DNA from: Flavobacterium sp. J49
GTDB lineage: Bacteria > Bacteroidota > Bacteroidia > Flavobacteriales > Flavobacteriaceae
DNA length: 64,000 bases
Assembly: GCF_011742145.1 (NCBI RefSeq)
Contig: NZ_JAAQQU010000104.1
Coordinates: 515,938 to 579,937 of the forward strand
Reading direction: 5' to 3'
The translations under genes and the position numbers were made by a program. Below are positions 1 through 64,000 of this stretch, in pieces (position 1 is the stretch's first letter; each line of letters begins with the position of its first letter). The notes under the pieces were generated by a model, which was not told the origin of the DNA, ran no database searches, and saw only the letters and a program-made list of their open reading frames with translations.

Positions 1-533
1 AGATGTTAATTGATAAAGTGGATTTTAAAGAAATTGATATCCAATTACCTTATAAGCAACCTTTAAAATTACATGCACGATATACAAGAGATCAAATACT
101 AGCTGCATTTAGGTTAAGTACTTTTGAGAAAAAATCATCTAATAGAGAAGGTGCTGCCGAAAATAAAAGTTTGAATACAGAAATACTTTTTATTAATTTA
201 ATTAAATCAGAAGAGAACTTTTCACCCACAACAATGTATGATGATTATGCAATAAGTGAAACGTTATTTCATTGGCAGTCGCATAATGCTTATGGACCTG
301 AAACCGTTAAAGGGCAATCCTATATAAATCATCTTGTAAATAATAAAAAAATATTACTTTTTGTCAGAGAGAAGGCAAACGATGAAAATAAGAATACAAT
401 GGGTTATGTTTTTATAGGTGAAGGTACTTTTAAAGATACAGAAGGGTCAAAACCGATGAATGTGAAGTGGGAACTTAGTGAACCAATTCCAAATTATCTT
501 TGGAAAGCTTCGGCTAAGATGTCAGTTGGATAA
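1..533 (+). CDS. C-terminal end of a DUF3427-domain helicase (5' end outside window)
   Basis: The frame is open at the left edge, so only about 177 C-terminal residues are seen; the Met at base 3 is probably internal. The run SPTTMYDDYAISETLFHWQS, then GQSYINH and LLFVRE, is the pattern I know from DUF3427, the C-terminal domain of large DEAD/DEAH-box helicases that often also carry a phospholipase D-like nuclease domain. The ATPase motors would lie upstream and cannot be checked. Proteins of this kind are often found in defence or DNA-processing loci, but nothing else here tests that. The stop codon directly abuts the stop codon of the convergent small gene, with no spacer. Confidence is good for the domain and low for any role. 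Confidence 0.72.
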   Translation, partial: MLIDKVDFKEIDIQLPYKQPLKLHARYTRDQILAAFRLSTFEKKSSNREGAAENKSLNTEILFINLIKSEENFSPTTMYDDYAISETLFHWQSHNAYGPETVKGQSYINHLVNNKKILLFVREKANDENKNTMGYVFIGEGTFKDTEGSKPMNVKWELSEPIPNYLWKASAKMSVG

Positions 534-788
534 TTATTTATCTTTAAATATTTTACTAAAATAGTTTTCTAAAGCCCTTCTAAATAATTCCGTGTCTAAT
601 TTCAAAAGTTCTTCTTTTACATTCCATCCTTCAATGTATTCTTCATCTTCTTCGCAGATTTCTTGACCGTTTAGTTTTCGAGTCAAGATATCGCTAAGTA
701 ACACATCATCGCAGCTATAATAAAGTGGATAATGTTTTTCGATGAAATCCCAATATTCAAATCCTGAGTTGTTTTTTTGTTCTTGCAT
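534..788 (-). CDS. Small hypothetical acidic protein
   Basis: This is an 84-residue protein that I do not recognise. It begins with ATG, is rich in Glu, Asp, Tyr and Leu, and has no signal peptide, membrane segment or cysteine pair. The C-terminal half (roughly residues 50 to 84) looks helical and amphipathic. It is convergent with the helicase gene and shares the stop-codon junction with it. The composition resembles real coding sequence of this genome rather than a shadow frame, because no alternative long frame covers it. It could be an immunity- or adaptor-like small protein, but nothing in the sequence says so. Confidence 0.55.
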   Translation of the reverse strand: MQEQKNNSGFEYWDFIEKHYPLYYSCDDVLLSDILTRKLNGQEICEEDEEYIEGWNVKEELLKLDTELFRRALENYFSKIFKDK

Positions 789-877
789 TGCTTTGGTTTT
801 TTGTTTACTAATTTAAGAAATTGAGGGGATTTGTATGCTTACAATTGTTAGCACAAGTAGCAAAATTTATGAACAAT

Positions 878-911
878 GCCCTTCGACCCTTCGACTGCGC
901 TCAGGGTGACA
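878..911. repeat. Dispersed intergenic repeat of the TTCGACTGCGCTCAGGGTGACA type
   Basis: The GC-rich string CTTCGACTGCGCTCAGGGTG stands out in an AT-rich spacer and is preceded by a partial duplication, cccttcgacccttcga. Read in one frame it gives the peptide FDCAQGD, which I recall as a spurious protein tail seen in many bacterial genomes because this repeat is scattered between genes. It probably explains the short open frame that crosses this spacer. The rest of the gap between 789 and 973 holds only the terminator described next. Confidence 0.6.
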
Positions 912-922
912 AAATGTGCAAA

Positions 923-956
923 ACAAAAAACCCCAACGTCTCCGTCAGGGTTTTTA
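923..956 (-). terminator. Intrinsic terminator of the M13 peptidase gene
   Basis: On the minus strand a stem of about ten pairs (CCC against GGG outside, TGACG against CGTTG inside, with two G-T pairs) closes a GAGA loop and is followed by a T-run. It lies just past the stop codon of the peptidase gene. The A-run on the other side means it could also work in the opposite direction. Confidence 0.7.
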
Positions 957-973
957 TTATAAAATGTTTTTTA

Positions 974-2989
974 TTACCAAATCTTCACCCGCTTTTCAGG
1001 TGCAAGATATAGTGAATCTGTGGGTTTGATGTTAAACGCTTCGTAGAACTCCGGGATGTTGCGTACCGTACCGTTGACGCGGAAAAGAGCCGGTGAGTGC
1101 GGGTCGGAGGCAATTTGACTGCGCAAGGCTTCCTCGCGGGATTTCTCGGCCCATACTTGTCCCCAGCCTAAGAACACGCGTTGCATGCCGGTGAAGCCAT
1201 CCATTACCGGGGCTTCTTTGCCGTTTAAGGTGGCTTTGTAGGCTTTGATGGCAATGCTCAATCCGCCCAAGTCGCCTATGTTTTCGCCCAAAGTAAAGGC
1301 ACCGTTCACATTCAAATCGGGGAAGGCTTTGAAGCTGTTGTACTGGTCTACCAAGGCACCGGTTTTCTTTTGGAAAGCGGCTAAGTCTTGTGGTGTCCAC
1401 CAGTTTTTCATCACGCCTTTGCCGTCAAAAGCACTGCCTTGGTCGTCAAAACCGTGACCAATTTCGTGACCGATAACCGCTCCGATGCCGCCATAGTTTA
1501 CGGCATCATCGGCATTCAAATCAAAGAAAGGCGGTTTTAAAATGGCGGCCGGGAATACAATCTCGTTTAACGATGGGTTGTAGTACGCGTTGACCGTTTG
1601 CGGGTTCATGCCCCATTCGCTTCTGTCTACCGGTTTACCCAGTTTGGCCAATTGTCGGTTGTATTCAAATTCGGCGGCACGGACACCGTTACCGTAAAAA
1701 TCGTTTTTAGCTATTTTAAGGGCTGAGTAATCTCTCCACTTGTCAGGGTAGCCAATTTTAATCATAAAGTTGTCGACCTTTTTCAAGGCTTCTTTCTTCG
1801 TCGCTTCACTCATCCAATCTAAGGTTTTGATGCTTTCGGCATAGGCTTTCAAGAGGTTTTTTACCATACCCGTCATGCGTTCTTTGGCTTCGGGCGAGAA
1901 GTGTTTTTTGACATACACTTTCCCTACGATTTCTCCTAAACCACCGTTTACCGTTTCTACCGCGCGTTTCCAATCTTCCTGTTGTTTCTCGGTACCGTAT
2001 AAGGTTTTGCCGTAAAATTCAAAGTTTTGATTGTCTAAAGCGGTGGTCAAACTTCCGGCTGATTTGTTAATCACACCCCATTTCAAATAGGTTTTCCAAG
2101 TGTCAATTGGGGTGCTTTTGATGATGTTGTTCAGGCTTTTGGTGTATGCTACCTGAGTTACGACTAATTTTTTCTCTTGGTCAACACCGGCATTTTTCAA
2201 CATGGCATTCCAGTTGAAATCAGGCATTAGGGTTTTTAAATCTTTTACGGCGTAAGCATTGTACAATTTTACAATGTCGCGTGTGTCTTCTTTTTTCATG
2301 TGATTGGCAGCCAAAGTAGTTTCCAAAGCCATGATGGTGGCGGCACTTTGAGCTCCATTAGGCAGGTTGGCCAATTGGAACATCTTTTCGATATGCGCTA
2401 CATATTTTTTGCGGATGTCGGTCATCTTGGCATCGGTAGCCAAATAGTATTCTCTTTCCGGCATACCTAAACCAGCTTGCCAAGTGATTAAAGTGTATTT
2501 GGTTGGATCTTTAAAGTCGGTATAGACCGAAACATTAAACGGAATGGCTACTCCATTGCGGTTGGCTTTCCCGAAATAAGCGGCCAAGTCATCATAAGAA
2601 GCTATGGCGTCGATAGCGTTTAATTCCGGTTGGATTGGTGCTACGCCTTTCGCATCACGGCCTTTTCGGTCCATAAACGAGGCGTAGTAGTCTCCGATTT
2701 TTTGTTCGTCGGAACCTTCGGCATTGTTGCCTTTGGCGGCTTCTTCGATGATGGCTTTCACGTCTTTTTGCGACTGGTCGTACAGCATGTCAAAAGCACC
2801 GTAAGAAGCTTTGTCTGCCGGAATCTTGGCGGTTTTCATCCAAGCACCGTTGACATAAGCGGCAAAGTTATCGCCGGGTTTGACCAGCGTGTCCATATTC
2901 TTTTTGTTGATACCCGAAGTGAGTTCTTTTTGGCTACAAGCTGTTAGTAAGACAGAAGCCAGTAGCAAAGTGATTTTTGCATTCCTCAT
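974..2989 (-). CDS. M13 family zinc metallopeptidase, lipoprotein (neprilysin/PepO-like)
   Basis: This 671-residue protein starts with a lipoprotein signal peptide (MRNAKITLLLASVLLTACSQ, lipobox LTAC), so it should sit in the periplasmic or outer-membrane leaflet. Full M13 architecture is visible: the N-terminal helical domain begins around residue 35 (DNFAAYVNGAWMK), and the catalytic domain near the C-terminus has VIGHEIGHGFDDQG, with the HExxH zinc site, and GENIGDLGG, which supplies the third ligand. The end SPALFRVNGTVRNIPEFYEAF is typical of the family. M13 enzymes cut small peptides outside the cytoplasm. It follows the copper receptor gene in the same direction after 55 bases, but I see no functional link. 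Confidence 0.93.
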   Translation of the reverse strand: MRNAKITLLLASVLLTACSQKELTSGINKKNMDTLVKPGDNFAAYVNGAWMKTAKIPADKASYGAFDMLYDQSQKDVKAIIEEAAKGNNAEGSDEQKIGDYYASFMDRKGRDAKGVAPIQPELNAIDAIASYDDLAAYFGKANRNGVAIPFNVSVYTDFKDPTKYTLITWQAGLGMPEREYYLATDAKMTDIRKKYVAHIEKMFQLANLPNGAQSAATIMALETTLAANHMKKEDTRDIVKLYNAYAVKDLKTLMPDFNWNAMLKNAGVDQEKKLVVTQVAYTKSLNNIIKSTPIDTWKTYLKWGVINKSAGSLTTALDNQNFEFYGKTLYGTEKQQEDWKRAVETVNGGLGEIVGKVYVKKHFSPEAKERMTGMVKNLLKAYAESIKTLDWMSEATKKEALKKVDNFMIKIGYPDKWRDYSALKIAKNDFYGNGVRAAEFEYNRQLAKLGKPVDRSEWGMNPQTVNAYYNPSLNEIVFPAAILKPPFFDLNADDAVNYGGIGAVIGHEIGHGFDDQGSAFDGKGVMKNWWTPQDLAAFQKKTGALVDQYNSFKAFPDLNVNGAFTLGENIGDLGGLSIAIKAYKATLNGKEAPVMDGFTGMQRVFLGWGQVWAEKSREEALRSQIASDPHSPALFRVNGTVRNIPEFYEAFNIKPTDSLYLAPEKRVKIW

Positions 2990-3044
2990 AATTTTAGTTT
3001 GATGATTAGGACGCTAAAGTAATTAAAAATATTAGGTTATGGTG

Positions 3045-5033
3045 TTAAAAGCTGTAGTTGAGGTTGAGGAAAATATTTCTTCCCATGCGTGGGATTTTGT
3101 TCCAATCGGCATAGGTGGTGTAGAAGGTATCCAGCAGGTTTTCAATCCCCAACTTGGTATACAGCAGACTTCCCGGCAATACAAATTTATAACCGAAATT
3201 AGCGTTGAGTAAAGCAAAATCGGGTGTTTTGGTTTCTCCATAGGCTGAGCCAAATTGGGTTTGAGTCGCATGGCCCACGCCTTCTAAATTGGCATTGAAA
3301 CGGTTTTGGGTAAAAGTCAAAGCGGTTCGGTAACTCAACGGGTTGATGAGTGGTAAATTATCGTGGTTGCTCTCTTTTCCCAAACTGTACAACAAGTTTA
3401 TATTCCATTTCCAGTGTTGGTTTAGGGTCCATTCCGAATTAAAATCGACATTAAAAATCGTCGCATAATTCAAAGCTGTGTACAATTTCACCCCATTGGC
3501 TCCAATGGTCATCGGTACTAATGATTCCACAGGGTTGCCAATGATATAATTGTTGATGTGGAAATAAGAGGCTGTGATTTTGGCCTTGATTTGCTCTTTT
3601 TTGTACCCAATGAATGCATTGCTTTCCCAAGATTTTTCATTTTTTAAATTCGGGTTGCCCACATAGTCAAAACGGTCGGAGCTGTTGAACAGATAGAAAC
3701 CATATCCTTCAGACACTGATGGTGCTCTTTCGCCATAACCTAACCCCAAGCCGTATTCCCAACCGTTTTTGGTGAAGTTGTAATTGGCCGCCAGACTTTT
3801 TAGGAAACGCGATTTTTGCGCTTGCATTACGGGGTAAAAAATCTGCAGACTTTGCAGGCCGAAATCACTCGCCACCTTATTGGTATGACTGCCGAAGGAC
3901 ACCGACATTTTCAACCCCGAATGGCAATTGAATACCCAATGGTCTTCTACAAACCAACCGGTGTAGAAAGTGCGGACATCGGGCCAAGTGTACATGAACA
4001 TGCTGTTTTCATTGGGGTCAGCAGGATACATGGTCATTTCGGCTACGGACTGGTTGTAAAACGAATTGAGATTCCCCAAAAAATGGTGGTTGTTTTTTAC
4101 ACCATTGATTTTGGAATACAGCCCAAGGGTTTTGCTCCAGCCCGGCATGTCCATGTGAATGGGAACCGATGGGCGTGTGGTATCGTCCATGCGGTGGGTG
4201 ATGGTGTTGAAGTAGCCTTTGGTTTCCCAGTCTTTCAGCCAAGGTGATTTGGGCAGCACTACATATTTGACGGAGGTAATTAAGGCTTCCGCCAAAGACA
4301 CGTCCATAGGCAAAGCCGGATAACCCACATCGGTGGCTTTGTCATAAATGACCGAAGCTTCGAGTAGTTTGTTTTGGCTGAATTTAAAACCCGAAGTGGC
4401 GGAGAGATTCAGCTTTCGGAATTGGGAATACAGGATTTTTTTCTCGTTTCCGGCGGCGTAGTTATCTGCTTCACGAAACATCACATCGGTATCAATATAA
4501 TAAGTGCTGTCGGCATAGTTGACTGACGAACCGATGATTTTTTGGCGGTTGTTTGACTCAAAACCGGAGTTGAGACCAAAGCTCCAAAGAGGTTGGCCGA
4601 ATTTGCTTTGTGTGCGTTTCAAATCAATCGCGCCGCCAATGGTAGACCCGAAACAACTGCCTTGTTGGCCTGAATTGACTGTGGCTTCCGAAAGATTAGA
4701 CACTTCGATATAGGAAGTAATCGGGTCCATTTTATCGGTACAAGCACCAAAAATCCGCATACCGTCGATGGTGATTAAGGTTCTTTCGGTCGCCATGCTG
4801 TTGAGTATGGGTTCCCAGGCATATGCGCCACGTTTGACCATATCGACTTTGCTTCCTTTGTCGAGAAACTCATCGATGGAGGCCAGCGACTTGCTTTGTT
4901 TCTCGTGAATTTGGGTTTTTTTGCCAATGACGATGACTTCTTTTAAATCTTTGGGGACCAAGGAATCTTTAACTTCTTGCGCATAAGAAAAGAAGCCACT
5001 GCATAACAGCAACAGGATAATATTTTTCATCAC
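3045..5033 (-). CDS. TonB-dependent outer-membrane copper receptor, OprC/NosA type
   Basis: This 662-residue protein has a Sec signal peptide (cleavage near YAQ), a TonB-box-like KEVIVIG around residue 31, a plug domain and a beta-barrel. The plug contains FGACTDKMDPITSYIE with Cys98 and Met102 in a CxxxM arrangement, and the barrel has His280-Arg-Met282 as an HxM. The Pseudomonas copper receptor OprC binds copper with CxxxM and HxM residues (C143, M147, H323, M325). The spacing between the two pairs is 178 residues here and 176 there, which is strong support for the same chemistry. The neighbouring copper-related genes and nos operon suggest it feeds copper to NosZ and to cytochrome oxidases, the role proposed for NosA. 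No CarboxypepD_reg domain is present, unlike most Bacteroidota receptors. Confidence 0.85.
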   Translation of the reverse strand: MMKNIILLLLCSGFFSYAQEVKDSLVPKDLKEVIVIGKKTQIHEKQSKSLASIDEFLDKGSKVDMVKRGAYAWEPILNSMATERTLITIDGMRIFGACTDKMDPITSYIEVSNLSEATVNSGQQGSCFGSTIGGAIDLKRTQSKFGQPLWSFGLNSGFESNNRQKIIGSSVNYADSTYYIDTDVMFREADNYAAGNEKKILYSQFRKLNLSATSGFKFSQNKLLEASVIYDKATDVGYPALPMDVSLAEALITSVKYVVLPKSPWLKDWETKGYFNTITHRMDDTTRPSVPIHMDMPGWSKTLGLYSKINGVKNNHHFLGNLNSFYNQSVAEMTMYPADPNENSMFMYTWPDVRTFYTGWFVEDHWVFNCHSGLKMSVSFGSHTNKVASDFGLQSLQIFYPVMQAQKSRFLKSLAANYNFTKNGWEYGLGLGYGERAPSVSEGYGFYLFNSSDRFDYVGNPNLKNEKSWESNAFIGYKKEQIKAKITASYFHINNYIIGNPVESLVPMTIGANGVKLYTALNYATIFNVDFNSEWTLNQHWKWNINLLYSLGKESNHDNLPLINPLSYRTALTFTQNRFNANLEGVGHATQTQFGSAYGETKTPDFALLNANFGYKFVLPGSLLYTKLGIENLLDTFYTTYADWNKIPRMGRNIFLNLNYSF

Positions 5034-5043
5034 AGTTAGATTT

Positions 5044-5077
5044 AAAAAGGACTCACTCGTTTTAAGCGAGTCCTTTT
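5044..5077 (-). terminator. Hairpin with T-run between lipoprotein and receptor genes
   Basis: GGACTC pairs with GAGTCC around a loop that can itself pair ACTCG with CGAGT, and flanking A and T runs lengthen the stem. Read on the minus strand it ends in TTTTT, as an intrinsic terminator does. It lies between two genes that look co-regulated, so it may reduce rather than block transcription into the receptor gene. Confidence 0.6.
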
Positions 5078-5087
5078 GGAGATGGAT

Positions 5088-5936
5088 TTAGAATTCGAGT
5101 TCGAAGAAAAGGCTGCTTTCCAACACGGTGTCGGTGATGGTTTCGCCTTTTAAAACAACGCCATCTGCATTCAACAATTGCAAGTTGATTTTCCAGTAAC
5201 CGGTCATGGTTAGGGACAGTTTTCCTTCGTATAAACCGCCGTTTGCTTTTTGGGTCGCGTCGACATTGTTGGGGGAACTGTGGTTGCCCATACTTGGCAT
5301 TCTCGGGTCGATTTTTACGGTGTAACCATCCACCACCGGAAAGTTCATCATGTCCTGCATTTTCCAAACGCCCAAAACGATATCGTTAATCGCTACTTTT
5401 GGGTGATGCGGTTCGGCATAAGCCACGATGTATTTTGCACTGTCTGTTCCGGTAAAAGTATTCACTCTTCGGGTTGCTGAAGCCGGCACGTCTAGGAGAG
5501 TAGTTGCAGAAAAAGTTGTTCCGTTGAGGGTATAATCGATTTTTAAATCCCAGTATTCGGAGGTGTTTTGGGCCATTTGGAATACGATATAGCCTTTATA
5601 CAAAGTGCCGTTTGGGGTTGTTTTTTCTACAGTCGATTTTGGGCAAGAATGGTTCATCATTGCCATGTGCATGATGGGCATCCAGCTGACTTCGGCACTG
5701 GTAACATACTCATCGGTAGTATTGTTTTTGATTCTAAGGGCGATTTCGTTGTAGCCTTGTTCCAGACTTCCGATGGGCGAATACAATTCGATGGTATGCG
5801 TGTCGTTAGTAATTTCTTTGAATTTAGTAAGGTTGGCTAATTCATCTGTGGTAGTATTGTTGTCGTCAGAAGAACAAGAAATAAGGGTTGAGGCCAATAA
5901 AAAGAAGGCAAGCGTATAGTTAAATAAGGTTTTCAT
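5088..5936 (-). CDS. Met/His-rich lipoprotein, putative periplasmic copper-binding protein
   Basis: I chose the ATG that begins MKTLFNYTLAFFLLASTLIS followed by Cys; an upstream in-frame start would bury this lipobox. The 282-residue protein appears to contain two similar beta-rich modules. Each has a metal-type motif: SWMPIMHMAMMNHSCP in the first (about residue 105) and PRMPSMGNHSSP in the second (about residue 225). A related arrangement, with a beta-sandwich and MHMxxMNH, is found in YtkA/FixH-like periplasmic proteins. Clustering of Met and His is typical of copper handling. It lies between a small Cys protein and the OprC-like receptor, so a role in passing copper onward is a reasonable inference. 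I do not recognise a named family for the whole protein. Confidence 0.75.
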   Translation of the reverse strand: MKTLFNYTLAFFLLASTLISCSSDDNNTTTDELANLTKFKEITNDTHTIELYSPIGSLEQGYNEIALRIKNNTTDEYVTSAEVSWMPIMHMAMMNHSCPKSTVEKTTPNGTLYKGYIVFQMAQNTSEYWDLKIDYTLNGTTFSATTLLDVPASATRRVNTFTGTDSAKYIVAYAEPHHPKVAINDIVLGVWKMQDMMNFPVVDGYTVKIDPRMPSMGNHSSPNNVDATQKANGGLYEGKLSLTMTGYWKINLQLLNADGVVLKGETITDTVLESSLFFELEF

Positions 5937-6040
5937 TTTTGTACATTTTAGATAGTAAAGATTTGATTGGAAGGGTTTCCAATGTGTTGTGGACATGATT
6001 TGTCCGGTCAACCTGATTGAGATTGACAAAAGTTTAGGGT

Positions 6041-6415
6041 TTAAACGGAGAAAATTGGCGGATGAAAAACGGTACCACTATTTAGGTGAAAGTATAGATT
6101 GGCATAGTGGTCACCAAGGAATTTTTTAGCTTTACAGTAAGATTGTTCGGGAAGCATTGGGTTTATTTCCTGAAAGAACAAGACTTCAGTTTCTTGAATT
6201 TGTATTTTTTTGGAGGGCGCAATGGGTTTTTCTTGTTCGGAAGCTTTGGCCAGTTCTTTCATTAATTGACACTTTCCGTTGCACTTCATTTCGGGTTTGT
6301 TTTTGTTTTCACAAAGTACCTTTGCGATATAGTCATAATTGACGATGTAGTCTGCCACCGGAAGTATTGGTTTCAGGAACATGACAAGAGCCACTATGAT
6401 TACTAACTTTTTCAC
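6041..6415 (-). CDS. Small exported Cys-motif protein of the copper cluster
   Basis: This 124-residue protein begins at GTG with a hydrophobic N-terminus (KKLVIIVALVMFLKPILPVA), then NYDYIAKVLCENKNKPEMKC and NGKC, a conserved-looking three-cysteine motif (C-x8-C-x3-C). A further Cys lies about 45 residues on. I recall similar short proteins next to metal-transport genes in Flavobacteriia but know no tested function. The predicted transcription start lies at or one base before the GTG, so the mRNA may be leaderless; an internal ATG at codon 12 would instead give a 34-base leader but would cut the signal sequence. It is first in the minus-strand copper unit and diverges from the crp/fnr gene across one shared palindrome. 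Confidence 0.7.
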   Translation of the reverse strand: MKKLVIIVALVMFLKPILPVADYIVNYDYIAKVLCENKNKPEMKCNGKCQLMKELAKASEQEKPIAPSKKIQIQETEVLFFQEINPMLPEQSYCKAKKFLGDHYANLYFHLNSGTVFHPPIFSV

Positions 6416-6419
6416 CAGA

Positions 6420-6427
6420 CAAATTTA
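6420..6427 (-). promoter_or_regulatory. -7 element TAAATTTG of the copper-cluster promoter
   Basis: The minus strand reads TAAATTTG, matching the Bacteroidota -7 consensus TAnnTTTG. Its centre is exactly 34 bp from the centre of the palindrome on its right. No -33 TTG is seen at the usual distance, which fits activator dependence. Confidence 0.7.
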
Positions 6428-6448
6428 GATGTTAAAAAGGGGTAAATT

Positions 6449-6466
6449 ATATGACTATAGTCATAT
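6449..6466. promoter_or_regulatory. Perfect 18-bp palindrome, predicted Crp/Fnr-type operator
   Basis: ATATGACTATAGTCATAT is its own reverse complement. The core ATGACTATAGTCAT recurs with small changes before ric/nadA, nos and norC. Dyad size and half-site spacing fit a Crp/Fnr-family dimer (compare TTGAT-N4-ATCAA of FNR). Matched -7 elements stand 34 bp away on both sides, so one site can activate both the copper cluster and the regulator gene. Confidence 0.8.
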
Positions 6467-6487
6467 TTTGACTACTTTTATAAAAAC

Positions 6488-6495
6488 TAATTTTG
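6488..6495 (+). promoter_or_regulatory. -7 element TAATTTTG of the crp/fnr promoter
   Basis: TAATTTTG fits TAnnTTTG and its centre is 34 bp downstream of the palindrome centre. A TTG at 6468-6470 gives the usual -33 spacing of 17 bases. The start would fall near base 6499, which places the operator at about -41.5 (class II activation), so the gene may regulate itself. Confidence 0.7.
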
Positions 6496-6559
6496 TAACC
6501 CAAAGCGAGTATTATAACTCACAAAGACAGTTTTCTGTTTAAAATACTCAAAATCAAAC

Positions 6560-7150
6560 ATGCAAATAGACTTAGATTTACTCTTTACTTGGGGCGCTAT
6601 AGCTAAGGAATATAAAAAAGGCGAAATGATTTTTTGTGAGGATGAAATGGCTAATTTTTATTTCCAAATTATTGAAGGCAGTGTTCGAATGTACAATTCC
6701 AATGACGAAGGCAAAGAGTTTACCCAAGGGTACTTTTTGGCGGGGCAGAGTTTTGGGGAGCCTCCTTTGTTTATAAATGAAATGTATCCTTCTACCGCAG
6801 TGGCTTTTCAGGACAGCGTGGTGGTTAAATTGTCGAAGGAAAAGTTTTTGAAAATTTTGGATGAATATCCGTCTATTCAGAAACAGTTTTTAAACTTGAT
6901 GTCACGGCGCATTCATTCGAAGTCGATGACGTCCAAAGACATCATCAACCAAAAGCCTGAGTTTAGGATATTGGCTTTTTTGAATGCCAACAAGAAAGGT
7001 AAAAATTCGGCTGAAAAAGAGCAAGTGCCTTTTACGCGTCAGGAGATTGCCAATTTCACCGGTTTGAGAGTGGAGACGGTTATCCGGGCTTTGTCTAAAA
7101 TGGCGAAAGCTAAGAAAGTCGACATTATCAATCATAAAATATATTACTAA
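6560..7150 (+). CDS. Crp/Fnr-family transcriptional regulator
   Basis: This 196-residue protein has an N-terminal cyclic-nucleotide-binding fold (about residues 15 to 110, with GQSFGEPPLFINEMYPSTAV) and a C-terminal winged helix. The recognition part is FTRQEIANFTGLRVETVIRA, residues about 155 to 174. It has one cysteine (near residue 27), so it lacks the cysteine set that holds the FNR [4Fe-4S] cluster. This suggests a DNR/NnrR-like sensor, possibly of NO through haem, but the ligand cannot be read from the sequence. It is about 30 residues shorter than typical Crp. The gene overlaps the following membrane-protein gene by one base and is the obvious candidate to bind the palindromes across this island. 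Confidence 0.92.
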   Translation: MQIDLDLLFTWGAIAKEYKKGEMIFCEDEMANFYFQIIEGSVRMYNSNDEGKEFTQGYFLAGQSFGEPPLFINEMYPSTAVAFQDSVVVKLSKEKFLKILDEYPSIQKQFLNLMSRRIHSKSMTSKDIINQKPEFRILAFLNANKKGKNSAEKEQVPFTRQEIANFTGLRVETVIRALSKMAKAKKVDIINHKIYY

Positions 7151-8397
7151 TGACCTTTAACGCCAAGTTCTGGTTGAAATTTTCCCTATTCAATTTGTTG
7201 ATTGTAGCATTATTAGGGCTTTTGATGCGGTATAAAATAGGTTTTGAATTTCCTTTTTTGAACCAAAAGAACTTACAGCATTCCCATTCTCATTTTGCAT
7301 TTGCCGGTTGGATCAGCCATACGTTGATGGTGTTGATGGTGGGGTTTTTGGAGAAGAAAGGGAAAAGGGAAGAGGGAAAAGGGATAAGGTGGACAAAGTA
7401 TAATAAGATTCTATTGGCCAATTTAATTTGTGCCTATGGGATGTTGGTTTTCTTTATTGTTCAGGGTTATGGCGCTTTTTCGATAGCATTTTCTACCGCT
7501 TCTATAGTGGTATCTTATGTTTTTGGATACCGGTATTGGAAAGATTTGAAGCTGGTTGACGCTACTTCGTTTTCGATTCCTTGGTTTAAAGGCGCGATTT
7601 TTTTCAATGTGATTTCTTCTTTGGGCACTTTTGCTTTGGCGTATATGATGGCGACCCAAAACCTCCATCAAAATGAATATTTGGCGTCTATTTATTACTA
7701 TTTGCATTTTCAATATAACGGTTGGTTTTTCTTTGCCTGTATGGGATTGTTGGTGTATTTTCTCGATTTAAAAACCACCGATTCGCCTTTGTATACCAGA
7801 GTATTTTGGCTGTTTTTTATCGCTTGTATTCCGGCATATTTTTTATCGACGCTGTGGTTGGATTTGCCGTTGTGGATTTATATTCTAACCGTATTGGCTG
7901 CTTTCCTTCAAGTGTTCGCTTGGTTTCCGTTTTTGCTTGGTGTCATCAAAACTAAAAAAACCGTTTTTGAAAACTATCCGTTCTTTCTGCGTTACATTAT
8001 TGTGTTTGTGGCTTTGGCTTTTAGTGTGAAATTGTTGTTGCAATTGGGTTCGACTGTCCCGACGCTCAGTCAGTTGGCTTTTGGTTTCCGACCTATAGTG
8101 ATAGCCTATTTGCATTTGGTGTTATTGGCTGTTATCAGTTTGTTTTTGTTGTTTTATATTTATGTCAATCATTTCTTCTTTATCCGTAAATCCATTAAAT
8201 TCGGAATTACCCTTTTTTCTGTGGGTGTTTTTTTAAACGAGTTGGTATTGGCTGTTCAAGGCATTGCTTCGTTTAGTTATACTTTAATTCCTTGGGTCAA
8301 CGAATCGCTTTTTGTGATTGCAGCCTTGATGGTTTCGGGGATTGCTATCACTGCTTTTTATTCGATAAAAAAAGTTAAAATTCCCGCAGTTTTATGA
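7150..8397 (+). CDS. Polytopic membrane protein with haem-copper-oxidase-like His motifs
   Basis: This 415-residue protein has about twelve hydrophobic segments and no signal peptide. I do not recognise a named family. Three segments recall haem-copper oxidase subunit I: LQHSHSHFAFAGWISHTLMV (His44, 46, 48, 57), YYLHFQYNGWFFFACMG (His186) and IAYLHLVLLAVISL (His322). They fall where helices II, VI and X of that superfamily carry metal or haem ligands, but the HH pair of helix VII is absent. It could be a degenerate oxidase-like subunit, a haem or copper membrane factor, or a partner of the NorB-like protein. The TAATG overlap with the regulator gene and the island around it link it to NO metabolism. 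Hydrophobicity is certain; the superfamily assignment is tentative. Confidence 0.8.
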   Translation: MTFNAKFWLKFSLFNLLIVALLGLLMRYKIGFEFPFLNQKNLQHSHSHFAFAGWISHTLMVLMVGFLEKKGKREEGKGIRWTKYNKILLANLICAYGMLVFFIVQGYGAFSIAFSTASIVVSYVFGYRYWKDLKLVDATSFSIPWFKGAIFFNVISSLGTFALAYMMATQNLHQNEYLASIYYYLHFQYNGWFFFACMGLLVYFLDLKTTDSPLYTRVFWLFFIACIPAYFLSTLWLDLPLWIYILTVLAAFLQVFAWFPFLLGVIKTKKTVFENYPFFLRYIIVFVALAFSVKLLLQLGSTVPTLSQLAFGFRPIVIAYLHLVLLAVISLFLLFYIYVNHFFFIRKSIKFGITLFSVGVFLNELVLAVQGIASFSYTLIPWVNESLFVIAALMVSGIAITAFYSIKKVKIPAVL

Positions 8398-8463
8398 GTT
8401 CAATCATAAAATAACTGTTTCATAGTTAGGTACTTTGTGTGTATAAACCAAGTATTTATTATT

Positions 8464-9015
8464 ATGAAAAATTCCATTAAAATTTTGCTCTTAGCTTGCT
8501 TTTTTGCTGCTGTAGGTTGCAAACAAAGCAGTGAAACCCCAACAGAATCTACCGAAAGCGCACCGGCCCAAAATGTGGGACAAGAAGGTGTAAAAGATGA
8601 AACGTCTAATCCTAATATCGTTCAGGTGGCTTCGGGAAGTAAAGACCACACAACCTTAGTAGCGGCTGTTAAAGCGGCCGAATTGGTTACTTCTTTAAGT
8701 AATGCCGGACCATTTACCGTTTTTGCACCAACCAATGCTGCTTTTGATAAATTACCGGCCGGAACGGTTGACGGTTTGTTAAAACCCGAGAAAAAAGCCG
8801 ATTTGCAAAACGTTTTAGGCTACCACACTTATGTAGGCACTTTGAAAGTTGAATACATGCAAGACGGACAAGAGTTTGACATGGTGTATGGTGGTAAAGT
8901 GAAAATTACCAAGCAAGGCGAAAAAACCTTTGTCAACGGTTCTGAAATAGTCGCTTCTATCGAAACTTCCAACGGGATTATTCACGTGATTGGAGACGTC
9001 TTACTTCCAAAATAG
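8464..9015 (+). CDS. Fasciclin-domain lipoprotein
   Basis: The chosen ATG gives MKNSIKILLLACFFAAVGCK, a good lipobox; an earlier in-frame start would add nine residues before it. A low-complexity linker rich in Thr, Glu and Ser follows, then one fasciclin (FAS1/beta-Ig-h3) domain from about residue 48 to the end. It is recognised by the segments GPFTVFAPTNAAFDKLP and NGIIHVIGDVLLPK. Such proteins act at the cell surface, often in adhesion. It follows the membrane-protein gene in the same direction after 66 bases and ends at a strong terminator. Its link with NO respiration is only positional, though fasciclin lipoproteins do occur near such genes in Bacteroidota. Confidence 0.9.
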   Translation: MKNSIKILLLACFFAAVGCKQSSETPTESTESAPAQNVGQEGVKDETSNPNIVQVASGSKDHTTLVAAVKAAELVTSLSNAGPFTVFAPTNAAFDKLPAGTVDGLLKPEKKADLQNVLGYHTYVGTLKVEYMQDGQEFDMVYGGKVKITKQGEKTFVNGSEIVASIETSNGIIHVIGDVLLPK

Positions 9016-9058
9016 GATAATTATTAATTCAAATCTTGTTTTTCTTTTTTGAAAGGGA

Positions 9059-9091
9059 AAAGGCGTGAAAGTTGTCATTCACGCCTTTTTT
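9059..9091 (+). terminator. Intrinsic terminator after the fasciclin gene
   Basis: AAAGGCGTGAA pairs with TTCACGCCTTT around an eight-base loop, followed by a T-run. It closes the crp/fnr, membrane-protein and fasciclin unit and separates it from norC. Confidence 0.88.
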
Positions 9092-9135
9092 GTGATTAAA
9101 ATCATAAGCAATCGCTTTTTGTTTGCTTCTCTTTG
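9092..9135 (+). promoter_or_regulatory. Putative operator and -7 element of the norCB-like promoter
   Basis: GTGATTAAAATCAT is a weaker match to the island's ATGAYTAnAGTCAT palindrome (two changed positions). TCTCTTTG, close to TAnnTTTG with one mismatch, has its centre 33 bp downstream of the site centre; elsewhere in the island the spacing is 34. The site begins right after the terminator T-run. I consider it probable but less certain than the others. Confidence 0.5.
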
Positions 9136-9161
9136 CACTACCAATTCAATGTCTTTCGGCT

Positions 9162-9596
9162 ATGACTCCACCGAGAAAATACCTATTCTTATTACTGCTG
9201 TTGCTGGCTTTGTTTTCAAGTTACAATTACATTATTTATACCGATACCTCGGCTTATGGTGCGGTTCGATTGTCGGGAAAAGCAGTTCAGGGCGAGAAAC
9301 TTTGGCTGGAAAACAATTGCCATTCCTGTCACCAAATTTACGGCTTGGGCGGTTATCTCGGTCCCGATTTGACCAATGTCTATTCCTTTAGAAAGCGGGA
9401 TGATAAGTTTTTGAAATCAATGTTCAACAGTGGTATCAAAGCCATGCCGCAATTTGATTTTAATGAAACAGAAAAAGAAGAATTGCTGCAATTTTTAATC
9501 GAAATAGACCAAACGGGACAGTATCCGAATACCAAAGCTCAAATTGAAGCTGACGGCTGGGTCAAAATTGAAAACCAAAATAAAACGCATGAATAA
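9162..9596 (+). CDS. norC: NorC-like membrane-anchored cytochrome c
   Basis: I chose ATG for MTPPRKYLFLLLLLLALFSS rather than a TTG 13 codons upstream. The 144-residue protein has one N-terminal membrane anchor and then one c-type haem site, CHSCH, within GEKLWLENNCHSCHQIYGLG, and a GPDLTNVYS motif. This order is the same as in NorC, the electron-entry subunit of cytochrome-c-dependent NO reductase. A Met that could be the sixth haem ligand is in IKAMPQFDF. The gene overlaps norB by eight bases, as norC-norB pairs often do. It should take electrons from periplasmic or membrane donors and pass them to the NorB-like subunit. Confidence 0.85.
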   Translation: MTPPRKYLFLLLLLLALFSSYNYIIYTDTSAYGAVRLSGKAVQGEKLWLENNCHSCHQIYGLGGYLGPDLTNVYSFRKRDDKFLKSMFNSGIKAMPQFDFNETEKEELLQFLIEIDQTGQYPNTKAQIEADGWVKIENQNKTHE

Positions 9597-10920
9597 TACC
9601 CGTTATCCTTTTTACTTTATTGCTGCCGGATTGCTTTCTTTGCTGTTGGGTTTGCTGTGCGGATTGCTCGCCGGTTTCCAATATGTCATTCCCGAATTTA
9701 TCAAAGAAACGCTACCGTTCAACGCACTTCGACCATTGCATACTTTGTTTGTGGTTTCATGGGTTTTGCTCACGGCCATTGGAGGTGCTTATTATTATTT
9801 GGGCCAAAATAATCCCGAAAAAGCACTCAATCAAAAGCTGATCAAGAGTCACTTTTGGTTGTTTATCCTTACCGGATTCGGCATTGCAGCATCTTATTTG
9901 TTTCAAAATTTTGCCGGAAAAGAATACCTCGAATTCCCAAGCTATTTCTATTTCCCGATTGTGTTGGGCTGGATTTTATTCGGTATTACCTACTTCAAAA
10001 ATTTAGCGGTTTCTTTCAAGAGTTGGCCGGTTTACTACTGGATGTGGGCAACAGGCATCGTCTTGATGGTTTACCATTTCACCGAAGCCCATTTGTGGTT
10101 GCTGCCTTATTTTAAAGAACATTTTGTGCAAAATGTGGCCCTGCAATGGAAAGCCGGCGGTTCGTATGTAGGTTCTTGGAATATGCTGGTTTATGGTACG
10201 GCAATCTATATTATGACTAAAATAGGGAATGATGACCGCTATGCTAAATCAGGGAAGGCGTTTTTCTTTTACTTTTTAGGATTGACCAACTTGATGTTTG
10301 GCTGGGCGCATCACGTTTATATTGTTCCTACAGCGCCATGGATTCGCTATTTCGCTTACGGCATCAGCATGACCGAATGGATTATATTGTTTTCAATTGT
10401 TTACGACTGGAAAAAAAATTTGGGGAAGGAAACAAAAACGGCATTTCCTTTGGCATATCAATTCATGCTTTTGGCTGATTTCTGGGTGTTTTTAAACATT
10501 ATTTTAGCCCTGGTGATTTCTATACCGGCCATTAATTTATTCACGCATGGCACGCATATTACAGTGGCGCATTCCATGGGAACTACGATTGGTATCAATA
10601 CTTTGATATTGTTGTCTTCGGTCACTTATATTTTGGAATCCAATAACGGTTTGGTTGCAGTAAAAAGAATGCAAAGAGGGATTTTCATTTTCCATATTTC
10701 GTTTTTGCTTTTCTGGATTAGTTTATTGTTGATGGGGGTTAAAAAAGCGTATTGGACCCATTTTAATCAAGTACTTTCCTTTGCCCAATTTCAAGAGGGA
10801 ATGCATTGGTTTTATGTGCTTTTTGTGCTTTTCGGTTTGGGAATTTTGGCAGGATTGTATCTGATTGTCTTTGAACTGCTGAAAAACATTAAAAAACAAC
10901 TCGTTTCATTGCCGAGATGA
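9589..10920 (+). CDS. norB: Divergent NorB-like haem-copper oxidase superfamily subunit
   Basis: The ATG for MNNTRYPFYFIAAGLLSLLL overlaps norC and is preferred over a start 15 codons upstream. The 443-residue protein has about twelve membrane helices. Superfamily landmarks are His51 in ALRPLHTLFVVSW (helix II haem ligand), His241-His242 in FGWAHHVYIVP (helix VII metal ligands) and His328 in THITVAHSMGTTIG (helix X haem ligand). By my alignment two usual ligands are missing: helix VI reads QWKAGGSYVGSW, with Gly191 where a metal-binding His stands, and helix X has Met330 where the low-spin haem His stands. NO reductase is the best call given norC and the nos operon. Variant NOR families with altered ligands exist, so activity is likely but the class is unassigned. 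Confidence 0.78.
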   Translation: MNNTRYPFYFIAAGLLSLLLGLLCGLLAGFQYVIPEFIKETLPFNALRPLHTLFVVSWVLLTAIGGAYYYLGQNNPEKALNQKLIKSHFWLFILTGFGIAASYLFQNFAGKEYLEFPSYFYFPIVLGWILFGITYFKNLAVSFKSWPVYYWMWATGIVLMVYHFTEAHLWLLPYFKEHFVQNVALQWKAGGSYVGSWNMLVYGTAIYIMTKIGNDDRYAKSGKAFFFYFLGLTNLMFGWAHHVYIVPTAPWIRYFAYGISMTEWIILFSIVYDWKKNLGKETKTAFPLAYQFMLLADFWVFLNIILALVISIPAINLFTHGTHITVAHSMGTTIGINTLILLSSVTYILESNNGLVAVKRMQRGIFIFHISFLLFWISLLLMGVKKAYWTHFNQVLSFAQFQEGMHWFYVLFVLFGLGILAGLYLIVFELLKNIKKQLVSLPR

Positions 10921-10983
10921 CATATATCATACTTTATCCGGAATGATTTTGCAAAATTCGCCCCTTATTTAAAACGTTACCAC

Positions 10984-12798
10984 ATGACTACTACGAAAAA
11001 TATCCATACTTTCCACATACCCGTAATGGGTTTGGCTTATACCATTGATAGCCCGATTCGCGTAGCACAATACGGAATTTCCTCTGTAATCTCCATCACC
11101 GATGATGAACTGATAGAAAAGATGCGTGCTTTTTACAGTAAAAAATTTAGCTTGCCTTACCAGGAAATTACTCAAAAATGCCATGATTATCGGGCGGAAC
11201 GCATCAAGCACTATTTGAATATGGTGGATAAAATCGTCAAAGATAAGTTTGAAAGTTTTAAAAACGAGTTGGCGGAAAACAAAACCGCTTTGGAAAACTA
11301 CATTGCCTTATTGCCCAATAAATCCGAATTGAAAAAGGGACTGCAAAAGTTCATCGATGAAGGGTTGTTGATAAAAGAATCGGTGAAGAATTACTTGGCC
11401 GAACACTTTTCGCCCGGTGAGATAGATGTGAATATCATGACCAAAGTGGATAAGGATAATTTTGATAAAAACGAGCAATTGCCGGTTGAATTTAACGATG
11501 CTCATGCTTCTTTGCGCGGTTTTGCCGAGAGCGATTTGACCTCTTCAGTGGTTCTTTCGGCGGGCATGAATCCGAGATTGTACAGCTATTTTGAGCAGTT
11601 TCCGGTGTTTTATCCTGATGCTCACGGACAATTACCAAAGAAAATAATATTGAAAGTAAGCGACTTTCGTTCGGCGATGATTCAAGGGAATTTCTTGGCC
11701 AAAAAAGGGCTTTGGGTTTCGGAATACCGTATCGAATCGGGGTTGAATTGCGGCGGACATGCGTTTGCTACCGATGGTTTTTTAATGGGACCGATTTTGG
11801 AAGAATTCAAAACCAAGAAAGCACAATTAATCCAATCCGCTCATGAGTTGATGGTCAAGGCTTTGGTCGCTAAAAATCTTCCTGTTCCGGCACAGCCCTT
11901 CGACTTAAAAATCACGGCTCAAGGTGGCGTAGGAACAGCTGAAGAACACGAGTTTTTGTTGACTCATTTTGAAATGAATGCTGTAGGCTGGGGTTCGCCC
12001 TTTTTATTGGTTCCCGAAGCGACATCGGTAGATGAAGAAACCAGAACGCTTTTGGCGAAAGCCCAAGAAAAAGATTTTTACCTGAGTGACATATCGCCGC
12101 TGGGAGTTCCGTTTAATTCCGTAAAAGGGATGAGTAATGATCTTTGGAAACAAAAGCGCATTGACGAAAACAAAGCCGGAAGTTCATGTCCGAAAAAACT
12201 ATTAGCACTAAGCAAAGAATACGATCCGCAAGGCATGTGTACTGCTTCTAAAAAATACCAGGATATTAAATTGGCTGAATTAGAAGCGCAAAAAGACCGA
12301 TTAACTGAATTAGAAATTCAGAAAAAACAGCACAAGATATTTGAAAAATCGTGTCTGTGCGTCGGTTTGGCCAATGCTTCTTACATGGAAAACAATCTCG
12401 AAGTCAAAGGGCAACAGCAAGGTGTGGTGATTTGTCCCGGACCGAATTTGGCGTATTTTGACCGCGTCATTTCTTTGGCCGATATGGTGAAACACATTTA
12501 CGGCAACGCCAATGTAATGCCTGATTTGAAGCGACCGAATATGTTTGTCAATGAGTTGAAAATGTATGTTGATTATTTGAAAAATGAATTGGACCAGTTT
12601 ACCGATGATTTTACGACAGCACAACTTAAAAAATGGAATGCTTTTAAAAGCAATTTGCTTTCGGGAATTGAGTATTACTCGGATTTGTTTGTCAACACCG
12701 ATTTTTTCAGCAACGAAAAAACGGTTATTGAGCAACAGTTACAGTTTTACAAGTCAGAAGTCAACGGGATTACTTTGCCTGTTTTGGAAGCCGTATGA
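10984..12798 (+). CDS. Putative TIM-barrel flavoprotein (nitronate-monooxygenase-like) with Cys motifs
   Basis: This 604-residue cytoplasmic protein belongs to no family I can name with certainty. Features recall nitronate monooxygenase/PfaD-type FMN barrels: an N-terminal IPVMGLAYTIDSPIRVAQYG, SGLNCGGHAFATDG near residue 256 (compare the AGGH motif with its catalytic His), GGVGTAEEHEFLL near 315 (FMN phosphate-type loop) and VGWGSPFLLVPEAT. A helical insertion covers about residues 40 to 165. The C-terminal third holds Cys402 (SSCPKK), Cys419 (GMCTAS), Cys457 and Cys459 (KSCLCVG) and Cys484 (VICPGPN), enough for an iron-sulfur site. It follows norB by 63 bases and is convergent with nrdG. 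The context suggests an anaerobic redox role; the substrate is unknown. Confidence 0.7.
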   Translation: MTTTKNIHTFHIPVMGLAYTIDSPIRVAQYGISSVISITDDELIEKMRAFYSKKFSLPYQEITQKCHDYRAERIKHYLNMVDKIVKDKFESFKNELAENKTALENYIALLPNKSELKKGLQKFIDEGLLIKESVKNYLAEHFSPGEIDVNIMTKVDKDNFDKNEQLPVEFNDAHASLRGFAESDLTSSVVLSAGMNPRLYSYFEQFPVFYPDAHGQLPKKIILKVSDFRSAMIQGNFLAKKGLWVSEYRIESGLNCGGHAFATDGFLMGPILEEFKTKKAQLIQSAHELMVKALVAKNLPVPAQPFDLKITAQGGVGTAEEHEFLLTHFEMNAVGWGSPFLLVPEATSVDEETRTLLAKAQEKDFYLSDISPLGVPFNSVKGMSNDLWKQKRIDENKAGSSCPKKLLALSKEYDPQGMCTASKKYQDIKLAELEAQKDRLTELEIQKKQHKIFEKSCLCVGLANASYMENNLEVKGQQQGVVICPGPNLAYFDRVISLADMVKHIYGNANVMPDLKRPNMFVNELKMYVDYLKNELDQFTDDFTTAQLKKWNAFKSNLLSGIEYYSDLFVNTDFFSNEKTVIEQQLQFYKSEVNGITLPVLEAV

Positions 12799-12799
12799 T

Positions 12800-13474
12800 T
12801 TACCGGAGCACAATTTTTATAGCTGTATTGACCGGCAAATGGTTCTCTAAACGGGTGTGTGAATTGGGCAATTTTCCGATGGTTTCTACATTGTTTTTGA
12901 AATGTTGGATGTAATAGGTTCCGGTATATTCATTGAATTTTAGGTAATCAATCATGTCTTTAACTTCCTCTTTGGCCAGCAGTTCAGAATGGTAAGTGGT
13001 GCGAATTTCAAAAGGAATATTCGTTTTGAAGAGCAACTGTACGGATTGCTCAAATTGGTCATACAAATCCGTTTGGGTAATTGACAGGAAAGATTCTCGG
13101 GTAGATTTAAAATCCAGCGCTACATAATCTAGCAACTTTTGTTCTATGAGCGATTGTAAAACGTCGGGTTTAGAACCGTTGGTGTCTACTTTTACTAAAA
13201 ATCCCATGGCTTTTACCAAGCGTATTTGTTCTATAATGTCTTTGTGAATTAAGCATTCACCACCGCTAAAGACTACCGCATCCAGCAAACCTCTACGGGT
13301 TTCCAAAAAAGAGATCATTTCGGAAAAGGTAAATTTGCCTTTCCCGAAAACAATCTCAGGATTATAGCAATATAAACACCGCATATTGCATCCGGCATAC
13401 CACAGGATACAAGCAGATTTGTCCGGATAGTCCAATAGGGTAAACGGGGTTATATTGCTGACTGATTTAACCAT
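12800..13474 (-). CDS. nrdG: Anaerobic ribonucleotide reductase activating protein (radical SAM)
   Basis: This 224-residue protein carries the radical SAM motif CNMRCLYC (CxxxCxxC) near residue 29 and a glycine-rich FSGGECLIH for S-adenosylmethionine binding. The N-terminus (ITPFTLLDYPDKSACILWYAG) is that of the YjjW/NrdG-type activases paired with class III ribonucleotide reductases. It makes the glycyl radical on its partner under anaerobic conditions. Its start overlaps the stop of the 55-residue glycyl-radical gene, so translation is probably coupled, and it is last in the ric-nrdD unit. Confidence 0.93.
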   Translation of the reverse strand: MVKSVSNITPFTLLDYPDKSACILWYAGCNMRCLYCYNPEIVFGKGKFTFSEMISFLETRRGLLDAVVFSGGECLIHKDIIEQIRLVKAMGFLVKVDTNGSKPDVLQSLIEQKLLDYVALDFKSTRESFLSITQTDLYDQFEQSVQLLFKTNIPFEIRTTYHSELLAKEEVKDMIDYLKFNEYTGTYYIQHFKNNVETIGKLPNSHTRLENHLPVNTAIKIVLR

Positions 13475-13634
13475 TTGGACATTCTTTAAAATGCAGCCGC
13501 TGCTTGTGTTCGCCTTTTTTTCCGATGTTAAAGCTTTCCACCGGTCGATGGTACCCCATTACTCTGGTGTATACGAGGCATTTTGTTCTGGATTGTTGGT
13601 GTTGTTCCAACAGCTCATTGGTCTTGGTTTTCAT
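13467..13634 (-). CDS. Detached glycyl-radical domain of class III ribonucleotide reductase
   Basis: This 55-residue gene starts with ATGAAAACC inside the end of nrdD (20 bases of overlap, different frame) and runs into nrdG (8 bases of overlap). Its protein contains CLVYTRVMGYHRPVESFNIG, where RVMGY fits the RxxGY glycyl-radical loop that normally ends NrdD. The Gly at residue 27 would carry the radical. The long NrdD here stops just after its zinc-binding cysteines and has no RxxGY of its own, so this peptide seems essential. Comparable short proteins annotated as anaerobic ribonucleotide reductase occur in other bacteria. A frameshifted remnant is the alternative, but the independent start codon and intact length argue for a real gene. 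Confidence 0.82.
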   Translation of the reverse strand: MKTKTNELLEQHQQSRTKCLVYTRVMGYHRPVESFNIGKKGEHKQRLHFKECPNG

Positions 13635-15732
13635 AGGTGTTTTGGTTTAGTTTTTCTAATAAGGCATCGTCACATTTCGGACAGTACTCGTGTTCGCCGT
13701 TGAGGTAACCGTGAACCGGACAAACACTAAAGACAGGTGTTACAGTGATATAGGGCAATTTGAATTTGGACAAGACGGTTTTGACAAAGTTTTTACAGGC
13801 AACAGGTGTGCTGATTCTTTCATTCATGTATAAATGCAGTACGGTTCCGCCGGTGTATTTACATTGCAATTCGTCTTGCATTAAGAGTGCTTCAAACGGG
13901 TCTTGGGTAAAATCAACCGGGATTTGCGAGCTGTTGGTGTAATAAATGTTCTCTTCCATGCCGGCTTGCAGAATGTTCGGGTAACGCTTTTTGTCTTCTT
14001 TAGCAAAGCGATAGGTCGTGCCTTCGGCCGGAGTGGCTTCGAGGTTGTAGAGATTTCCGGTGGCTTCCTGAAATTCTTTCATGCGGTTGCGGATGTATTC
14101 CAAAATTTCGATAGAAAATTCATGTCCGAAACGCGTCGTAATGTCTTCCTTGTCTTCAGTAAAATTGCGCACCATTTCATTCATGCCATTAACTCCAATG
14201 GTCGAAAAGTGATTTCTGAAATGCGGTAAATATCTTTTGGTATAAGGATACAAACCGCGGTCATACATCTCTTGGATAAACTTTCGTTTCTTCTCTAAAG
14301 TTGATTTTGACAGTTCCATCAATCGGTCTAGTTGATGGAACAACTCTTCTTTATTGCCTTCGTAAAGATAGCCCAAACGCGCCATGTTGATGGTGACCAC
14401 GCCAATGCTTCCGGTCATTTCTGCGCTCCCGAATAAACCGTTGCCGCGTTTTAACAATTCTCTTAAATCGAGTTGCAAACGGCAACACATGCTGCGAACA
14501 GCATTGGGTTTGTAAGCATTAGGGTTTTCGATTTTATTCCCGTTTTCATCTAAAAGATATTGGCTTCCGATAAAATTCTGGAAATATGACGAGCCAATCT
14601 TAGCGGTGTTTTCAAACAGCAGTTCGGTGTTTTCGCCATCCCAATCAAAATCTTCGGTGATGTTTACAGTCGGAATTGGGAAGGTAAACGGTTGCCCATT
14701 GGCATCACCTTCAGTCATCACGGTATAATAGGCTTTGTTGATGAGGTTCATTTCGGGTTGGAAATGTTCGTAGCGCATTTCAATCAAGGAATCTACGCCA
14801 CGTTCTTTGGCGCGTGCCAAAATGTTTTCATCGGATATGGTTCCAAATAAATGGTGGTCATTCTTGGTCGGAATTTGTTCCTTTAAATCGGAAGGCACTA
14901 CCCAGTCTAAGGTAATATTGGTAAAAGGCGATTGTCCCCAACGCGCGGGAACATTTAAGTTGTAAACAAAACTGCGAACCGCTTTGAGCACCTCGTCAAA
15001 AGACAAATTGTCTTTGAAAACATAGGGTGCTAAATACGTGTCAAACGAGCTAAATGCCTGCGCGCCGGCCCATTCGCTTTGCAAAATTCCGAGGAAGTTG
15101 GCCATTTGTCCCAAAGCTTCTCGGAAATGCGATGGTGCTTTGCTTTCCACACGCCCACGAACGCCGTTGAAACCGTCATTGAGCAACACCCTTAAACTCC
15201 AACCCGCACAATAGCCGGTTAAACAATCCAAATCGTGGATATGAATGTCGCCGTTGCGGTGGGCGTAACCTTCTTCTTTAGAATAGACTTTATCCAACCA
15301 ATAATTGGCAATGATTTTTCCGGCCACATTGTTGACTAAACCCGCATTGGAATAGGAAGTATTGGCATTGGCATTGATGCGCCAATCGGTTTGGGAAATG
15401 TATTCTTCGATGGTTTGGGTGCTGTCTACATAAGTCGTGTCGTCATTTAACCCTTGAATGTGTTCGCGTTGTAGTTTTCGCGTATGCCTATACAACATAA
15501 ACGAACGCATGACGGTGAAATATTGGTTTTCAAAAAGCGTTTGCTCAATGATATCCTGAATTTCTTCGACCGCCCAAGTATCTTTAGCAGCAATCGCAGC
15601 GATTACTTTTTCAAAAACACGCTCATCATACGGAAGCGAAACGCTGGTAAAGCTCTTGACTATCGCATCCTTTATCTTAAAAGGTTCAAAAGGTTTATAA
15701 TCTCCGTTTCTTTTGATGACATATTTTTCCAT
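13615..15732 (-). CDS. nrdD: Anaerobic (class III) ribonucleoside-triphosphate reductase, large part
   Basis: This 705-residue protein makes deoxyribonucleotides without oxygen. The N-terminus is an ATP-cone (about residues 1 to 95, starting MEKYVIKRNGDYKPFEP), followed by the alpha/beta barrel with segments such as GDIHIHDLDCLTGYCAGWSL. The C-terminus carries the zinc site CPVHGYLNGEHEYCPKC and then ends after about 20 residues. The glycyl-radical loop that should follow is encoded by the next, overlapping short gene. The gene is 34 bases downstream of ric on the same strand and shares its predicted operator, so it should be expressed under NO or oxygen-limited conditions. Confidence 0.95.
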   Translation of the reverse strand: MEKYVIKRNGDYKPFEPFKIKDAIVKSFTSVSLPYDERVFEKVIAAIAAKDTWAVEEIQDIIEQTLFENQYFTVMRSFMLYRHTRKLQREHIQGLNDDTTYVDSTQTIEEYISQTDWRINANANTSYSNAGLVNNVAGKIIANYWLDKVYSKEEGYAHRNGDIHIHDLDCLTGYCAGWSLRVLLNDGFNGVRGRVESKAPSHFREALGQMANFLGILQSEWAGAQAFSSFDTYLAPYVFKDNLSFDEVLKAVRSFVYNLNVPARWGQSPFTNITLDWVVPSDLKEQIPTKNDHHLFGTISDENILARAKERGVDSLIEMRYEHFQPEMNLINKAYYTVMTEGDANGQPFTFPIPTVNITEDFDWDGENTELLFENTAKIGSSYFQNFIGSQYLLDENGNKIENPNAYKPNAVRSMCCRLQLDLRELLKRGNGLFGSAEMTGSIGVVTINMARLGYLYEGNKEELFHQLDRLMELSKSTLEKKRKFIQEMYDRGLYPYTKRYLPHFRNHFSTIGVNGMNEMVRNFTEDKEDITTRFGHEFSIEILEYIRNRMKEFQEATGNLYNLEATPAEGTTYRFAKEDKKRYPNILQAGMEENIYYTNSSQIPVDFTQDPFEALLMQDELQCKYTGGTVLHLYMNERISTPVACKNFVKTVLSKFKLPYITVTPVFSVCPVHGYLNGEHEYCPKCDDALLEKLNQNTYENQDQ

Positions 15733-15766
15733 GATGAGCGTGGTTTTTAGGTTAGGTTAGCATTGA

Positions 15767-16495
15767 TTATAAAAGGTTGAATTTGGCTTCCATGGCTTTC
15801 GCTTTTGGAAACACGATATTGTTTTCCAAGTGGATGTGTTTGTGTAAGTCCTGTTCGAATTCTTTCAGCATTGCAAAGGTGACTTTGTAAGTTTCACAAG
15901 CATCTGCCGGTGGGTTGTAATCATTAGTCAACTGGGCAATTTTGCGGAAGCGTTCGCCTTCATTTTCGTGTTCGTCCTGCATCATGGCAATCGGATTGTC
16001 TACGGTTCCGAAATGCGGTTGTTCGATGTTGGTGTTATCTCTCAGCGCGTAGAACATTTTTTTGACGAATGGAAACAGAATTAATTCTTCTTTTTTCATG
16101 TGTTGGGCCAATTCGCCGGCACAAATTTTAAAATGAAGCGCAATTTCAAACAGTTCCGGATGTCTTTGTCCGTGTACTTTACAAAGTTTGTCGAGGTAAA
16201 ACAATAAGGCTATCGATTTTTCTTCCACATAACGGTGGTGCGTTTTTTCGATATAGTCAATCAGTAAATCGGTTGGCCAAGATTTGAAATCAATGCTACT
16301 GTCTGATTTCGATTCTAAAACAGCAATTAATTCGTCTTCTATCGCGTTACTGTCCAATCCTTTTTTTTCGCAAACTTCCTCTAATGTTCGGTTTCCTTTG
16401 CAGCAAAAATCTATACCATATTTTGAAAAAACGGCAGCGGTTCTGAAATCACCTGCCACCAATTCTCCGACAGTTATTTGTTCTAATGCATTCAT
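15767..16495 (-). CDS. ric: Iron-sulfur cluster repair di-iron protein Ric (YtfE/ScdA)
   Basis: This 242-residue protein has the DUF542/ScdA N-terminal domain (about residues 1 to 60) with FSKYGIDFCCKGNRTLEEVC, then a hemerythrin-like domain. That domain's di-iron ligands are visible in KTHHRY, QHMKKEE, DEHENEG and HKHIHLENNIVF. Ric repairs iron-sulfur clusters damaged by NO or oxidative stress and is a usual member of NO-responsive regulons. It leads a unit with nrdD, the glycyl-radical gene and nrdG, preceded by a clear palindrome and -7 element. The mixed unit makes sense because NO also inactivates aerobic ribonucleotide reductase. Confidence 0.95.
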   Translation of the reverse strand: MNALEQITVGELVAGDFRTAAVFSKYGIDFCCKGNRTLEEVCEKKGLDSNAIEDELIAVLESKSDSSIDFKSWPTDLLIDYIEKTHHRYVEEKSIALLFYLDKLCKVHGQRHPELFEIALHFKICAGELAQHMKKEELILFPFVKKMFYALRDNTNIEQPHFGTVDNPIAMMQDEHENEGERFRKIAQLTNDYNPPADACETYKVTFAMLKEFEQDLHKHIHLENNIVFPKAKAMEAKFNLL

Positions 16496-16538
16496 AATAG
16501 TTATGTTTTTAAATTAAATTTTAAATATTAATGTTTCT

Positions 16539-16583
16539 CAAAATTAAGCCCATAAGTGGGTACAGATATATGATTAAAGTCAT
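16539..16583 (-). promoter_or_regulatory. Operator and -7 element of the ric-nrd promoter
   Basis: The palindrome ATGATTAAAGTCAT occupies the right end. On the minus strand the left end reads TAATTTTG, the same -7 sequence as at the crp/fnr promoter. The two centres are 34 bp apart, which places the site at about -41.5 and leaves a leader of some 40 bases before ric. Confidence 0.75.
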
Positions 16584-16613
16584 AGAAAATTGACTTTTTC
16601 AGTCCTTATTTTG
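16570..16613 (+). promoter_or_regulatory. Possible divergent use of the same operator for nadA
   Basis: Rightward from the palindrome, TATTTTG (a seven-base variant of TAnnTTTG) is centred about 33.5 bp away, 20 bases before the nadA start codon. This would let one site serve both directions, but the -7 match is imperfect. Confidence 0.4.
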
Positions 16614-16633
16614 TGGTCACTTAAATAAAACGT

Positions 16634-17563
16634 ATGGAAAGTTTAAAAGAGAAGATTCTCCAACTGAAAAAAGAGAAAAATGCCGTGATTTTGGCCCATT
16701 ATTACCAGCAACCCGAAATACAGGAAATTGCCGATTATGTGGGCGACAGTTTAGGATTGTCGCAGGAAGCCAAAAAAGTGAATGCTGATATTATTGTTTT
16801 TGCAGGCGTCCATTTTATGGCCGAAACCGCCAAACTACTCAATCCGAAGAAAAAGGTTTTGTTGCCCGATTTGGAAGCCGGTTGTTCTTTGGCCGAATCT
16901 TGTCCGCCGGATATTTTTAAAAAATTCATTGACGCGCATCCCCATCATATCGTGATTACTTATGTGAATTGTTCAGCCGAAATCAAAGCCTTGAGTCACA
17001 TTGTTTGTACGTCATCCAATGCAGAAAAAATAGTAAACTCTGTTCCCGAAAACATTCCGATAATCTTTGCGCCTGATAAAAATTTAGGAAACTATATCAA
17101 TCAAAAAACAGGAAGAAAAATGCTCCTTTGGGACGGTAGTTGTGTAGTTCACGAGGCTTTTTCTTTGGAGAAATTAATTGCATTATACAAAGAACATCCC
17201 GACGCCGGCATTATAGCGCATCCTGAATCCGAGAACCGCATTTTGGAAACCGCGAGTTATATTGGTTCTACTTCCGGGATGATTGACTTCGTAAAGCGAA
17301 GTCCGAAAACCAAATTTATCGTGGCTACCGAAGCCGGAATTTTATACAAAATGCAAGAAGCCGTACCCGATAAAATTCTGATTCCCGCACCGGCTCTGGA
17401 AGACAACACTTGTGCCTGCAGCGAATGTGCTTATATGAAACTCAATACGCTGCGCAAAGTTTACGATTGTTTGCTCCATGAATCTCCTGAAATAAAAGTA
17501 CCGAAAAAGATTGCCGACAAAGCGATTATTCCGATCCAACGAATGCTTGAATTATCGAAATGA
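16634..17563 (+). CDS. nadA: Quinolinate synthase A
   Basis: This 309-residue protein condenses iminoaspartate with dihydroxyacetone phosphate to quinolinate in de novo NAD synthesis. Typical segments are [53 protein letters not shown] and [14 protein letters not shown]. Cysteines in the second, third and fifth of these supply the [4Fe-4S] ligands. The stop codon overlaps the nadB start by four bases (ATGA), so the two products are probably coupled. The gene diverges from ric across a shared operator-like palindrome. Its oxygen- and NO-sensitive cluster may explain the company. Confidence 0.96.
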
Positions 17564-19098
17564 TGAATAGGCAAACCGATTATTTAATCTTAGGTTCGGG
17601 TATAGCCGGATTGACCGTCGCCATCAAATTGGCACAACAGTTCCCTGACCGAAAAGTGTTGGTGGTCACCAAATCTAACGAAGACGAATCGAATACCAAA
17701 TATGCCCAAGGCGGCATTGCCGTTGTGATGGATGGCGTGATGGATGATTTTGAAAAGCACATTAACGACACTTTACTTTGTGGTGATGGTTTGTGCGTCC
17801 GAGAGGTGGTGGAAATGGTAATCAAAGAAGGACCAAAGCGCTTGGCTGAACTCATCCAATGGGGAACGCATTTTGATACGGCTGCTGACGGAACACTTGA
17901 TTTGGGTAAAGAAGGCGGACATTCCAACAATCGGGTGGTGCATTTTAAAGACCAAACCGGACGCGAAATTGAACGCGCTATTTTGATCAAAGCCCATCAG
18001 CAAACCAATATTGAAATCCTCGACTTCCATTTTGCCATTGATTTGATTACAGAAAACAATATTTGTCACGGCGTTTTTGTTTTGGATGAAAAAAGCAACG
18101 AAATCATAACGATACATTCGCGCTTCACCATTTTAGCCACCGGTGGCATCGGTCAGGTTTACCAACAAACCACCAATCCGAAAATTGCGACCGGCGATGG
18201 TATTGCGATGGCGATTCGGGCAAAGGCCAAAATCAGTGACATGGAATTTATCCAATTTCATCCGACGGCTTTGTATGCGCCACATTCGGCTTCTACTTTT
18301 TTAATTTCTGAGGCAGTTCGTGGTTTTGGCGCGTATTTAAAAACCAAGAGCGGCCATCGGTTTATGTTGGATTATGATGTTAGAGGCGAATTGGCCTCGC
18401 GCGATATTGTCTCGAGAAGTATTGAAACCGAGTTGAAGAATTCGGGTGATGATTGTGTTTATTTAGATTGTACGCATTTGAATATAATCGAATTCCAAAA
18501 GCATTTCCCCACCATTTATCAGAATTGCGCGTTAGAAGGCATTGATATCGGCCAAGATTGGATTCCGGTGATTCCGACCCAACATTATTTGTGCGGTGGC
18601 ATTGCGGTGGATTTAAACGGGGTAACTTCGATAAACCGATTATTGGCTTGCGGCGAGTGTTCCCGAACCGGTTTGCATGGCGCGAACCGATTGGCGTCGA
18701 ATTCGTTGTTGGAAGCGTTGGTTTATGCGCATCAGATTTTTAAATTTTTAAGCCAAACGGATTCGGAAATCAAATCGGTAAAATATGATTTCAAGCGGAA
18801 AGGCAATCCAATTGCTGCCGAATGGGTATCGACTTTAAAAGAAAAATTACAATCCATCATGCAGCAAAATGCCGGGATTGTTCGGAATGCCACCGATTTG
18901 AAAAACACTTTAAAGCAATTGCAAGTTTGGAAAAATGATTGCCGAGAAATGGAACGGGAATATGCAGTTACCAAAGCCTTTTTGGAACTGAAAAACAGTA
19001 TAGAAGTCAGTATTCCGATAGTGGCTTATTCACTCAAGCGAACCCAAAACAAAGGAAGTTTTTATAAAGAAGGGAAAACTATAAACCTCCAATTCTGA
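17560..19098 (+). CDS. nadB: L-aspartate oxidase
   Basis: This 512-residue flavoprotein oxidises aspartate to iminoaspartate for NadA, using oxygen or fumarate as acceptor. It opens with the FAD-binding [12 protein letters not shown]; further family motifs are [33 protein letters not shown] and [17 protein letters not shown]. Two ATG codons in a row make the exact start uncertain by one codon. It overlaps nadA upstream. Its end overlaps the end of the convergent CopD-like gene by 20 bases. Confidence 0.96.
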
Positions 19099-19522
19099 CC
19101 CAACTGCCCAAAACCAGCATCGCTACACCAATAAGGGTAATCGTTATAATTTGAAAAGCAACCGGGCGTAAATTTTCCGATTTGACTTTGGGGAAGACGA
19201 AGAGCTGAGCATTAATGGCCATTCCGACGGAGATAAAAAGCAATATTAGTTTGATTGACACAATTTTTTCAATGCCATTGGAAAACGAAAACCATTGGGT
19301 AAATGTCACATCATAATGGTACGCCATCAAGATTCCGGTTATGAGCAAAGTCAGTAAAGACGGCAAACCTACCGGTTCGAATTTGTCTTTGAAATTAATT
19401 AGAATCGACGCGTCTTTCTTTTGCAACGCTTCGGGCAAATAGCGAATGGATAAAAAGAGATGACCGCCCACCCAAACGGTCGCGGCCAATAAATGGAATA
19501 TTAAGATAATTTGGTGTGTCAT
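19079..19522 (-). CDS. CopD-like four-helix membrane protein
   Basis: This 147-residue protein has four hydrophobic helices. HLLAATVWVGGHLFLSIRYL near the start and the C-terminal GSWVRIGG resemble short CopD-domain proteins, which are linked with copper uptake or resistance. It is last in the nos operon, overlapping the haemoglobin gene by four bases. Copper delivery to NosZ or a role in haem or redox tuning are both possible; the assignment rests on overall pattern and context. Confidence 0.75.
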   Translation of the reverse strand: MTHQIILIFHLLAATVWVGGHLFLSIRYLPEALQKKDASILINFKDKFEPVGLPSLLTLLITGILMAYHYDVTFTQWFSFSNGIEKIVSIKLILLFISVGMAINAQLFVFPKVKSENLRPVAFQIITITLIGVAMLVLGSWVRIGGL

Positions 19523-19893
19523 TGGCTCAAGGTTTTATACATCATAGCGGCTGAAATGTTCAGTGCGCGGTTTTTGATTTCTTCCGCTTTTGGACCTTCG
19601 AAAAGTTTGTCCACCGTTTCAGTGAAGAGTTTGTTCCAATGGCCAAAGTGCGTCGGATTCATCGGGCTTTTCTCGTGCAATTCTTTGTGTCTTGCCATGG
19701 GATTGCCTTCATAATTTCCGGTAAAGAAAAGAATGTTTTCCCAAAAATTATACATTTTAGGCAAATGAGTTTCCCAATTCACTTGAGCAATATCGGTAAA
19801 CAAATAGCCAATAACCTCGTCGGTTTTTACTTTGTCGTAAAAAGTATTGACCAGTTTTTCGATGTCTTTTCTATTTCTGATATCGGTTTTCAT
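19519..19893 (-). CDS. Group III truncated haemoglobin
   Basis: This 124-residue globin-like protein matches truncated haemoglobins of group III: LVNTFYDKVKTDEVIGYLF, WENILFFTGNYEGNPMARHK and the region around SPMNPTHFGHW, which holds the proximal haem His. Related proteins are implicated in microaerobic life and NO handling. It lies one base after nosY and overlaps the CopD-like gene, so it appears to be a true part of the nos transcription unit and may protect the cytoplasm from NO while N2O is respired. Confidence 0.9.
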   Translation of the reverse strand: MKTDIRNRKDIEKLVNTFYDKVKTDEVIGYLFTDIAQVNWETHLPKMYNFWENILFFTGNYEGNPMARHKELHEKSPMNPTHFGHWNKLFTETVDKLFEGPKAEEIKNRALNISAAMMYKTLSQ

Positions 19894-19894
19894 G

Positions 19895-20662
19895 TTACAA
19901 ATCTTTTTGGTTGAATTTTTTAAGCGAAATAAAAAACGGAACCATAGCCCACAAACAAAGCAATAAGAAAGACACGATCAAACCGATAGAAGTTCCGAAA
20001 AAGTCTTTGAAAATAGCGCCGGTGTAACCCATCATTGCCGATACATCCAAGTGCATCAAAATTTGAATTCGGGCTAAGTCAATCGGGCTCAAAGCGGTGA
20101 TGCCTACCATCGCATTTTCGATAGGATAATCGGCCAATTGGAACAACAGAAACAACACGATGCCGTCAAAAAGCAAGGCAAAAAACAGCCAGGTCATAAT
20201 GGCAATCCCGATGCCTTTCGCTTTGTCGCGGGTGAGTATCGAACTCAAAAACGCCAAAGCCACAAAGATGACCGAAATCAAACAACCAATGGCAATCATC
20301 ATGAATCCTACACTGTCGGGCGCATTGACCAACAACGGAATTCCGGCTCCGACAACAAAAGCCAACACCATGGAAAGGGACAAACCCAGAAACAAACTCG
20401 TCCAAATTTTTCGGCGTTTGATGGGTTGGCTCAATAGCAATTCGATAAACTCGGAACTGTTGTACAAGTAAATGGTGGAAAACAAAATGGAAACCAACGG
20501 CACCGTGAATAAAATGACATTGAGTATGGTCAATAAACCTTTGGCAGCATTGTCTTCTAGGGCAAAAGAACTCCACGAGAGTGCGGCCAAAATCAAGGTG
20601 TAAGCCAAGACGATTTTGTTTTTGAGGATGTCGAGTAAGATGATTTTAATGATGCGGTTCAT
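19895..20662 (-). CDS. nosY: NosY ABC transporter permease
   Basis: This 255-residue protein has six membrane segments and the ABC-2 permease layout found in NosY (NKIVLAYTLILAALSWSSF at the start, a short soluble loop SSEFIELLLSQPIKRRKIW, then paired helices). NosY with the ATPase NosF and periplasmic NosD forms the complex needed to mature the copper-sulfide cluster of NosZ. It overlaps nosF by 17 bases, and the haemoglobin gene starts one base after its end. Confidence 0.92.
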   Translation of the reverse strand: MNRIIKIILLDILKNKIVLAYTLILAALSWSSFALEDNAAKGLLTILNVILFTVPLVSILFSTIYLYNSSEFIELLLSQPIKRRKIWTSLFLGLSLSMVLAFVVGAGIPLLVNAPDSVGFMMIAIGCLISVIFVALAFLSSILTRDKAKGIGIAIMTWLFFALLFDGIVLFLLFQLADYPIENAMVGITALSPIDLARIQILMHLDVSAMMGYTGAIFKDFFGTSIGLIVSFLLLCLWAMVPFFISLKKFNQKDL

Positions 20663-21368
20663 GGCGGTTGTTTTTTAAGATTTTGGCAATCGCTTTCGAG
20701 ATTTTAGCCTCTTGGGTGGATGCCTTTAAGTCTTCTATTTTTTGGTGGAAATGGACTCTTCCTTCCTGCATAAAAATGATTTCGGTAATCAAATCGTCCA
20801 GTTCGCTAAGCAGGTGCGACGTGATGAGAATCAATTTTCCTTTTTCTTTTTCGCGGATGATTTTTTCTTTCAGAATTTCGGAAGCCAATGGGTCTAAACC
20901 GGCTGTGGGTTCGTCTAAAATCAACACTTCAGGATTGAATAAGAATGCCAACACTGCGCTAACTTTTTGTGTCGTTCCGCCCGAAAGCGTGCGCATTTGT
21001 TTGTCGAACATTTTTTCCAATTCAAAAGCATGGATCAAATCTTCGTCCAATGCGGTGTTGCTGTTTCGTACTTTTTTAATCATCTCGATAATCTGACCGA
21101 TAGTCATATTGTCGGGGTAACGTCCGATTTGCGGCATGTAGCCGATATTGTTTCGGTACAAATATTCACCGAGGATTGATTTTCCGTTGACGGTTATCGA
21201 ACCGCTATCGGGTAAGACCATTCCTAAAATGGATTTGATTAAGGTTGTTTTTCCGCAACCATTCGGGCCGATGAGCGCAATGCATTGGCCTTTTTGAAAC
21301 GAAAGGTTGATGTCTTGGAGCACGGCTAACTTGCCGAACTTTTTAGTAATATTTTGTATATCAATCAT
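20646..21368 (-). CDS. nosF: NosF ABC transporter ATPase
   Basis: This 240-residue ATPase has all nucleotide-binding motifs: Walker A GPNGCGKTTL near residue 34, signature LSGGTTQKVS near 128, Walker B VLILDEPTAGLD near 148 and the switch His in ITSHLLSELDDL. It energises the NosDFY complex that assembles the CuZ site of N2O reductase. It overlaps nosD by four bases and nosY by 17, so the three are translated together. Confidence 0.95.
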   Translation of the reverse strand: MIDIQNITKKFGKLAVLQDINLSFQKGQCIALIGPNGCGKTTLIKSILGMVLPDSGSITVNGKSILGEYLYRNNIGYMPQIGRYPDNMTIGQIIEMIKKVRNSNTALDEDLIHAFELEKMFDKQMRTLSGGTTQKVSAVLAFLFNPEVLILDEPTAGLDPLASEILKEKIIREKEKGKLILITSHLLSELDDLITEIIFMQEGRVHFHQKIEDLKASTQEAKISKAIAKILKNNRHEPHH

Positions 21369-22594
21369 AATGGCAGCGACTTCATTAGGGGCGTATTGTC
21401 TATAAAATTGTCAGGCGTAATACTGGGTAATACTTTTTCTGATTTGTCTAAAAGCGTAATCATAAAACTTCGGAACAAAATCATGGCCGACGGATTGTTT
21501 TCGGTCAAAACGGCAAACAAACTCAGCGGATGATAAGGCACATCGCCGATGCCGTCTTTGTTTAAATCATAGCCTTCATATTTGTCCCAATAATTGCTGT
21601 TGAAGGTATTGAGTACTAAACTTCCATTGGTACTGATGTCAAAAGTGTTTCCAACGTAATTGTTGTTGACGATTTCATTTTCCATGCAACTGGCTTGGAT
21701 TTTCATGCCCCAACCGTTGGCTTCAAAGACGTTTTTCTCGACTTTAATTCGGGAGGTGCCTTCCATATAAATGCCGGAAGTATTTCGGGCAAAACGGTTG
21801 TTGAAAATATAACTGTCGGCAATCTCTTTGAGCAATAAGCCATAAGCCGAATCGCCCCAGTTTTCCTCAAAATAATTATTGAACATTTTTACGTTTTTGG
21901 TAAACATTACCGCAACACCGGCACCGTTTCCTTTGAAAACATTGGTGATATAAGAATCGTCATTGGAGAACATAAAATGCAAACCGTAGCGGATATTGTG
22001 GTTGGAAATGTTTCTCCAAATCACCGATTGGGTTACAAATTCGAAGTAAATCCCGTCGCGATGGCCCGAGATTCGGTTGCCAATGATTTGCAGTTGCTCA
22101 CTTTTCCAGCAATGAATGCCGTTTCCGATGAGTTGTTCCTGCTTGCCGTAGGCTTTAATCGTATTGTTTTTGACCAAGCTGTTTTTACAGTTTTGCAGGT
22201 AAATGCCAAAGAAGTTATTGTCGAGGATATTGTTTTCAATGCTGACAAAACTTCGGTCATACACTTTGATTCCGCAAGGATCATCCAAAGCGGCGTGGCC
22301 TGAGTTGATGATTTTGAACCCTTTTACCACCACGCTGTCGGCAGCAATAGAAAGCACTTCGGCTTTGTTTTGACCGTCGAGTATTGGATACTGTTTGCCC
22401 AAAAAGGCAATTTTTTTATCGATGATAATATTCCCTTCTTTATAAATTCCTTTGGTAACGATAATAGTATCGCCATCGGTTGCCATCGCCAAAGCTTGTT
22501 TGATGGTTTTGACCGGATAGGATTTACCCACAGTAATGGTTTTGGCATTACTAATCAGGCAAAAAAAGAAGAGTATATAAACTAGATTTTTCAT
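21365..22594 (-). CDS. nosD: NosD periplasmic copper-site maturation protein
   Basis: The start chosen is the ATG overlapping the nosL stop (ATGA), giving the signal peptide MKNLVYILFFFCLISNAKT; an upstream in-frame start would add nine residues. The 409-residue mature-type sequence is a right-handed beta-helix of CASH repeats, seen as recurring N-x-I/F, GIYL and NN patterns between about residues 60 and 330. The final part has the NosD-type ending LNKDGIGDVPYHPLSLFAVL. NosD works with NosF and NosY in CuZ assembly. Confidence 0.94.
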   Translation of the reverse strand: MKNLVYILFFFCLISNAKTITVGKSYPVKTIKQALAMATDGDTIIVTKGIYKEGNIIIDKKIAFLGKQYPILDGQNKAEVLSIAADSVVVKGFKIINSGHAALDDPCGIKVYDRSFVSIENNILDNNFFGIYLQNCKNSLVKNNTIKAYGKQEQLIGNGIHCWKSEQLQIIGNRISGHRDGIYFEFVTQSVIWRNISNHNIRYGLHFMFSNDDSYITNVFKGNGAGVAVMFTKNVKMFNNYFEENWGDSAYGLLLKEIADSYIFNNRFARNTSGIYMEGTSRIKVEKNVFEANGWGMKIQASCMENEIVNNNYVGNTFDISTNGSLVLNTFNSNYWDKYEGYDLNKDGIGDVPYHPLSLFAVLTENNPSAMILFRSFMITLLDKSEKVLPSITPDNFIDNTPLMKSLPL

Positions 22595-23022
22595 TTGTAA
22601 GCATTGTAAACTTCGGACCAAGTTGTGGGTTGGGCTTCAAGTTTTTGGCCAAATTCGTTTTGTTCTTTGGCTGAACTGAAAGCGGCCATATTGCCTCTCA
22701 TAGGTGAATTGATTTTTCCGCCTTTGATAAAATGAGCGGTTTCGGCCGGAATGAGCGTGTTGTCTTTCAGGTAATCATTGACAAAGAACGATTGGTAAGG
22801 CACAACAGTATTCGATTTGGCAAATTGTACCATGCAGGCCAAGTCATCAAACTTGTAATAGCGTCCTTTTTTGGTGATTAATTCGGCTCCGAATTTACCA
22901 TTGGCAATCGTCATCTTGCAGAAATCGCAGGAATCTGAATTTATTTTGATGGGTTTTGGCTCATTGGAACCACAAGAGATTAAGGTTAGCATTGTGATAC
23001 AAGCCATAACGAGAGTTCTCAT
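22591..23022 (-). CDS. nosL: NosL copper chaperone lipoprotein
   Basis: This 143-residue lipoprotein (signal MRTLVMACITMLTLISCGS) has the NosL copper-binding region DSCDFCKMTIANGKFGAE, then FDDLACMVQFAK and the C-terminal MRGNMAAFSSAKEQNEFGQK. NosL delivers copper to the NosDFY system. It is linked to nosD by a four-base ATGA overlap and separated from the preceding membrane-protein gene by two bases. Confidence 0.94.
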   Translation of the reverse strand: MRTLVMACITMLTLISCGSNEPKPIKINSDSCDFCKMTIANGKFGAELITKKGRYYKFDDLACMVQFAKSNTVVPYQSFFVNDYLKDNTLIPAETAHFIKGGKINSPMRGNMAAFSSAKEQNEFGQKLEAQPTTWSEVYNAYK

Positions 23023-23024
23023 GT

Positions 23025-23609
23025 TTACTTATTTTTATTAAACTTATATTCTTTTAGTACCACTGAGAATAATAAAATTCCTGCAGCGGTTAACATCCAA
23101 CCTCCGGTATCCGGAATGGAATAGGCGCCAAAGTTTAGCAATTGTTTGTAACCAATAAGTGGCGGTTGGTAAGCCATGCCGGGCACTCTGATGGCGGCAT
23201 TAGGGTCGAGGTTGTGTCCGTATTCATAATTCCAACGGTAGAAATCTACTGCGGCTAAGGCGATAAAAACCACATAAGTGATTAGGAAAGCCAGCACTGC
23301 TTTTCTTTTGGCCACAAAAACTAATAAGATGGCGATTAGGGCAAAAACACTAAACACATAAGGCAAGACGGTGAATTCAAAAAAGTTTTCGGTGTGCAAT
23401 GTGGCCATACCGATGTAGTGATTTAATCCGTTGATGATTTCCACGTCACCGCCTATTTTATTGGCATGTAATCTAAGTACGAGTCCTTCGGGATACTGAG
23501 GTGCTTCGAGTTGGATTTGCCACATTGGGACAAATAACGCACCGAAAAATAAGAGTCCTGTGATGACCAGCAATACTTTTGACAAACCTGAAATTTTTAT
23601 ATTTTTCAT
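23025..23609 (-). CDS. Nos-cluster membrane protein of unknown function
   Basis: This 194-residue protein has an N-terminal hydrophobic segment, a periplasmic stretch with WQIQLEAPQYPEGLVLRLHA and NHYIGM, and three further helices. His residues lie in HANKIGG, NHYIGMATLHTENF and the loop NYEYGHNLDPNAAI. Proteins like this accompany nosZ in many clade II gene clusters of Bacteroidota, but I know no assigned role. It sits between nosZ and nosL, after a hairpin terminator. The His-bearing loops make copper or haem binding possible. Confidence 0.82.
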   Translation of the reverse strand: MKNIKISGLSKVLLVITGLLFFGALFVPMWQIQLEAPQYPEGLVLRLHANKIGGDVEIINGLNHYIGMATLHTENFFEFTVLPYVFSVFALIAILLVFVAKRKAVLAFLITYVVFIALAAVDFYRWNYEYGHNLDPNAAIRVPGMAYQPPLIGYKQLLNFGAYSIPDTGGWMLTAAGILLFSVVLKEYKFNKNK

Positions 23610-23623
23610 TTTGTAGGAGAAAA

Positions 23624-23652
23624 AAAGGGAACAAATAAAATCTGTTCCCTTT
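23624..23652 (-). terminator. Hairpin between nosZ and the accessory nos genes
   Basis: Ten perfect pairs (AAAGGGAACA with TGTTCCCTTT) around a nine-base loop are followed on the minus strand by a run of seven T. It has the form of an intrinsic terminator, placed nine bases after the nosZ stop codon, and probably lowers expression of the maturation genes relative to nosZ or stabilises the nosZ message. Confidence 0.8.
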
Positions 23653-23660
23653 GGTTAATT

Positions 23661-25640
23661 TTATTTGGTGGCCTTCGGCAAGTTGGTTCCCACACTCCAA
23701 GAGAGCGGAACACTGCTTCCTGCCGGAGAAACCCTTACATAGCCTTGCATTTCTTGGTGTAGTGCACTACAGAAATCGGTGCAATACATTGGCCAAATAC
23801 CGGCTTTTTTAGGAACCCATTTCAAGGTAGCTGTTTCACCCGGCATGATTAGCAACTCACCGTTGTCGGCGCCTTTGATGGCAAATCCGTGTGGTACATC
23901 CCAATCTTGTTCCAAGTTGGTTACGTGGAAATATACTTCGTCACCTACTTTAATACCTTCGATATTATCAGGCGCAAAGTGAGAACGGATAGAAGTCATT
24001 GAAATGTCTACTCGGTTTCCTTTGCGGACTACTTTGGCTTCTTTTTCTCCTTTGGCTACAAACGGGTGGTTGTTATCGGCAATTTTATAGAACTTCAATT
24101 GACCGTTGTTTCGAATCAAATCGGCGGGTGCGGCTTGCGCATAGTGAGGTTCACCTATAGTTGGGAAGTCAAGAATTAACTCCATTTTATCGCCACTGAT
24201 GTCATAGATTTGGGCAGATTGTGCTAACTCAGGTCCGGTTGGTAAATAGCGGTCTTTGGTAATTTTGTTGTAAGCGATTAAGTATTTACCAAATGGTTTT
24301 TTACTGTCACCACCAGGGATACACAAGTGACCTACAGAATAGTAAGTTGGCACTCTGTCTAATACTTTAAGCGTTTTGATGTCCCATTTGACTACTTCAG
24401 AAGAGACAAAGAACGTGGTATAAGCATTTCCTTTGCCGTCAAATTCGGTGTGTAATGGTCCTAAGCCCGGTTTTTGAACTTCACCATGTAAAGCGGCTTC
24501 GTATTTTACTACAGGAATGCCACCGTATTCGCCTTCAAATTTTTTGTTTTTGATGGCTCCCATCAATTTATCGAAACTGAATACCGGAATCAAAGCGGCC
24601 AATTTGCCAGAACCCACAATGTACTCTCCTGTTGGATCTACGTCACAACCGTGAGGTGATTTCGGACAAGGAATCATGTAGCAAATGTCTTTTAAAGCTG
24701 CAGCATCTAAAACCAATACTTCATTTTTCATTACAGAAGTTGCAGTATGGGTTTTCTCATCCCATTTGTTATGGGCGTATTTTACGGTTTGCTTTTTACC
24801 TTTACCGGCTTTGATGTATTCTTCGGCTTTTTTCCAGTTTACCGCCATGATAAAGTCTTTATCACGTTGGGATGCATTTACCTCTAATAAAGTATTGGCT
24901 TGTTCGGTGTTGTAACATGAGAAGAAGAACCAACCGTGTGATTTTCCTTTTCCGGCGTGAGAAAGGTCGAAGTTCACACCCGGCGTTACAATTTGAAACG
25001 CTAAGTCCATTTCGCCTTCTTTGCCCACTTTTACAAAACTGATGTGGCCTTTAAAGTTTTCTTTATAAGTATTGATGGCGACATCACCGTTTTCATAATC
25101 GGCCGGTACGCTAAAACGGGTTCCTGCTACTACATATTCGGTGTTCTCGGTGATGAATGGTGAAGAGTGATTTCCACCACTGTTTGGCAATTCAATAATT
25201 TCTGCGGTTTTGAATGTTTTCAAATCAATACGGGCGATACGCGGCGTGTTATTGGCATTTCCAAAAACCCAACGACCATCGACTTCACCATTAGTTTGTG
25301 ACATTTCAGTATGGTGTAAATCATCCCAAGGGACAAAACCATTGGAAGTGTTTAGCATGGGTTTGGTTTCTTCGCTGTATCCCCAACCTTTTTCAGGATC
25401 AACAGAGAACACCGGAATAACTCTGAACAATCTTCCGCTCGGCAGACCGTAAACACTTAGTTGTCCGCTGAAACCACCGGAAACGAAGTTATAAAATTCA
25501 TCATATTTACCCGGAGCTACATAGGCTTTTTGAGCAGCATCACCGCTAACGGCATCTCCGGAGTTTTTTGGCTTACAAGAAGTGAACAAAGCACTCCCTA
25601 GAGCAATCGCAAAAATTGCTTTTACAAACTTATTTTTCAT
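23661..25640 (-). CDS. nosZ: Nitrous oxide reductase, clade II type, predicted lipoprotein
   Basis: The ATG chosen gives MKNKFVKAIFAIALGSALFT followed by Ser-Cys, a Sec-type lipoprotein signal; a start 16 codons upstream would spoil it. There is no twin-arginine motif, which together with the gene neighbours marks the clade II (atypical) enzyme. The 659-residue protein has the seven-bladed propeller with CuZ histidines in DDLHHTEMSQ, HAGKGKSHGW, SPHGCDVDP, GPLHTEFD, VGHLCIPGG and GEPHYAQA. The CuA domain ends with CTDFCSALHQEM (Cys620, Cys624, His628, Met631). It reduces N2O to N2 at the outer face of the membrane, probably fed by the cytochrome c encoded just before it. Confidence 0.97.
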   Translation of the reverse strand: MKNKFVKAIFAIALGSALFTSCKPKNSGDAVSGDAAQKAYVAPGKYDEFYNFVSGGFSGQLSVYGLPSGRLFRVIPVFSVDPEKGWGYSEETKPMLNTSNGFVPWDDLHHTEMSQTNGEVDGRWVFGNANNTPRIARIDLKTFKTAEIIELPNSGGNHSSPFITENTEYVVAGTRFSVPADYENGDVAINTYKENFKGHISFVKVGKEGEMDLAFQIVTPGVNFDLSHAGKGKSHGWFFFSCYNTEQANTLLEVNASQRDKDFIMAVNWKKAEEYIKAGKGKKQTVKYAHNKWDEKTHTATSVMKNEVLVLDAAALKDICYMIPCPKSPHGCDVDPTGEYIVGSGKLAALIPVFSFDKLMGAIKNKKFEGEYGGIPVVKYEAALHGEVQKPGLGPLHTEFDGKGNAYTTFFVSSEVVKWDIKTLKVLDRVPTYYSVGHLCIPGGDSKKPFGKYLIAYNKITKDRYLPTGPELAQSAQIYDISGDKMELILDFPTIGEPHYAQAAPADLIRNNGQLKFYKIADNNHPFVAKGEKEAKVVRKGNRVDISMTSIRSHFAPDNIEGIKVGDEVYFHVTNLEQDWDVPHGFAIKGADNGELLIMPGETATLKWVPKKAGIWPMYCTDFCSALHQEMQGYVRVSPAGSSVPLSWSVGTNLPKATK

Positions 25641-25702
25641 TATAATTGATTTTAAATAAGATTGGTCAGCACTTTCACGGTTAACCAATCTCTGGTTTTG
25701 GG

Positions 25703-26185
25703 TTATTTTACACCGTCATTTTTACGCATGAACTCCAAGATGTGTCTGGCATCATCATCGCTAAGTCCTTGATTTGGCATACGAACCAAACAAATCTCTA
25801 ATTGCGCTTGAACTTCAGGATCTTTGTCAATCATTGGGTCAGGATTGGTAATGAAGTTCATAATCCATTCCGGTTTTCTTCTTTCGGTTACGCCTTTCCA
25901 TCCCGGTCCGACTAATTTTTCATCAGTCATTTTGTGACAAGAGGTACATTTTACTCCTGAAACTTCTTCGCCTTTGGTTGCCATGGCTTGGTCTAATGCA
26001 GCGCCTAGTTCTACAGTTGTAAACTTACCTTCGCCTCTTTTAGGGTCATAAGTAGATGCGTCAGTAGCGGTTGTCTCGGTTGCACTCGGGTCCGCAGCAG
26101 GATTATACTCTTCATTTTCTTTTTCCTTTTTACCACAAGCAATTAGCAGTGAAAAAGCGAGAGCAGTTAAAAATAATTTTTTCAT
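25703..26185 (-). CDS. Lipoprotein cytochrome c, likely electron donor to NosZ
   Basis: This 160-residue protein has a lipobox (FSLLIACGKK), a charged linker with many Glu, Thr and Ser, and one class I cytochrome c domain. That domain contains CTSCH near residue 83, GPGWKGVTERR, and a C-terminal MPNQGLSDDDARHILEFMR whose Met should be the sixth ligand. It is the first gene of the nos operon, 62 bases before nosZ, and directly follows the operator and -7 element. Both it and NosZ are predicted lipoproteins, which would hold donor and acceptor on the same membrane surface. Confidence 0.92.
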   Translation of the reverse strand: MKKLFLTALAFSLLIACGKKEKENEEYNPAADPSATETTATDASTYDPKRGEGKFTTVELGAALDQAMATKGEEVSGVKCTSCHKMTDEKLVGPGWKGVTERRKPEWIMNFITNPDPMIDKDPEVQAQLEICLVRMPNQGLSDDDARHILEFMRKNDGVK

Positions 26186-26211
26186 GATAGGATGTATTAA
26201 AATTTCTTAAA

Positions 26212-26256
26212 CAAATTTAGGCGTTAAACAACTGTTAATTTTATGATTACAGTCAT
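26212..26256 (-). promoter_or_regulatory. Operator and -7 element of the nos operon promoter
   Basis: The palindrome ATGATTACAGTCAT forms the right end. The minus strand at the left end reads TAAATTTG, a full match to TAnnTTTG and the same sequence as at the copper-cluster promoter. The two centres are exactly 34 bp apart, giving an operator at about -41.5 and a leader of about 23 bases. The rest of the spacer up to 26414 holds only a weak rightward -7 (TATCTTTA at 26390). Confidence 0.78.
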
Positions 26257-26414
26257 AGTCTTGGAGAAAATATTTCTGACGATTTTTAACTGCTAACTAT
26301 CGAGAACTAAAAAAAAGAAATAATCACAATCGGGGTAGAAAAAGCCCTTCACAGTCATAAAAGGTATTTCAAAATCTCGCAAGAAATACTATCTTTACTC
26401 TTCAATTTACCATC

Positions 26415-27374
26415 ATGCCCAACCCAGACATCAGAATTCTTCATATCGATAACAATCATCCCTTGTTGTGGGAACAATTGGAACAAGCCGGTTTTCAAAA
26501 TGAGGCTGATTTTACTTCCTCTAAAGCCGAAATTGAAACCAAAATCCAACATTATCACGGTATTGTTATTCGAAGCCGATTTAAAATTGACAAAGATTTT
26601 TTGGATAAAGCCACGAATTTGAAATTCATCGCCCGAGTAGGTGCCGGATTGGAAAGTATCGATTGTGATTATGCCGAGGCCAAAGGAATTCAGCTCATTG
26701 CCGCACCGGAAGGGAATAGAAATGCGGTTGGTGAACACGCTTTGGGAATGCTTTTATCGGTAATGAACAAACTGAACAGAGCTGACCGATTGGTCCGTGA
26801 AGGCAAATGGATCCGAGAAGGCAATCGCGGTTATGAGTTGGAGGGCAAAACCGTTGGGATTATCGGTTATGGCAATATGGGAAAAGCATTTGCTAAAAAG
26901 CTGCGTGGTTTTGATGTGGCCGTTTTGTGTTATGATATTCTTCCTAATGTAGGCGATTCTAATGCCCAGCAAGTTTCCCTTTCAGCACTTCAAGCCCAAG
27001 CCGATGTGTTGAGTTTGCACATTCCATGGACACCGGAAACGGACAAAATGGTTGATTCCGATTTTATCAATGCTTTTACCAAGCCGTTTTGGTTTATCAA
27101 TACGTCCCGCGGGAAAAATGTAGTGACCGATGATTTGGTAGCTGCTTTGGAATCCGGAAAAGTCTTAGGGGCCGGATTGGATGTGTTGGAATACGAAAAA
27201 CTATCCTTTGAAAATCTTTTTATCGACAGTGAAAAGCCTAAGGCTTTTGAATATTTGCTCCAAGCCGAAAATGTTTTATTAACGCCACATATTGCCGGTT
27301 GGACTTTTGAAAGTCATGAAAAAATGGCGCAGACTATTGCGAACAAAATAATTCAATTATATGAACAAAACTAG
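26415..27374 (+). CDS. D-isomer-specific 2-hydroxyacid dehydrogenase family protein
   Basis: This 319-residue protein has the family's N-terminal substrate domain (VIRSRFKIDKDFL), a Rossmann fold with GIIGYGNMGKAFAKKL near residue 150, and the catalytic set: Arg in NTSRGKNV, Glu in LDVLEYEKL and His in LLTPHIAGWT. It lacks the ACT or other C-terminal regulatory domain of long 3-phosphoglycerate dehydrogenases. The substrate is therefore open; 3-phosphoglycerate, glyoxylate or hydroxypyruvate are all possible. It overlaps the next membrane-protein gene by 14 bases. Confidence 0.9.
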   Translation: MPNPDIRILHIDNNHPLLWEQLEQAGFQNEADFTSSKAEIETKIQHYHGIVIRSRFKIDKDFLDKATNLKFIARVGAGLESIDCDYAEAKGIQLIAAPEGNRNAVGEHALGMLLSVMNKLNRADRLVREGKWIREGNRGYELEGKTVGIIGYGNMGKAFAKKLRGFDVAVLCYDILPNVGDSNAQQVSLSALQAQADVLSLHIPWTPETDKMVDSDFINAFTKPFWFINTSRGKNVVTDDLVAALESGKVLGAGLDVLEYEKLSFENLFIDSEKPKAFEYLLQAENVLLTPHIAGWTFESHEKMAQTIANKIIQLYEQN

Positions 27375-27765
27375 TTATTACTTAGTGGTTATTGTTGGAA
27401 TCTTAACTTTCCTCCAATTTTTTCCTCATGCGTTTATGGGTATGCCCGTCGTTTTAGAACACATTAGAAGAGGAGAAATCCAATCCGTTGCGGCACAAGG
27501 CATGCAAATGATTTGGTTATACTCTTCGATTATGATGTTGTTATCCAGTATTTGGTTGTTCTTTTTGGCCAAACCAATCAAGGAAGGGAAACACGTAGCC
27601 CGATTGCAAGTGTTGTACATGAGCATAGGCTTATTGGCTTTTGGATTGGGCTGTAGTTATATAGCACAGGAAATTTTTAACCCTATGTTTTTCTTCACAG
27701 TAGAAGGTATTTTGCTTTTATTGGCCGTTACTGTTTTTTATAAACGTGAGGCCCAAGAAGGATAA
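27361..27765 (+). CDS. Four-helix membrane protein of unknown function
   Basis: This 134-residue protein has four hydrophobic segments (residues about 5-22, 48-68, 83-103 and 108-126), no signal peptide beyond the first helix and no cysteine motif. I do not recognise a family. It starts inside the end of the dehydrogenase gene, which suggests translational coupling. The following 120 bases contain no gene and no clear terminator. Confidence 0.75.
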   Translation: MNKTSYYLVVIVGILTFLQFFPHAFMGMPVVLEHIRRGEIQSVAAQGMQMIWLYSSIMMLLSSIWLFFLAKPIKEGKHVARLQVLYMSIGLLAFGLGCSYIAQEIFNPMFFFTVEGILLLLAVTVFYKREAQEG

Positions 27766-27887
27766 TGCATTTAAAGCCGATACTCATGTTAGGGTCTTTT
27801 TTCAGAATAGTTTTGTGAGAAGACTTGTTTTTTATAAGAATTTTATATATTAGACCCAACAATTAACATAACCAATAAAACAATATT

Positions 27888-28226
27888 ATGGAAGCACAAA
27901 AAGTGGACATGTTTATGATGATGAACGCCAAGTATTTTGAAAGTCATCATTTGAACGCTGTTAGGGAAAAATTATTAAGCCTTGACGAATCTAAATGGGG
28001 TTTAGTACAAACCCTTCAATTCAAAGAGCCAACAACGTCTTTAATTGTGTCGCTTTTAGGTGGGCAGTTAGGCATTGACCGTTTTATGATTGGGGATACC
28101 GGAATGGGTGTGGCCAAACTTTTAACTTGTGGAGGATTAGGAATTTGGGCTATTGTTGACTGGTTTTTAATCATGGGTGCTACTCGTGAGAAAAACATGG
28201 AAGCATTCCAAAATACATTCTATTAA
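27888..28226 (+). CDS. TM2-domain membrane protein
   Basis: This 112-residue protein carries a TM2 domain from about residue 53: a helix ending GGQLGIDRFMIGD, a short turn, and a second helix GLGIWAIVDWFLIMG. The GxxxGIDRF motif and the second-helix D-W are the family marks. The soluble N-terminus is helical and has MMMNAKYF. TM2 proteins are small envelope proteins of largely unknown role. It starts a compact unit with DUF2752, DUF4870-like and M48 peptidase genes, spaced by three bases or overlapping. Confidence 0.88.
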   Translation: MEAQKVDMFMMMNAKYFESHHLNAVREKLLSLDESKWGLVQTLQFKEPTTSLIVSLLGGQLGIDRFMIGDTGMGVAKLLTCGGLGIWAIVDWFLIMGATREKNMEAFQNTFY

Positions 28227-28229
28227 TAA

Positions 28230-28634
28230 ATGACCCGAAATAAGTTATATTCCTTGTTGCTTATAGCTTTTTTGGCGGGATTTATTTATCTTTTTTACTC
28301 CATTCAAAAGGAACAACAGGAAACAGTTGGAGTGTGTATCATTAAAAATGTGACCGGTTATGCTTGTCCGTCTTGTGGTACCACTCGAGCTGTATTATTG
28401 CTTTTTGAGGGAAAAATTACCGACTCATTACTGCTCAATCCTTTTGGAATAATTGTTGCTATCATCATGACAGTTTTTCCTATTTGGGTTTTGACCGATA
28501 TTGTTTTAAAAAAAGAAACCTTTTTTAAAGCCTATAAAAAAACAGAAAGTATAATCAGAAAACCTTGGCTTGCCATAGGTTTAGTTCTTTTAGTACTGCT
28601 CAATTGGATTTGGAATTTATATAAAAATCTATGA
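28230..28634 (+). CDS. DUF2752 membrane protein
   Basis: This 134-residue protein has three membrane helices and the signature GYACPSCGTTRA of DUF2752 near residue 44. The CPxCGxTRA motif is shared by proteins often encoded beside TM2 proteins, as here. No biochemical role is known to me. Its stop overlaps the next start by four bases. Confidence 0.9.
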   Translation: MTRNKLYSLLLIAFLAGFIYLFYSIQKEQQETVGVCIIKNVTGYACPSCGTTRAVLLLFEGKITDSLLLNPFGIIVAIIMTVFPIWVLTDIVLKKETFFKAYKKTESIIRKPWLAIGLVLLVLLNWIWNLYKNL

Positions 28635-29062
28635 TACAAGAAACCACATTTACTTATAAACCGGGCGAACACGAATGCGAAAAGTCATCCAATAGTTATT
28701 TGATGTCATTGGTAGCACTTATCGCCGGATTGCCTTTGCCGATTATTAATTTGTTGGCAACATTTTTCTTTTACTTGGCCAACAGAAAAGGCACTTATTT
28801 TGTGAGATGGCATTGTACACAAGCTTTGTTGTCACAGTTGGCTTTATTAGGAATTAACAGCGCCAGTTTTTGGTGGACGGTTTCCATTTTGTTCTCCGAT
28901 GAAAAAGCCAGCAATGAATATTTTGCTTATATTTTTACGGTAATTTTATTCAACTTATTGGAGATTTTCTCCACGATTTACGCCGCCATTCAAACCCGAA
29001 AAGGAAAACATGTGCAGTTTTTGTTCTTCGGTAATGTTACTAACTTAATTTGTAGACCCTAA
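28631..29062 (+). CDS. DUF4870-like membrane protein
   Basis: This 143-residue protein has four hydrophobic segments after a hydrophilic start. FYLANRKGTYFVRWHCTQAL resembles DUF4870, whose members have a short segment ending in F-V-x-x-H-x-x-Q-A-L. It overlaps the neighbouring genes on both sides by one to four bases, so it is translated with them. Function unknown. Confidence 0.75.
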   Translation: MIQETTFTYKPGEHECEKSSNSYLMSLVALIAGLPLPIINLLATFFFYLANRKGTYFVRWHCTQALLSQLALLGINSASFWWTVSILFSDEKASNEYFAYIFTVILFNLLEIFSTIYAAIQTRKGKHVQFLFFGNVTNLICRP

Positions 29063-29850
29063 TGATACAGAGAACCATTTTTCAGGGATTGATTATAGTC
29101 ATGGGATTCGCCGCAGTTTGGTTTGGATTTTCCCAATTGGATTTTATGAAATTTTTCGAAGTCCGAGAGAGAACGACTAATTTGGAAAATAAATTAGGCG
29201 ATATGATTTGGAGTGAGATTTCCTATACGGAAGAGATTATCACCAATGACAGTATTGTAAAAACATTAGACAGTTTGATTTTACCGTTGTGTGAAGCCAA
29301 TGATATCGAACGTGATTCTCTTAAAGTTCATATCATTAAGAAAGATGAAATCAATGCTTTTGCTTTGCCTAATAAACATTTGGTAGTATACACCGGTTTA
29401 ATAGAAGACTGTAAAAGACAAGAAGCTTTACAAGGGGTTTTGGGTCACGAGATTGCACACATTGAAAAGAATCATGTGATGAAAAAACTCTCAAAGGAGT
29501 TAGGATATTCTGTTTTAATTGGTGCCAAAGGCGGTGCGGTAGCCAGAGAAATTTTAAAAACATTAACGTCTTCAGCTTATGATAGAACTTTGGAAAAAGA
29601 AGCCGATATCACTAGTGTGAATTATATGATTAATGCTAAAATTGACCCTAAACCTATGGCTGATTTTATGTACCAAATGGCTCAGGACAGTAATGTCAGT
29701 AAAGTGATGTACTGGATTTCAGACCACCCTGAATCCGAAGATCGCGCCAAATATATTTTGGAATACATTAAAAACAAGAAACTAAAAAGTAAGCCAACTT
29801 TATCGGAAAAAGACTGGAAAGCTTTTCAGGAAAGAATAAGGTTTGAATAA
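29062..29850 (+). CDS. M48 family zinc metallopeptidase
   Basis: This 262-residue protein has one N-terminal membrane helix, then an extracytoplasmic protease domain with LGHEIAHIEKNHVMK (HExxH) around residue 132 and the third ligand Glu in LEKEADITSVNYM. It resembles the compact HtpX/BepA-like M48 enzymes involved in envelope protein quality control. It closes the TM2-DUF2752-DUF4870 unit and ends at a strong bidirectional terminator. Confidence 0.92.
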   Translation: MIQRTIFQGLIIVMGFAAVWFGFSQLDFMKFFEVRERTTNLENKLGDMIWSEISYTEEIITNDSIVKTLDSLILPLCEANDIERDSLKVHIIKKDEINAFALPNKHLVVYTGLIEDCKRQEALQGVLGHEIAHIEKNHVMKKLSKELGYSVLIGAKGGAVAREILKTLTSSAYDRTLEKEADITSVNYMINAKIDPKPMADFMYQMAQDSNVSKVMYWISDHPESEDRAKYILEYIKNKKLKSKPTLSEKDWKAFQERIRFE

Positions 29851-29852
29851 CC

Positions 29853-29882
29853 AAAAAGGCAACTCTATGAGTTGCCTTTTTT
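29853..29882. terminator. Bidirectional terminator between M48 and olsF
   Basis: AAAAAGGCAACTC and GAGTTGCCTTTTT form a near-perfect stem with a three-base loop and T-runs on both strands, serving two convergent genes. Confidence 0.92.
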
Positions 29883-31698
29883 ATTTATAATTCTTTTCTT
29901 TTCGTTCAAGTTCGGCTTGAAATTCTTCCATTACCGGTTTTACAGTGCTTTCGGGTAAGTCCGCGATTCTTATGTACATTAATCCATCGACCGCATTGTT
30001 GAACAATGGATCAACATTAAAAGCTACTACACGGGCATTTTGCTTGATGTATTTTTTAATCAATACAGGTAATCTCAAGCTTCCCGGTTCTACTTCATCG
30101 ATGATTTTGTCAAATTTATTCAAATCAGCTTCAGTTTCATTGAAGACAAAATCTTTGTCGGCATCTTTTAGTTTTACCTTGAATTCTTTTTTAGGATGGA
30201 TGTATTGCGCCACATAAGGATCGTAATAATGCGACTTCATAAATTCAATCATCAACGATTTCGAAAATTCGGTAAATTGGTTACTGATACTCACACCGCC
30301 AATCAAATATTTGTGCTCGGGATAGCGCAAAGTGGTATGAACAATTCCTTTCCAAAGCAGGAATAAAGGCATAGGTTTTTGCTGGTAATCACTAACAATA
30401 AATGCTCTTCCCATTTCTATGGATTGCTCCATCATGCCATACAATTCCGGTTCAAATCGGAACAAATCTTGCAAATAGAATCCTTCAATACCATATTTCG
30501 GGAATATTTCAGAACCCAATCCCATGCGATAAGCACCGGCAATTTGTTGGTGCTCATCATCCCAAAGAAACATGTGATGGTAATAATTGTCGTATTGGTC
30601 AAGGTCAATGGATTCATTGGTTCCTTCGCCAACCGCTCTAAAGGTAATTTCGCGCAACCGCCCGATTTCGTGCAAAATATTTGGAATCTTATCCGCAGTA
30701 ACCAAGAAAACCATATAGTTTTTGCTGTGTAACAAGCGGTAATCGCCTTGTTTCAGCACTTCCACTTCTTCTAAGATTTTGTCGTGGTTGGCCGGTTTTA
30801 CAATTTGTTTCGGACTCTTAGGCGTTTTTAAATTCAGGTTGAGGTTGAGGTTTTGCGAACTCAACAATTTGGATTCTTCGTTGAAAGAATTGGCCAACAT
30901 ATAAGTTTTACGACGCAAAAATTCCGAGTATTCTTCGATGGTTTTGTGTTCGTTTTGTTCGGCCACCGAAATGGGTTTGCCGATACGCACTTTAATCACG
31001 CGGTCTTTTTGGGTCAACAATTCCGAAGGCAATTTGGCCGTTCTCAGCGTTGGATTAATTTTGGATAAGAAGTAAAAAAAGCGACTGTTTTTGGCATGAA
31101 AATAAATCGGAACTACCGGAACTTGGGCTTTTCGGATTACTTTAATCGCGCCTTCTTCCCAGGCTTTATCTACCACCAATTGTCCGTCTTTATAGGTTGA
31201 CACTTCTCCGGCAGGAAACATACCCAAGGGTTTTCCATCACTTAAATGACGCAAGGTTTCCTTGATGCCAATGACACTCGATTTGGCGTCTTTGTGGTTC
31301 TCAAAAGGATTCACCGGCATGATGTAAGGTTTCATCGGTTCGATGCGGTGCAAGAGGAAGTTGGCAATAATTTTGAAATTCGGTTCTCTTTCAAGCATTA
31401 ACTTTAAGAGTAAAATACCGTCTATTCCGCCTAGCGGATGATTGGAAATGGTAATATAAGCACCGTCTTTGGGTAATCGTTTTAAGTCGTCTTCCGGGAT
31501 TTCAAATTTAATTTGAAACTCGTCCAAAATTGCGTTGAGGAATTCTACTTCGCTCAAATGTTTGTTGCGGTCGTAGATTTTATTTAAGGTCGAAATCTTT
31601 AAAGCTTTCATTAGTAACCAGCCGCAAAAAGTTCCGAAAACCCCATATTTATCAGCGTTTATTGCTTTTGCAACTTCTTTAGCAGTAACTAAACCCAT
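29881..31698 (-). CDS. olsF: OlsF-type bifunctional acyltransferase (PlsC-like plus GNAT-like)
   Basis: I start at the ATG for MGLVTAKEVAKAINADKYG; a TTG ten codons upstream overlaps the -7 element. The 605-residue protein fuses two enzymes. The first half is a 1-acyl-glycerol-phosphate-type acyltransferase with ISNHPLGGIDG (the H-x4-D motif as NHPLGGID) and FPAGEVSTY. The second half, from about residue 330, is an OlsB-like GNAT acyltransferase with IGRLREITFRAVGEGTN and EMGRAFIVSDYQ. A short linker of alternating Asn and Leu joins them. This is the OlsF layout known from Flavobacterium johnsoniae and Serratia, which makes ornithine lipids; related Bacteroides proteins make glycine lipids, so the amino acid used here is not certain. 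Confidence 0.88.
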   Translation of the reverse strand: MGLVTAKEVAKAINADKYGVFGTFCGWLLMKALKISTLNKIYDRNKHLSEVEFLNAILDEFQIKFEIPEDDLKRLPKDGAYITISNHPLGGIDGILLLKLMLEREPNFKIIANFLLHRIEPMKPYIMPVNPFENHKDAKSSVIGIKETLRHLSDGKPLGMFPAGEVSTYKDGQLVVDKAWEEGAIKVIRKAQVPVVPIYFHAKNSRFFYFLSKINPTLRTAKLPSELLTQKDRVIKVRIGKPISVAEQNEHKTIEEYSEFLRRKTYMLANSFNEESKLLSSQNLNLNLNLKTPKSPKQIVKPANHDKILEEVEVLKQGDYRLLHSKNYMVFLVTADKIPNILHEIGRLREITFRAVGEGTNESIDLDQYDNYYHHMFLWDDEHQQIAGAYRMGLGSEIFPKYGIEGFYLQDLFRFEPELYGMMEQSIEMGRAFIVSDYQQKPMPLFLLWKGIVHTTLRYPEHKYLIGGVSISNQFTEFSKSLMIEFMKSHYYDPYVAQYIHPKKEFKVKLKDADKDFVFNETEADLNKFDKIIDEVEPGSLRLPVLIKKYIKQNARVVAFNVDPLFNNAVDGLMYIRIADLPESTVKPVMEEFQAELERKEKNYK

Positions 31699-31725
31699 GT
31701 ATACCGTTCGTTTTTGAGTAAGAAA

Positions 31726-31733
31726 CAAAGATA
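31726..31733 (-). promoter_or_regulatory. -7 element TATCTTTG of olsF
   Basis: A full TAnnTTTG match on the minus strand, 28 bases before the chosen ATG. It supports that start over the upstream TTG. Confidence 0.55.
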
Positions 31734-31832
31734 GTAATTCTACTCAAATAGCCTTCAGAAAAAACAGAAAACAGCCGTTAAACTTTAATTTTTTATTATG
31801 TTTTTTAGGTTTCAAATGTTTTTGTTTTTAGC

Positions 31833-31840
31833 TACTTTTG
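31833..31840 (+). promoter_or_regulatory. -7 element TACTTTTG of xth
   Basis: A full TAnnTTTG match 54 bases before the xth start codon. No clear -33 TTG at 17 to 23 bases; the only TTG nearby is too close. Confidence 0.5.
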
Positions 31841-31894
31841 ACCCGAGGCCTTTATGCCGAATTGAACGGAGTTAAAAAATTAATGTAAAACTTA

Positions 31895-32656
31895 ATGAGA
31901 ATTATTTCTTATAACGTAAACGGCATTCGCGCAGCCATTTCCAAAGGATTTTTAAATTGGTTGCAACAAGCCAACCCCGATATTATTTGCTTGCAGGAAA
32001 TAAAAGCCACCGAAGATCAAATTCCTTTGCTCGACGTAGAACTTTCGGGTTATCCTTATCACTATTGGTTTCCGGCTCAGAAAAAAGGGTATAGCGGTGT
32101 GGCCATTTTGTCTAAAATAAAACCCAATAATGTCGTTTTCGGAACGGGAATTGATTACATGGATTTTGAAGGCAGGAACCTTCGGGTAGATTTTGACGAT
32201 TTTTCGGTGATGAGTTTGTATTTGCCTTCGGGAACTAATATTGAGCGATTAGACCACAAGTTTATGTACATGGATGATTTTCAAAATTATGTGGACCAAT
32301 TGAAAAAAGAAATTCCGAATTTGATTATCTGTGGCGATTACAATATTTGTCACGAAGCCATAGATATTCATGACCCTATTCGCAACAAGACCGTTTCAGG
32401 ATTTTTACCCGAAGAAAGAGCTTGGTTGGACAAATTCATGAAAAGTGGTTTTATAGATACGTTCAGATTTTTCAACAAAGAGCCGCATCATTACAGTTGG
32501 TGGAGTTATCGTGCCAATGCCAGAGCCAATAACAAAGGCTGGAGAATAGATTATTGTTTGGCCGGCGAACCCTTAAAAAACAGATTGACCCGAGCGGTGA
32601 TTTTGCCTGAAGCCAAGCATTCTGACCATTGTCCGGTTTTGGTTGAAATTGATTAA
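31895..32656 (+). CDS. xth: Exodeoxyribonuclease III
   Basis: This 253-residue enzyme shows the ExoIII/AP-endonuclease pattern from end to end: SYNVNGIRAA, ICLQEIKA (Glu metal ligand), YSGVAILSK, SLYLPSG, ICGDYNICH (Asp/Asn pair) and the final SDHCPVLVEI (Asp-His). It removes abasic sites and 3' blocks in base-excision repair. A zinc-ribbon membrane-protein gene follows after nine bases. Confidence 0.96.
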   Translation: MRIISYNVNGIRAAISKGFLNWLQQANPDIICLQEIKATEDQIPLLDVELSGYPYHYWFPAQKKGYSGVAILSKIKPNNVVFGTGIDYMDFEGRNLRVDFDDFSVMSLYLPSGTNIERLDHKFMYMDDFQNYVDQLKKEIPNLIICGDYNICHEAIDIHDPIRNKTVSGFLPEERAWLDKFMKSGFIDTFRFFNKEPHHYSWWSYRANARANNKGWRIDYCLAGEPLKNRLTRAVILPEAKHSDHCPVLVEID

Positions 32657-32665
32657 ACATTAATA

Positions 32666-33265
32666 ATGAATATTAGTTGTCCAAATTGTCAGGGAGAGAA
32701 TAATCCGGAGGAAAAGTACTGCGTAATTTGCGGTAATTTATTGCCAATCAGAGAATTGGAAAAAACGGAATTGGAAAAAACAGAAGCGGTAGTATTTGGT
32801 TATAAGCCAAAGAAAAATGTACATCCCATACTATTAGTAATTTTTGTAGTTTGTTTTTGGGGTGCTTTTTTTGGAGTATACACTTTACTAAATCCGTCAG
32901 TTGATGCACTAAATCCGTCAGTTGATTTACTAAATCAGCCAGTTGATGAGGAGCTGGCCAAAGTGGCAGAGGACATGAACAGAGGTTGTCCTTTTCAGGT
33001 TGATGAAATAACGGTGTTGGTAAATGTTAAGGCATTGCCGAACAAAACCCTTCAGTACAACTACAAATTAAATGATATCACAAAAGCAGAAATCAATTTA
33101 GATACGATAAAAAAATATGTTTTCCCCAATCTTTTAAAAAACACAAGGGAGAATCCGGAAGGCCAATCATTACGAGATAAACAAGTTACCATCAAGTATA
33201 ATTACTCAGATAAAAATGGAGAACACGTTACGGAATATGTAGTTACTCCAGATATGTACAATTAA
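32666..33265 (+). CDS. Zinc-ribbon single-pass membrane protein with internal repeat
   Basis: This 199-residue protein opens with a zinc ribbon (CPNC at residue 5, CVIC at 19), then a charged linker with the repeat ELEKT-ELEKTE, and one membrane helix (about residues 53 to 72). Next comes a three-fold repeat of LNPSVDA type, and finally a soluble domain of about 100 residues that would be outside the cytoplasm. I know no family for that domain. The 21-base repeat in the DNA makes this stretch prone to length change. The gene sits between xth and an OmpA-type gene in the same direction. Confidence 0.75.
   Translation: MNISCPNCQGENNPEEKYCVICGNLLPIRELEKTELEKTEAVVFGYKPKKNVHPILLVIFVVCFWGAFFGVYTLLNPSVDALNPSVDLLNQPVDEELAKVAEDMNRGCPFQVDEITVLVNVKALPNKTLQYNYKLNDITKAEINLDTIKKYVFPNLLKNTRENPEGQSLRDKQVTIKYNYSDKNGEHVTEYVVTPDMYN
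32888..32950 (+). repeat. Three tandem 21-bp units inside the zinc-ribbon gene
   Basis: The unit CTAAATCCGTCAGTTGATNN occurs twice almost unchanged and a third time with three changes, in frame, each unit coding seven residues (LNPSVDx). It lies right after the membrane helix, so it changes only the length of a periplasmic spacer. Confidence 0.85.
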
Positions 33266-33283
33266 AATAAAACAAAATAACTT

Positions 33284-34249
33284 ATGATAAAAAGAATAAT
33301 TTTAGGAGTAGCCGCATTGACTTTGATGTCTTCTTGTGTGTCCAAAAAAATCTACAACGATTTAGAAAACAAATACACTGATTTGAAAAAAGAGAACCGC
33401 TCGCTTTCCGACGAGGTGGATGAATTGCACAAAGCCAATGCCGAGTTTGATTCGGTTAATAAATCATTGATGGCAGAATTGACCAAACTCAAAGCCGATA
33501 GAGACAAATTGCAAGCCGATTGTACGGCCACAGCTAATAATTTAAAGACTTTACAAGAATCGTATGCGGCCTTAGAGAAAAACAGCAACGATGCTTTGGA
33601 AACCAACATGAATAAAAACCGAGAGTTGTTGGCACAACTGGAGGCTAAAGAAAAAGCCTTGGCAGCTGAGCAAGACCGTTTGAATAAATTGAGAGACCAA
33701 TTGGCTTCGAGTACTCAAAGATTAAACGAATTGGAAAGCATGATTGCGGCCAAAGATGCGGCTATGAAAAAACTAAAAGATACGTTGTCAAAAGCGCTGA
33801 ATGCCTTTGAAGGTAAAGGATTGACGGTAGAAATGAAGAACGGAAAAGTGTATGTTTCTATGGAAAACAAATTGTTGTTCCAAACCGGAAGTTGGGCTGT
33901 AGGTTCAGAAGGAAGAAAAGCGGTAGTGGAAGTAGGGAAAGTATTGGCTCAGAATCCGGACATTACGGTTTTAATTGAAGGCCATACCGATAATGATAAA
34001 ATCCTTGGTAGTATTGGTGGCGGCATTGAAAGTAACTGGGATTTATCGACTAAAAGAGCTACAGCGATTGTAAATATTTTAGGAGAAAATATCGGCATTC
34101 AAAAGAAGAATTTAACCGCAGCGGGTCGTGGAGAATATGCGCCAATCATGAGTAATGATACTCCCGAAGGCAAAGCTAAGAACAGAAGAATTGAAATCAT
34201 TTTAACGCCAAAATTGGATGAGATTTCCAAAATGTTGAATGAGTTTTAA
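33284..34249 (+). CDS. OmpA-family lipoprotein with long coiled coil
   Basis: This 321-residue lipoprotein (signal ending LMSSC) has a coiled-coil region from about residue 25 to 170, rich in Leu, Glu, Lys and Ala with heptad spacing. It is followed by a peptidoglycan-binding OmpA C-terminal domain with VLIEGHTDND, NWDLSTKRATAIVNIL and GKAKNRRIEIIL. The Asp and Arg in TDN and NRR are the usual diaminopimelate-binding residues. It probably spans from outer membrane to cell wall. A strong terminator follows. Confidence 0.92.
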   Translation: MIKRIILGVAALTLMSSCVSKKIYNDLENKYTDLKKENRSLSDEVDELHKANAEFDSVNKSLMAELTKLKADRDKLQADCTATANNLKTLQESYAALEKNSNDALETNMNKNRELLAQLEAKEKALAAEQDRLNKLRDQLASSTQRLNELESMIAAKDAAMKKLKDTLSKALNAFEGKGLTVEMKNGKVYVSMENKLLFQTGSWAVGSEGRKAVVEVGKVLAQNPDITVLIEGHTDNDKILGSIGGGIESNWDLSTKRATAIVNILGENIGIQKKNLTAAGRGEYAPIMSNDTPEGKAKNRRIEIILTPKLDEISKMLNEF

Positions 34250-34274
34250 AATGATAATACGGATACCGTGCATC

Positions 34275-34304
34275 AAAGGTTCTAATTTATTTAGAACCTT
34301 TTTT
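34275..34304 (+). terminator. Intrinsic terminator after the OmpA-type gene
   Basis: AAAGGTTCTAA pairs with TTAGAACCTTT around a five-base loop, then a T-run. Confidence 0.88.
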
Positions 34305-34360
34305 GTTCTCAACGTTTCCAAAAAATGTGTTAATCGGGCAAAATTACGCCTACAATATTT

Positions 34361-34368
34361 TACTTTTG
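34361..34368 (+). promoter_or_regulatory. -7 element TACTTTTG of the Tas-like reductase gene
   Basis: A full TAnnTTTG match 21 bases before the chosen ATG. It decides the start, because a start 87 bases upstream would lie before this promoter. Confidence 0.6.
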
Positions 34369-34389
34369 CACAGCGAAAAAGCAATACCA

Positions 34390-35424
34390 ATGAACTACAC
34401 TACTTTACCGAATACCAATATCAAAGTCAGCAAAGTCTGTTTGGGCACCATGACTTTTGGGGAACAAAACACCGAAAGCGATGCGCATGCCCAATTGAGT
34501 TATGCCGTTGAAAAAGGCATTAATTTCATTGACACAGCAGAAATGTATCCGATAGCAGCGCGACAAGCCACATTGGGATTGACGGAAAAGTATATTGGAA
34601 GCTGGTTAAAGAAGTTAGGGAAACGGGATGATTTGGTAATTGCTACTAAAATCGCCGGACCCAATCGCGGGATGGAATACATTCGCCAACCATTGAATTT
34701 CTCAAAGAAAAACATCCACGAAGCGGTTGAATTGAGTTTGAAAAACCTGCAAATCGATTATATCGATTTGTACCAAATGCATTGGCCTGAACGCGTGATG
34801 AACATGTTTGGCCAGCGCGGAATTTCAAAAATAGACCAACAATGGCAAGACAATTTCTTTGAAGTATTGAACGTTTATGATGGTTTAATCAAAGAAGGGA
34901 AGATTAAGCACATTGGCGTTTCTAACGAGAATCCGTATGGGGTGATGAAGTTTTTAAATGAAAGCGAAAAACACAATTTACCCAGAATTGCCACCATTCA
35001 AAATCCGTATTCTTTATTGAACCGTTTGTTTGAAGTAGGTTTGTCGGAGATTTGTTTGCGGGAAAATGTAGGATTGATGGCTTATTCGCCTTTGGCCTTC
35101 AGTTTCTTGACCGGAAAGCATTTGAACAGTATTCAGCCTTCTTCAAGATTAGGGTTGTTTCCGCAGTTTACCCGATATTCGAATGAAAATTGTTATAAAG
35201 CGACCAAACTGTACCAAGAATTAGCACAAGACAACGGATTAACGTTAACCCAAATGGCTTTGGCTTTTGTAAACCAACAAGAATTTGTGATGTCGACTAT
35301 TATCGGAGCTACTACAATGGAACAACTTCAGGAGAATATTGCGGCTTTTGAAGTGCGACTGTCTCCCGAGGTTATTGCAGGGATTAACAAAATACAAGCG
35401 GTATTTCCTGATCCTGCGCCTTAA
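34390..35424 (+). CDS. Tas-like NADP-dependent aldo/keto reductase
   Basis: The start at MNYTTLPNTNIKVSKV follows a promoter and matches the family N-terminus. The 344-residue protein closely follows E. coli Tas: CLGTMTFGEQNTESDAHAQL, INFIDTAEMYP (catalytic Asp and Tyr), IATKIAGPNRGMEYIR (catalytic Lys), DLYQMHWPERVMNMFGQRG (catalytic His) and IIGATTMEQLQENI. The physiological substrate of Tas is not settled. Its end overlaps the end of the convergent L,D-transpeptidase-like gene by four bases. Confidence 0.92.
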   Translation: MNYTTLPNTNIKVSKVCLGTMTFGEQNTESDAHAQLSYAVEKGINFIDTAEMYPIAARQATLGLTEKYIGSWLKKLGKRDDLVIATKIAGPNRGMEYIRQPLNFSKKNIHEAVELSLKNLQIDYIDLYQMHWPERVMNMFGQRGISKIDQQWQDNFFEVLNVYDGLIKEGKIKHIGVSNENPYGVMKFLNESEKHNLPRIATIQNPYSLLNRLFEVGLSEICLRENVGLMAYSPLAFSFLTGKHLNSIQPSSRLGLFPQFTRYSNENCYKATKLYQELAQDNGLTLTQMALAFVNQQEFVMSTIIGATTMEQLQENIAAFEVRLSPEVIAGINKIQAVFPDPAP

Positions 35425-36044
35425 TAGTAAATGGCTAAAAGGATTTTCTTCTCCGAATTATCCAGTATTTTTTCAAGTCTGTTGAAGTATTTTTCATTGA
35501 CCATCGGACAACCTAAACTGTTACAAATCGGTTCAGCTTGAGGTTCATAAGGAACTTTACTGTAATAATGCAATACAATATACCGTTCAAAAGCCTTGTC
35601 ATTGGTTTGGCCCAATCCGTATAACTTATACGCTTTTCCAAACTTCCCTACATAATGATGTCCTATGGCATATTTTCCCAAAGATGTAGTGTTGGAATTG
35701 GGGATATTGCTAAATTTAAGTTGGTTCTCTATACCGGTTTCCGAACCGGAACCATGGGCTACCAAGCCTTGGTCTGTAATTTTATTTTCTTTTAAATTGT
35801 AAACAAAAAAACGAGGCTGACCCGAATTGATTTTCATGTCAATCAAGAAAGCGATTTCACTATTGTATTCGCTTTTATTTTTGACAAAGGTTTTGAGACT
35901 GTCCGCTTGCTGCTTTAGTCTTTGATGGATAGTGTTGTCTGATGTCACCTCAAGTACATGGGTTTTAAAAGTTTTTTGGGAAACAAAATGATAACCGAAA
36001 AACAAAGCTGCCAGGGTAAAACAGCCCAGAAATATTTTCTTCAT
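35421..36044 (-). CDS. Murein L,D-transpeptidase catalytic-domain family protein
   Basis: This 207-residue protein has an N-terminal membrane anchor or signal (residues 1 to 22), a helical stretch, and a YkuD-related catalytic core. The core shows LIDMKINSGQPRFFVYNLKE, AHGSGSETG, SLGKYAIG, YIVLHYYSKV and NSLGCPMVNEKY. The His and Cys in the last two are the expected catalytic residues. Such enzymes act on peptidoglycan or tether proteins to it. It follows the sugar-dehydrogenase gene by five bases on the same strand. Confidence 0.87.
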   Translation of the reverse strand: MKKIFLGCFTLAALFFGYHFVSQKTFKTHVLEVTSDNTIHQRLKQQADSLKTFVKNKSEYNSEIAFLIDMKINSGQPRFFVYNLKENKITDQGLVAHGSGSETGIENQLKFSNIPNSNTTSLGKYAIGHHYVGKFGKAYKLYGLGQTNDKAFERYIVLHYYSKVPYEPQAEPICNSLGCPMVNEKYFNRLEKILDNSEKKILLAIYY

Positions 36045-36049
36045 ACCTG

Positions 36050-37423
36050 TTATTCCACAGCCAATTTAGATTGAAATAACTTTCCGGTTTGGTTTATTAT
36101 GGTTACCAAATATATGCCTTTCGAAATACCTGAAACGTTTACAGCGTTGATTTCAGTTTCATTAAGCTTTTGGGTATGGATTACTTTTCCGGTCAAATCG
36201 ATTATTTTTAAAGAATCAAGCGCAAGTAAAGAACTGTTTTTCAGAAAAAAAGTATCATTGGCCGGATTGGGATAAAGGCTCAAACCATTTTGGCTGAAAT
36301 CATCTGTAGCTAATGAGGTATCAATTAATTTGTAAATAGTACCGCCATTAAGCACATACAATTCGCCGTCTTTGTCTTCTCCGAAGGTTGTGATTACACC
36401 ACTGGCATTGTAACCCCAAGTAATGTTCCCGCCGGCATCAACCCATCCGATTTCTGCAGTGCAATAATCGGCAAAAATATATTTGTTGGCAAAATTAGGG
36501 AAAGCCGTTCCGGTATAAAAATAACCACCGGTAATAGAACATCTTCCTGTTGAACCATGAGTATAAACAGCGATAGGAGCTACGGTATTTGCATAAGTCG
36601 GGCAACCACCGGAGTTGTCATAAGCCACGTTGCCTTCGTAACATCGCCAACCGAAATTTAATCCTGTATTTGGCAATGGATTGGCTGTTTTGTTTATTTC
36701 TTCTATGGCATTCTGACCTACATCAGCAGTCCATAAATCACCATTCAAACGGTTGAAAGAGAATTTCCAAGGGTTTCGCAAGCCAATCGCCCAAATCTCA
36801 TCATTACCGGCCACTCCTACATAAGGATTGGTTGGCGGAATACCATAAGGCGAAGCCGAATCGACATCTATGCGCAACATTTTGCCCAGATTTTCATTGA
36901 TATTTTGTGCACGATTACCCGGATCACCACCGCTACCACCATCACCCATACCGATATACAAATATCCGTCGGGGCCAAATTTTATAGATCCGCCATTGTG
37001 AGTCGAATAAGGCTGAGCAACCGTTAATAACACAGCACCACTTGTAGCATCTGCTACATTAGGGTCTGCAGAAACACTGTAACGGGCAATTACGGTAGCG
37101 CCATCACCGGCACGGGTATAATTGACATAGAAATAACCATTGGTAGCATAATTAGGATGAAAGGCCAAGCCCAACAAACCTCTTTCGCCACCGGAGACTA
37201 TAACAGTACTCAAATTTATGAAAGGAGTCGTATTAACTGTGCCATTGGCATTAACAATTCGGATTAAACCGCCTTGTTGCACCACAAACAGTCGGGCATC
37301 ATTCGCCGGATGGGCTATTTCAACCGGAGAAGAAAAGCCGGTAGCAAAACTTTGTAATCCGATGGTTTGCGCAAAAGATGTAATCGTCAGAAGGCCAAAA
37401 ACAAGAGGTAGAATTTTTTTCAT
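36050..37423 (-). CDS. T9SS-exported glucose/sorbosone-type sugar dehydrogenase
   Basis: This 457-residue protein has a Sec signal peptide (cleaved near SFAQ), a six-bladed propeller of the soluble glucose/sorbosone dehydrogenase type (ERGLLGLAFHPNYATNGYFY, STHNGGSIKFGPDGYLYIGM, IWAIGLRNPWKFSFN) and a C-terminal type IX secretion sorting domain. That domain runs from LSLYPNPANDTFFL to GIYLVTIINQTGKLFQSKLA. Homologues use PQQ or act on sugar alcohols, but the cofactor cannot be confirmed here. The sorting domain means export across the outer membrane, typical of gliding Flavobacteriia. Confidence 0.93.
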   Translation of the reverse strand: MKKILPLVFGLLTITSFAQTIGLQSFATGFSSPVEIAHPANDARLFVVQQGGLIRIVNANGTVNTTPFINLSTVIVSGGERGLLGLAFHPNYATNGYFYVNYTRAGDGATVIARYSVSADPNVADATSGAVLLTVAQPYSTHNGGSIKFGPDGYLYIGMGDGGSGGDPGNRAQNINENLGKMLRIDVDSASPYGIPPTNPYVGVAGNDEIWAIGLRNPWKFSFNRLNGDLWTADVGQNAIEEINKTANPLPNTGLNFGWRCYEGNVAYDNSGGCPTYANTVAPIAVYTHGSTGRCSITGGYFYTGTAFPNFANKYIFADYCTAEIGWVDAGGNITWGYNASGVITTFGEDKDGELYVLNGGTIYKLIDTSLATDDFSQNGLSLYPNPANDTFFLKNSSLLALDSLKIIDLTGKVIHTQKLNETEINAVNVSGISKGIYLVTIINQTGKLFQSKLAVE

Positions 37424-37480
37424 AGCTAATAGGTTTTTGGTAAAGTTAAAAATAAAAGCGTTACAATCAAAGGGTTATAA

Positions 37481-37512
37481 AAAAAACGCAACCGGTAAAG
37501 ATTGCGTTTTTT
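37481..37512 (-). terminator. Terminator downstream of the OmpA-N-terminal protein gene
   Basis: AAAAAACGCAA pairs with TTGCGTTTTTT around a ten-base loop; T-runs on both strands, best placed for the minus-strand gene that ends 13 bases away. Confidence 0.82.
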
Positions 37513-37524
37513 AAATGTGTAACA

Positions 37525-38844
37525 TCAATTCAGTTGCTGCAAGGCCGTTTTAAATTCGGCCACTGACGTTTTTTGGAGGTCTAAACCAACACTGGTATTT
37601 TTATCAATTACGATTTCTTTTACGGCAAAATAAACTTCATTATCTATACAACTAAATGCCATGAGCGTGGCTTTTTTGCCTGCCGGAATTCCACCCAAGA
37701 CCAGTTTGTTGTTTTTATCGATATGACCCGACATGATTGAATTGATATCTTTGAAAACCAATCTGATTTCGGGTTTGTATTTCATGTCGACATCGACAAA
37801 CAAATCCGTTTTGTCAGCCACATCATAGAATCGGTCGCAGTTAATCCAACCTAATTTTGTGGATTTTAGAATGGTGTTACTTATGGCACTTACTTTCTCA
37901 GCATCAGTGGTCGCTCTTTTAAAAGATTTTTTGGTCCTTGTTTCGCTATAAATCGTATCTCTCTGTTTTATTCCGTCCTGATAAAAAACCGCATAGCTAG
38001 ACCAAGTTTCTTCTTCGGTCACTATACCATTGTCGTTTGTACTCCAATCAACACTTTTGTCTTCTTTAGGATAGCCATAAAAAGTTTGCATGTCGCTTGG
38101 GTTGTTTTTTGAAGCCATTTCGAGGGTCATTTCTGTGCCTTTTTTCAATTGCAATTCTTCGCCTTTAGAAGTGGCTTTGATAAAAATCATTCCACCACTT
38201 TCGAGCATTATACCATCAGACATGGTATGTAAATTGGCGGCCAAAGCCTCCGATTTTTGGTAGAATTCTTGCAGCTCAATATCAATTTTACCAATTGCAT
38301 ATTTGCCATTGGGTTTCATCAAAGAATTTTTCGGAATGGTAATTTTAGTGCCTTCTTTTCCGGTAATTGCGATGATCTCATTGGATTTTCCGGTGAAGAA
38401 TTGGCTTTCCTTTTTCAGTTGATTAAAAATGGTGTTGGTGTATTCTTTTTCAGCGAAGGTAAAAGTAATTTCCACTCTACGGTTTTGCTGTTTGCCTTTG
38501 TCACTCGCATTTTCGGCTACCGGTTTGTTTTCGCCCTCAAATTTCAATTCGATTTTTTCCGCCGGAATGCCTTTGGCTACCAAATAATTCAACACTTCGT
38601 TAGCCCTGTTTTTAGACAAAGTGATGTTGTATTTTGAATCGCCGTCGGCATCGGTGTTGCCATTCAACTCGACCGATTTTAATTGACTCAAATCCAATTT
38701 GGAAACCACTTCTTCCAGTTTTGCCTTTGTATTAGCGGTCAAAACGAATTGGTCATAGTCAAAGAGAACAGTTTCTTTTTGGTTTTGAGCCAGAGCCAAT
38801 TGGCACAAACAAACCCAAAGGAGTATTTGAAAGGTGTTTTTCAT
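37525..38844 (-). CDS. Exported protein with N-terminal OmpA domain and unknown C-terminal part
   Basis: This 439-residue protein has a signal peptide (ending ALAQ), and the OmpA-like domain comes first (residues about 25 to 130, with LNGNTDADGDSKYNITLSKN and QQNRRVEITF) rather than at the C-terminus as usual. The remaining 300 residues are beta-rich and unassigned; segments include GTKITIPKNSLMKPNG and FAVKEIVIDKNTSVG. The order of domains is unusual. It is followed two bases upstream by the MuiA-like gene on the same strand, so the two are probably coexpressed. Confidence 0.85.
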   Translation of the reverse strand: MKNTFQILLWVCLCQLALAQNQKETVLFDYDQFVLTANTKAKLEEVVSKLDLSQLKSVELNGNTDADGDSKYNITLSKNRANEVLNYLVAKGIPAEKIELKFEGENKPVAENASDKGKQQNRRVEITFTFAEKEYTNTIFNQLKKESQFFTGKSNEIIAITGKEGTKITIPKNSLMKPNGKYAIGKIDIELQEFYQKSEALAANLHTMSDGIMLESGGMIFIKATSKGEELQLKKGTEMTLEMASKNNPSDMQTFYGYPKEDKSVDWSTNDNGIVTEEETWSSYAVFYQDGIKQRDTIYSETRTKKSFKRATTDAEKVSAISNTILKSTKLGWINCDRFYDVADKTDLFVDVDMKYKPEIRLVFKDINSIMSGHIDKNNKLVLGGIPAGKKATLMAFSCIDNEVYFAVKEIVIDKNTSVGLDLQKTSVAEFKTALQQLN

Positions 38845-38846
38845 AG

Positions 38847-40466
38847 TTATAAATTACCAATGATTTTGTCTTTAGGATATTTGACTTTGTAACTGATTCG
38901 GACTTTCTTGGTTTCGTTGGGTTGCAACTTCAAATCCCACGTTAGGATGCCGGTTTCGGTGTTGATTTTGGCACCGCTGCTTTCGGTCAATTCAATTTCA
39001 ATGTCTTTGTCCGGACTCAACGGATATTGGTCTTTCAACAACATGCCTGCGGCTTCTTTTTTGTTGTTTCTAATGGTAATATCGAAAGTAAAGGTTTGTT
39101 CTTTTTTGGAAGACAAGAAACGGGTTCCCGATTTGTCTACCACTTTTTCGCGTTTGATGGAAATCTTTTTGTCTCTTCCCATGCTCAAATTCAAAGTGTC
39201 CGAAGTTTGGTTCGGATTAATTGTGGTTTTGCCCACATACAATCCTTCGAAGATGATGTTGGCATCGCCAGGTAACAAATTGTATTTGGAATAGTCGCTG
39301 ATTTCGGCCAAAAGAAACGCTTCTTTTTCTACCCTTGGCACGGCATAATATTTATAAGTCGCCGGCAATTGGATGTCTTTCAAAGCCACGCTGTGCGGTT
39401 TGTTATTGGACAAAATATCATAGGGAATGTCGATGTCGAAGGAAACATTGAGTTGGTTTTCAACGATGTTGGCGCCGACAGTACTGTAGGCAGCGGCACT
39501 TATTTTATCCTTTTTGGCAGAATATCCTTGGGTAACTACAACCTCTTGTAACATATTTGATTTTAAATCGCCACTTCTGTAATTTCTATCGTCATAAATA
39601 TTTCCATATCTCAAAAACCACGCACTCAACAACGGCGCTTGATTGTTCTGATTGGGGTTGCCCGAAGACAAAGTCAGCTTTACTTTTTTCCAGTCGATGC
39701 CGGTGTTTTGCACTACTTGTGCTTTGTACATCATATTGATGGGTGATGTAATATTTTCGGCACGTAAGTCGTAAAATGGCACCCAAGAAGCGGAATTGGT
39801 GAGGTAATTAATGTCTAAATTCACGGCACCGGCAAGATCATTCATAACTTGTACAATCAGTTTTCCTCTCGAGTTTTTGTCTTCTTTTTGAGTGTTGATT
39901 TCGAGTTTGTCGTTGAGGTTTTTGAGTTTGGCTTTGAGCTTGGTTTCCTTTTCATTCAAGCTTACAATGATATTGTCCATTTCCATGCGTTTGGTTTTGT
40001 AGTAGTCCACCAGTTTCATCAACTCGGCGACGTTTAAACCTGAATTGGCACCACCAACATTTTGATTAGCATCCAAAAGCGCTATGGCTTGTTGGTTGGA
40101 GTAGGTTTCAATTTGGATTTTCTTGATTTCTTTGTTGACCAAAGCAATACTGTCGCGCACTTTTTTAATCACCGGATTGGTTTCGTCAATTTCGTATTCT
40201 GAAATGTAATTCTGGGTAAACTGAACGGATAAAACCGTTACCGAACTCGGAGCGCCAATCTGGACCGTACTTTCATTCAAGTAATCGGCCACATTTTTGA
40301 TGACAATTTCACTCGTTCCGGCCGGCAAATTGACCGAAGTGGTTTGGGATAATTCGGCCGCGTTGAAATACACTGTAGCGGCTTTGATTTTGGCAGTAGT
40401 GAAAATGGGTTTTTGGGCAAAACCAACGGCAGTAACCCAAAAGGCTAACAAGAAGAGTCTTTTCAT
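38847..40466 (-). CDS. MuiA-like protein (DUF4140/DUF4139)
   Basis: This 539-residue exported protein has a signal peptide (ending GFAQ), an N-terminal DUF4140 part (AAELSQTTSVNLPAGTSEIV), a coiled coil (about residues 105 to 205) and a DUF4139 beta-rich domain from YLTNSASWVPFYDLRA to the end. These features match the mucoidy-inhibitor MuiA family, whose function is poorly known. Between the first strands of DUF4139 lies LQEVVVTQGYSAKKDKISAA, which looks like the start of a SusC-type TonB plug; see the findings. It probably forms a unit with the following OmpA-N-terminal gene. Confidence 0.87.
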   Translation of the reverse strand: MKRLFLLAFWVTAVGFAQKPIFTTAKIKAATVYFNAAELSQTTSVNLPAGTSEIVIKNVADYLNESTVQIGAPSSVTVLSVQFTQNYISEYEIDETNPVIKKVRDSIALVNKEIKKIQIETYSNQQAIALLDANQNVGGANSGLNVAELMKLVDYYKTKRMEMDNIIVSLNEKETKLKAKLKNLNDKLEINTQKEDKNSRGKLIVQVMNDLAGAVNLDINYLTNSASWVPFYDLRAENITSPINMMYKAQVVQNTGIDWKKVKLTLSSGNPNQNNQAPLLSAWFLRYGNIYDDRNYRSGDLKSNMLQEVVVTQGYSAKKDKISAAAYSTVGANIVENQLNVSFDIDIPYDILSNNKPHSVALKDIQLPATYKYYAVPRVEKEAFLLAEISDYSKYNLLPGDANIIFEGLYVGKTTINPNQTSDTLNLSMGRDKKISIKREKVVDKSGTRFLSSKKEQTFTFDITIRNNKKEAAGMLLKDQYPLSPDKDIEIELTESSGAKINTETGILTWDLKLQPNETKKVRISYKVKYPKDKIIGNL

Positions 40467-40537
40467 GATAATTAAATTAAGGTCATACTACTGAGAGTAG
40501 TTATAACGCAAAAAGGTTGGATTTAGTATGAAATTTT

Positions 40538-42490
40538 TTAAAAATCAAACTCCTCCAAACTCAAACTATCATTTTCTATAGTGTTGACAGGCTTTTGTTT
40601 AAGGTACATTTTAGCCGGTCCGGAAATGTCCAAAGCAAAGTTGCCCACGGTATCGTTTGCGGTAATCAGGTTTCTTTTAAACATCAATCGCATTAAGAAA
40701 TCATTGTGTTGTTGGGCATAGGGTTTGAATTTTTCACTGTTCTCCAAACGCGACATAAAGCCTTTGGGTTTCGGGATGATACCGGCCAAGAACAAGCATT
40801 GATTTACATTTAAATCTTGGGGTATTTTATTAAAATAAAACCGCGATGCTTCGCCGATGCCGTATACATTCGGACCCCATTCTATAATGTTGAAATACAC
40901 TTCGAGCATGCGTTCTTTAGAGCTGATGCGGTTGTTTTCTAAAATGTAAACCAACAGGATTTCTTCCAGTTTGCGCGATAAGGTTTTTTCACGGGTCAGG
41001 AAAGCATTTTTGACCAGTTGCATGCTGATGGTACTTGCGCCACGGGCAAATTTTTTGGTTTTGATGTTTTTCACAATCGACTGTTTGAACGCCGAATTGA
41101 TAAAGCCGCGATGACTGAAAAACGACGGATCTTCGCTGGTTAAAACACATTTTTGCAAGTAGGGCGAAATCTGATTCAAAGGGGTAAAATTTGGGTTCGA
41201 CGGGCCTACTACAATGGGTCGCTGTGCTACACCATTGTCTATGGCTCTATACGTAAACTCACCGTTGATTTTGTTCAAATCGGCTTCTCCGTATTTGGTG
41301 ATTTTTATGCCTTCGGGTTTTAATTGACTTTCGAAAATGATGTCGTTTGGTTTGTGGTTATTGTATTCAAAATTCAGGGCATAACTGAAATTACCTTGCG
41401 CTTCCATCCCTTCAAAATGACGGAACAATCCCGTTGGCAGTGACGTGATAAAGTCGTTGGCGGTCATTTTAGGAATGGCTAATTTGAGCGCGTAAATTTT
41501 GTCGGTTTCATTGGTATACGAAACATAAGGATGACACTTGATATTGTTCAATTGCACGGTTGACGTACTGTCTAAAGCCATAAAACGCGGTCCGATTATC
41601 CAACGGTAATCAAAGCGCGCGTTTTTGATTACTACATCTTTGCTCGCGATTTTGGCGTGATTGACCCTTAAATTTTGGATGGAAGAATAGCCGTCGATAT
41701 GTAACTCACCGCTGTACATCGAAAGGTTTTCTAAGTTGAAATGAATGGATTGAAAACCGGTTTTTAGGTTGAATTTTTTATCCAAATAAGGAAGCTGTAT
41801 GGTATCACTTTTCGGGTTGAAAAATACCAAATCGGCTTTGCGGTCTCTTGGATCGGCAAAACCGTTAATTGCCCATTGCTGCGAAAAACCATCGGCCGTA
41901 ACTTGAATCAAAGTGTTGAGTTTTTTTTGGGCCAAAGCCAATTGCGTAAAATCAAAAACCACTTTATTACCTTGGTCATTAATTCTAAATGCAAAACCTT
42001 TGACTTGCATGTCTGTGGGAACCAAATCCATCAGATTGGAAGTCAAACGATTTAAAAGTTTGGCATAATTCACTTCAGTATTGTCTGTTTTCTCTTTTTT
42101 GGAGCGCAGAAAAGCGTCGAAGTTGCTACCTGTTTTGGTTTTTACCAATTGGACATACCCTTTATTGATTTCGAGTTGGCCCAATTGAATATCGCCAATC
42201 AACAGCTTCCAAAAGTTGACACTCGTTTTCAATTGGTCAATGCGCACCAAAGTGTCGGCTTGCTTGGGTACCAAAGTGATTTGTTTGAATTCGAGATTGG
42301 TTAATCCGTGAAATTCGGCTTTGGCAATAGTGAAATCGCACTGGTAATCGCGTTCCATTTTGGCATCAATACGATGGATGACTTTTTCCAAAATAGTATT
42401 TCGAAAAGCAAAAAGCAATATTATTCCGAGCAGTATAACAATACCGCAGATTTTAAGAACAAGGAATGCTTTTTGTTTTTTGGTTCTCAT
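40538..42490 (-). CDS. GT51 peptidoglycan transglycosylase with AsmA-like N-terminus
   Basis: This 650-residue protein has one N-terminal membrane helix (residues 13 to 29), then about 370 residues of beta-rich sequence resembling AsmA-type repeats. A GT51 lysozyme-like transglycosylase domain begins near residue 430: VLTSEDPSFFSHRGF (catalytic Glu), RGASTISMQLVKNAFLTREK, RKLEEILLVYILE and ERMLEVYFNIIEWGPNVYGI. There is no transpeptidase domain, so it is a monofunctional glycan polymerase like MtgA. The start overlaps the gldH stop by one base. Confidence 0.88.
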   Translation of the reverse strand: MRTKKQKAFLVLKICGIVILLGIILLFAFRNTILEKVIHRIDAKMERDYQCDFTIAKAEFHGLTNLEFKQITLVPKQADTLVRIDQLKTSVNFWKLLIGDIQLGQLEINKGYVQLVKTKTGSNFDAFLRSKKEKTDNTEVNYAKLLNRLTSNLMDLVPTDMQVKGFAFRINDQGNKVVFDFTQLALAQKKLNTLIQVTADGFSQQWAINGFADPRDRKADLVFFNPKSDTIQLPYLDKKFNLKTGFQSIHFNLENLSMYSGELHIDGYSSIQNLRVNHAKIASKDVVIKNARFDYRWIIGPRFMALDSTSTVQLNNIKCHPYVSYTNETDKIYALKLAIPKMTANDFITSLPTGLFRHFEGMEAQGNFSYALNFEYNNHKPNDIIFESQLKPEGIKITKYGEADLNKINGEFTYRAIDNGVAQRPIVVGPSNPNFTPLNQISPYLQKCVLTSEDPSFFSHRGFINSAFKQSIVKNIKTKKFARGASTISMQLVKNAFLTREKTLSRKLEEILLVYILENNRISSKERMLEVYFNIIEWGPNVYGIGEASRFYFNKIPQDLNVNQCLFLAGIIPKPKGFMSRLENSEKFKPYAQQHNDFLMRLMFKRNLITANDTVGNFALDISGPAKMYLKQKPVNTIENDSLSLEEFDF

Positions 42491-42954
42491 TATTTTGCTT
42501 TATCAACGTCTAATCCAATGCCAATTACATTGGGTAAATAAGGTCCTTTAAAACTGTGGGAAACGGTAATCTTGTAATGCCCTTTTTGGAGTTTGGTTTT
42601 TTCTCTGATCGCAGTCGTCAAGTCACAAATGTCGCCCGAACAATCGCCGAGATCTTGTCCTTTACGGTCTTTGATTGTCAAAGTAATACCAAAGTTTTCC
42701 TTTTGGCCACCGGGACTTTCGATACTGAAATCGATTGGGATTTCTACAAATTGATACCCATACACATGACTGAATTGGAATCGTATGTTATACTGTTGGT
42801 TATCATCTGTAATGTCAAATTCATATACTTTGGCATCTGATTTTTCCCAATGGTTGTTTTCGGGCATTTTGTCAAATTGACTAAAAGTACTTGAGGAGTT
42901 ACATGCGATAAAAACAACTGAGAATAAGGAAAAGAAAAGTATTTTTGTTTTCAT
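42490..42954 (-). CDS. gldH: Gliding motility lipoprotein GldH
   Basis: This 154-residue lipoprotein (signal ending FIAC) matches GldH in length and pattern: MPENNHWEKSDAKVYEFDI, FQFSHVYGYQFVEIPIDF, DLGDCSGDICDLT and HSFKGPYLPNVIGIGL. GldH is required for gliding and associated with the type IX secretion machinery in Flavobacterium. It is directly coupled with the transglycosylase gene. The presence of gldH and of a T9SS cargo protein in one window supports a gliding Flavobacteriia host. Confidence 0.92.
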   Translation of the reverse strand: MKTKILFFSLFSVVFIACNSSSTFSQFDKMPENNHWEKSDAKVYEFDITDDNQQYNIRFQFSHVYGYQFVEIPIDFSIESPGGQKENFGITLTIKDRKGQDLGDCSGDICDLTTAIREKTKLQKGHYKITVSHSFKGPYLPNVIGIGLDVDKAK

Positions 42955-43009
42955 AAAAAAGAGGTTGTTATTTATCTAAAACGCTGTTGGTCAACTTTTA
43001 TTGTTTAAT

Positions 43010-43017
43010 CAAAAGTA
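43010..43017 (-). promoter_or_regulatory. -7 element TACTTTTG of gldH
   Basis: A full TAnnTTTG match on the minus strand, 55 bases before the gldH start codon. The gap between radA and gldH shows nothing else. Confidence 0.5.
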
Positions 43018-43082
43018 AATATACCGACGAGATTTCAATTTATATAATTTAAGGAATAATTTATAGGATTTGAGAATATCAA

Positions 43083-44444
43083 TTACCCAAACAACTGTTC
43101 GACTACTTCTTCAATTTTAGAAACCAAAACAATTTTGATTAACGGATTTTTGACGGCAATCTTGTTGTATTTTGATACAAATATGGTCGAAAACCCAAGC
43201 TTTTCTGCTTCTTGAATGCGTTGCTCTACACGGTTCACGGGACGGATTTCACCCGACAATCCGACTTCGCCGGCAAAGCAGACATCTTTGCCCACGGCAA
43301 TATCTTCATTAGAAGACAAAATGGCCGCTACAACCGCTAAATCTATGGCCGGATCATCTACCGAAATTCCGCCGGTGACATTGAGGAAAACGTCTTTAGT
43401 TCCGAGTCTGAAACCGGCGCGTTTTTCCAGTACGGCTAAAATCATGTTTAAGCGTTTGGCGTTGTAACCGGTGGTGCTTCTTTGCGGTGTACCATAAACG
43501 GCGGTCGAAACCAAGGCTTGTATTTCTATCATCAACGGTCGCATGCCTTCTAAAGTGGAGGCAATGGCGGTTCCGGATAATTCTTCTTCTCGGTGTGAAA
43601 TCAATATTTCGGACGGATTAGAGACTTCTCTCAAACCCGATCCTTGCATCTCGTAGATGCCCAATTCGGCGGTGGAACCAAAACGGTTTTTGAGCGAGCG
43701 CAAAATTCGGTACACGTGATTTCTATCGCCTTCAAATTGCAAAACGGTATCGACCATATGTTCCAAAATCTTGGGTCCGGCGATGTTGCCGTCTTTGGTA
43801 ATATGACCAATTAAGATTACCGGAATATTGGTTTCTTTGGCGAATTTTATTAACTCGGCGGTAGTTTCTCGAATCTGAGAAATACTTCCTGCGGTCGATT
43901 CTATATAATCGGTATGCAAGGTTTGAATCGAATCGATGATGACAATATCGGGTTCGGTTTCTACGATGTGACGAAAGATATTTTGGGTTTTGGTTTCGGT
44001 TAAGATGTAGCAATTATCACTGTTTGGATTGATGCGCTCCGCACGCATTTTGATTTGCTTCTGACTTTCCTCACCCGAAACATATAAAGTTTTATAAGGT
44101 AATTTTAAAGAAATTTGCAACAATAACGTACTCTTCCCGATTCCGGGTTCGCCACCCAATAAGATTAATGAACCGGGTACAATGCCACCGCCAAGCACGC
44201 GGTTTAATTCACCGTCAGTCGTATCCATTCGCACTTCTTGGGTCGAATCAATTTCTTTGATGCGAAGCGGTTTTGAAACTCTTTTGGAATCAACGTTATC
44301 GGGTTTCCAGCTCGATTTTTCTTCTTTTTGAATGATTTCTTCGGCTATGGTATTCCATTCTTTACAGGCATTGCATTGGCCTTGCCATTTGGCGTATTGG
44401 GTACCACAATTTTGACAAAAAAAAGTAGTTTTGAGTTTCGACAT
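43083..44444 (-). CDS. radA: DNA repair protein RadA
   Basis: This 453-residue protein has the N-terminal zinc finger (CQNC and CNAC, residues 10 to 29), a RecA-like ATPase with GGEPGIGKSTLLLQI, the RadA-specific LKNRFGSTAELGIYEM motif and a C-terminal Lon-like domain with GGISVDDPAIDLAV. RadA drives branch migration during recombinational repair. It is last in a unit with panC, panD, a YbhN-like gene and the esterase-like gene. Confidence 0.97.
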   Translation of the reverse strand: MSKLKTTFFCQNCGTQYAKWQGQCNACKEWNTIAEEIIQKEEKSSWKPDNVDSKRVSKPLRIKEIDSTQEVRMDTTDGELNRVLGGGIVPGSLILLGGEPGIGKSTLLLQISLKLPYKTLYVSGEESQKQIKMRAERINPNSDNCYILTETKTQNIFRHIVETEPDIVIIDSIQTLHTDYIESTAGSISQIRETTAELIKFAKETNIPVILIGHITKDGNIAGPKILEHMVDTVLQFEGDRNHVYRILRSLKNRFGSTAELGIYEMQGSGLREVSNPSEILISHREEELSGTAIASTLEGMRPLMIEIQALVSTAVYGTPQRSTTGYNAKRLNMILAVLEKRAGFRLGTKDVFLNVTGGISVDDPAIDLAVVAAILSSNEDIAVGKDVCFAGEVGLSGEIRPVNRVEQRIQEAEKLGFSTIFVSKYNKIAVKNPLIKIVLVSKIEEVVEQLFG

Positions 44445-44455
44445 TTAGGGTATAT

Positions 44456-45703
44456 TTATTCTGATTTTTTTTCTTCGGTAGGCGTTTCTGATGGTGCATC
44501 TGCCGGTACTTCTTCGGTTGTTGGTGCAGGTTCTGCGACTTCCTCTTTTTTGTTTTTAAGTTCTCCTTTTAAAGCATCGGCTCTTTCGAGCATCATGTCT
44601 TTAGTCAAATCCCCGATTTCTTGTTTTTGAAAAGCCGTTTGATAGCTTTTGATGGCTCTTTTGGCATCACCGGTTTTCTCATACATTTGGCCCAAATGGT
44701 AATCAGCAAGCATTGCTTTAGGATAATTTTTTCGCGCCAATTGAGACAATTCATCAAACTCTACATACGCTTTGTTTTTCAAAATAGCCGCTTCAATGGC
44801 TTTGAAATCGTTGATTCTGATTTGCAGTTTCAGTCCCAAAGAGTTTTCGAGAACGGCATATTTGTCGACTAAATATTTCACATAACCCGAAGGCAGTACG
44901 GCAATTTTTTCTTGAAACTCTACGGTAGAAATGGGTTGGTAAACCGAGAAAATTTGGTACAAAGCACTCGGAATGGCATGCAACACTAAAGAGTAATGCG
45001 AAGCACCTTTGAACTCTTCATACAGATAATTGAGTTTTGGATTTTTTATATTTTTAGCTGCTGCATCTAAAGCTTGAATGCGGGTTTTCATTTTTTTCAT
45101 ATCGCCTTCGGCGGTACAATGGTAATAAAAAGTCATTTGTTGCATCGCCGCTAATCTTTCCGGAATTTGTTCTTCCATGCCTTCCGGAAGTTCCGGACTC
45201 ATAGAGATATAGGCGTTGAATATCGGTTGGTCTTTGTACAGATAACAATTTAAAAAAGCCGCGGTCGTATCCAATCCGGCTACGATTCTGAATGGCGCTG
45301 TGCGAAAGTTTTTTTGGATGCTCGGAATCAATTCCATTCCCACAAATTCAAAGAAATCGGCTCCTTTTTCCGAAGGTAAACCGGTAGTTTCATCAAAAGT
45401 ACAATCGCTTTCACGTTCGTTGTTTTTGTTTTGACTGATAGCCACTACAATCACTTCCGGCAAATCGTCCCAATAGTAACCATAACTCAAAGCACCTTGA
45501 AAAGCATCAAAAAGAAAATCGCCGTCAAAAAGGATTAGTAAAGGATATTTTTGGGTTTTGTTTTTGTCATACGATGGTGGAAGTCCGATTTTGATTTCGC
45601 GGTCTTCGTTGAGTTTTTGGGAAGTTATAGTATCTGTAATGGTTCTTTGGGCAAATATCTGTCCGGAACCCCAAAACAGCAATAGTAAAAACAGTTGTTT
45701 CAT
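44456..45703 (-). CDS. Exported esterase-D-like alpha/beta hydrolase lacking the nucleophile Ser
   Basis: The ATG for MKQLFLLLLFWGSGQIFAQ gives a signal peptide; an earlier in-frame start would add 16 residues. The 415-residue protein has an esterase-D-type hydrolase fold (YPLLILFDGD, ELIPSIQKNF, FNAYISMSPEL, EEFKGASHYSLVLHAIPSAL). At the elbow where relatives have GxSxGG it reads VAGLDTTAAF, so Asp145 stands in place of the Ser. The His in ASHYS is kept. A TPR-like helical region (about residues 290 to 380) and a Glu/Pro/Thr-rich tail follow. It may bind rather than hydrolyse its ligand. Confidence 0.83.
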   Translation of the reverse strand: MKQLFLLLLFWGSGQIFAQRTITDTITSQKLNEDREIKIGLPPSYDKNKTQKYPLLILFDGDFLFDAFQGALSYGYYWDDLPEVIVVAISQNKNNERESDCTFDETTGLPSEKGADFFEFVGMELIPSIQKNFRTAPFRIVAGLDTTAAFLNCYLYKDQPIFNAYISMSPELPEGMEEQIPERLAAMQQMTFYYHCTAEGDMKKMKTRIQALDAAAKNIKNPKLNYLYEEFKGASHYSLVLHAIPSALYQIFSVYQPISTVEFQEKIAVLPSGYVKYLVDKYAVLENSLGLKLQIRINDFKAIEAAILKNKAYVEFDELSQLARKNYPKAMLADYHLGQMYEKTGDAKRAIKSYQTAFQKQEIGDLTKDMMLERADALKGELKNKKEEVAEPAPTTEEVPADAPSETPTEEKKSE

Positions 45704-45760
45704 AGGGATAGAATTTTGGTTAAATAGAAATCGCGCTAAAATGATTAGCAAGATAGTAAA

Positions 45761-46726
45761 TTATTTATTTCTATTGAACACCGGAAGCAAAACATAGGAA
45801 ATCAATCCGAGTAAGATGGTCAGGATGGTTTGTGAAGTCCAAACCAACCAGCCAAAGGCAATCCCAATGTCATTTGAAATCCCGTAAAGCGAGAAAATCA
45901 GAGCGATTGAAAAAGGATAAGCACCCAATCCGCCATTGGAAAATCCTACGGCCAAGCTACCAAAAATAAAACCCATAATCACAATATCAAAGCTTATTTC
46001 TGTGGTTTCCGGTAAGGCAAAAACGGCTACATAAAACATGGTCAGATAGGAAATCCAGATGAAAAAGGAATGAAAAAGGTATTTCCATTTGGCTTTCATT
46101 TTCAAAATGGTTGTCATGCCCTCAATCAATCCCGATAGTTTTTTCTTTAGTTTTAGGAGGATAGGCCATTCAGCATAAATCCAAATCAGCAAAAAAATCA
46201 CGCCCATGGCGATAGCGGCCATGCCGTAATAAATGAGGTATTGTACAGAAACATTTTTACTTACCAGGAATTGGTAAATGGCATCAAACTGAGAGACAAA
46301 TCCAATTAAGACAAAAAGCAAAAAGATCAATAAGTCAACGATTCGTTCCGCAACAATGGTTCCGAAGGCTTTGTCAAAGGGAACATTTTCATATTTTTTC
46401 AACAAAGCAGCACGAGAAATTTCGCCTGAACGCGGTACGGTAAGGTTGACCAAATAGGAAACACTAACGGTAAAAAAGTTATTGTAAAACTTAGTTTGGT
46501 AACCCAAATGATTGAGGGCAAATTTCCAGCGATAGGCTCTTGACCAATAGCCTACACAGGCAATCATAAGCGACAAGGCAATAAATGAGTAATTGGCCTT
46601 TTGGAAGCTGATTTTTATTTTGGCAATTTCTTCCGGCTTCAGGGTAGTGTATTGGTAGTAAATGATGCCTATTCCAATAAAAAGTGGAATGAGAATAGTC
46701 AGCCATTTGCTAATTTGCTTTTTCAA
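45761..46726 (-). CDS. YbhN-like / LPG synthase transmembrane-domain protein
   Basis: This 321-residue protein has eight or so helices and the UPF0104/lysylphosphatidylglycerol-synthase membrane-domain pattern: YWSRAYRWKFALNHLG, NLTVPRSGEISRAALLKKY, GTIVAERIVDLLIF and GGLGAYPFSIAL. It lacks the cytoplasmic aminoacyl-transfer domain of MprF, so a lipid-translocation role is more likely. It lies four bases after panD in the same transcription unit. Confidence 0.88.
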   Translation of the reverse strand: MKKQISKWLTILIPLFIGIGIIYYQYTTLKPEEIAKIKISFQKANYSFIALSLMIACVGYWSRAYRWKFALNHLGYQTKFYNNFFTVSVSYLVNLTVPRSGEISRAALLKKYENVPFDKAFGTIVAERIVDLLIFLLFVLIGFVSQFDAIYQFLVSKNVSVQYLIYYGMAAIAMGVIFLLIWIYAEWPILLKLKKKLSGLIEGMTTILKMKAKWKYLFHSFFIWISYLTMFYVAVFALPETTEISFDIVIMGFIFGSLAVGFSNGGLGAYPFSIALIFSLYGISNDIGIAFGWLVWTSQTILTILLGLISYVLLPVFNRNK

Positions 46727-46730
46727 GTGC

Positions 46731-47081
46731 TTAGGTCAGGGAGTTATCTTTTTCATTTGGAAAAACCATCCAGGGTTTGAATGTTTTGGCTTTTTCAAAA
46801 TCCATAATGGCATAAGACATGATGATGATGATGTCGTCTTTTTGAACTTTTCGGGCTGCCGGACCATTGAGGGTTATTTCACCTGAGTTTCTGATGCCTT
46901 TGATTACATAGGTTTCAAAACGCTCTCCGTTATTTACATTAACAATGAAAACTTTTTCGCCTTCAATGAGGTTTGCGGCTTCCATTAGGGTTTCGTCAAT
47001 GGTAATGCTGCCAATATAATTTAAATCGGCACCGGTTACTTTTACACGATGAATTTTAGATTTTACTACTTGAATTTGCAT
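46731..47081 (-). CDS. panD: Aspartate 1-decarboxylase
   Basis: This 116-residue pyruvoyl enzyme makes beta-alanine for pantothenate. The self-cleavage site is YIGS-ITID, with Ser25 giving the pyruvoyl group; [20 protein letters not shown] is the typical C-terminal core. It follows panC by 14 bases, so the two halves of the pantothenate precursor supply are coexpressed. Confidence 0.97.
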
Positions 47082-47095
47082 GGGGCAAAGGTAAA

Positions 47096-47944
47096 TTATT
47101 TTAGTGAAATAGTGTCAATCAATCGAATATTGTTAACAAAAACGGCGATAAACGCGCGATATTTTTTGGATTTATTTTTTCGAAGGCAAGGCAGCAAAGA
47201 CGCTTCGTCGGCAATTTGGAAATATTCCAGGGTAAAGTTTGGGTTTTTTTCAAAGGTTTTCTTTACCCACTTGGTAACGGCTGTAGCTGATTGGGTGGCA
47301 AATAATTGTTTGGCTTGCTTGAGGGTTTTGTAAATGATGGCGGCTTCTTTTTTTTCAACCTCAGAAAGTCTTTCGTTTCGGGAACTCATGGCCAATCCGT
47401 TGGGTTCTCTGAAAATCGGACAGCCAATTACTTTCACGGGCATTTTGGCTTTTTCGGTCATTTTTTTGACAATCTGCAATTGCTGAAAATCTTTTTCGCC
47501 AAAGTAAGCATGGGTTGGTTTTACAATCTCAAAAAGGCTCTTTACGATGGTGCCAACGCCGTCAAAATGTCCGGGACGGAATTGACCTTCCATTTGGTTT
47601 TCCAAACCGTCAAAATCAAAATGTTGGGAAACGGTATTGCCTTTATAAATGTCCTCTACGCTTGGCGCATAAACGATAATTTTATCGGAAACAGATTTTA
47701 TTTTTTCGAGATCAGCCTCTAGTGTTCTCGGATATTTGGCTAAATCTTCGGCATTATTGAACTGGGTCGGATTGACAAAAATACTCATCACCACTACGGA
47801 ATTTTGCTTCAATGCTTCCGACAAAAGTGATAAGTGACCTTGGTGAAGCGCACCCATGGTAGGCACAAAGCCAATAGCGGTTTCGGTGTTTGAAATAGAA
47901 GCTAAATAAGAAACTAATTCATTTTGAGTGTTAAAAATGAGCAT
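47096..47944 (-). CDS. panC: Pantothenate synthetase
   Basis: This 282-residue enzyme joins pantoate and beta-alanine with ATP. Visible motifs are [17 protein letters not shown] (HxGH nucleotide site), [29 protein letters not shown] and [11 protein letters not shown]. It is first in the panC-panD-ybhN-esterase-radA unit and diverges from the half glycogen synthase gene, an arrangement I recall as conserved in Flavobacteriia. Confidence 0.97.
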
Positions 47945-47965
47945 TGGCTTTCAGTAAATGAGTTG

Positions 47966-47973
47966 CAAACTTA
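47966..47973 (-). promoter_or_regulatory. -7 element TAAGTTTG of panC
   Basis: A full TAnnTTTG match on the minus strand, 21 bases before the panC start codon. Confidence 0.5.
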
Positions 47974-48004
47974 CTATTTTCATAAATAACTGCATAAAAT
48001 TTTG

Positions 48005-48012
48005 TACTTTTG
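48005..48012 (+). promoter_or_regulatory. -7 element TACTTTTG of the half glycogen synthase unit
   Basis: A full TAnnTTTG match 38 bases before the start codon; a TTG at the usual -33 distance is not evident. Confidence 0.5.
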
Positions 48013-48050
48013 CCTGTTTTTTATTGCCAATAAATAAAGTAAAATAGATT

Positions 48051-48857
48051 ATGGAAGATAAGAGGATATTGTATGTATCATCTGAAGTGGTGCCTTATCT
48101 GGCTGAGAATGAGGTTTCTTTAATGTCGTATGACGTTCCAAAAATGGTTAATGATCAAGGTGGGCAAATAAGAATTTTTATGCCGCGGTATGGGAATATC
48201 AATGAAAGAAGACACCAATTACACGAAGTTATCCGATTGTCGGGAATGAATTTAGTAGTCAATGATTTAGACATGCCTTTGATTATCAAAGTAGCTTCTA
48301 TACCCAAAGAGCGAATTCAAGTTTACTTTATAGACAATGATGAATATTTCAAACGCAAAGCGACCTTCAGCGATGAAGAAGGCGTAATGTATCCGGATAA
48401 TGACGAAAGAGCGATTTTCTTTGCCAAAGGCGTTGTAGAAACAGTAAAAAAACTGAATTGGGTTCCCGATATCATTCACGTTCACGGTTGGATGGCCGGT
48501 TTGTTACCCGTTTACATGAAACATTATTACAAAGACGAAGCCTTGTTTTCAGATACTAAAATTGTGACTTCAGTATACAGTCAGTCTTTTGACGGAACAT
48601 TAAATACTGAAATGATCAACAAAATCAAGTTTGACAATATCCCGCAAGAAGCCATACAGGATTTGGAATTGCCTAACTATGAAAACCTTATTAAGTCTTC
48701 AGTTATGCATTCGGATGCGGTGATTATTGCCTCTGAAAACCTATCCTCAAGTTTAACAAAATTTATAGAATCTTCAGGAAAACCTTTTTTACCTTTCGCC
48801 ACGAAAGACAAATTTTCAGAAGCTTATACCAACTTCTATAAGGAAATGCTTCCCTAA
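48051..48857 (+). CDS. Glycogen synthase N-terminal (GT5 catalytic) domain protein without the C-terminal half
   Basis: This 268-residue protein corresponds to the first Rossmann domain of GT5 glycogen synthases: RILYVSSEVVPY, MPRYGNINERRHQLHEV, DNDERAIFFAKGV and PDIIHVHGWMAGLLPVYM. The second domain with the ADP-binding and catalytic EPCG-type motif is missing. The usual KTGGL motif near the start is replaced by a different sequence (AENEVSLMSYDVP), so catalysis looks unlikely. Half-length proteins like this occur beside DUF4270 and glmS in many Bacteroidota, as here (18 bases before DUF4270), and may have a regulatory or sugar-sensing function. Confidence 0.88.
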   Translation: MEDKRILYVSSEVVPYLAENEVSLMSYDVPKMVNDQGGQIRIFMPRYGNINERRHQLHEVIRLSGMNLVVNDLDMPLIIKVASIPKERIQVYFIDNDEYFKRKATFSDEEGVMYPDNDERAIFFAKGVVETVKKLNWVPDIIHVHGWMAGLLPVYMKHYYKDEALFSDTKIVTSVYSQSFDGTLNTEMINKIKFDNIPQEAIQDLELPNYENLIKSSVMHSDAVIIASENLSSSLTKFIESSGKPFLPFATKDKFSEAYTNFYKEMLP

Positions 48858-48875
48858 AAATAATTATTAAGATTT

Positions 48876-50525
48876 ATGTTTAAAAAATCGTACGTACAAA
48901 AGATTTTATTTGGTCTGATGGCCCTTTCATTATTTGCCGCTTGTGATAAAGATTTCAATGAATTGGGAACAGACATCGTGGGTGATGACCACTTTGGTTT
49001 TGAAAGATATACCGGAGCTACCGTTAAAGCTTACAACCAAAAACTAGGCCCAATAGCCTCTAACAATTTACCGATTAATCCCCTAGGGTTTTATGCCAAT
49101 CCGGCTTTTGGAACCACTCAAGCCAATTTTGTAACCCAAGTGGAATTAGATACTGAAAATCCGACGTTTAATAATATTGACCCGGATGATTATGATATAG
49201 AACCTACCAAAATTGACAGTATCATTTTGGATATTCCTTATTTCAGTACTCTAAAAAACACCAATGAGGCAGGTCTTAAAACTTATGAGTTAGACTCTAT
49301 TTACGGACCTGAAAATTCTAAATTCAGTTTGAGTATTTACCAGTCGAATTATTTCTTGAGAGATTTAGATCCCAATCAATCTTTTGCGGAAACCCAGCTT
49401 TTTTATACCGATAAAGATGCGGAAATCAATGCGCATAAACTTCCCATATTATTGAATGACGCACCGCTAAGTGGCGACAATGCTGACGGGCATGAAAACA
49501 CCCAGTTTTATTTTGATAAAAGAGAGCACAGAACAGTCGCGTTAAACGATGATAACGAGGAAGTTGAAACCAGAACAGCGCCATCGATGAGATTGCATTT
49601 GAACAAAACCGTTTTTACCAATTTGCTTTTGAACGCGCCAAGCGGACAATTGGTAAACAACAGTGTATTTAAGAATTATTTCAGAGGCTTGTACTTCAAA
49701 GTAGAAAACGGAAATCCGGGACAAATGGCCATGATCAATTTCTTAGGCGGAAAAATCACAGTCTATTATAACGAGGATAAAGAAACTACGACAAACAATG
49801 TGTCAACTTATGAAAGAGTGTTCAAGACGCTTAAAATGAGCCTGACCGGAAACACGGTTAGTTTGCTCAACAACTCTAACGAAAACACCGATTATTTAAC
49901 GACTACGGCCAACAATACCGATGAAGCTTCAAAATTATACTTAAAAGGCGGCCAAGGATCAATAGCTGTGATTGATATTTTCGGACCCGATGCGGATAAT
50001 AACGGCATAGCCGATGAGGTGGAAGTCATTAAAGCTAACGGATGGTTGATTAACGAAGCCAATCTTACTTTTTATGTAGACAGAACGGCCATGTCTGACC
50101 CTAAAACGATTGAACCAAACCGGATCTTTTTATACGACTTGAACAACAACAATATTTTAGTTGATTATACTTATGACTTTAGTACCAATTCTACTTATCC
50201 TAAATTCAATAAATACGTTCACGGCGGTATTTTAGAAGCGGAAGATGTAGATAATGGCAGAGGAATCAAGTACAAAATCAGATTAACCAATCATGTCAGA
50301 AATCTGATTTCAAAAGATTCTACTAATGTAAGACTCGGTCTTTCGGTAACGGAAAGTATTAACAATGTTGGTTTTTCCAAATTGAGAACGGCTAATAGTA
50401 CTACAGATAGCGCTCCGAGAATGTCGGTATTAAATCCTTTGGGAACCGTATTGTATGGTACTAATCCTGCAGTTCCGAATGATAAAAGAATAAAACTTGA
50501 AATTTATTATACCAAACCTGATTAA
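48876..50525 (+). CDS. DUF4270 lipoprotein
   Basis: This 549-residue protein has a lipoprotein signal (ending [20 protein letters not shown]); the Asn-Glu-Leu-Gly start of the mature part is the usual DUF4270 opening. The rest is beta-rich, with segments such as [12 protein letters not shown] and [16 protein letters not shown]. Such proteins sit in the outer membrane; I know no established function. It is flanked by the half glycogen synthase and glmS genes in one unit, so a link to cell-surface sugar metabolism is possible. Confidence 0.9.
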
Positions 50526-50536
50526 TACGTAAAGTT

Positions 50537-52384
50537 ATGTGTGGAATTGTAGGCTACATTGGTTACAGAGAAGCGTATCCAATTGTGATTAAAGGGTTAA
50601 AAAGATTAGAATACAGAGGTTATGACAGTGCCGGAATCATGCTTTGCGATGGTAAAGAGATCAGCATTGCCAAAACCAAAGGAAAAGTTTCTGACTTGGA
50701 AGAAAAATCAAAAGATTTGGCAGCTTCCAAAGCTACGATCGGAATGGGTCATACACGCTGGGCAACCCATGGTGTTCCCAATGATGTCAATTCCCATCCG
50801 CACGTTTCCAACTCAGGGAACTTAGTGATTATCCACAACGGAATCATAGAAAACTATGAGCCTTTAAAAAAGGAATTGCTCAAAAGAGGCTATACTTTTA
50901 CTTCAGACACCGATACTGAGGTGTTGGTCAACTTAATAGAAGAGGTTAAGAAAAAAGAAAACTTAAAGCTAGGGAAAGCCGTTCAGGTTGCCTTAAACCA
51001 GGTAGTTGGCGCTTATGCTATTTGCGTTTTTGACAAAGAAAAACCGGATGAAATTGTGGTGGCAAGGTTAGGAAGTCCGTTAGCCATAGGCGTTGGACAA
51101 GATGAATTTTTCATTGCTTCCGATGCGTCTCCATTTATCGAATATACCTCCAACGCAATTTATTTAGAAGATGAAGAAATGGCGATTGTACGATTGAACA
51201 AGCCGTTAAAAATCAGAAAAATAAAAGACGATACGTTAGTTGATCCTTACATTCAAGAACTTCAAATGAATTTGGAGCAAATTGAAAAAGGCGGTTACGA
51301 CCATTTCATGCTAAAGGAAATCTACGAACAACCTAATGTCATCAAAGATACTTACCGCGGAAGATTATTGGCCAACCAAGGGATTATCCAAATGGCCGGT
51401 GTCGAAGACAATATTGAAAAATTCCTTCACGCCCAAAGAATATTAATCGTAGCCTGTGGAACATCATGGCACGCCGGTTTAGTCGCCGAATACATCTTCG
51501 AAGAATTCACCCGAATTCCGGTAGAGGTAGAATACGCTTCTGAGTTCAGATACAGAAATCCAATCATCAATTCGTCAGATGTAGTGATTGCCATTTCACA
51601 GTCGGGTGAAACCGCCGATACTTTAGCGGCCATTAAGTTGGCCAAGGAAAAAGGCGCTTTTGTTTTTGGCGTTTGCAATGTGGTGGGTTCTTCCATTTCC
51701 AGAGAAACTCATGCCGGAGCTTACACACACGCCGGACCGGAGATTGGTGTGGCTTCGACCAAAGCCTTTACTACACAAATTACGGTGCTAACTATGATTG
51801 CTCTTCGTTTGGCAAAAGCCAAAGGAACGCTGTCCAATTCTGATTTCCATCGCTATTTACAAGAATTGGAGGTTATTCCTGAAAAAGTAAAAGAAGCGTT
51901 GGAAACCAATGACAAAGCGAAAGAAATTGCGGCCAAATTCAAAGATGCGCCAAACTGTCTTTATTTAGGAAGAGGCTATAATTTCCCGGTAGCTTTAGAA
52001 GGTGCTTTAAAATTAAAAGAGATATCATACATACACGCTGAAGGCTATCCTGCGGCCGAAATGAAACACGGACCTATTGCCCTAATCGATGAACAAATGC
52101 CGGTGGTGGTGATTGCACCAAAACAAGGACATTACGATAAAGTGGTGAGTAACATCCAGGAAATAAAATCGAGAAGCGGTAAAATTATTGCCGTAGTGAC
52201 CAAAGGCGATACACAAGTAAAAGAATTAGCCGATCACGTAATTGAGATTCCTGAAACTTCAGATGCACTGTCGCCATTAATTACAACAATCCCTTTGCAA
52301 TTATTGTCTTATCACATAGCCGTATTGAGAGGATGTAATGTAGATCAACCCAGAAATTTGGCAAAATCGGTAACGGTAGAATAA
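50537..52384 (+). CDS. glmS: Glutamine-fructose-6-phosphate aminotransferase
   Basis: This 615-residue enzyme makes glucosamine 6-phosphate for peptidoglycan and lipid A. The N-terminal glutaminase begins MCGIVGYIGYREA with the nucleophile Cys2; RLEYRGYDSAG, MGHTRWATHG and SDTDTEVLVNL follow. Two SIS domains hold CGTSWHAG, SQSGETADT, EVGVASTKAF-like and HAEGYPAAEMKHGPIALID motifs, and the end is QPRNLAKSVTVE. No glmS ribozyme or other leader element fits in the 11-base gap before it. A terminator follows. Confidence 0.98.
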   Translation: MCGIVGYIGYREAYPIVIKGLKRLEYRGYDSAGIMLCDGKEISIAKTKGKVSDLEEKSKDLAASKATIGMGHTRWATHGVPNDVNSHPHVSNSGNLVIIHNGIIENYEPLKKELLKRGYTFTSDTDTEVLVNLIEEVKKKENLKLGKAVQVALNQVVGAYAICVFDKEKPDEIVVARLGSPLAIGVGQDEFFIASDASPFIEYTSNAIYLEDEEMAIVRLNKPLKIRKIKDDTLVDPYIQELQMNLEQIEKGGYDHFMLKEIYEQPNVIKDTYRGRLLANQGIIQMAGVEDNIEKFLHAQRILIVACGTSWHAGLVAEYIFEEFTRIPVEVEYASEFRYRNPIINSSDVVIAISQSGETADTLAAIKLAKEKGAFVFGVCNVVGSSISRETHAGAYTHAGPEIGVASTKAFTTQITVLTMIALRLAKAKGTLSNSDFHRYLQELEVIPEKVKEALETNDKAKEIAAKFKDAPNCLYLGRGYNFPVALEGALKLKEISYIHAEGYPAAEMKHGPIALIDEQMPVVVIAPKQGHYDKVVSNIQEIKSRSGKIIAVVTKGDTQVKELADHVIEIPETSDALSPLITTIPLQLLSYHIAVLRGCNVDQPRNLAKSVTVE

Positions 52385-52406
52385 TTTTTTTACTACAAAA
52401 AACACT

Positions 52407-52437
52407 AAAAAGCGAGATTTATTCTCGCTTTTTTTTT
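52407..52437 (+). terminator. Intrinsic terminator after glmS
   Basis: AAAAAGCGAGA pairs with TCTCGCTTTTT around a five-base loop, then a long T-run. The remainder of the 283-base gap to the receptor gene is AT-rich with a promoter at its end and nothing else that I can see. Confidence 0.9.
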
Positions 52438-52606
52438 GCCAAATATTTGTGATTAATTTAAAGAAAACTTCATTTTGTATGTATGCATATTATTTTTTTT
52501 AGCAATAGTGATAAAAAGTTAATAAAAGCTTAAAAAAGGGCTGTATTGTTGAATTGTTAATAAACAAACCAAATAATTAATTATTACCAAAATCAAGACG
52601 GATTTT

Positions 52607-52637
52607 TTGATAATGTAAAAAAAATATTTGTACTTTG
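52607..52637 (+). promoter_or_regulatory. Promoter of the TonB receptor / GDSL unit
   Basis: TTG (-33) and, 21 bases later, TACTTTG (a one-base-shorter -7 variant) lie 30 bases before the receptor start codon. Confidence 0.5.
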
Positions 52638-52667
52638 GTTCCATAAACCAACAAAATATAAAACCAA

Positions 52668-55526
52668 ATGAAGATTTATTTATTTATCCTTTCATTGTTT
52701 TTTTGCGGCCTAACATATTCGCAAACTTCAATTTCTGGTTCGGTAAAAGACAGTAAAGACCAACCAATTCCGGGAGCCAATGTTAAAGTGGCCGGAGAAA
52801 GTGCCGGTACAGTTACAGACGGTAATGGAAATTTTACTCTGACTACCACCAAAAAACCACCTTTTGACCTTGAAGTGTCTAGCGTAGGTTACAGTTCGTC
52901 AACGGTAAACGTTACCTCCAACAACCAAAACGTAAGCGTTTCATTAACGGAACAAGAAACACAATTAGACGAGATTGTAGTGTCTGCTTCAAGAGCACCT
53001 GAGAAAGTCAGAGAGTCTCCGGTAACTATTGAGAGAATGACTATCAAAGACGTTAAGAAAACTGCGTCGCCAACCTTCTACGATGGTTTGGAAAATTTGA
53101 AAGAAGTTCAAATGAACACCAGTAGTATGTCGTTTAAGTCAATCAATACCAGAGGTTTTGCTACTGTGGCCAATACCCGTTTTATGCAATTGGTAGACGG
53201 AATGGACAACTCTTCGCCTTTATTAAACTTTGTTTTAGGAAACCTTATTGGTGTTTCTGATATAGATGTGGCTAGCGTAGAATTACTTCCGGGTGCCTCA
53301 TCAGCGCTTTATGGTGCCAATGCTTTCAATGGAATTTTATTTATGAACAGCAAAAGCCCTTTTAAATACCAAGGGATTTCAGCCTATGCGAAATATGGCT
53401 CAACCAGTCAGAGAGCGGCTGGGAACAACGATTATCGTGATTATGGTATAAGAGCAGCACATAAATTTAATGACTATTTCGCCGCTAAAGCCAACTTCAC
53501 TTACATGAATGGTACAGAATGGTGGGCCACCGACTATGATGACAAAACCGTAGAAGGAAGAGACAGAAGTCATCACAATTACAACGGAATCAACGTTTAC
53601 GGAGACGAAGCCACCACGAATATTAAAAGTGTGGGTCGAACTTTAGTGGGCTTAGGATTGTTACCGGCTTCTGCTTTGAACATTTTACCTAATGAAAATG
53701 TTTCCAGAACAGGTTACAATGAAGTAGATTTGACAGACAATAAAGTGAGAAATGCCAAAATTGATTTCTCCTTACACTTAAGACCTTTTGGAAATGAAAA
53801 TTTTGAAGTTATTTGGCAAAGTAAATTCGGATTTGGAAATTCCGTTTACCAAGGAGCCAATCGTTATTATTTGAACGGTTTCTCTATGCAACAACACAAA
53901 TTAGAGCTAACCGGTAAAAACTTTTTCGTTAGAGGATACTTCACCACAGAAGACGGCGGAAGTTCTTACGACATGCTTTTCACCGGACTTAATATCAACA
54001 GAGCCTGGAAACCGGATGCTACTTGGTTCGGACAATATGCAGGAGCCTATGTGCAATCTACTTTGTTGGGCGCAACTCCTACACAAGCGCATGCCGCTGC
54101 AAGAGGGGTAGCTGACACCGGAAGATTTTTGCCGGGAACTCCTGAGTTCCAAAACGCATTCAATCAAGTAATCTCTAATCCCGATGTATTGTCGGGGTCT
54201 AAATTGGTGGACAATTCAAAAATTTACCACTCCGATGCCAATTACAACTTTAGAGATTTAATCAAAGTGGCCGAAATTCAAGTCGGTGGTTCTTACAGAA
54301 GATATGACCTAAATTCTTTCGGAAGAATTTATACCGATACACCACAATTTGGTGGAATTAAATATGATGAATACGGGGCATATACTCAAGTACAGAAAAA
54401 ATTTATGGAAGACCGCTTGAAATTCACCGGTTCTGTTCGTTATGACAAAGCTGAAAACTTCGACGGAAATTATTCACCTAGAGTTTCCTTAGTATACAGT
54501 GCAGGTGAAGCTAAAAACCATATTTTCAGAGGATCATTCCAAACCGGTTTCCGCAATCCGACTACCCAAGACCAATACATCGGGTTCAACGTAGGGAATG
54601 CTATTTTACTGGGTTCTGCACCGGATAACTTAACAAGATATGTTGAAACTTTAAATGTTAGCAATGGCGCTGACTTCCAAGGCCAAAATTATGCTGGCGG
54701 AGCAACCGCAACAATTGATGGAACGGATGCTTATTTTAACTCCTATACCGCTGAATCAGCAACAGCATTTGCTGCATTAGCACCTACTGATCCTGTAGCT
54801 GCCGCTGCTTTATTGGTAAGAACAGATGTTGATTTGGTTAAACCGGAGCAAGTTAAAGCATTTGAATTAGGCTATAGAGGAGAATTCAAAGGTTTCAATA
54901 TTGATGTGAATGGATATTACAATATTTATAATGACTTTATCGGGAATTTAACGGTTATTGCTCCTTTATATGGTGTGGCTCAAGATTCACCTACGCCTTA
55001 TACAAGTCCTGCACCAACCAATGATTTAGGAACTCAGTCAGTACATGCTTTAGTGTACGGGAACACAAGAGCTTTCCAATTGTATACCAATACCGATATT
55101 GAAATTAAATCTTTAGGTTTTGGATTTGGTGTAACTAAAAAATTACCAAGAAACTTTGAAGTGTCAGCCAATTATAACTATGCTGAATTTGATTTTGACC
55201 AAGCCAAAGACCCAAGTTTTGAAGCAGGTTTCAACACTCCGAAACACAGAGCAAAAGCGTCTATCAGCAACGATAATTTATTCAAAAACTTCGGATTTAA
55301 TATCAGTGGAAGATGGAGCGATGAATATTACTGGGAGTCAACTTTCGCAGACGGAATGATTGATGCGGCTACTGTTATCGATGCGCAAATCAGTTATGGT
55401 CTTCCATCTTTGAAATCAGTTGTAAAACTTGGAGCAACCAACATAGGCGGAAAAGAATACAGACAACTTATTGGGCCTGGATTAATTGGTCAACAATACT
55501 TCTTGTCTTTAACTATCAACCCATAA
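52668..55526 (+). CDS. TonB-dependent receptor with CarboxypepD_reg-like N-terminus
   Basis: This 952-residue outer-membrane receptor has a signal peptide (ending TYSQ), a carboxypeptidase-regulatory-like beta-sandwich (about residues 22 to 95, ISGSVKDSKDQPIPGANVKV), a TonB-box region LDEIVVSASRAPEKVRESP, a plug and a long barrel ending in YFLSLTIN with a near-terminal aromatic. It is not paired with a SusD gene; the next gene is a GDSL-type lipoprotein, so the ligand may be an esterified or lipid-like compound instead of a polysaccharide. The substrate cannot be read from the sequence. Confidence 0.92.
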   Translation: MKIYLFILSLFFCGLTYSQTSISGSVKDSKDQPIPGANVKVAGESAGTVTDGNGNFTLTTTKKPPFDLEVSSVGYSSSTVNVTSNNQNVSVSLTEQETQLDEIVVSASRAPEKVRESPVTIERMTIKDVKKTASPTFYDGLENLKEVQMNTSSMSFKSINTRGFATVANTRFMQLVDGMDNSSPLLNFVLGNLIGVSDIDVASVELLPGASSALYGANAFNGILFMNSKSPFKYQGISAYAKYGSTSQRAAGNNDYRDYGIRAAHKFNDYFAAKANFTYMNGTEWWATDYDDKTVEGRDRSHHNYNGINVYGDEATTNIKSVGRTLVGLGLLPASALNILPNENVSRTGYNEVDLTDNKVRNAKIDFSLHLRPFGNENFEVIWQSKFGFGNSVYQGANRYYLNGFSMQQHKLELTGKNFFVRGYFTTEDGGSSYDMLFTGLNINRAWKPDATWFGQYAGAYVQSTLLGATPTQAHAAARGVADTGRFLPGTPEFQNAFNQVISNPDVLSGSKLVDNSKIYHSDANYNFRDLIKVAEIQVGGSYRRYDLNSFGRIYTDTPQFGGIKYDEYGAYTQVQKKFMEDRLKFTGSVRYDKAENFDGNYSPRVSLVYSAGEAKNHIFRGSFQTGFRNPTTQDQYIGFNVGNAILLGSAPDNLTRYVETLNVSNGADFQGQNYAGGATATIDGTDAYFNSYTAESATAFAALAPTDPVAAAALLVRTDVDLVKPEQVKAFELGYRGEFKGFNIDVNGYYNIYNDFIGNLTVIAPLYGVAQDSPTPYTSPAPTNDLGTQSVHALVYGNTRAFQLYTNTDIEIKSLGFGFGVTKKLPRNFEVSANYNYAEFDFDQAKDPSFEAGFNTPKHRAKASISNDNLFKNFGFNISGRWSDEYYWESTFADGMIDAATVIDAQISYGLPSLKSVVKLGATNIGGKEYRQLIGPGLIGQQYFLSLTINP

Positions 55527-55556
55527 TTCAAACCAAATTATTAAATTATAATAGTT

Positions 55557-57002
55557 ATGATAAAAAATTTCAAATGGCTACTATTAGTGTCTTTAACCTT
55601 TGTAGCATGTAATAGCGAAGATGAACCTGTTGTTGATCCTAATTCAACAGACGGTACGCCACTTACCGCAGGAACAGCGGATTTCTCAAAATATGTTGCT
55701 CTTGGAGACTCCTTTGCAGCCGGTTTTTCAGACAATGCCTTATTTATGGAAGGACAAAAAAATTCCTATCCAAACATTATAGCGACACAGTTTGCTTTAG
55801 TAGGAGGAGGCGAATTTACTACGCCTTTTATGAATGATAATGTGGGTGGATTTAGCTCAGGCGGCGTTCAAGTACCCGGATTCGGGCCGAGATTGTGGTT
55901 TAATCCTTTAACAAGTAGTCCGCTACCGGTGTCCGGAGTTTCTACTACAGATATTTCCACGCATTTGTCAGGAAGTTTTAATAATATGGGAATTCCAGGT
56001 GCCAGAAGTTTTCACTTGACTTTCTCAGGTTACGGAAGCAGTGCAGGAAATCCTTATTTTGCCAGATTTGCTTCTTCACCAACGGCAACGGTTTTAGAAG
56101 ATGCTTTGGCGCAAGACCCAACCTTCTTCTCGCTTTGGATTGGAGGGAACGATGTGCTGGGATATGCAACTTCAGGCGGACTAAATCCGGCAGATATTAC
56201 AGCTCCTGCTACATTTGATGCGGTATACAATTCAATTGTTGGTCAATTAGCGGCCGGCGGAAGAAAAGGCGTTGTGGCCAATTTGCCATACGTAAGTACA
56301 TTGCCTTATTTTACAACAGTTCCTCATAATCCTGTTCCGTTAGACGCAACAACAGCAGCGCAATTAAATGCCGGTTTTGCAGCTTACAATAACGGATTAT
56401 TATTCGCGCAATCTAATGGTTTGTTATCGGCGGATGAAGTGGCCAGAAGAACTATCTCATTCTCGGCTTCAAGCACCAATAGAGTGGTAATGGTTGATGA
56501 GTATTTGACCAATCTAACCGCTTTTGGAATTCCGTCTTATCGTCAAGCGACCAATGAAGATTTAATCGTTTTACCGGCTAGAGCTTTTATTGGAACGACT
56601 GTTGGAGGAAATCCTGCTCAAGTAAACGGGGTTTCAGTTCCTCTAGGTGATCAGTGGGTGTTGTCTAAAAATGAAATTTTAGAAGTGAAAACAGCAACAG
56701 ATGCCTACAACCAAACAATACAATCAGCTGCCACAGCTAACGGTTTAGCATTCGTAGATGCTAAAGCAGTTATGGATCAATTAAGCTCAACTGGAATTGT
56801 AGCCAATAATTATACGCTTACTTCAGCTTATGTAACAGGGGCTACTTTTTCCTTAGACGGAGTGCACCCAAGCCCAAGAGGATATGCCTTGATTGCTAAT
56901 AAATTTTTAGAAGCCATCAACACCTCTTACGGCTCAAACTTCAAAGGAGTGAATGTCGGCTTGTACCGAATTTTATACCCGCAAGACCCGGCTAATTTCT
57001 AA
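55557..57002 (+). CDS. SGNH/GDSL hydrolase-family lipoprotein
   Basis: This 481-residue lipoprotein (signal ending TFVAC) has a divided GDSL hydrolase fold. Block I is YVALGDSFAAGFSD with the nucleophile Ser, block III is WIGGNDVLGYA, and block V is FSLDGVHPSPRGYALIANKF with the Asp-x-x-His pair. A large insertion between blocks I and III is Gly/Ser-rich. It lies 30 bases after the TonB receptor gene and probably splits an ester before or during uptake through it. Confidence 0.9.
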   Translation: MIKNFKWLLLVSLTFVACNSEDEPVVDPNSTDGTPLTAGTADFSKYVALGDSFAAGFSDNALFMEGQKNSYPNIIATQFALVGGGEFTTPFMNDNVGGFSSGGVQVPGFGPRLWFNPLTSSPLPVSGVSTTDISTHLSGSFNNMGIPGARSFHLTFSGYGSSAGNPYFARFASSPTATVLEDALAQDPTFFSLWIGGNDVLGYATSGGLNPADITAPATFDAVYNSIVGQLAAGGRKGVVANLPYVSTLPYFTTVPHNPVPLDATTAAQLNAGFAAYNNGLLFAQSNGLLSADEVARRTISFSASSTNRVVMVDEYLTNLTAFGIPSYRQATNEDLIVLPARAFIGTTVGGNPAQVNGVSVPLGDQWVLSKNEILEVKTATDAYNQTIQSAATANGLAFVDAKAVMDQLSSTGIVANNYTLTSAYVTGATFSLDGVHPSPRGYALIANKFLEAINTSYGSNFKGVNVGLYRILYPQDPANF

Positions 57003-57025
57003 ACCAACCAAATTTATATATTCCC

Positions 57026-57055
57026 AAAACCACCCGAGAAATCAGGTGGTTTTTT
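57026..57055 (+). terminator. Intrinsic terminator after the GDSL gene
   Basis: AAAACCACC pairs with GGTGGTTTT around a loop that can add two GA-TC pairs; a T-run follows. Confidence 0.82.
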
Positions 57056-57128
57056 GTTTGACATCACCCTTACTTCACTTTTAATTGACGATTCATCAAA
57101 AAATAAAGAAAAAAACTCACTTCAAATA

Positions 57129-57159
57129 TTGATTTTTCGAAATAGAAATTTTACCTTTG
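57129..57159 (+). promoter_or_regulatory. Promoter of atpD
   Basis: TTG and, 20 bases on, TACCTTTG fit the Bacteroidota consensus. The start would lie near base 57164, leaving a leader of about 57 bases before the ATG. Confidence 0.7.
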
Positions 57160-57217
57160 CGCTCTGAAAAAAGAGGTGTTTTTTTCAAACCTAAACAGCT
57201 ATTTAATAAATACATAA

Positions 57218-58732
<1,515 letters not shown>

Positions 58733-58734
58733 TT

Positions 58735-58802
58735 GGTTGTCGGTTGTCAGTTGTCGGTTGTTAGAATAGCAACCATCAACCATCAACCATCAACTATCAA
58801 CT
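58735..58802. repeat. Paired 7-bp tandem arrays between atpD and atpC
   Basis: Four units of GGTTGTC type (GGTTGTC, GGTTGTC, AGTTGTC, GGTTGTT) are followed, after seven bases, by four and a half units of CAACCAT type (the last CAACTAT). The two arrays are approximately inverted, GGTTG against CAACC, so the transcript could form a long imperfect hairpin between the two cistrons. Confidence 0.88.
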
Positions 58803-58811
58803 AAATTAATT

Positions 58812-59093
58812 ATGATTTTAGAAATAGTATCACCGGAAGCTACCTTATTCAAAGGCGAAGTAACTTCGGTTTCTTTACCGGGTGTAGACGGTTCGTTCCA
58901 AGTATTGAACAACCACGCACCTATAGTTTCTATCCTAAAACAAGGTACCGTGAAAATCGTTGCCGATAGTTTTAAATTGGGCAAAGAAGTAGCCGAGAAG
59001 TTTACCAAAGTAAACGACCAAAACTATACTTTGGAAATCAATTCAGGAACTATTGAAATGAAAGACAACAAAGTAATCGTATTAGCCGACTAA
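58812..59093 (+). CDS. atpC: ATP synthase F1 subunit epsilon (short form)
   Basis: This 93-residue protein is the N-terminal beta-sandwich of epsilon (MILEIVSPEATLFKGEVTSV, LPGVDGSFQVLNNHAPIVSI). The C-terminal helical hairpin that inhibits rotation in E. coli is missing, as is common in this phylum. It is the second gene after the repeat-containing spacer and ends at a palindromic terminator. Confidence 0.95.
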   Translation: MILEIVSPEATLFKGEVTSVSLPGVDGSFQVLNNHAPIVSILKQGTVKIVADSFKLGKEVAEKFTKVNDQNYTLEINSGTIEMKDNKVIVLAD

Positions 59094-59114
59094 TCCGATT
59101 CTGCATAAACAAAG

Positions 59115-59144
59115 AAGCCCGATAGTACTATCGGGCTTTTTTTA
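59115..59144 (+). terminator. Perfectly palindromic terminator after atpC
   Basis: AAGCCCGATAGT and ACTATCGGGCTT form a 24-base perfect palindrome followed by T-runs. Confidence 0.9.
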
Positions 59145-59236
59145 TGGAAAGATTTGATGCAAAAAAATACCTGACAGCCACTGACTTTCCTCCTTTTAAT
59201 TTCAAATCATCCGGGCTAAAAACCATTCTGCTTTCC

Positions 59237-59244
59237 TATATTTG
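59237..59244 (+). promoter_or_regulatory. -7 element TATATTTG of bioF
   Basis: A full TAnnTTTG match just five bases before the chosen ATG, so the bioF message may be leaderless or nearly so. Confidence 0.5.
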
Positions 59245-59249
59245 TAGTG

Positions 59250-60428
59250 ATGAAACTGCCAAAATCCCTTCAAGCCAAACTCGAAAAACGACAAGCCCAC
59301 AACGCTTTGCGCCAATTGCCTGTTGCCAAAGATTTGGTAGATTTTGCTTCCAATGATTACATCGGGTTTGCCCATAGCGAAACCATTTTTAACCAAACCC
59401 ATCAGTATCTCTTAGACCATAATATCAAAACCAACGGCGCCACCGGTTCCCGATTAATTTCCGGAAACCATCATTTATACGAAACCACAGAAAGTTTGAT
59501 CGCCAACTTTCACCAAGCCCAAACCGCTTTAATTTTCAATTCGGGTTATGATGCCAATGTGGGTTTCTTCAGCGCTGTGCCGCAACGCAATGATGTGATT
59601 TTGTATGACGAATTGTGTCACGCTTCCATCCGAGACGGCATCCAAATGAGTAATGCTAAAGCCTATAAATTTCAACACAATGATGTAGAAGATTTAGAGG
59701 AGTTACTTTGCAGATTCCAACCGACAACCGACAACCGACAACCGACAACCATTTACCTCGTCACCGAATCCGTCTTCTCCATGGACGGCGATTGCCCTAA
59801 CCTTGAAGAACTCGCAACCTTAGCGGAAAAGTACAACGCCTACTTAGTAATCGATGAAGCACACGCGCTCGGCGTTTTCGGTGAACTGGGTGAAGGTGTA
59901 GTGCAAAGTTTAGGGATACAAGACAAAGTCTTCGCCCGAATCATGACTTTCGGAAAAGGACTAGGCTGTCACGGTGCCGCGATTTTAGGCAGTGCCGAAT
60001 TGAAAAGCTATTTGGTCAACTTCGCCCGAAGTTTTATTTACACCACCGGTTTGTCGCCCCACAGCGTGGCCACGATTGTAGTAGCGTACCAACATTTGGC
60101 CACCGAAAAAAAAGAACTTCAAGCGTTAAGAAGCAACATCCTTTTCTTCAACCAAGAAAAACTAAGAGTAGGCTTAAAACCCATGTTTGTCTATAGCAAA
60201 TCAGCGATTCAATGCGCCATCATTCCCGGAAATGACAAAGTAAAAAGCATCGCTACCCAATTACAACAAAAAGGTTTTGACGTCAAACCCATCCTTTCCC
60301 CAACCGTTCCCGAAGGACAAGAACGCCTGCGCTTTTGCTTACACAGTTACAATTCCGAAAAAGAAATTATACAGGTCTTGGAATTGTTAGCTACTTTTGT
60401 TTTTGGAACACAGATGACACAGATTTGA
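59250..60428 (+). CDS. bioF: 8-amino-7-oxononanoate synthase with repeat insert and altered C-terminus
   Basis: This 392-residue PLP enzyme condenses pimeloyl thioester with alanine, the first committed biotin step. Motifs are FASNDYIGFAHSETIF, TGSRLISGNHHLYETTE, LVTESVFSMDGDCPNLEEL, VIDEAHALGVFG and MTFGKGLGCHGAAILG, whose Lys binds PLP. The ATG is preferred to the GTG one codon earlier. Two oddities are visible. Residues about 157 to 167 (QPTTDNRQPTT) are coded by a 7-bp tandem array. The last seven residues (GTQMTQI) and the stop codon come from the left inverted repeat of the element next to it. All catalytic motifs are intact, so the enzyme is probably active. Confidence 0.94.
   Translation: MKLPKSLQAKLEKRQAHNALRQLPVAKDLVDFASNDYIGFAHSETIFNQTHQYLLDHNIKTNGATGSRLISGNHHLYETTESLIANFHQAQTALIFNSGYDANVGFFSAVPQRNDVILYDELCHASIRDGIQMSNAKAYKFQHNDVEDLEELLCRFQPTTDNRQPTTIYLVTESVFSMDGDCPNLEELATLAEKYNAYLVIDEAHALGVFGELGEGVVQSLGIQDKVFARIMTFGKGLGCHGAAILGSAELKSYLVNFARSFIYTTGLSPHSVATIVVAYQHLATEKKELQALRSNILFFNQEKLRVGLKPMFVYSKSAIQCAIIPGNDKVKSIATQLQQKGFDVKPILSPTVPEGQERLRFCLHSYNSEKEIIQVLELLATFVFGTQMTQI
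59719..59750 (+). repeat. 7-bp tandem array inside bioF
   Basis: AACCGAC is repeated four times and followed by AACC. The complement of the unit is GGTTGTC in another phase, the same heptamer as in the atpD-atpC spacer about 1 kb away. It falls in the loop before the conserved VTESVFSMDGD strand. Confidence 0.9.
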
Positions 60429-60878
60429 CGGATTTTCAACAATTGAATTTGACAAATTTTTTTCATAAAAGACTCAGCGATGCTATATTGAAAATTTATT
60501 ATGAGGTGTATAATAATTTAGGATATGGTTTTCTGGAAAAAGTGTATCAAAACGCGATGTATTTAGAATTGAAGAATCAAGGATATAATGTTGAACCACA
60601 AAAACAAATTAAGGTTTACTATAAGGAAATGGTGGTTGGGGAATATTATAAGATTTGCTGATAGATAATACTATAATTTTAGAACTTAAAGCTTGTGAAT
60701 GTTTAATGGATGCACATAAAGCACAACTTATCAATTACTTGAAAGCAACAGATATTGAAGTTGGACTCTTATTGAATTTTGGTGAAACTCCTGAGTTCAA
60801 AAGATTTATTTATACCAATGACCGCAAAAATTTAATATAATCTGTGATAATCCGTCAAATCTGTGTCATCTGTGTTCC
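60405..60878 (+). mobile_element. 474-bp element with perfect 30-bp inverted ends around a GxxExxY gene
   Basis: The left end begins GGAACACAGATGACACAGAT and continues to base 60434; the right end from 60849 finishes ATCTGTGTCATCTGTGTTCC. The 30 bases at each end are exact reverse complements. Inside is a single, frameshifted GxxExxY-family gene. The left end lies in the 3' end of bioF and the right end touches the bioD -7 element. No target-site duplication is obvious. No transposase is encoded, so movement would need the nuclease-like product, host recombination or another element in trans. I recall similar ACACAGAT-type repeats flanking GxxExxY genes in other genomes, but not a described mechanism. 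Confidence 0.75.
60425..60840 (+). pseudogene. Frameshifted GxxExxY (PD-(D/E)XK nuclease-like) gene
   Basis: The first frame, probably from a TTG inside the left inverted repeat, codes LSDAILKIYYEVYNNLGYGF and LEKVYQNAM, with the name-giving G-x2-E-x2-Y, and stops after VVGEYYKIC. The continuing homology, DLLIDNTIILELKACECL and NYLKATDIEVGLLLNFG, is in the next frame. At the junction TAT-AA-GAT one base is missing relative to the expected tyrosine, any codon, aspartate. The break falls directly before the Asp that, with the later Glu-x-Lys (ELK), forms the PD-(D/E)XK-type site. The full protein would be about 138 residues. A single sequencing error or programmed frameshift is possible but less likely than decay. 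Confidence 0.82.
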
Positions 60879-60886
60879 TATCTTTG
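60879..60886 (+). promoter_or_regulatory. -7 element TATCTTTG of bioD
   Basis: A full TAnnTTTG match that begins at the first base after the right inverted repeat, 26 bases before bioD. Whatever -33 region it uses must lie inside the element. Confidence 0.6.
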
Positions 60887-60911
60887 CGAACTCAGCAGTT
60901 AATAAAATACC

Positions 60912-61529
60912 ATGAAAATATTCATCACAGGAATCGGCACCGATGTCGGCAAAACGGTCGCTTCAGCCATCGTAACCCAAGCCTTAAAAGCCGATTATTG
61001 GAAACCCATACAAGCCGGCGATTTAGACCATTCCGATAGTCATAAAGTAAAAACATTGGTTTCTAATGACCAATCTGTTTTTCACAAGAATGCTTATGCA
61101 CTCCACACACCGGCCAGTCCGCATTTGGCCGCGGCAATCGATGGGATTACCATCGATTTGAAACAAATCCAAGAACCTCAAACAGACAACCATTTGGTCA
61201 TCGAAGGCGCCGGAGGCGTTCTCGTGCCGCTAAATGATGCCGATTGCGTGGTCGATTTAATCCAAAAAGACTATAAAGTAATTGTCGTTTCCCGACATTA
61301 TCTCGGCAGTATCAATCATACGCTACTAACCCTCGAAGCGCTGCAAAACCGAAACATAAAAGTCGCGGGAATTATTTTCTCGGGCGATGAAAACCAAGCG
61401 ACCGAAACCATCATCCTCCATAAAACCGGAATCCATTGCATCGGACGAATCGACAACGAACCGTATTTTGACGCCAATGTAATAGGGTATTATGCCGATA
61501 AGTTTCGGGAGAATCTTTTGAGTTTATAA
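60912..61529 (+). CDS. bioD: Dethiobiotin synthetase
   Basis: This 205-residue enzyme closes the ureido ring of biotin. It begins KIFITGIGTDVGKTVASAIV with the P-loop GTDVGKT; KPIQAGDLDHSD, HTPASPHLAAAIDG and IEGAGGVLVPLND follow, all typical. It sits between bioF and bioA. The upstream element separates it from bioF and a 7-bp array begins in its stop codon. Confidence 0.95.
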   Translation: MKIFITGIGTDVGKTVASAIVTQALKADYWKPIQAGDLDHSDSHKVKTLVSNDQSVFHKNAYALHTPASPHLAAAIDGITIDLKQIQEPQTDNHLVIEGAGGVLVPLNDADCVVDLIQKDYKVIVVSRHYLGSINHTLLTLEALQNRNIKVAGIIFSGDENQATETIILHKTGIHCIGRIDNEPYFDANVIGYYADKFRENLLSL

Positions 61530-61555
61530 GAGGCAAGAGGTAAGAGGCAAGAGGC
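61528..61555 (+). repeat. 7-bp tandem array after bioD
   Basis: Four units, AAGAGGC, AAGAGGT, AAGAGGC, AAGAGGC, start within the bioD stop codon. The unit differs in sequence from the GGTTGTC arrays but has the same seven-base period. Confidence 0.85.
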
Positions 61556-61569
61556 AAAAAAAACTTTCT

Positions 61570-61577
61570 TAGCTTTG
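61570..61577 (+). promoter_or_regulatory. -7 element TAGCTTTG of bioA
   Basis: A full TAnnTTTG match 61 bases before the bioA start codon, right after the 7-bp array and an A-run. Confidence 0.5.
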
Positions 61578-61638
61578 CATTACAAATTCAGAAAGCGGTT
61601 GAGTCTTGTTTCTTGCTTCTTTCTTCTATTTTCTAAAA

Positions 61639-62910
61639 ATGACACTATCCGAAAAAGACCAACTGTACAACTGGCATCCTTATACCCAACACAAAACCAC
61701 CGGCTTATTGCCTGCCATTGTCAAAGGCGAAGGCGCTTTGCTTTGGGACGAAAACGGCAAAGAATTCATCGACGCCATTGCGTCTTGGTGGGTCAATCCG
61801 TTTGGTCATTCGAACCCAGTGATAGCCGAGGCGATTTATACGCAGTTAACGACTTTAGAACACGTTTTATTCGGCGGTTTTACCCATAACAAAGCGGTGG
61901 AATTGTCGGAGAAACTGCTCTCCATTTTGCCGGCCAACCAAAAGAAAATCTTCTATTCCGATAACGGTTCAACCGCTGTGGAAGTGGCACTCAAAGGCGC
62001 CTTGCAATACTATTACAACCAAGGGCAAAAACGCACCAAAGTCATCGCTTTGGAAGACGCGTTTCACGGCGATACCTTTGGCGCCATGGCAGCCAGCGGC
62101 ATTACTTTTTATACCGAAGCGTTTCAAGGTTCGATGTTGGAAGTCGCGCGCATTCCGGTGCCGACGAGTGGGAATGAAGAACGCAGTTTAAAAGCTTTAC
62201 AGGATTTAGTGGCGACCAATGAGTACGTTGCCTTTATCTTCGAACCTTTGGTACAAGGCGCAGCCGGAATGGTCATGTATGATGCCGAAATACTCGATAC
62301 ATTAATCGCTGTTTGTCAGCAAAATAAAGTTTTCACCATAGCCGATGAAGTCATGACAGGCTTTGGCAAAACAGGAAAAACCTTTGCGTCCGATTATTTG
62401 CAAAACAAACCCGACATCATGTGTTTGTCGAAAGCCTTAACCGGAGGAACGATTCCCATGGCAATTACCACTTTTGCCCAAGAAGTCTTTGATGGTTTTT
62501 ATAACGATGATGTCAATAAAGCGTTGTTTCACGGTCATACGTTTACCGCCAATCCCACGGGTTGTGCGGCCGCTTTGGCGAGCATCGGTTTGTTGGAAAT
62601 GCCCGAAATGCAAAACAACATCGCGCGGATTCATGCCCAACATTTGGCTTTCGCCCAAAAAATGAAAGACCATCCCAAAGTCAAAACCACTCGAGTGCTC
62701 GGCGTTATTTTTGCCTTAGAAATCAAAACCGACGGCGCCGAAAGTTATTACGGCTCGATGCGCATGAAACTCTATAATTTCTTTATCGAACACGGTGTGA
62801 TTTTACGACCGGTCGGCAATATCGTGTACATTTTACCGCCGTATATTATTTCAACGGAACAACTGGAAAGAGTTTATAAAGTAGTGGAAGAAGCGGTGGA
62901 AATGGTTTAA
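61639..62910 (+). CDS. bioA: Adenosylmethionine-8-amino-7-oxononanoate aminotransferase
   Basis: The start at MTLSEKDQLYNWHPYTQHKT is preferred; the upstream in-frame ATG would add eleven residues unlike the family. The 423-residue PLP aminotransferase turns KAPA into DAPA with S-adenosylmethionine as donor. Motifs are LWDENGKEFIDAIASWWVN, YSDNGSTAVEVALKGALQYY, DEVMTGFGKTG and MCLSKALTGGTIPMA, where the Lys binds PLP, and HGHTFTANPTGCAAALAS. It follows bioD and its own -7 element and precedes a ketoacyl synthase gene. Confidence 0.96.
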   Translation: MTLSEKDQLYNWHPYTQHKTTGLLPAIVKGEGALLWDENGKEFIDAIASWWVNPFGHSNPVIAEAIYTQLTTLEHVLFGGFTHNKAVELSEKLLSILPANQKKIFYSDNGSTAVEVALKGALQYYYNQGQKRTKVIALEDAFHGDTFGAMAASGITFYTEAFQGSMLEVARIPVPTSGNEERSLKALQDLVATNEYVAFIFEPLVQGAAGMVMYDAEILDTLIAVCQQNKVFTIADEVMTGFGKTGKTFASDYLQNKPDIMCLSKALTGGTIPMAITTFAQEVFDGFYNDDVNKALFHGHTFTANPTGCAAALASIGLLEMPEMQNNIARIHAQHLAFAQKMKDHPKVKTTRVLGVIFALEIKTDGAESYYGSMRMKLYNFFIEHGVILRPVGNIVYILPPYIISTEQLERVYKVVEEAVEMV

Positions 62911-62989
62911 ACCACAAAAGGCACAAAGAAAAGGCAAAGACACAAAGAACTCTTTTGTGGCTTTTGAATCCTTTTGATTCTTTTGTGGT
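62911..62989. repeat. Intergenic repeat of ACCACAAAAG type with inverted ends
   Basis: ACCACAAAAG at the left and CTTTTGTGGT at the right are exact inverse copies. Between them are further ACAAAG and CTTTTG units, including an internal CTTTTGTGG. It begins directly after the bioA stop codon. Sequences like it are scattered between genes in Flavobacterium genomes as I recall them. Confidence 0.6.
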
Positions 62990-63043
62990 AAAATCTTTTT
63001 CACAACAAAGAGTTTTACGACCTTTGCGCTTCAGAATACAACC

Positions 63044-64000
63044 ATGTTGAAAACCAAAATTGCCATTACTGCTCTCGCTTCGATTTCGCCTTTGGGAAAA
63101 AACCCGGAGGAGATTTGGAACCATTATCTTTTGCCCCAAACGTTAATTTCTACCAAGGACTTTAATGGCAAAAGACAACCGGTGGCGATGATTCCGACTC
63201 AAATCAGAAAGGAAATCGACGCCTTGCGCCAAGAAGACATCAAGTACAAGGCTTTAGACGAAACGGTTTTGTTGGCCATTTTAACCTCGCGCCAAGCGAT
63301 TGCCGATGCGGGTTGGCAACAAGGCGATGCTTTCGGAATCAACATTGGTTCTTCCCGCGGCGCTACCCAATTGTTTGAAAAATACCATCAGGAGTTTATC
63401 GAAACCGGAAAGACCGCCACGCTAACTTCGCCAACGACCACCTTAGGGAATATCTCTTCTTGGGTGGCGCATGATTTAAAAAGTAGCGGCCCCGAAATCT
63501 CGCATTCCATTACGTGTTCTACGGCTTTGCATGCGGTATTGAATGCTGTGGCTTGGCTGCAATCGGGCTTGGCGACTAAGTTTTTAGTAGGCGGCAGCGA
63601 AGCGCCCTTGACGGCTTTTACGTTGGCCCAAATGCAAGCCTTGAAGATTTATGCGAATGCAGAACAACGGTTTCCTTGTCGCGCCTTCGATTTGACCAAA
63701 ACCAAAAACAGTATGGTCTTAGGCGAAGCGGCTTCAGTAGCCTGTTTGGAAGTAGGCGAAAATCCCAAAGCCTTAGGCTACATCACCGGTATTGGCTATG
63801 CTACCGATGAATTAGAACACAATATTTCCATCTCGGAAGACGCCCAATGTTTTCAGAAATCGATGGCGATGGCGTTGCAAAATACACCCTTGGATGAAGT
63901 CGACGCCATAGTGATGCACGCACCGGGAACGCTCAAAGGCGACACTTCCGAATACAAAGCCATCCAAAAAATATTTGGCACACACCTTCCGATGCTTACG
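63044..64000 (+). CDS. Beta-ketoacyl synthase family protein (3' end outside window)
   Basis: 319 codons are seen before the window ends. The protein begins MLKTKIAITALASISPLGKN, has the thiolase-fold active-site Cys in HSITCSTALHAVLNAV near residue 164, and reaches VMHAPGTLKGDTSEY, equivalent to the His-x-x-Gly-Thr-x-x-x-Asp motif with the first catalytic His; the second His lies outside. It is not the usual FabF length pattern and stands at the end of the bioF-bioD-bioA cluster. A role in making the pimeloyl chain or another biotin precursor is a fair inference, but a lone ketoacyl synthase could also serve other lipids. Confidence 0.85.
   Translation, partial: MLKTKIAITALASISPLGKNPEEIWNHYLLPQTLISTKDFNGKRQPVAMIPTQIRKEIDALRQEDIKYKALDETVLLAILTSRQAIADAGWQQGDAFGINIGSSRGATQLFEKYHQEFIETGKTATLTSPTTTLGNISSWVAHDLKSSGPEISHSITCSTALHAVLNAVAWLQSGLATKFLVGGSEAPLTAFTLAQMQALKIYANAEQRFPCRAFDLTKTKNSMVLGEAASVACLEVGENPKALGYITGIGYATDELEHNISISEDAQCFQKSMAMALQNTPLDEVDAIVMHAPGTLKGDTSEYKAIQKIFGTHLPMLT

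Follow-up and report, generated by a model that had tools for sequence, protein, structure and literature searches.

GxxExxY genes within palindromes of tandem short words: candidate partners of a REPIN-RAYT-like repeat family

Introduction

In REPIN/RAYT systems, a gene that does not spread itself lies beside a cluster of its own repeats, gene-less inverted doublets that form hairpins are dispersed through extragenic space, and a genome can have several flavors of repeat, each next to a different gene (PMC3116915). A second described arrangement, the 23S rRNA intervening sequence, consists of a small open reading frame within complementary ends (PMC4990558). Here we compare with these systems a 474-bp unit found in a 64,000-nucleotide stretch of DNA (the window), in which a single GxxExxY gene lies inside exact inverted repeats. 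We know of no role for the GxxExxY family. Linking the family to palindromes gives a common gene family a function that can be tested and might account for many intergenic repeats of one large class.

Our data indicate several likenesses to REPIN/RAYT: the GxxExxY gene lies beside its own repeat type, gene-less palindromes are dispersed, several types occur per genome, and the gene does not copy itself. The differences are that GxxExxY is a PD-(D/E)XK protein and not a RAYT, and that the palindromes are composed of tandem 8-12 bp words at fixed spacings. A small open reading frame within complementary ends is shared with the 23S intervening sequence and its protein S23-IVP (PF05635), but the GxxExxY protein is unrelated, the unit is intergenic (between bioF and bioD) rather than in rRNA, and the words at PF05635 genes are different and have a period of approximately 8 bp. 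The fold and the D..ExK and QxxxY residues are common to GxxExxY and Cas4/RecB-like nucleases (SSO0001, lambda exonuclease, MGME1), whereas GxxExxY is a single domain of approximately 125 residues that matches no PDB chain by sequence (E up to 1). MITEs and insertion sequences likewise comprise short elements with inverted repeats, some of which carry a gene; however, the unit has no known transposase, no target duplication was seen, and the compared set shows no recent copy at an unrelated site.

In the open-access literature, we found no description of GxxExxY genes with palindromes. The accessible part of PMC8934634 names GxxExxY and holds nothing on palindromes, and PMC12306157 has two Flavobacterium genomes in a table and, by a term search, no RAYT, nuclease, or transposase in its main text. 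The accessible portions of open-access papers on PDDEXK_3, DUF3841, IVP, PF13366, or the exact word strings yielded nothing on a palindrome link.

Results

The unit between bioF and bioD

The unit lies in a row of genes that we take, from their reading frames, to be bioF, bioD, and bioA. Its features are:

60405 to 60434, forward strand: left end, three tandem inward CACAGAT-type words; perfect 30-nt arm that overruns the bioF 3' end and gives the bioF stop codon
60449 to 60840, forward strand: GxxExxY (TIGR04256) gene, PD-(D/E)XK family, with a one-base deletion near 60651; the TTG at 60449 aligns with the ATG of orthologues
60849 to 60878, reverse strand: right end, the words of the left end on the opposite strand; perfect 30-nt arm, with a fourth word inward to approximately 60839
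60879 to 60900, reverse strand: relic, the right half of an older CGCAAAG-type palindrome (22 bp), directly right of the unit

The two ends are exact inverted repeats over 30 nt, lengthen to 45 nt at 87% complementarity, and give an inverted-repeat score of 32.5. At random positions of this genome with comparable spacing, a score of 15 was reached in 4 of 3000 cases and a score of 18 in none. A first-pass annotation had proposed a mobile unit in which a lone, frameshifted GxxExxY gene, with no transposase, stands between perfect 30-bp inverted ends, and it described this structure correctly. The gene is split over two frames whose halves match TIGR04256 at 60 and 60.6 bits (cut-off 35), and GxxExxY is the sole NCBIfam match. 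Compared to the G355 orthologue, a single base is missing at the frameshift. The same annotation placed a usable TTG start in the left end; an in-frame TTG is indeed present within the repeat, but the start ATG of the G278 and G355 orthologues aligns with the TTG at 60449, outside it. The bioF frame enters the left repeat, which supplies the last bioF residues (GTQMTQI) and the stop codon. A CCGACAA-unit array also lies within the bioF coding sequence (approximately 59717-59750), where it is read through in frame.

The GxxExxY protein

G25, G27, E30, Y33, D69, E79, K81, and N110 are invariant in 94 GxxExxY sequences, and Q93 and Y97 are nearly so (at least 90% of the 94). The patterns D..ExK and QxxxY, which we take to be the catalytic motifs, are kept. 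A model of the G278 orthologue (pLDDT 93) found its best structure match in SSO0001, presumably a Cas4 (Foldseek E 3.6e-5; VIA Z 9.4, rmsd 5.6 over 106 residues), followed by alkaline and lambda exonucleases, RecE, MGME1, and tRNA splicing endonucleases. By modeled fold and conserved residues, GxxExxY is a Cas4/RecB-like PD-(D/E)XK protein with predicted nuclease activity. We found no signs of membership in the Y1 HUH (IS200/IS605-like) group: NCBIfam returned GxxExxY only, and a single histidine is among the invariant or nearly invariant residues.

The palindromes could instead work as RNA, either as mRNA hairpins that affect stability or termination or as a unit resembling an intervening sequence, with a protein that acts on RNA. 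The unit is placed between neighboring genes of the same strand, and the 23S rRNA intervening sequence is likewise an open reading frame within a terminal stem (PMC4990558). However, the differences between the arms show no G-U bias on the coding strand (111 compatible, 141 not), and DNA nucleases make up most of the best fold matches, with tRNA splicing endonucleases also among them. An Rfam search (E up to 1, six loci of this genome) returned only Flavo-1 above threshold, away from the unit, and three matches below gathering. We judge the RNA reading very improbable. The Flavo-1 RNA (RF01705, 54 bits, gathering 42) lies at L002:3181-3282, near the GxxExxY gene of that locus.

The bioF-bioD junction and its neighbors in relatives

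We examined the 30 best BioD loci in the genus, and the bioF stop was within reach in 23. A full GxxExxY gene occupies the junction in five of these 23 (L202, which is the window, L203, L207, L209, and L217), and the gap is 6 bp in L206 and L227. The remaining junctions contain, as judged by eye, gene-less palindromes, half relics, or another small gene; the fuller half of a CGCAAAG-type palindrome stands alone in L214, L215, L222, and L224 (also by eye). Comparison of coordinates placed a GxxExxY match beside bioD in six further genomes (G005, G007, G017, G029, G030, and G051). In L212, which is outside the 23 since bioF is not within reach, a 13-bit GxxExxY fragment lies upstream of bioD (1209-1278).

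Four relatives carry intact GxxExxY orthologues at bioF-bioD, with dN of 0.04 to 0.22 and dS from 0.66 to saturated. Since dN is far below dS, our data indicate that the protein is under purifying selection while resident at this junction.

The unit is missing in G264, the nearest of four relatives compared. In an alignment of 89.6% mean identity, 497 window bases (60404 to 60900) correspond to 2 bp in G264 with both flanks conserved, which is the kind of empty site that the first-pass annotation had proposed to look for. No target duplication is visible at the G264 junction, but in the window the palindrome relic adjoins the unit; the empty junction may reflect loss or original absence. A sequence present at bioF-bioD in all relatives with no copies elsewhere would have spoken against a mobile unit; instead, the full gene occupies five of 23 junctions and word repeats surround other GxxExxY genes.

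Two more junctions beside the unit differ between the window and G264, with a palindrome in one genome that is absent or of another type in the other. The window carries the following features there:

61527 to 61627, no strand: gene-less palindrome that begins at the bioD stop and lies between bioD and bioA, with the word TAAGAGG/CAAGAGG; 119 bp of the window correspond here to 14 bp in G264
62910 to 62989, no strand: gene-less palindrome that follows bioA and whose words resemble the ends of GxxExxY gene L003 (score 30 of 38); DNA fold z = -2.84

The palindromes at all three junctions of the window start at stop codons.

Other sequences were seen at these junctions and nearby. Another small gene, which we take to be DUF2007-like, stands at bioF-bioD in L205, L208, L210, L213, L218, L219, and L221; the L210 copy begins MEEEQFQLLRRFQYSSEALIYQGKLES, and L208 and L219 also keep what appears by eye to be the right-end scar of a unit like that of the window. 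A dispersed sequence, CCCTTCGACTGCGCTCAGGGTGACA, occurs near window position 887 (about 879-911) in both the window genome and G264 (L298, L301), and a relative of it, CCCTTCGACAAGCTCAGGGTGACA, follows bioA in G264 only.

Repeats flank GxxExxY genes across many taxa

GxxExxY genes were found in 74 of 148 genomes sampled across the phylum. We pooled 182 gene matches, drawn from this genome, the genus, the phylum, and 80 named loci of other taxa; the pool counts the window gene twice (as halves, the second of which scores 8.0) and one G005 gene twice (L051_1, L179_633). For each of the 174 matches with enough flank, 200 bp upstream were aligned to the reverse complement of 250 bp downstream. A score of at least 15 for inverted repeats across the gene was reached in 114 of 174 matches compared to 141 of 2596 swapped flank pairings, and a score of at least 20 in 64 of 174 compared to 33 of 2596. 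Of 3000 random positions each, 4 in this genome and 8 in relatives reached 15, and none reached 18. A first control on 33 loci placed 0 of 33 above the 99th percentile of all swapped pairs, in our reading because orthologous loci with matching ends were among the swaps.

Direct repeats scored at least 15 at 53 of the 174 loci, 29 of which have inverted repeats too, and at scores of at least 30 they are commoner than inverted repeats (21 versus 14). Overall, 138 of 174 have a repeat in one orientation or the other at this threshold, and 36 of 174 have none at score 15 in either. Certain direct repeats are whole palindromes, or inner halves of them, that flank the gene on both sides, as at L003. 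Since many loci carry direct repeats, the family does not fit the description of a strict terminal-inverted-repeat transposon.

The layout extends to named loci, many of which are metagenome bins with taxon labels as given. With enough flank in 73 of 80, a score of at least 15 was reached in 25 of 41 loci from Bacteroidota and 23 of 32 from other taxa: Cyanobacteriota (5/5), Acidobacteriota (4/4), Planctomycetota (3/3), Verrucomicrobiota (3/5), and Thermodesulfobacteriota (3/5), with one locus each in Ignavibacteriota (1/4), Pseudomonadota (1/1), and Chloroflexota (1/1). The single loci of Fidelibacterota and Nitrospirota have no inverted repeats at score 15.

The unrelated PF05635 genes have a like layout. 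Of 30 such loci fetched from the genus, 28 were tested, and 20 scored at least 15 compared to 60 of 756 swapped pairings. The layout alone thus does not require a nuclease.

Words agree within an element and follow the protein tree

The arms consist of tandem 8-12 bp words (CGCAAAG, CACAGAG, CACAGAT, and others) that read inward from both sides. Many loci repeat the same spacing at both ends, either 9/12/9 or 10/11/10 bp for four words or 8/8 for three. The words agree within an element and differ between elements. Extraction of the best word was noisy for AT-rich types, and six broad word classes were used instead for comparison with the protein tree. With 109 of 175 proteins labelled by class and 66 dropped, on a tree of few columns and many open forks, word class changes 26 times compared to a shuffled mean of 61.5 and minimum of 54 (200 shuffles). 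Within the genus alone, there are 13 changes compared to 29.2 when shuffled (minimum 24). Since ends and gene are linked, this agreement shows joint inheritance and does not yet show recognition.

The window genome itself has five GxxExxY genes (six matches, the window copy being split), and the words around them differ: CGCAAAG (L001), CGGAT/CAGAT (L002), CACAAAAGG...CACAAAG (L003), CGCAAATT (L004), and CACAGAT (window). Their inverted-repeat scores are 32.5 in the window, 27.5 in L004, 18 in L003, which has a complete palindrome on both sides of the gene, 11.5 in L002, and 10.5 in L001, so two of the five are under the threshold of 15. The first-pass annotation held that ends not shared with other GxxExxY loci would count against it. 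This is literally the case, while the kind of end is common to other loci. A search of this genome with the 30-bp end found its best other match at one gene-less site (84% over 31 bp).

The gene appears to be inherited mostly in place

We asked whether similar GxxExxY genes share their outer flanks. Among the pooled genes, 615 pairs are at least 70% identical. All 33 pairs at 89% identity or above have a homologous outer flank (one of these pairs is a gene fetched twice), as do 27 of 32 pairs at 85-89%, where four have none on either side. A homologous outer flank was found in 59 of 80 pairs at 80-85% (none on either side in 13), 46 of 155 at 75-80% (none in 74), and 35 of 315 at 70-75% (none in 198); the remaining pairs were untestable on a side, and shared flank repeats could count as homology. 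The highest pair with unrelated flanks on both sides, L036 and L164, has 88.1% protein identity, and the pooled set yielded no near-identical copies at unrelated sites. In a tblastn search with one query (E 1e-5), GxxExxY was found on 8 of 72,556 plasmid records. The genomes compared contain no transposition event, footprint, or target duplication that we could see. Judged from these sequence comparisons, the gene seems to be inherited mostly vertically, in a manner like RAYT genes and not like insertion sequences, and the gene-less palindrome is a likelier moving partner than the gene.

These data bear on the proposal of the first-pass annotation that the 474-bp unit is autonomous, with a nuclease that moves it by acting on the unit's ends. 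The ends are perfect, the unit is absent in G264 between conserved flanks, several GxxExxY genes occupy different places of one genome, and ends and gene are inherited together, all of which speaks for the proposal. Yet the outer flank is common to every pair at or above 89% identity, the five genes of this genome have ends of different sequence, plasmids rarely carry the family, intact orthologues sit at bioF-bioD in four relatives, and repeats are direct or asymmetric at many loci. We consider an autonomous unit improbable. The structure that had been called a mobile unit is real and is lacking in G264, but our comparisons do not support hopping of the gene copy as a unit. The observation was right, its explanation by a self-moving unit partly so, and the wider pattern is of greater interest than this one unit.

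Gene-less arrays accompany the gene and its clade

A fixed core pattern missed most gene-less palindromes of the window genome, and we replaced it with searches using the ends of its own genes, L002 excepted, against reversed-end controls. These returned 6 versus 0, 9 versus 1, 14 versus 5, 7 versus 1, and 6 versus 0 matches, known gene ends included. In a 464-kb sample of this genome, we found gene-less palindromes of the L001, L003, L004, and window (CACAGAT) types; the L004-type count is weak because that end is short. Arrays of 9/12 or 10/11 spacing are absent genome-wide here. Just past the window (L009, G000:C95:580309 onward; also L243), CACAGAT-type palindromes without a gene occur several times, and there is a long tandem array of AGTCTCAGTC.

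Across 61 genomes of the genus, we counted 569 arrays of 9/12 spacing compared to 2 for the reversed pattern and 237 of 10/11 spacing compared to 1 for the reversed control, the ends of GxxExxY genes being included in these counts. The 50 gene-bearing genomes hold 559 of the 9/12 arrays and the 11 without the gene hold 10 (p=0.0015). Given genome size, the partial rank correlation of array number with GxxExxY gene number is 0.46 (p=0.0002), and with PF05635 number it is 0.22 (p=0.095). Both genome size and kinship confound the array counts, and these p-values and those below ignore kinship.

Array spacing also follows the clade of the gene. The six genomes of clade A, defined by a gene at least 83% identical to L023, show enrichment of 9/12 arrays (p=0.0025) but none of 10/11 arrays (0.59), whereas ten genomes of clade B are enriched in 10/11 arrays (p=1.3e-5) and not in 9/12 arrays (0.82); the clade sets were drawn with the counts in view, and the clade B set left out G055 and G032, which belong to the same tree clade and have few arrays. 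With two own ends removed per genome, clade B taken as its core nine or as all 12 gives p=0.0003 or 0.0017, and p=0.0013 or 0.0066 when compared to the 50 gene-bearing genomes only. Clade A gives p=0.013 with two own ends removed and p=0.034 compared to gene-bearing genomes only. Removal of four own ends leaves p=0.09 for clade A and p=0.0081 for the wide clade B. G004 has the most 9/12 arrays (92), yet its nearest gene to clade A is only 66% identical.

Outside the genus, 68 genomes with the gene contain 369 arrays of both types compared to 51 in 73 genomes without it, and at least three arrays are present in 22 of 68 compared to 3 of 73 (p=0.00026). In the phylum sample of 148, genus included, reversed patterns gave 48 arrays compared to 491 true ones: 23 versus 438 in genomes with the gene and 25 versus 53 in those without, many of which are small. 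Since 25 reversed arrays stand against 53 true ones, arrays in genomes without the gene are close to background.

The gene could nevertheless be a passenger or domesticated, with palindromes that spread by slippage, recombination, or another enzyme, and with a gene that is simply linked to them or serves the host in trimming or repair of hairpin DNA. Purifying selection at a fixed site, vertical inheritance, and PF05635 genes in a like layout with other words are all as expected for such a gene. Dispersed arrays that match the clade of the gene speak against a passenger, as do the fewer arrays in genomes without it, outside the genus too. We regard a passenger gene as unlikely, though a serious alternative.

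Discussion

We propose that the unit represents, in its gene-carrying form, a repeat family resembling REPIN-RAYT but with an unrelated enzyme, and that the nuclease acts in trans on palindromes; our analysis leads us to give this reading a probability of about one half. GxxExxY would be encoded beside or inside palindromes of tandem inward words spaced about one helical turn apart. The protein would recognize its own word and spacing, probably with several subunits on paired arms at approximately 10.5 bp per word. It would then act in trans on gene-less palindromes of its own type, probably as paired or extruded DNA hairpins, and its action would help palindromes copy or relocate into intergenic sites while the gene itself remains mainly vertical. 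We infer DNA binding, DNA cutting, and a causal role of the nuclease in palindrome spread; the architecture and its spread over several phyla, the link among word type, clade, and arrays, the presence and absence at orthologous junctions, the catalytic residues, and the purifying selection are observations. The strongest arguments against trans action are the like layout of PF05635 and that no movement was observed.

More broadly, and with less confidence than an even chance, GxxExxY proteins might be the dedicated partners of a second, independently evolved class of REP-like repeats in many phyla. In such a class, a minimal Cas4/RecB-like nuclease would read short-word arrays through their sequence and helical spacing and spread gene-less palindromes in trans, and PF05635 may run a third, parallel class. 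If true, the family would provide protein clades paired with their DNA words, a natural series in which to study how a small nuclease reads DNA, and a second example for the question of how repeat-spreading enzymes come to be retained by bacteria.

Four-helix 23S_rRNA_IVP genes (L260-L289, e.g., L262, L273, and L278; G000:C95:876781) tend to lie within inverted arrays of AGTTTCTAAG, TTAGACTT, and GTTGTCGG. The CCGACAA word of the array within bioF also adjoins the IVP gene at G000:C95:876781.
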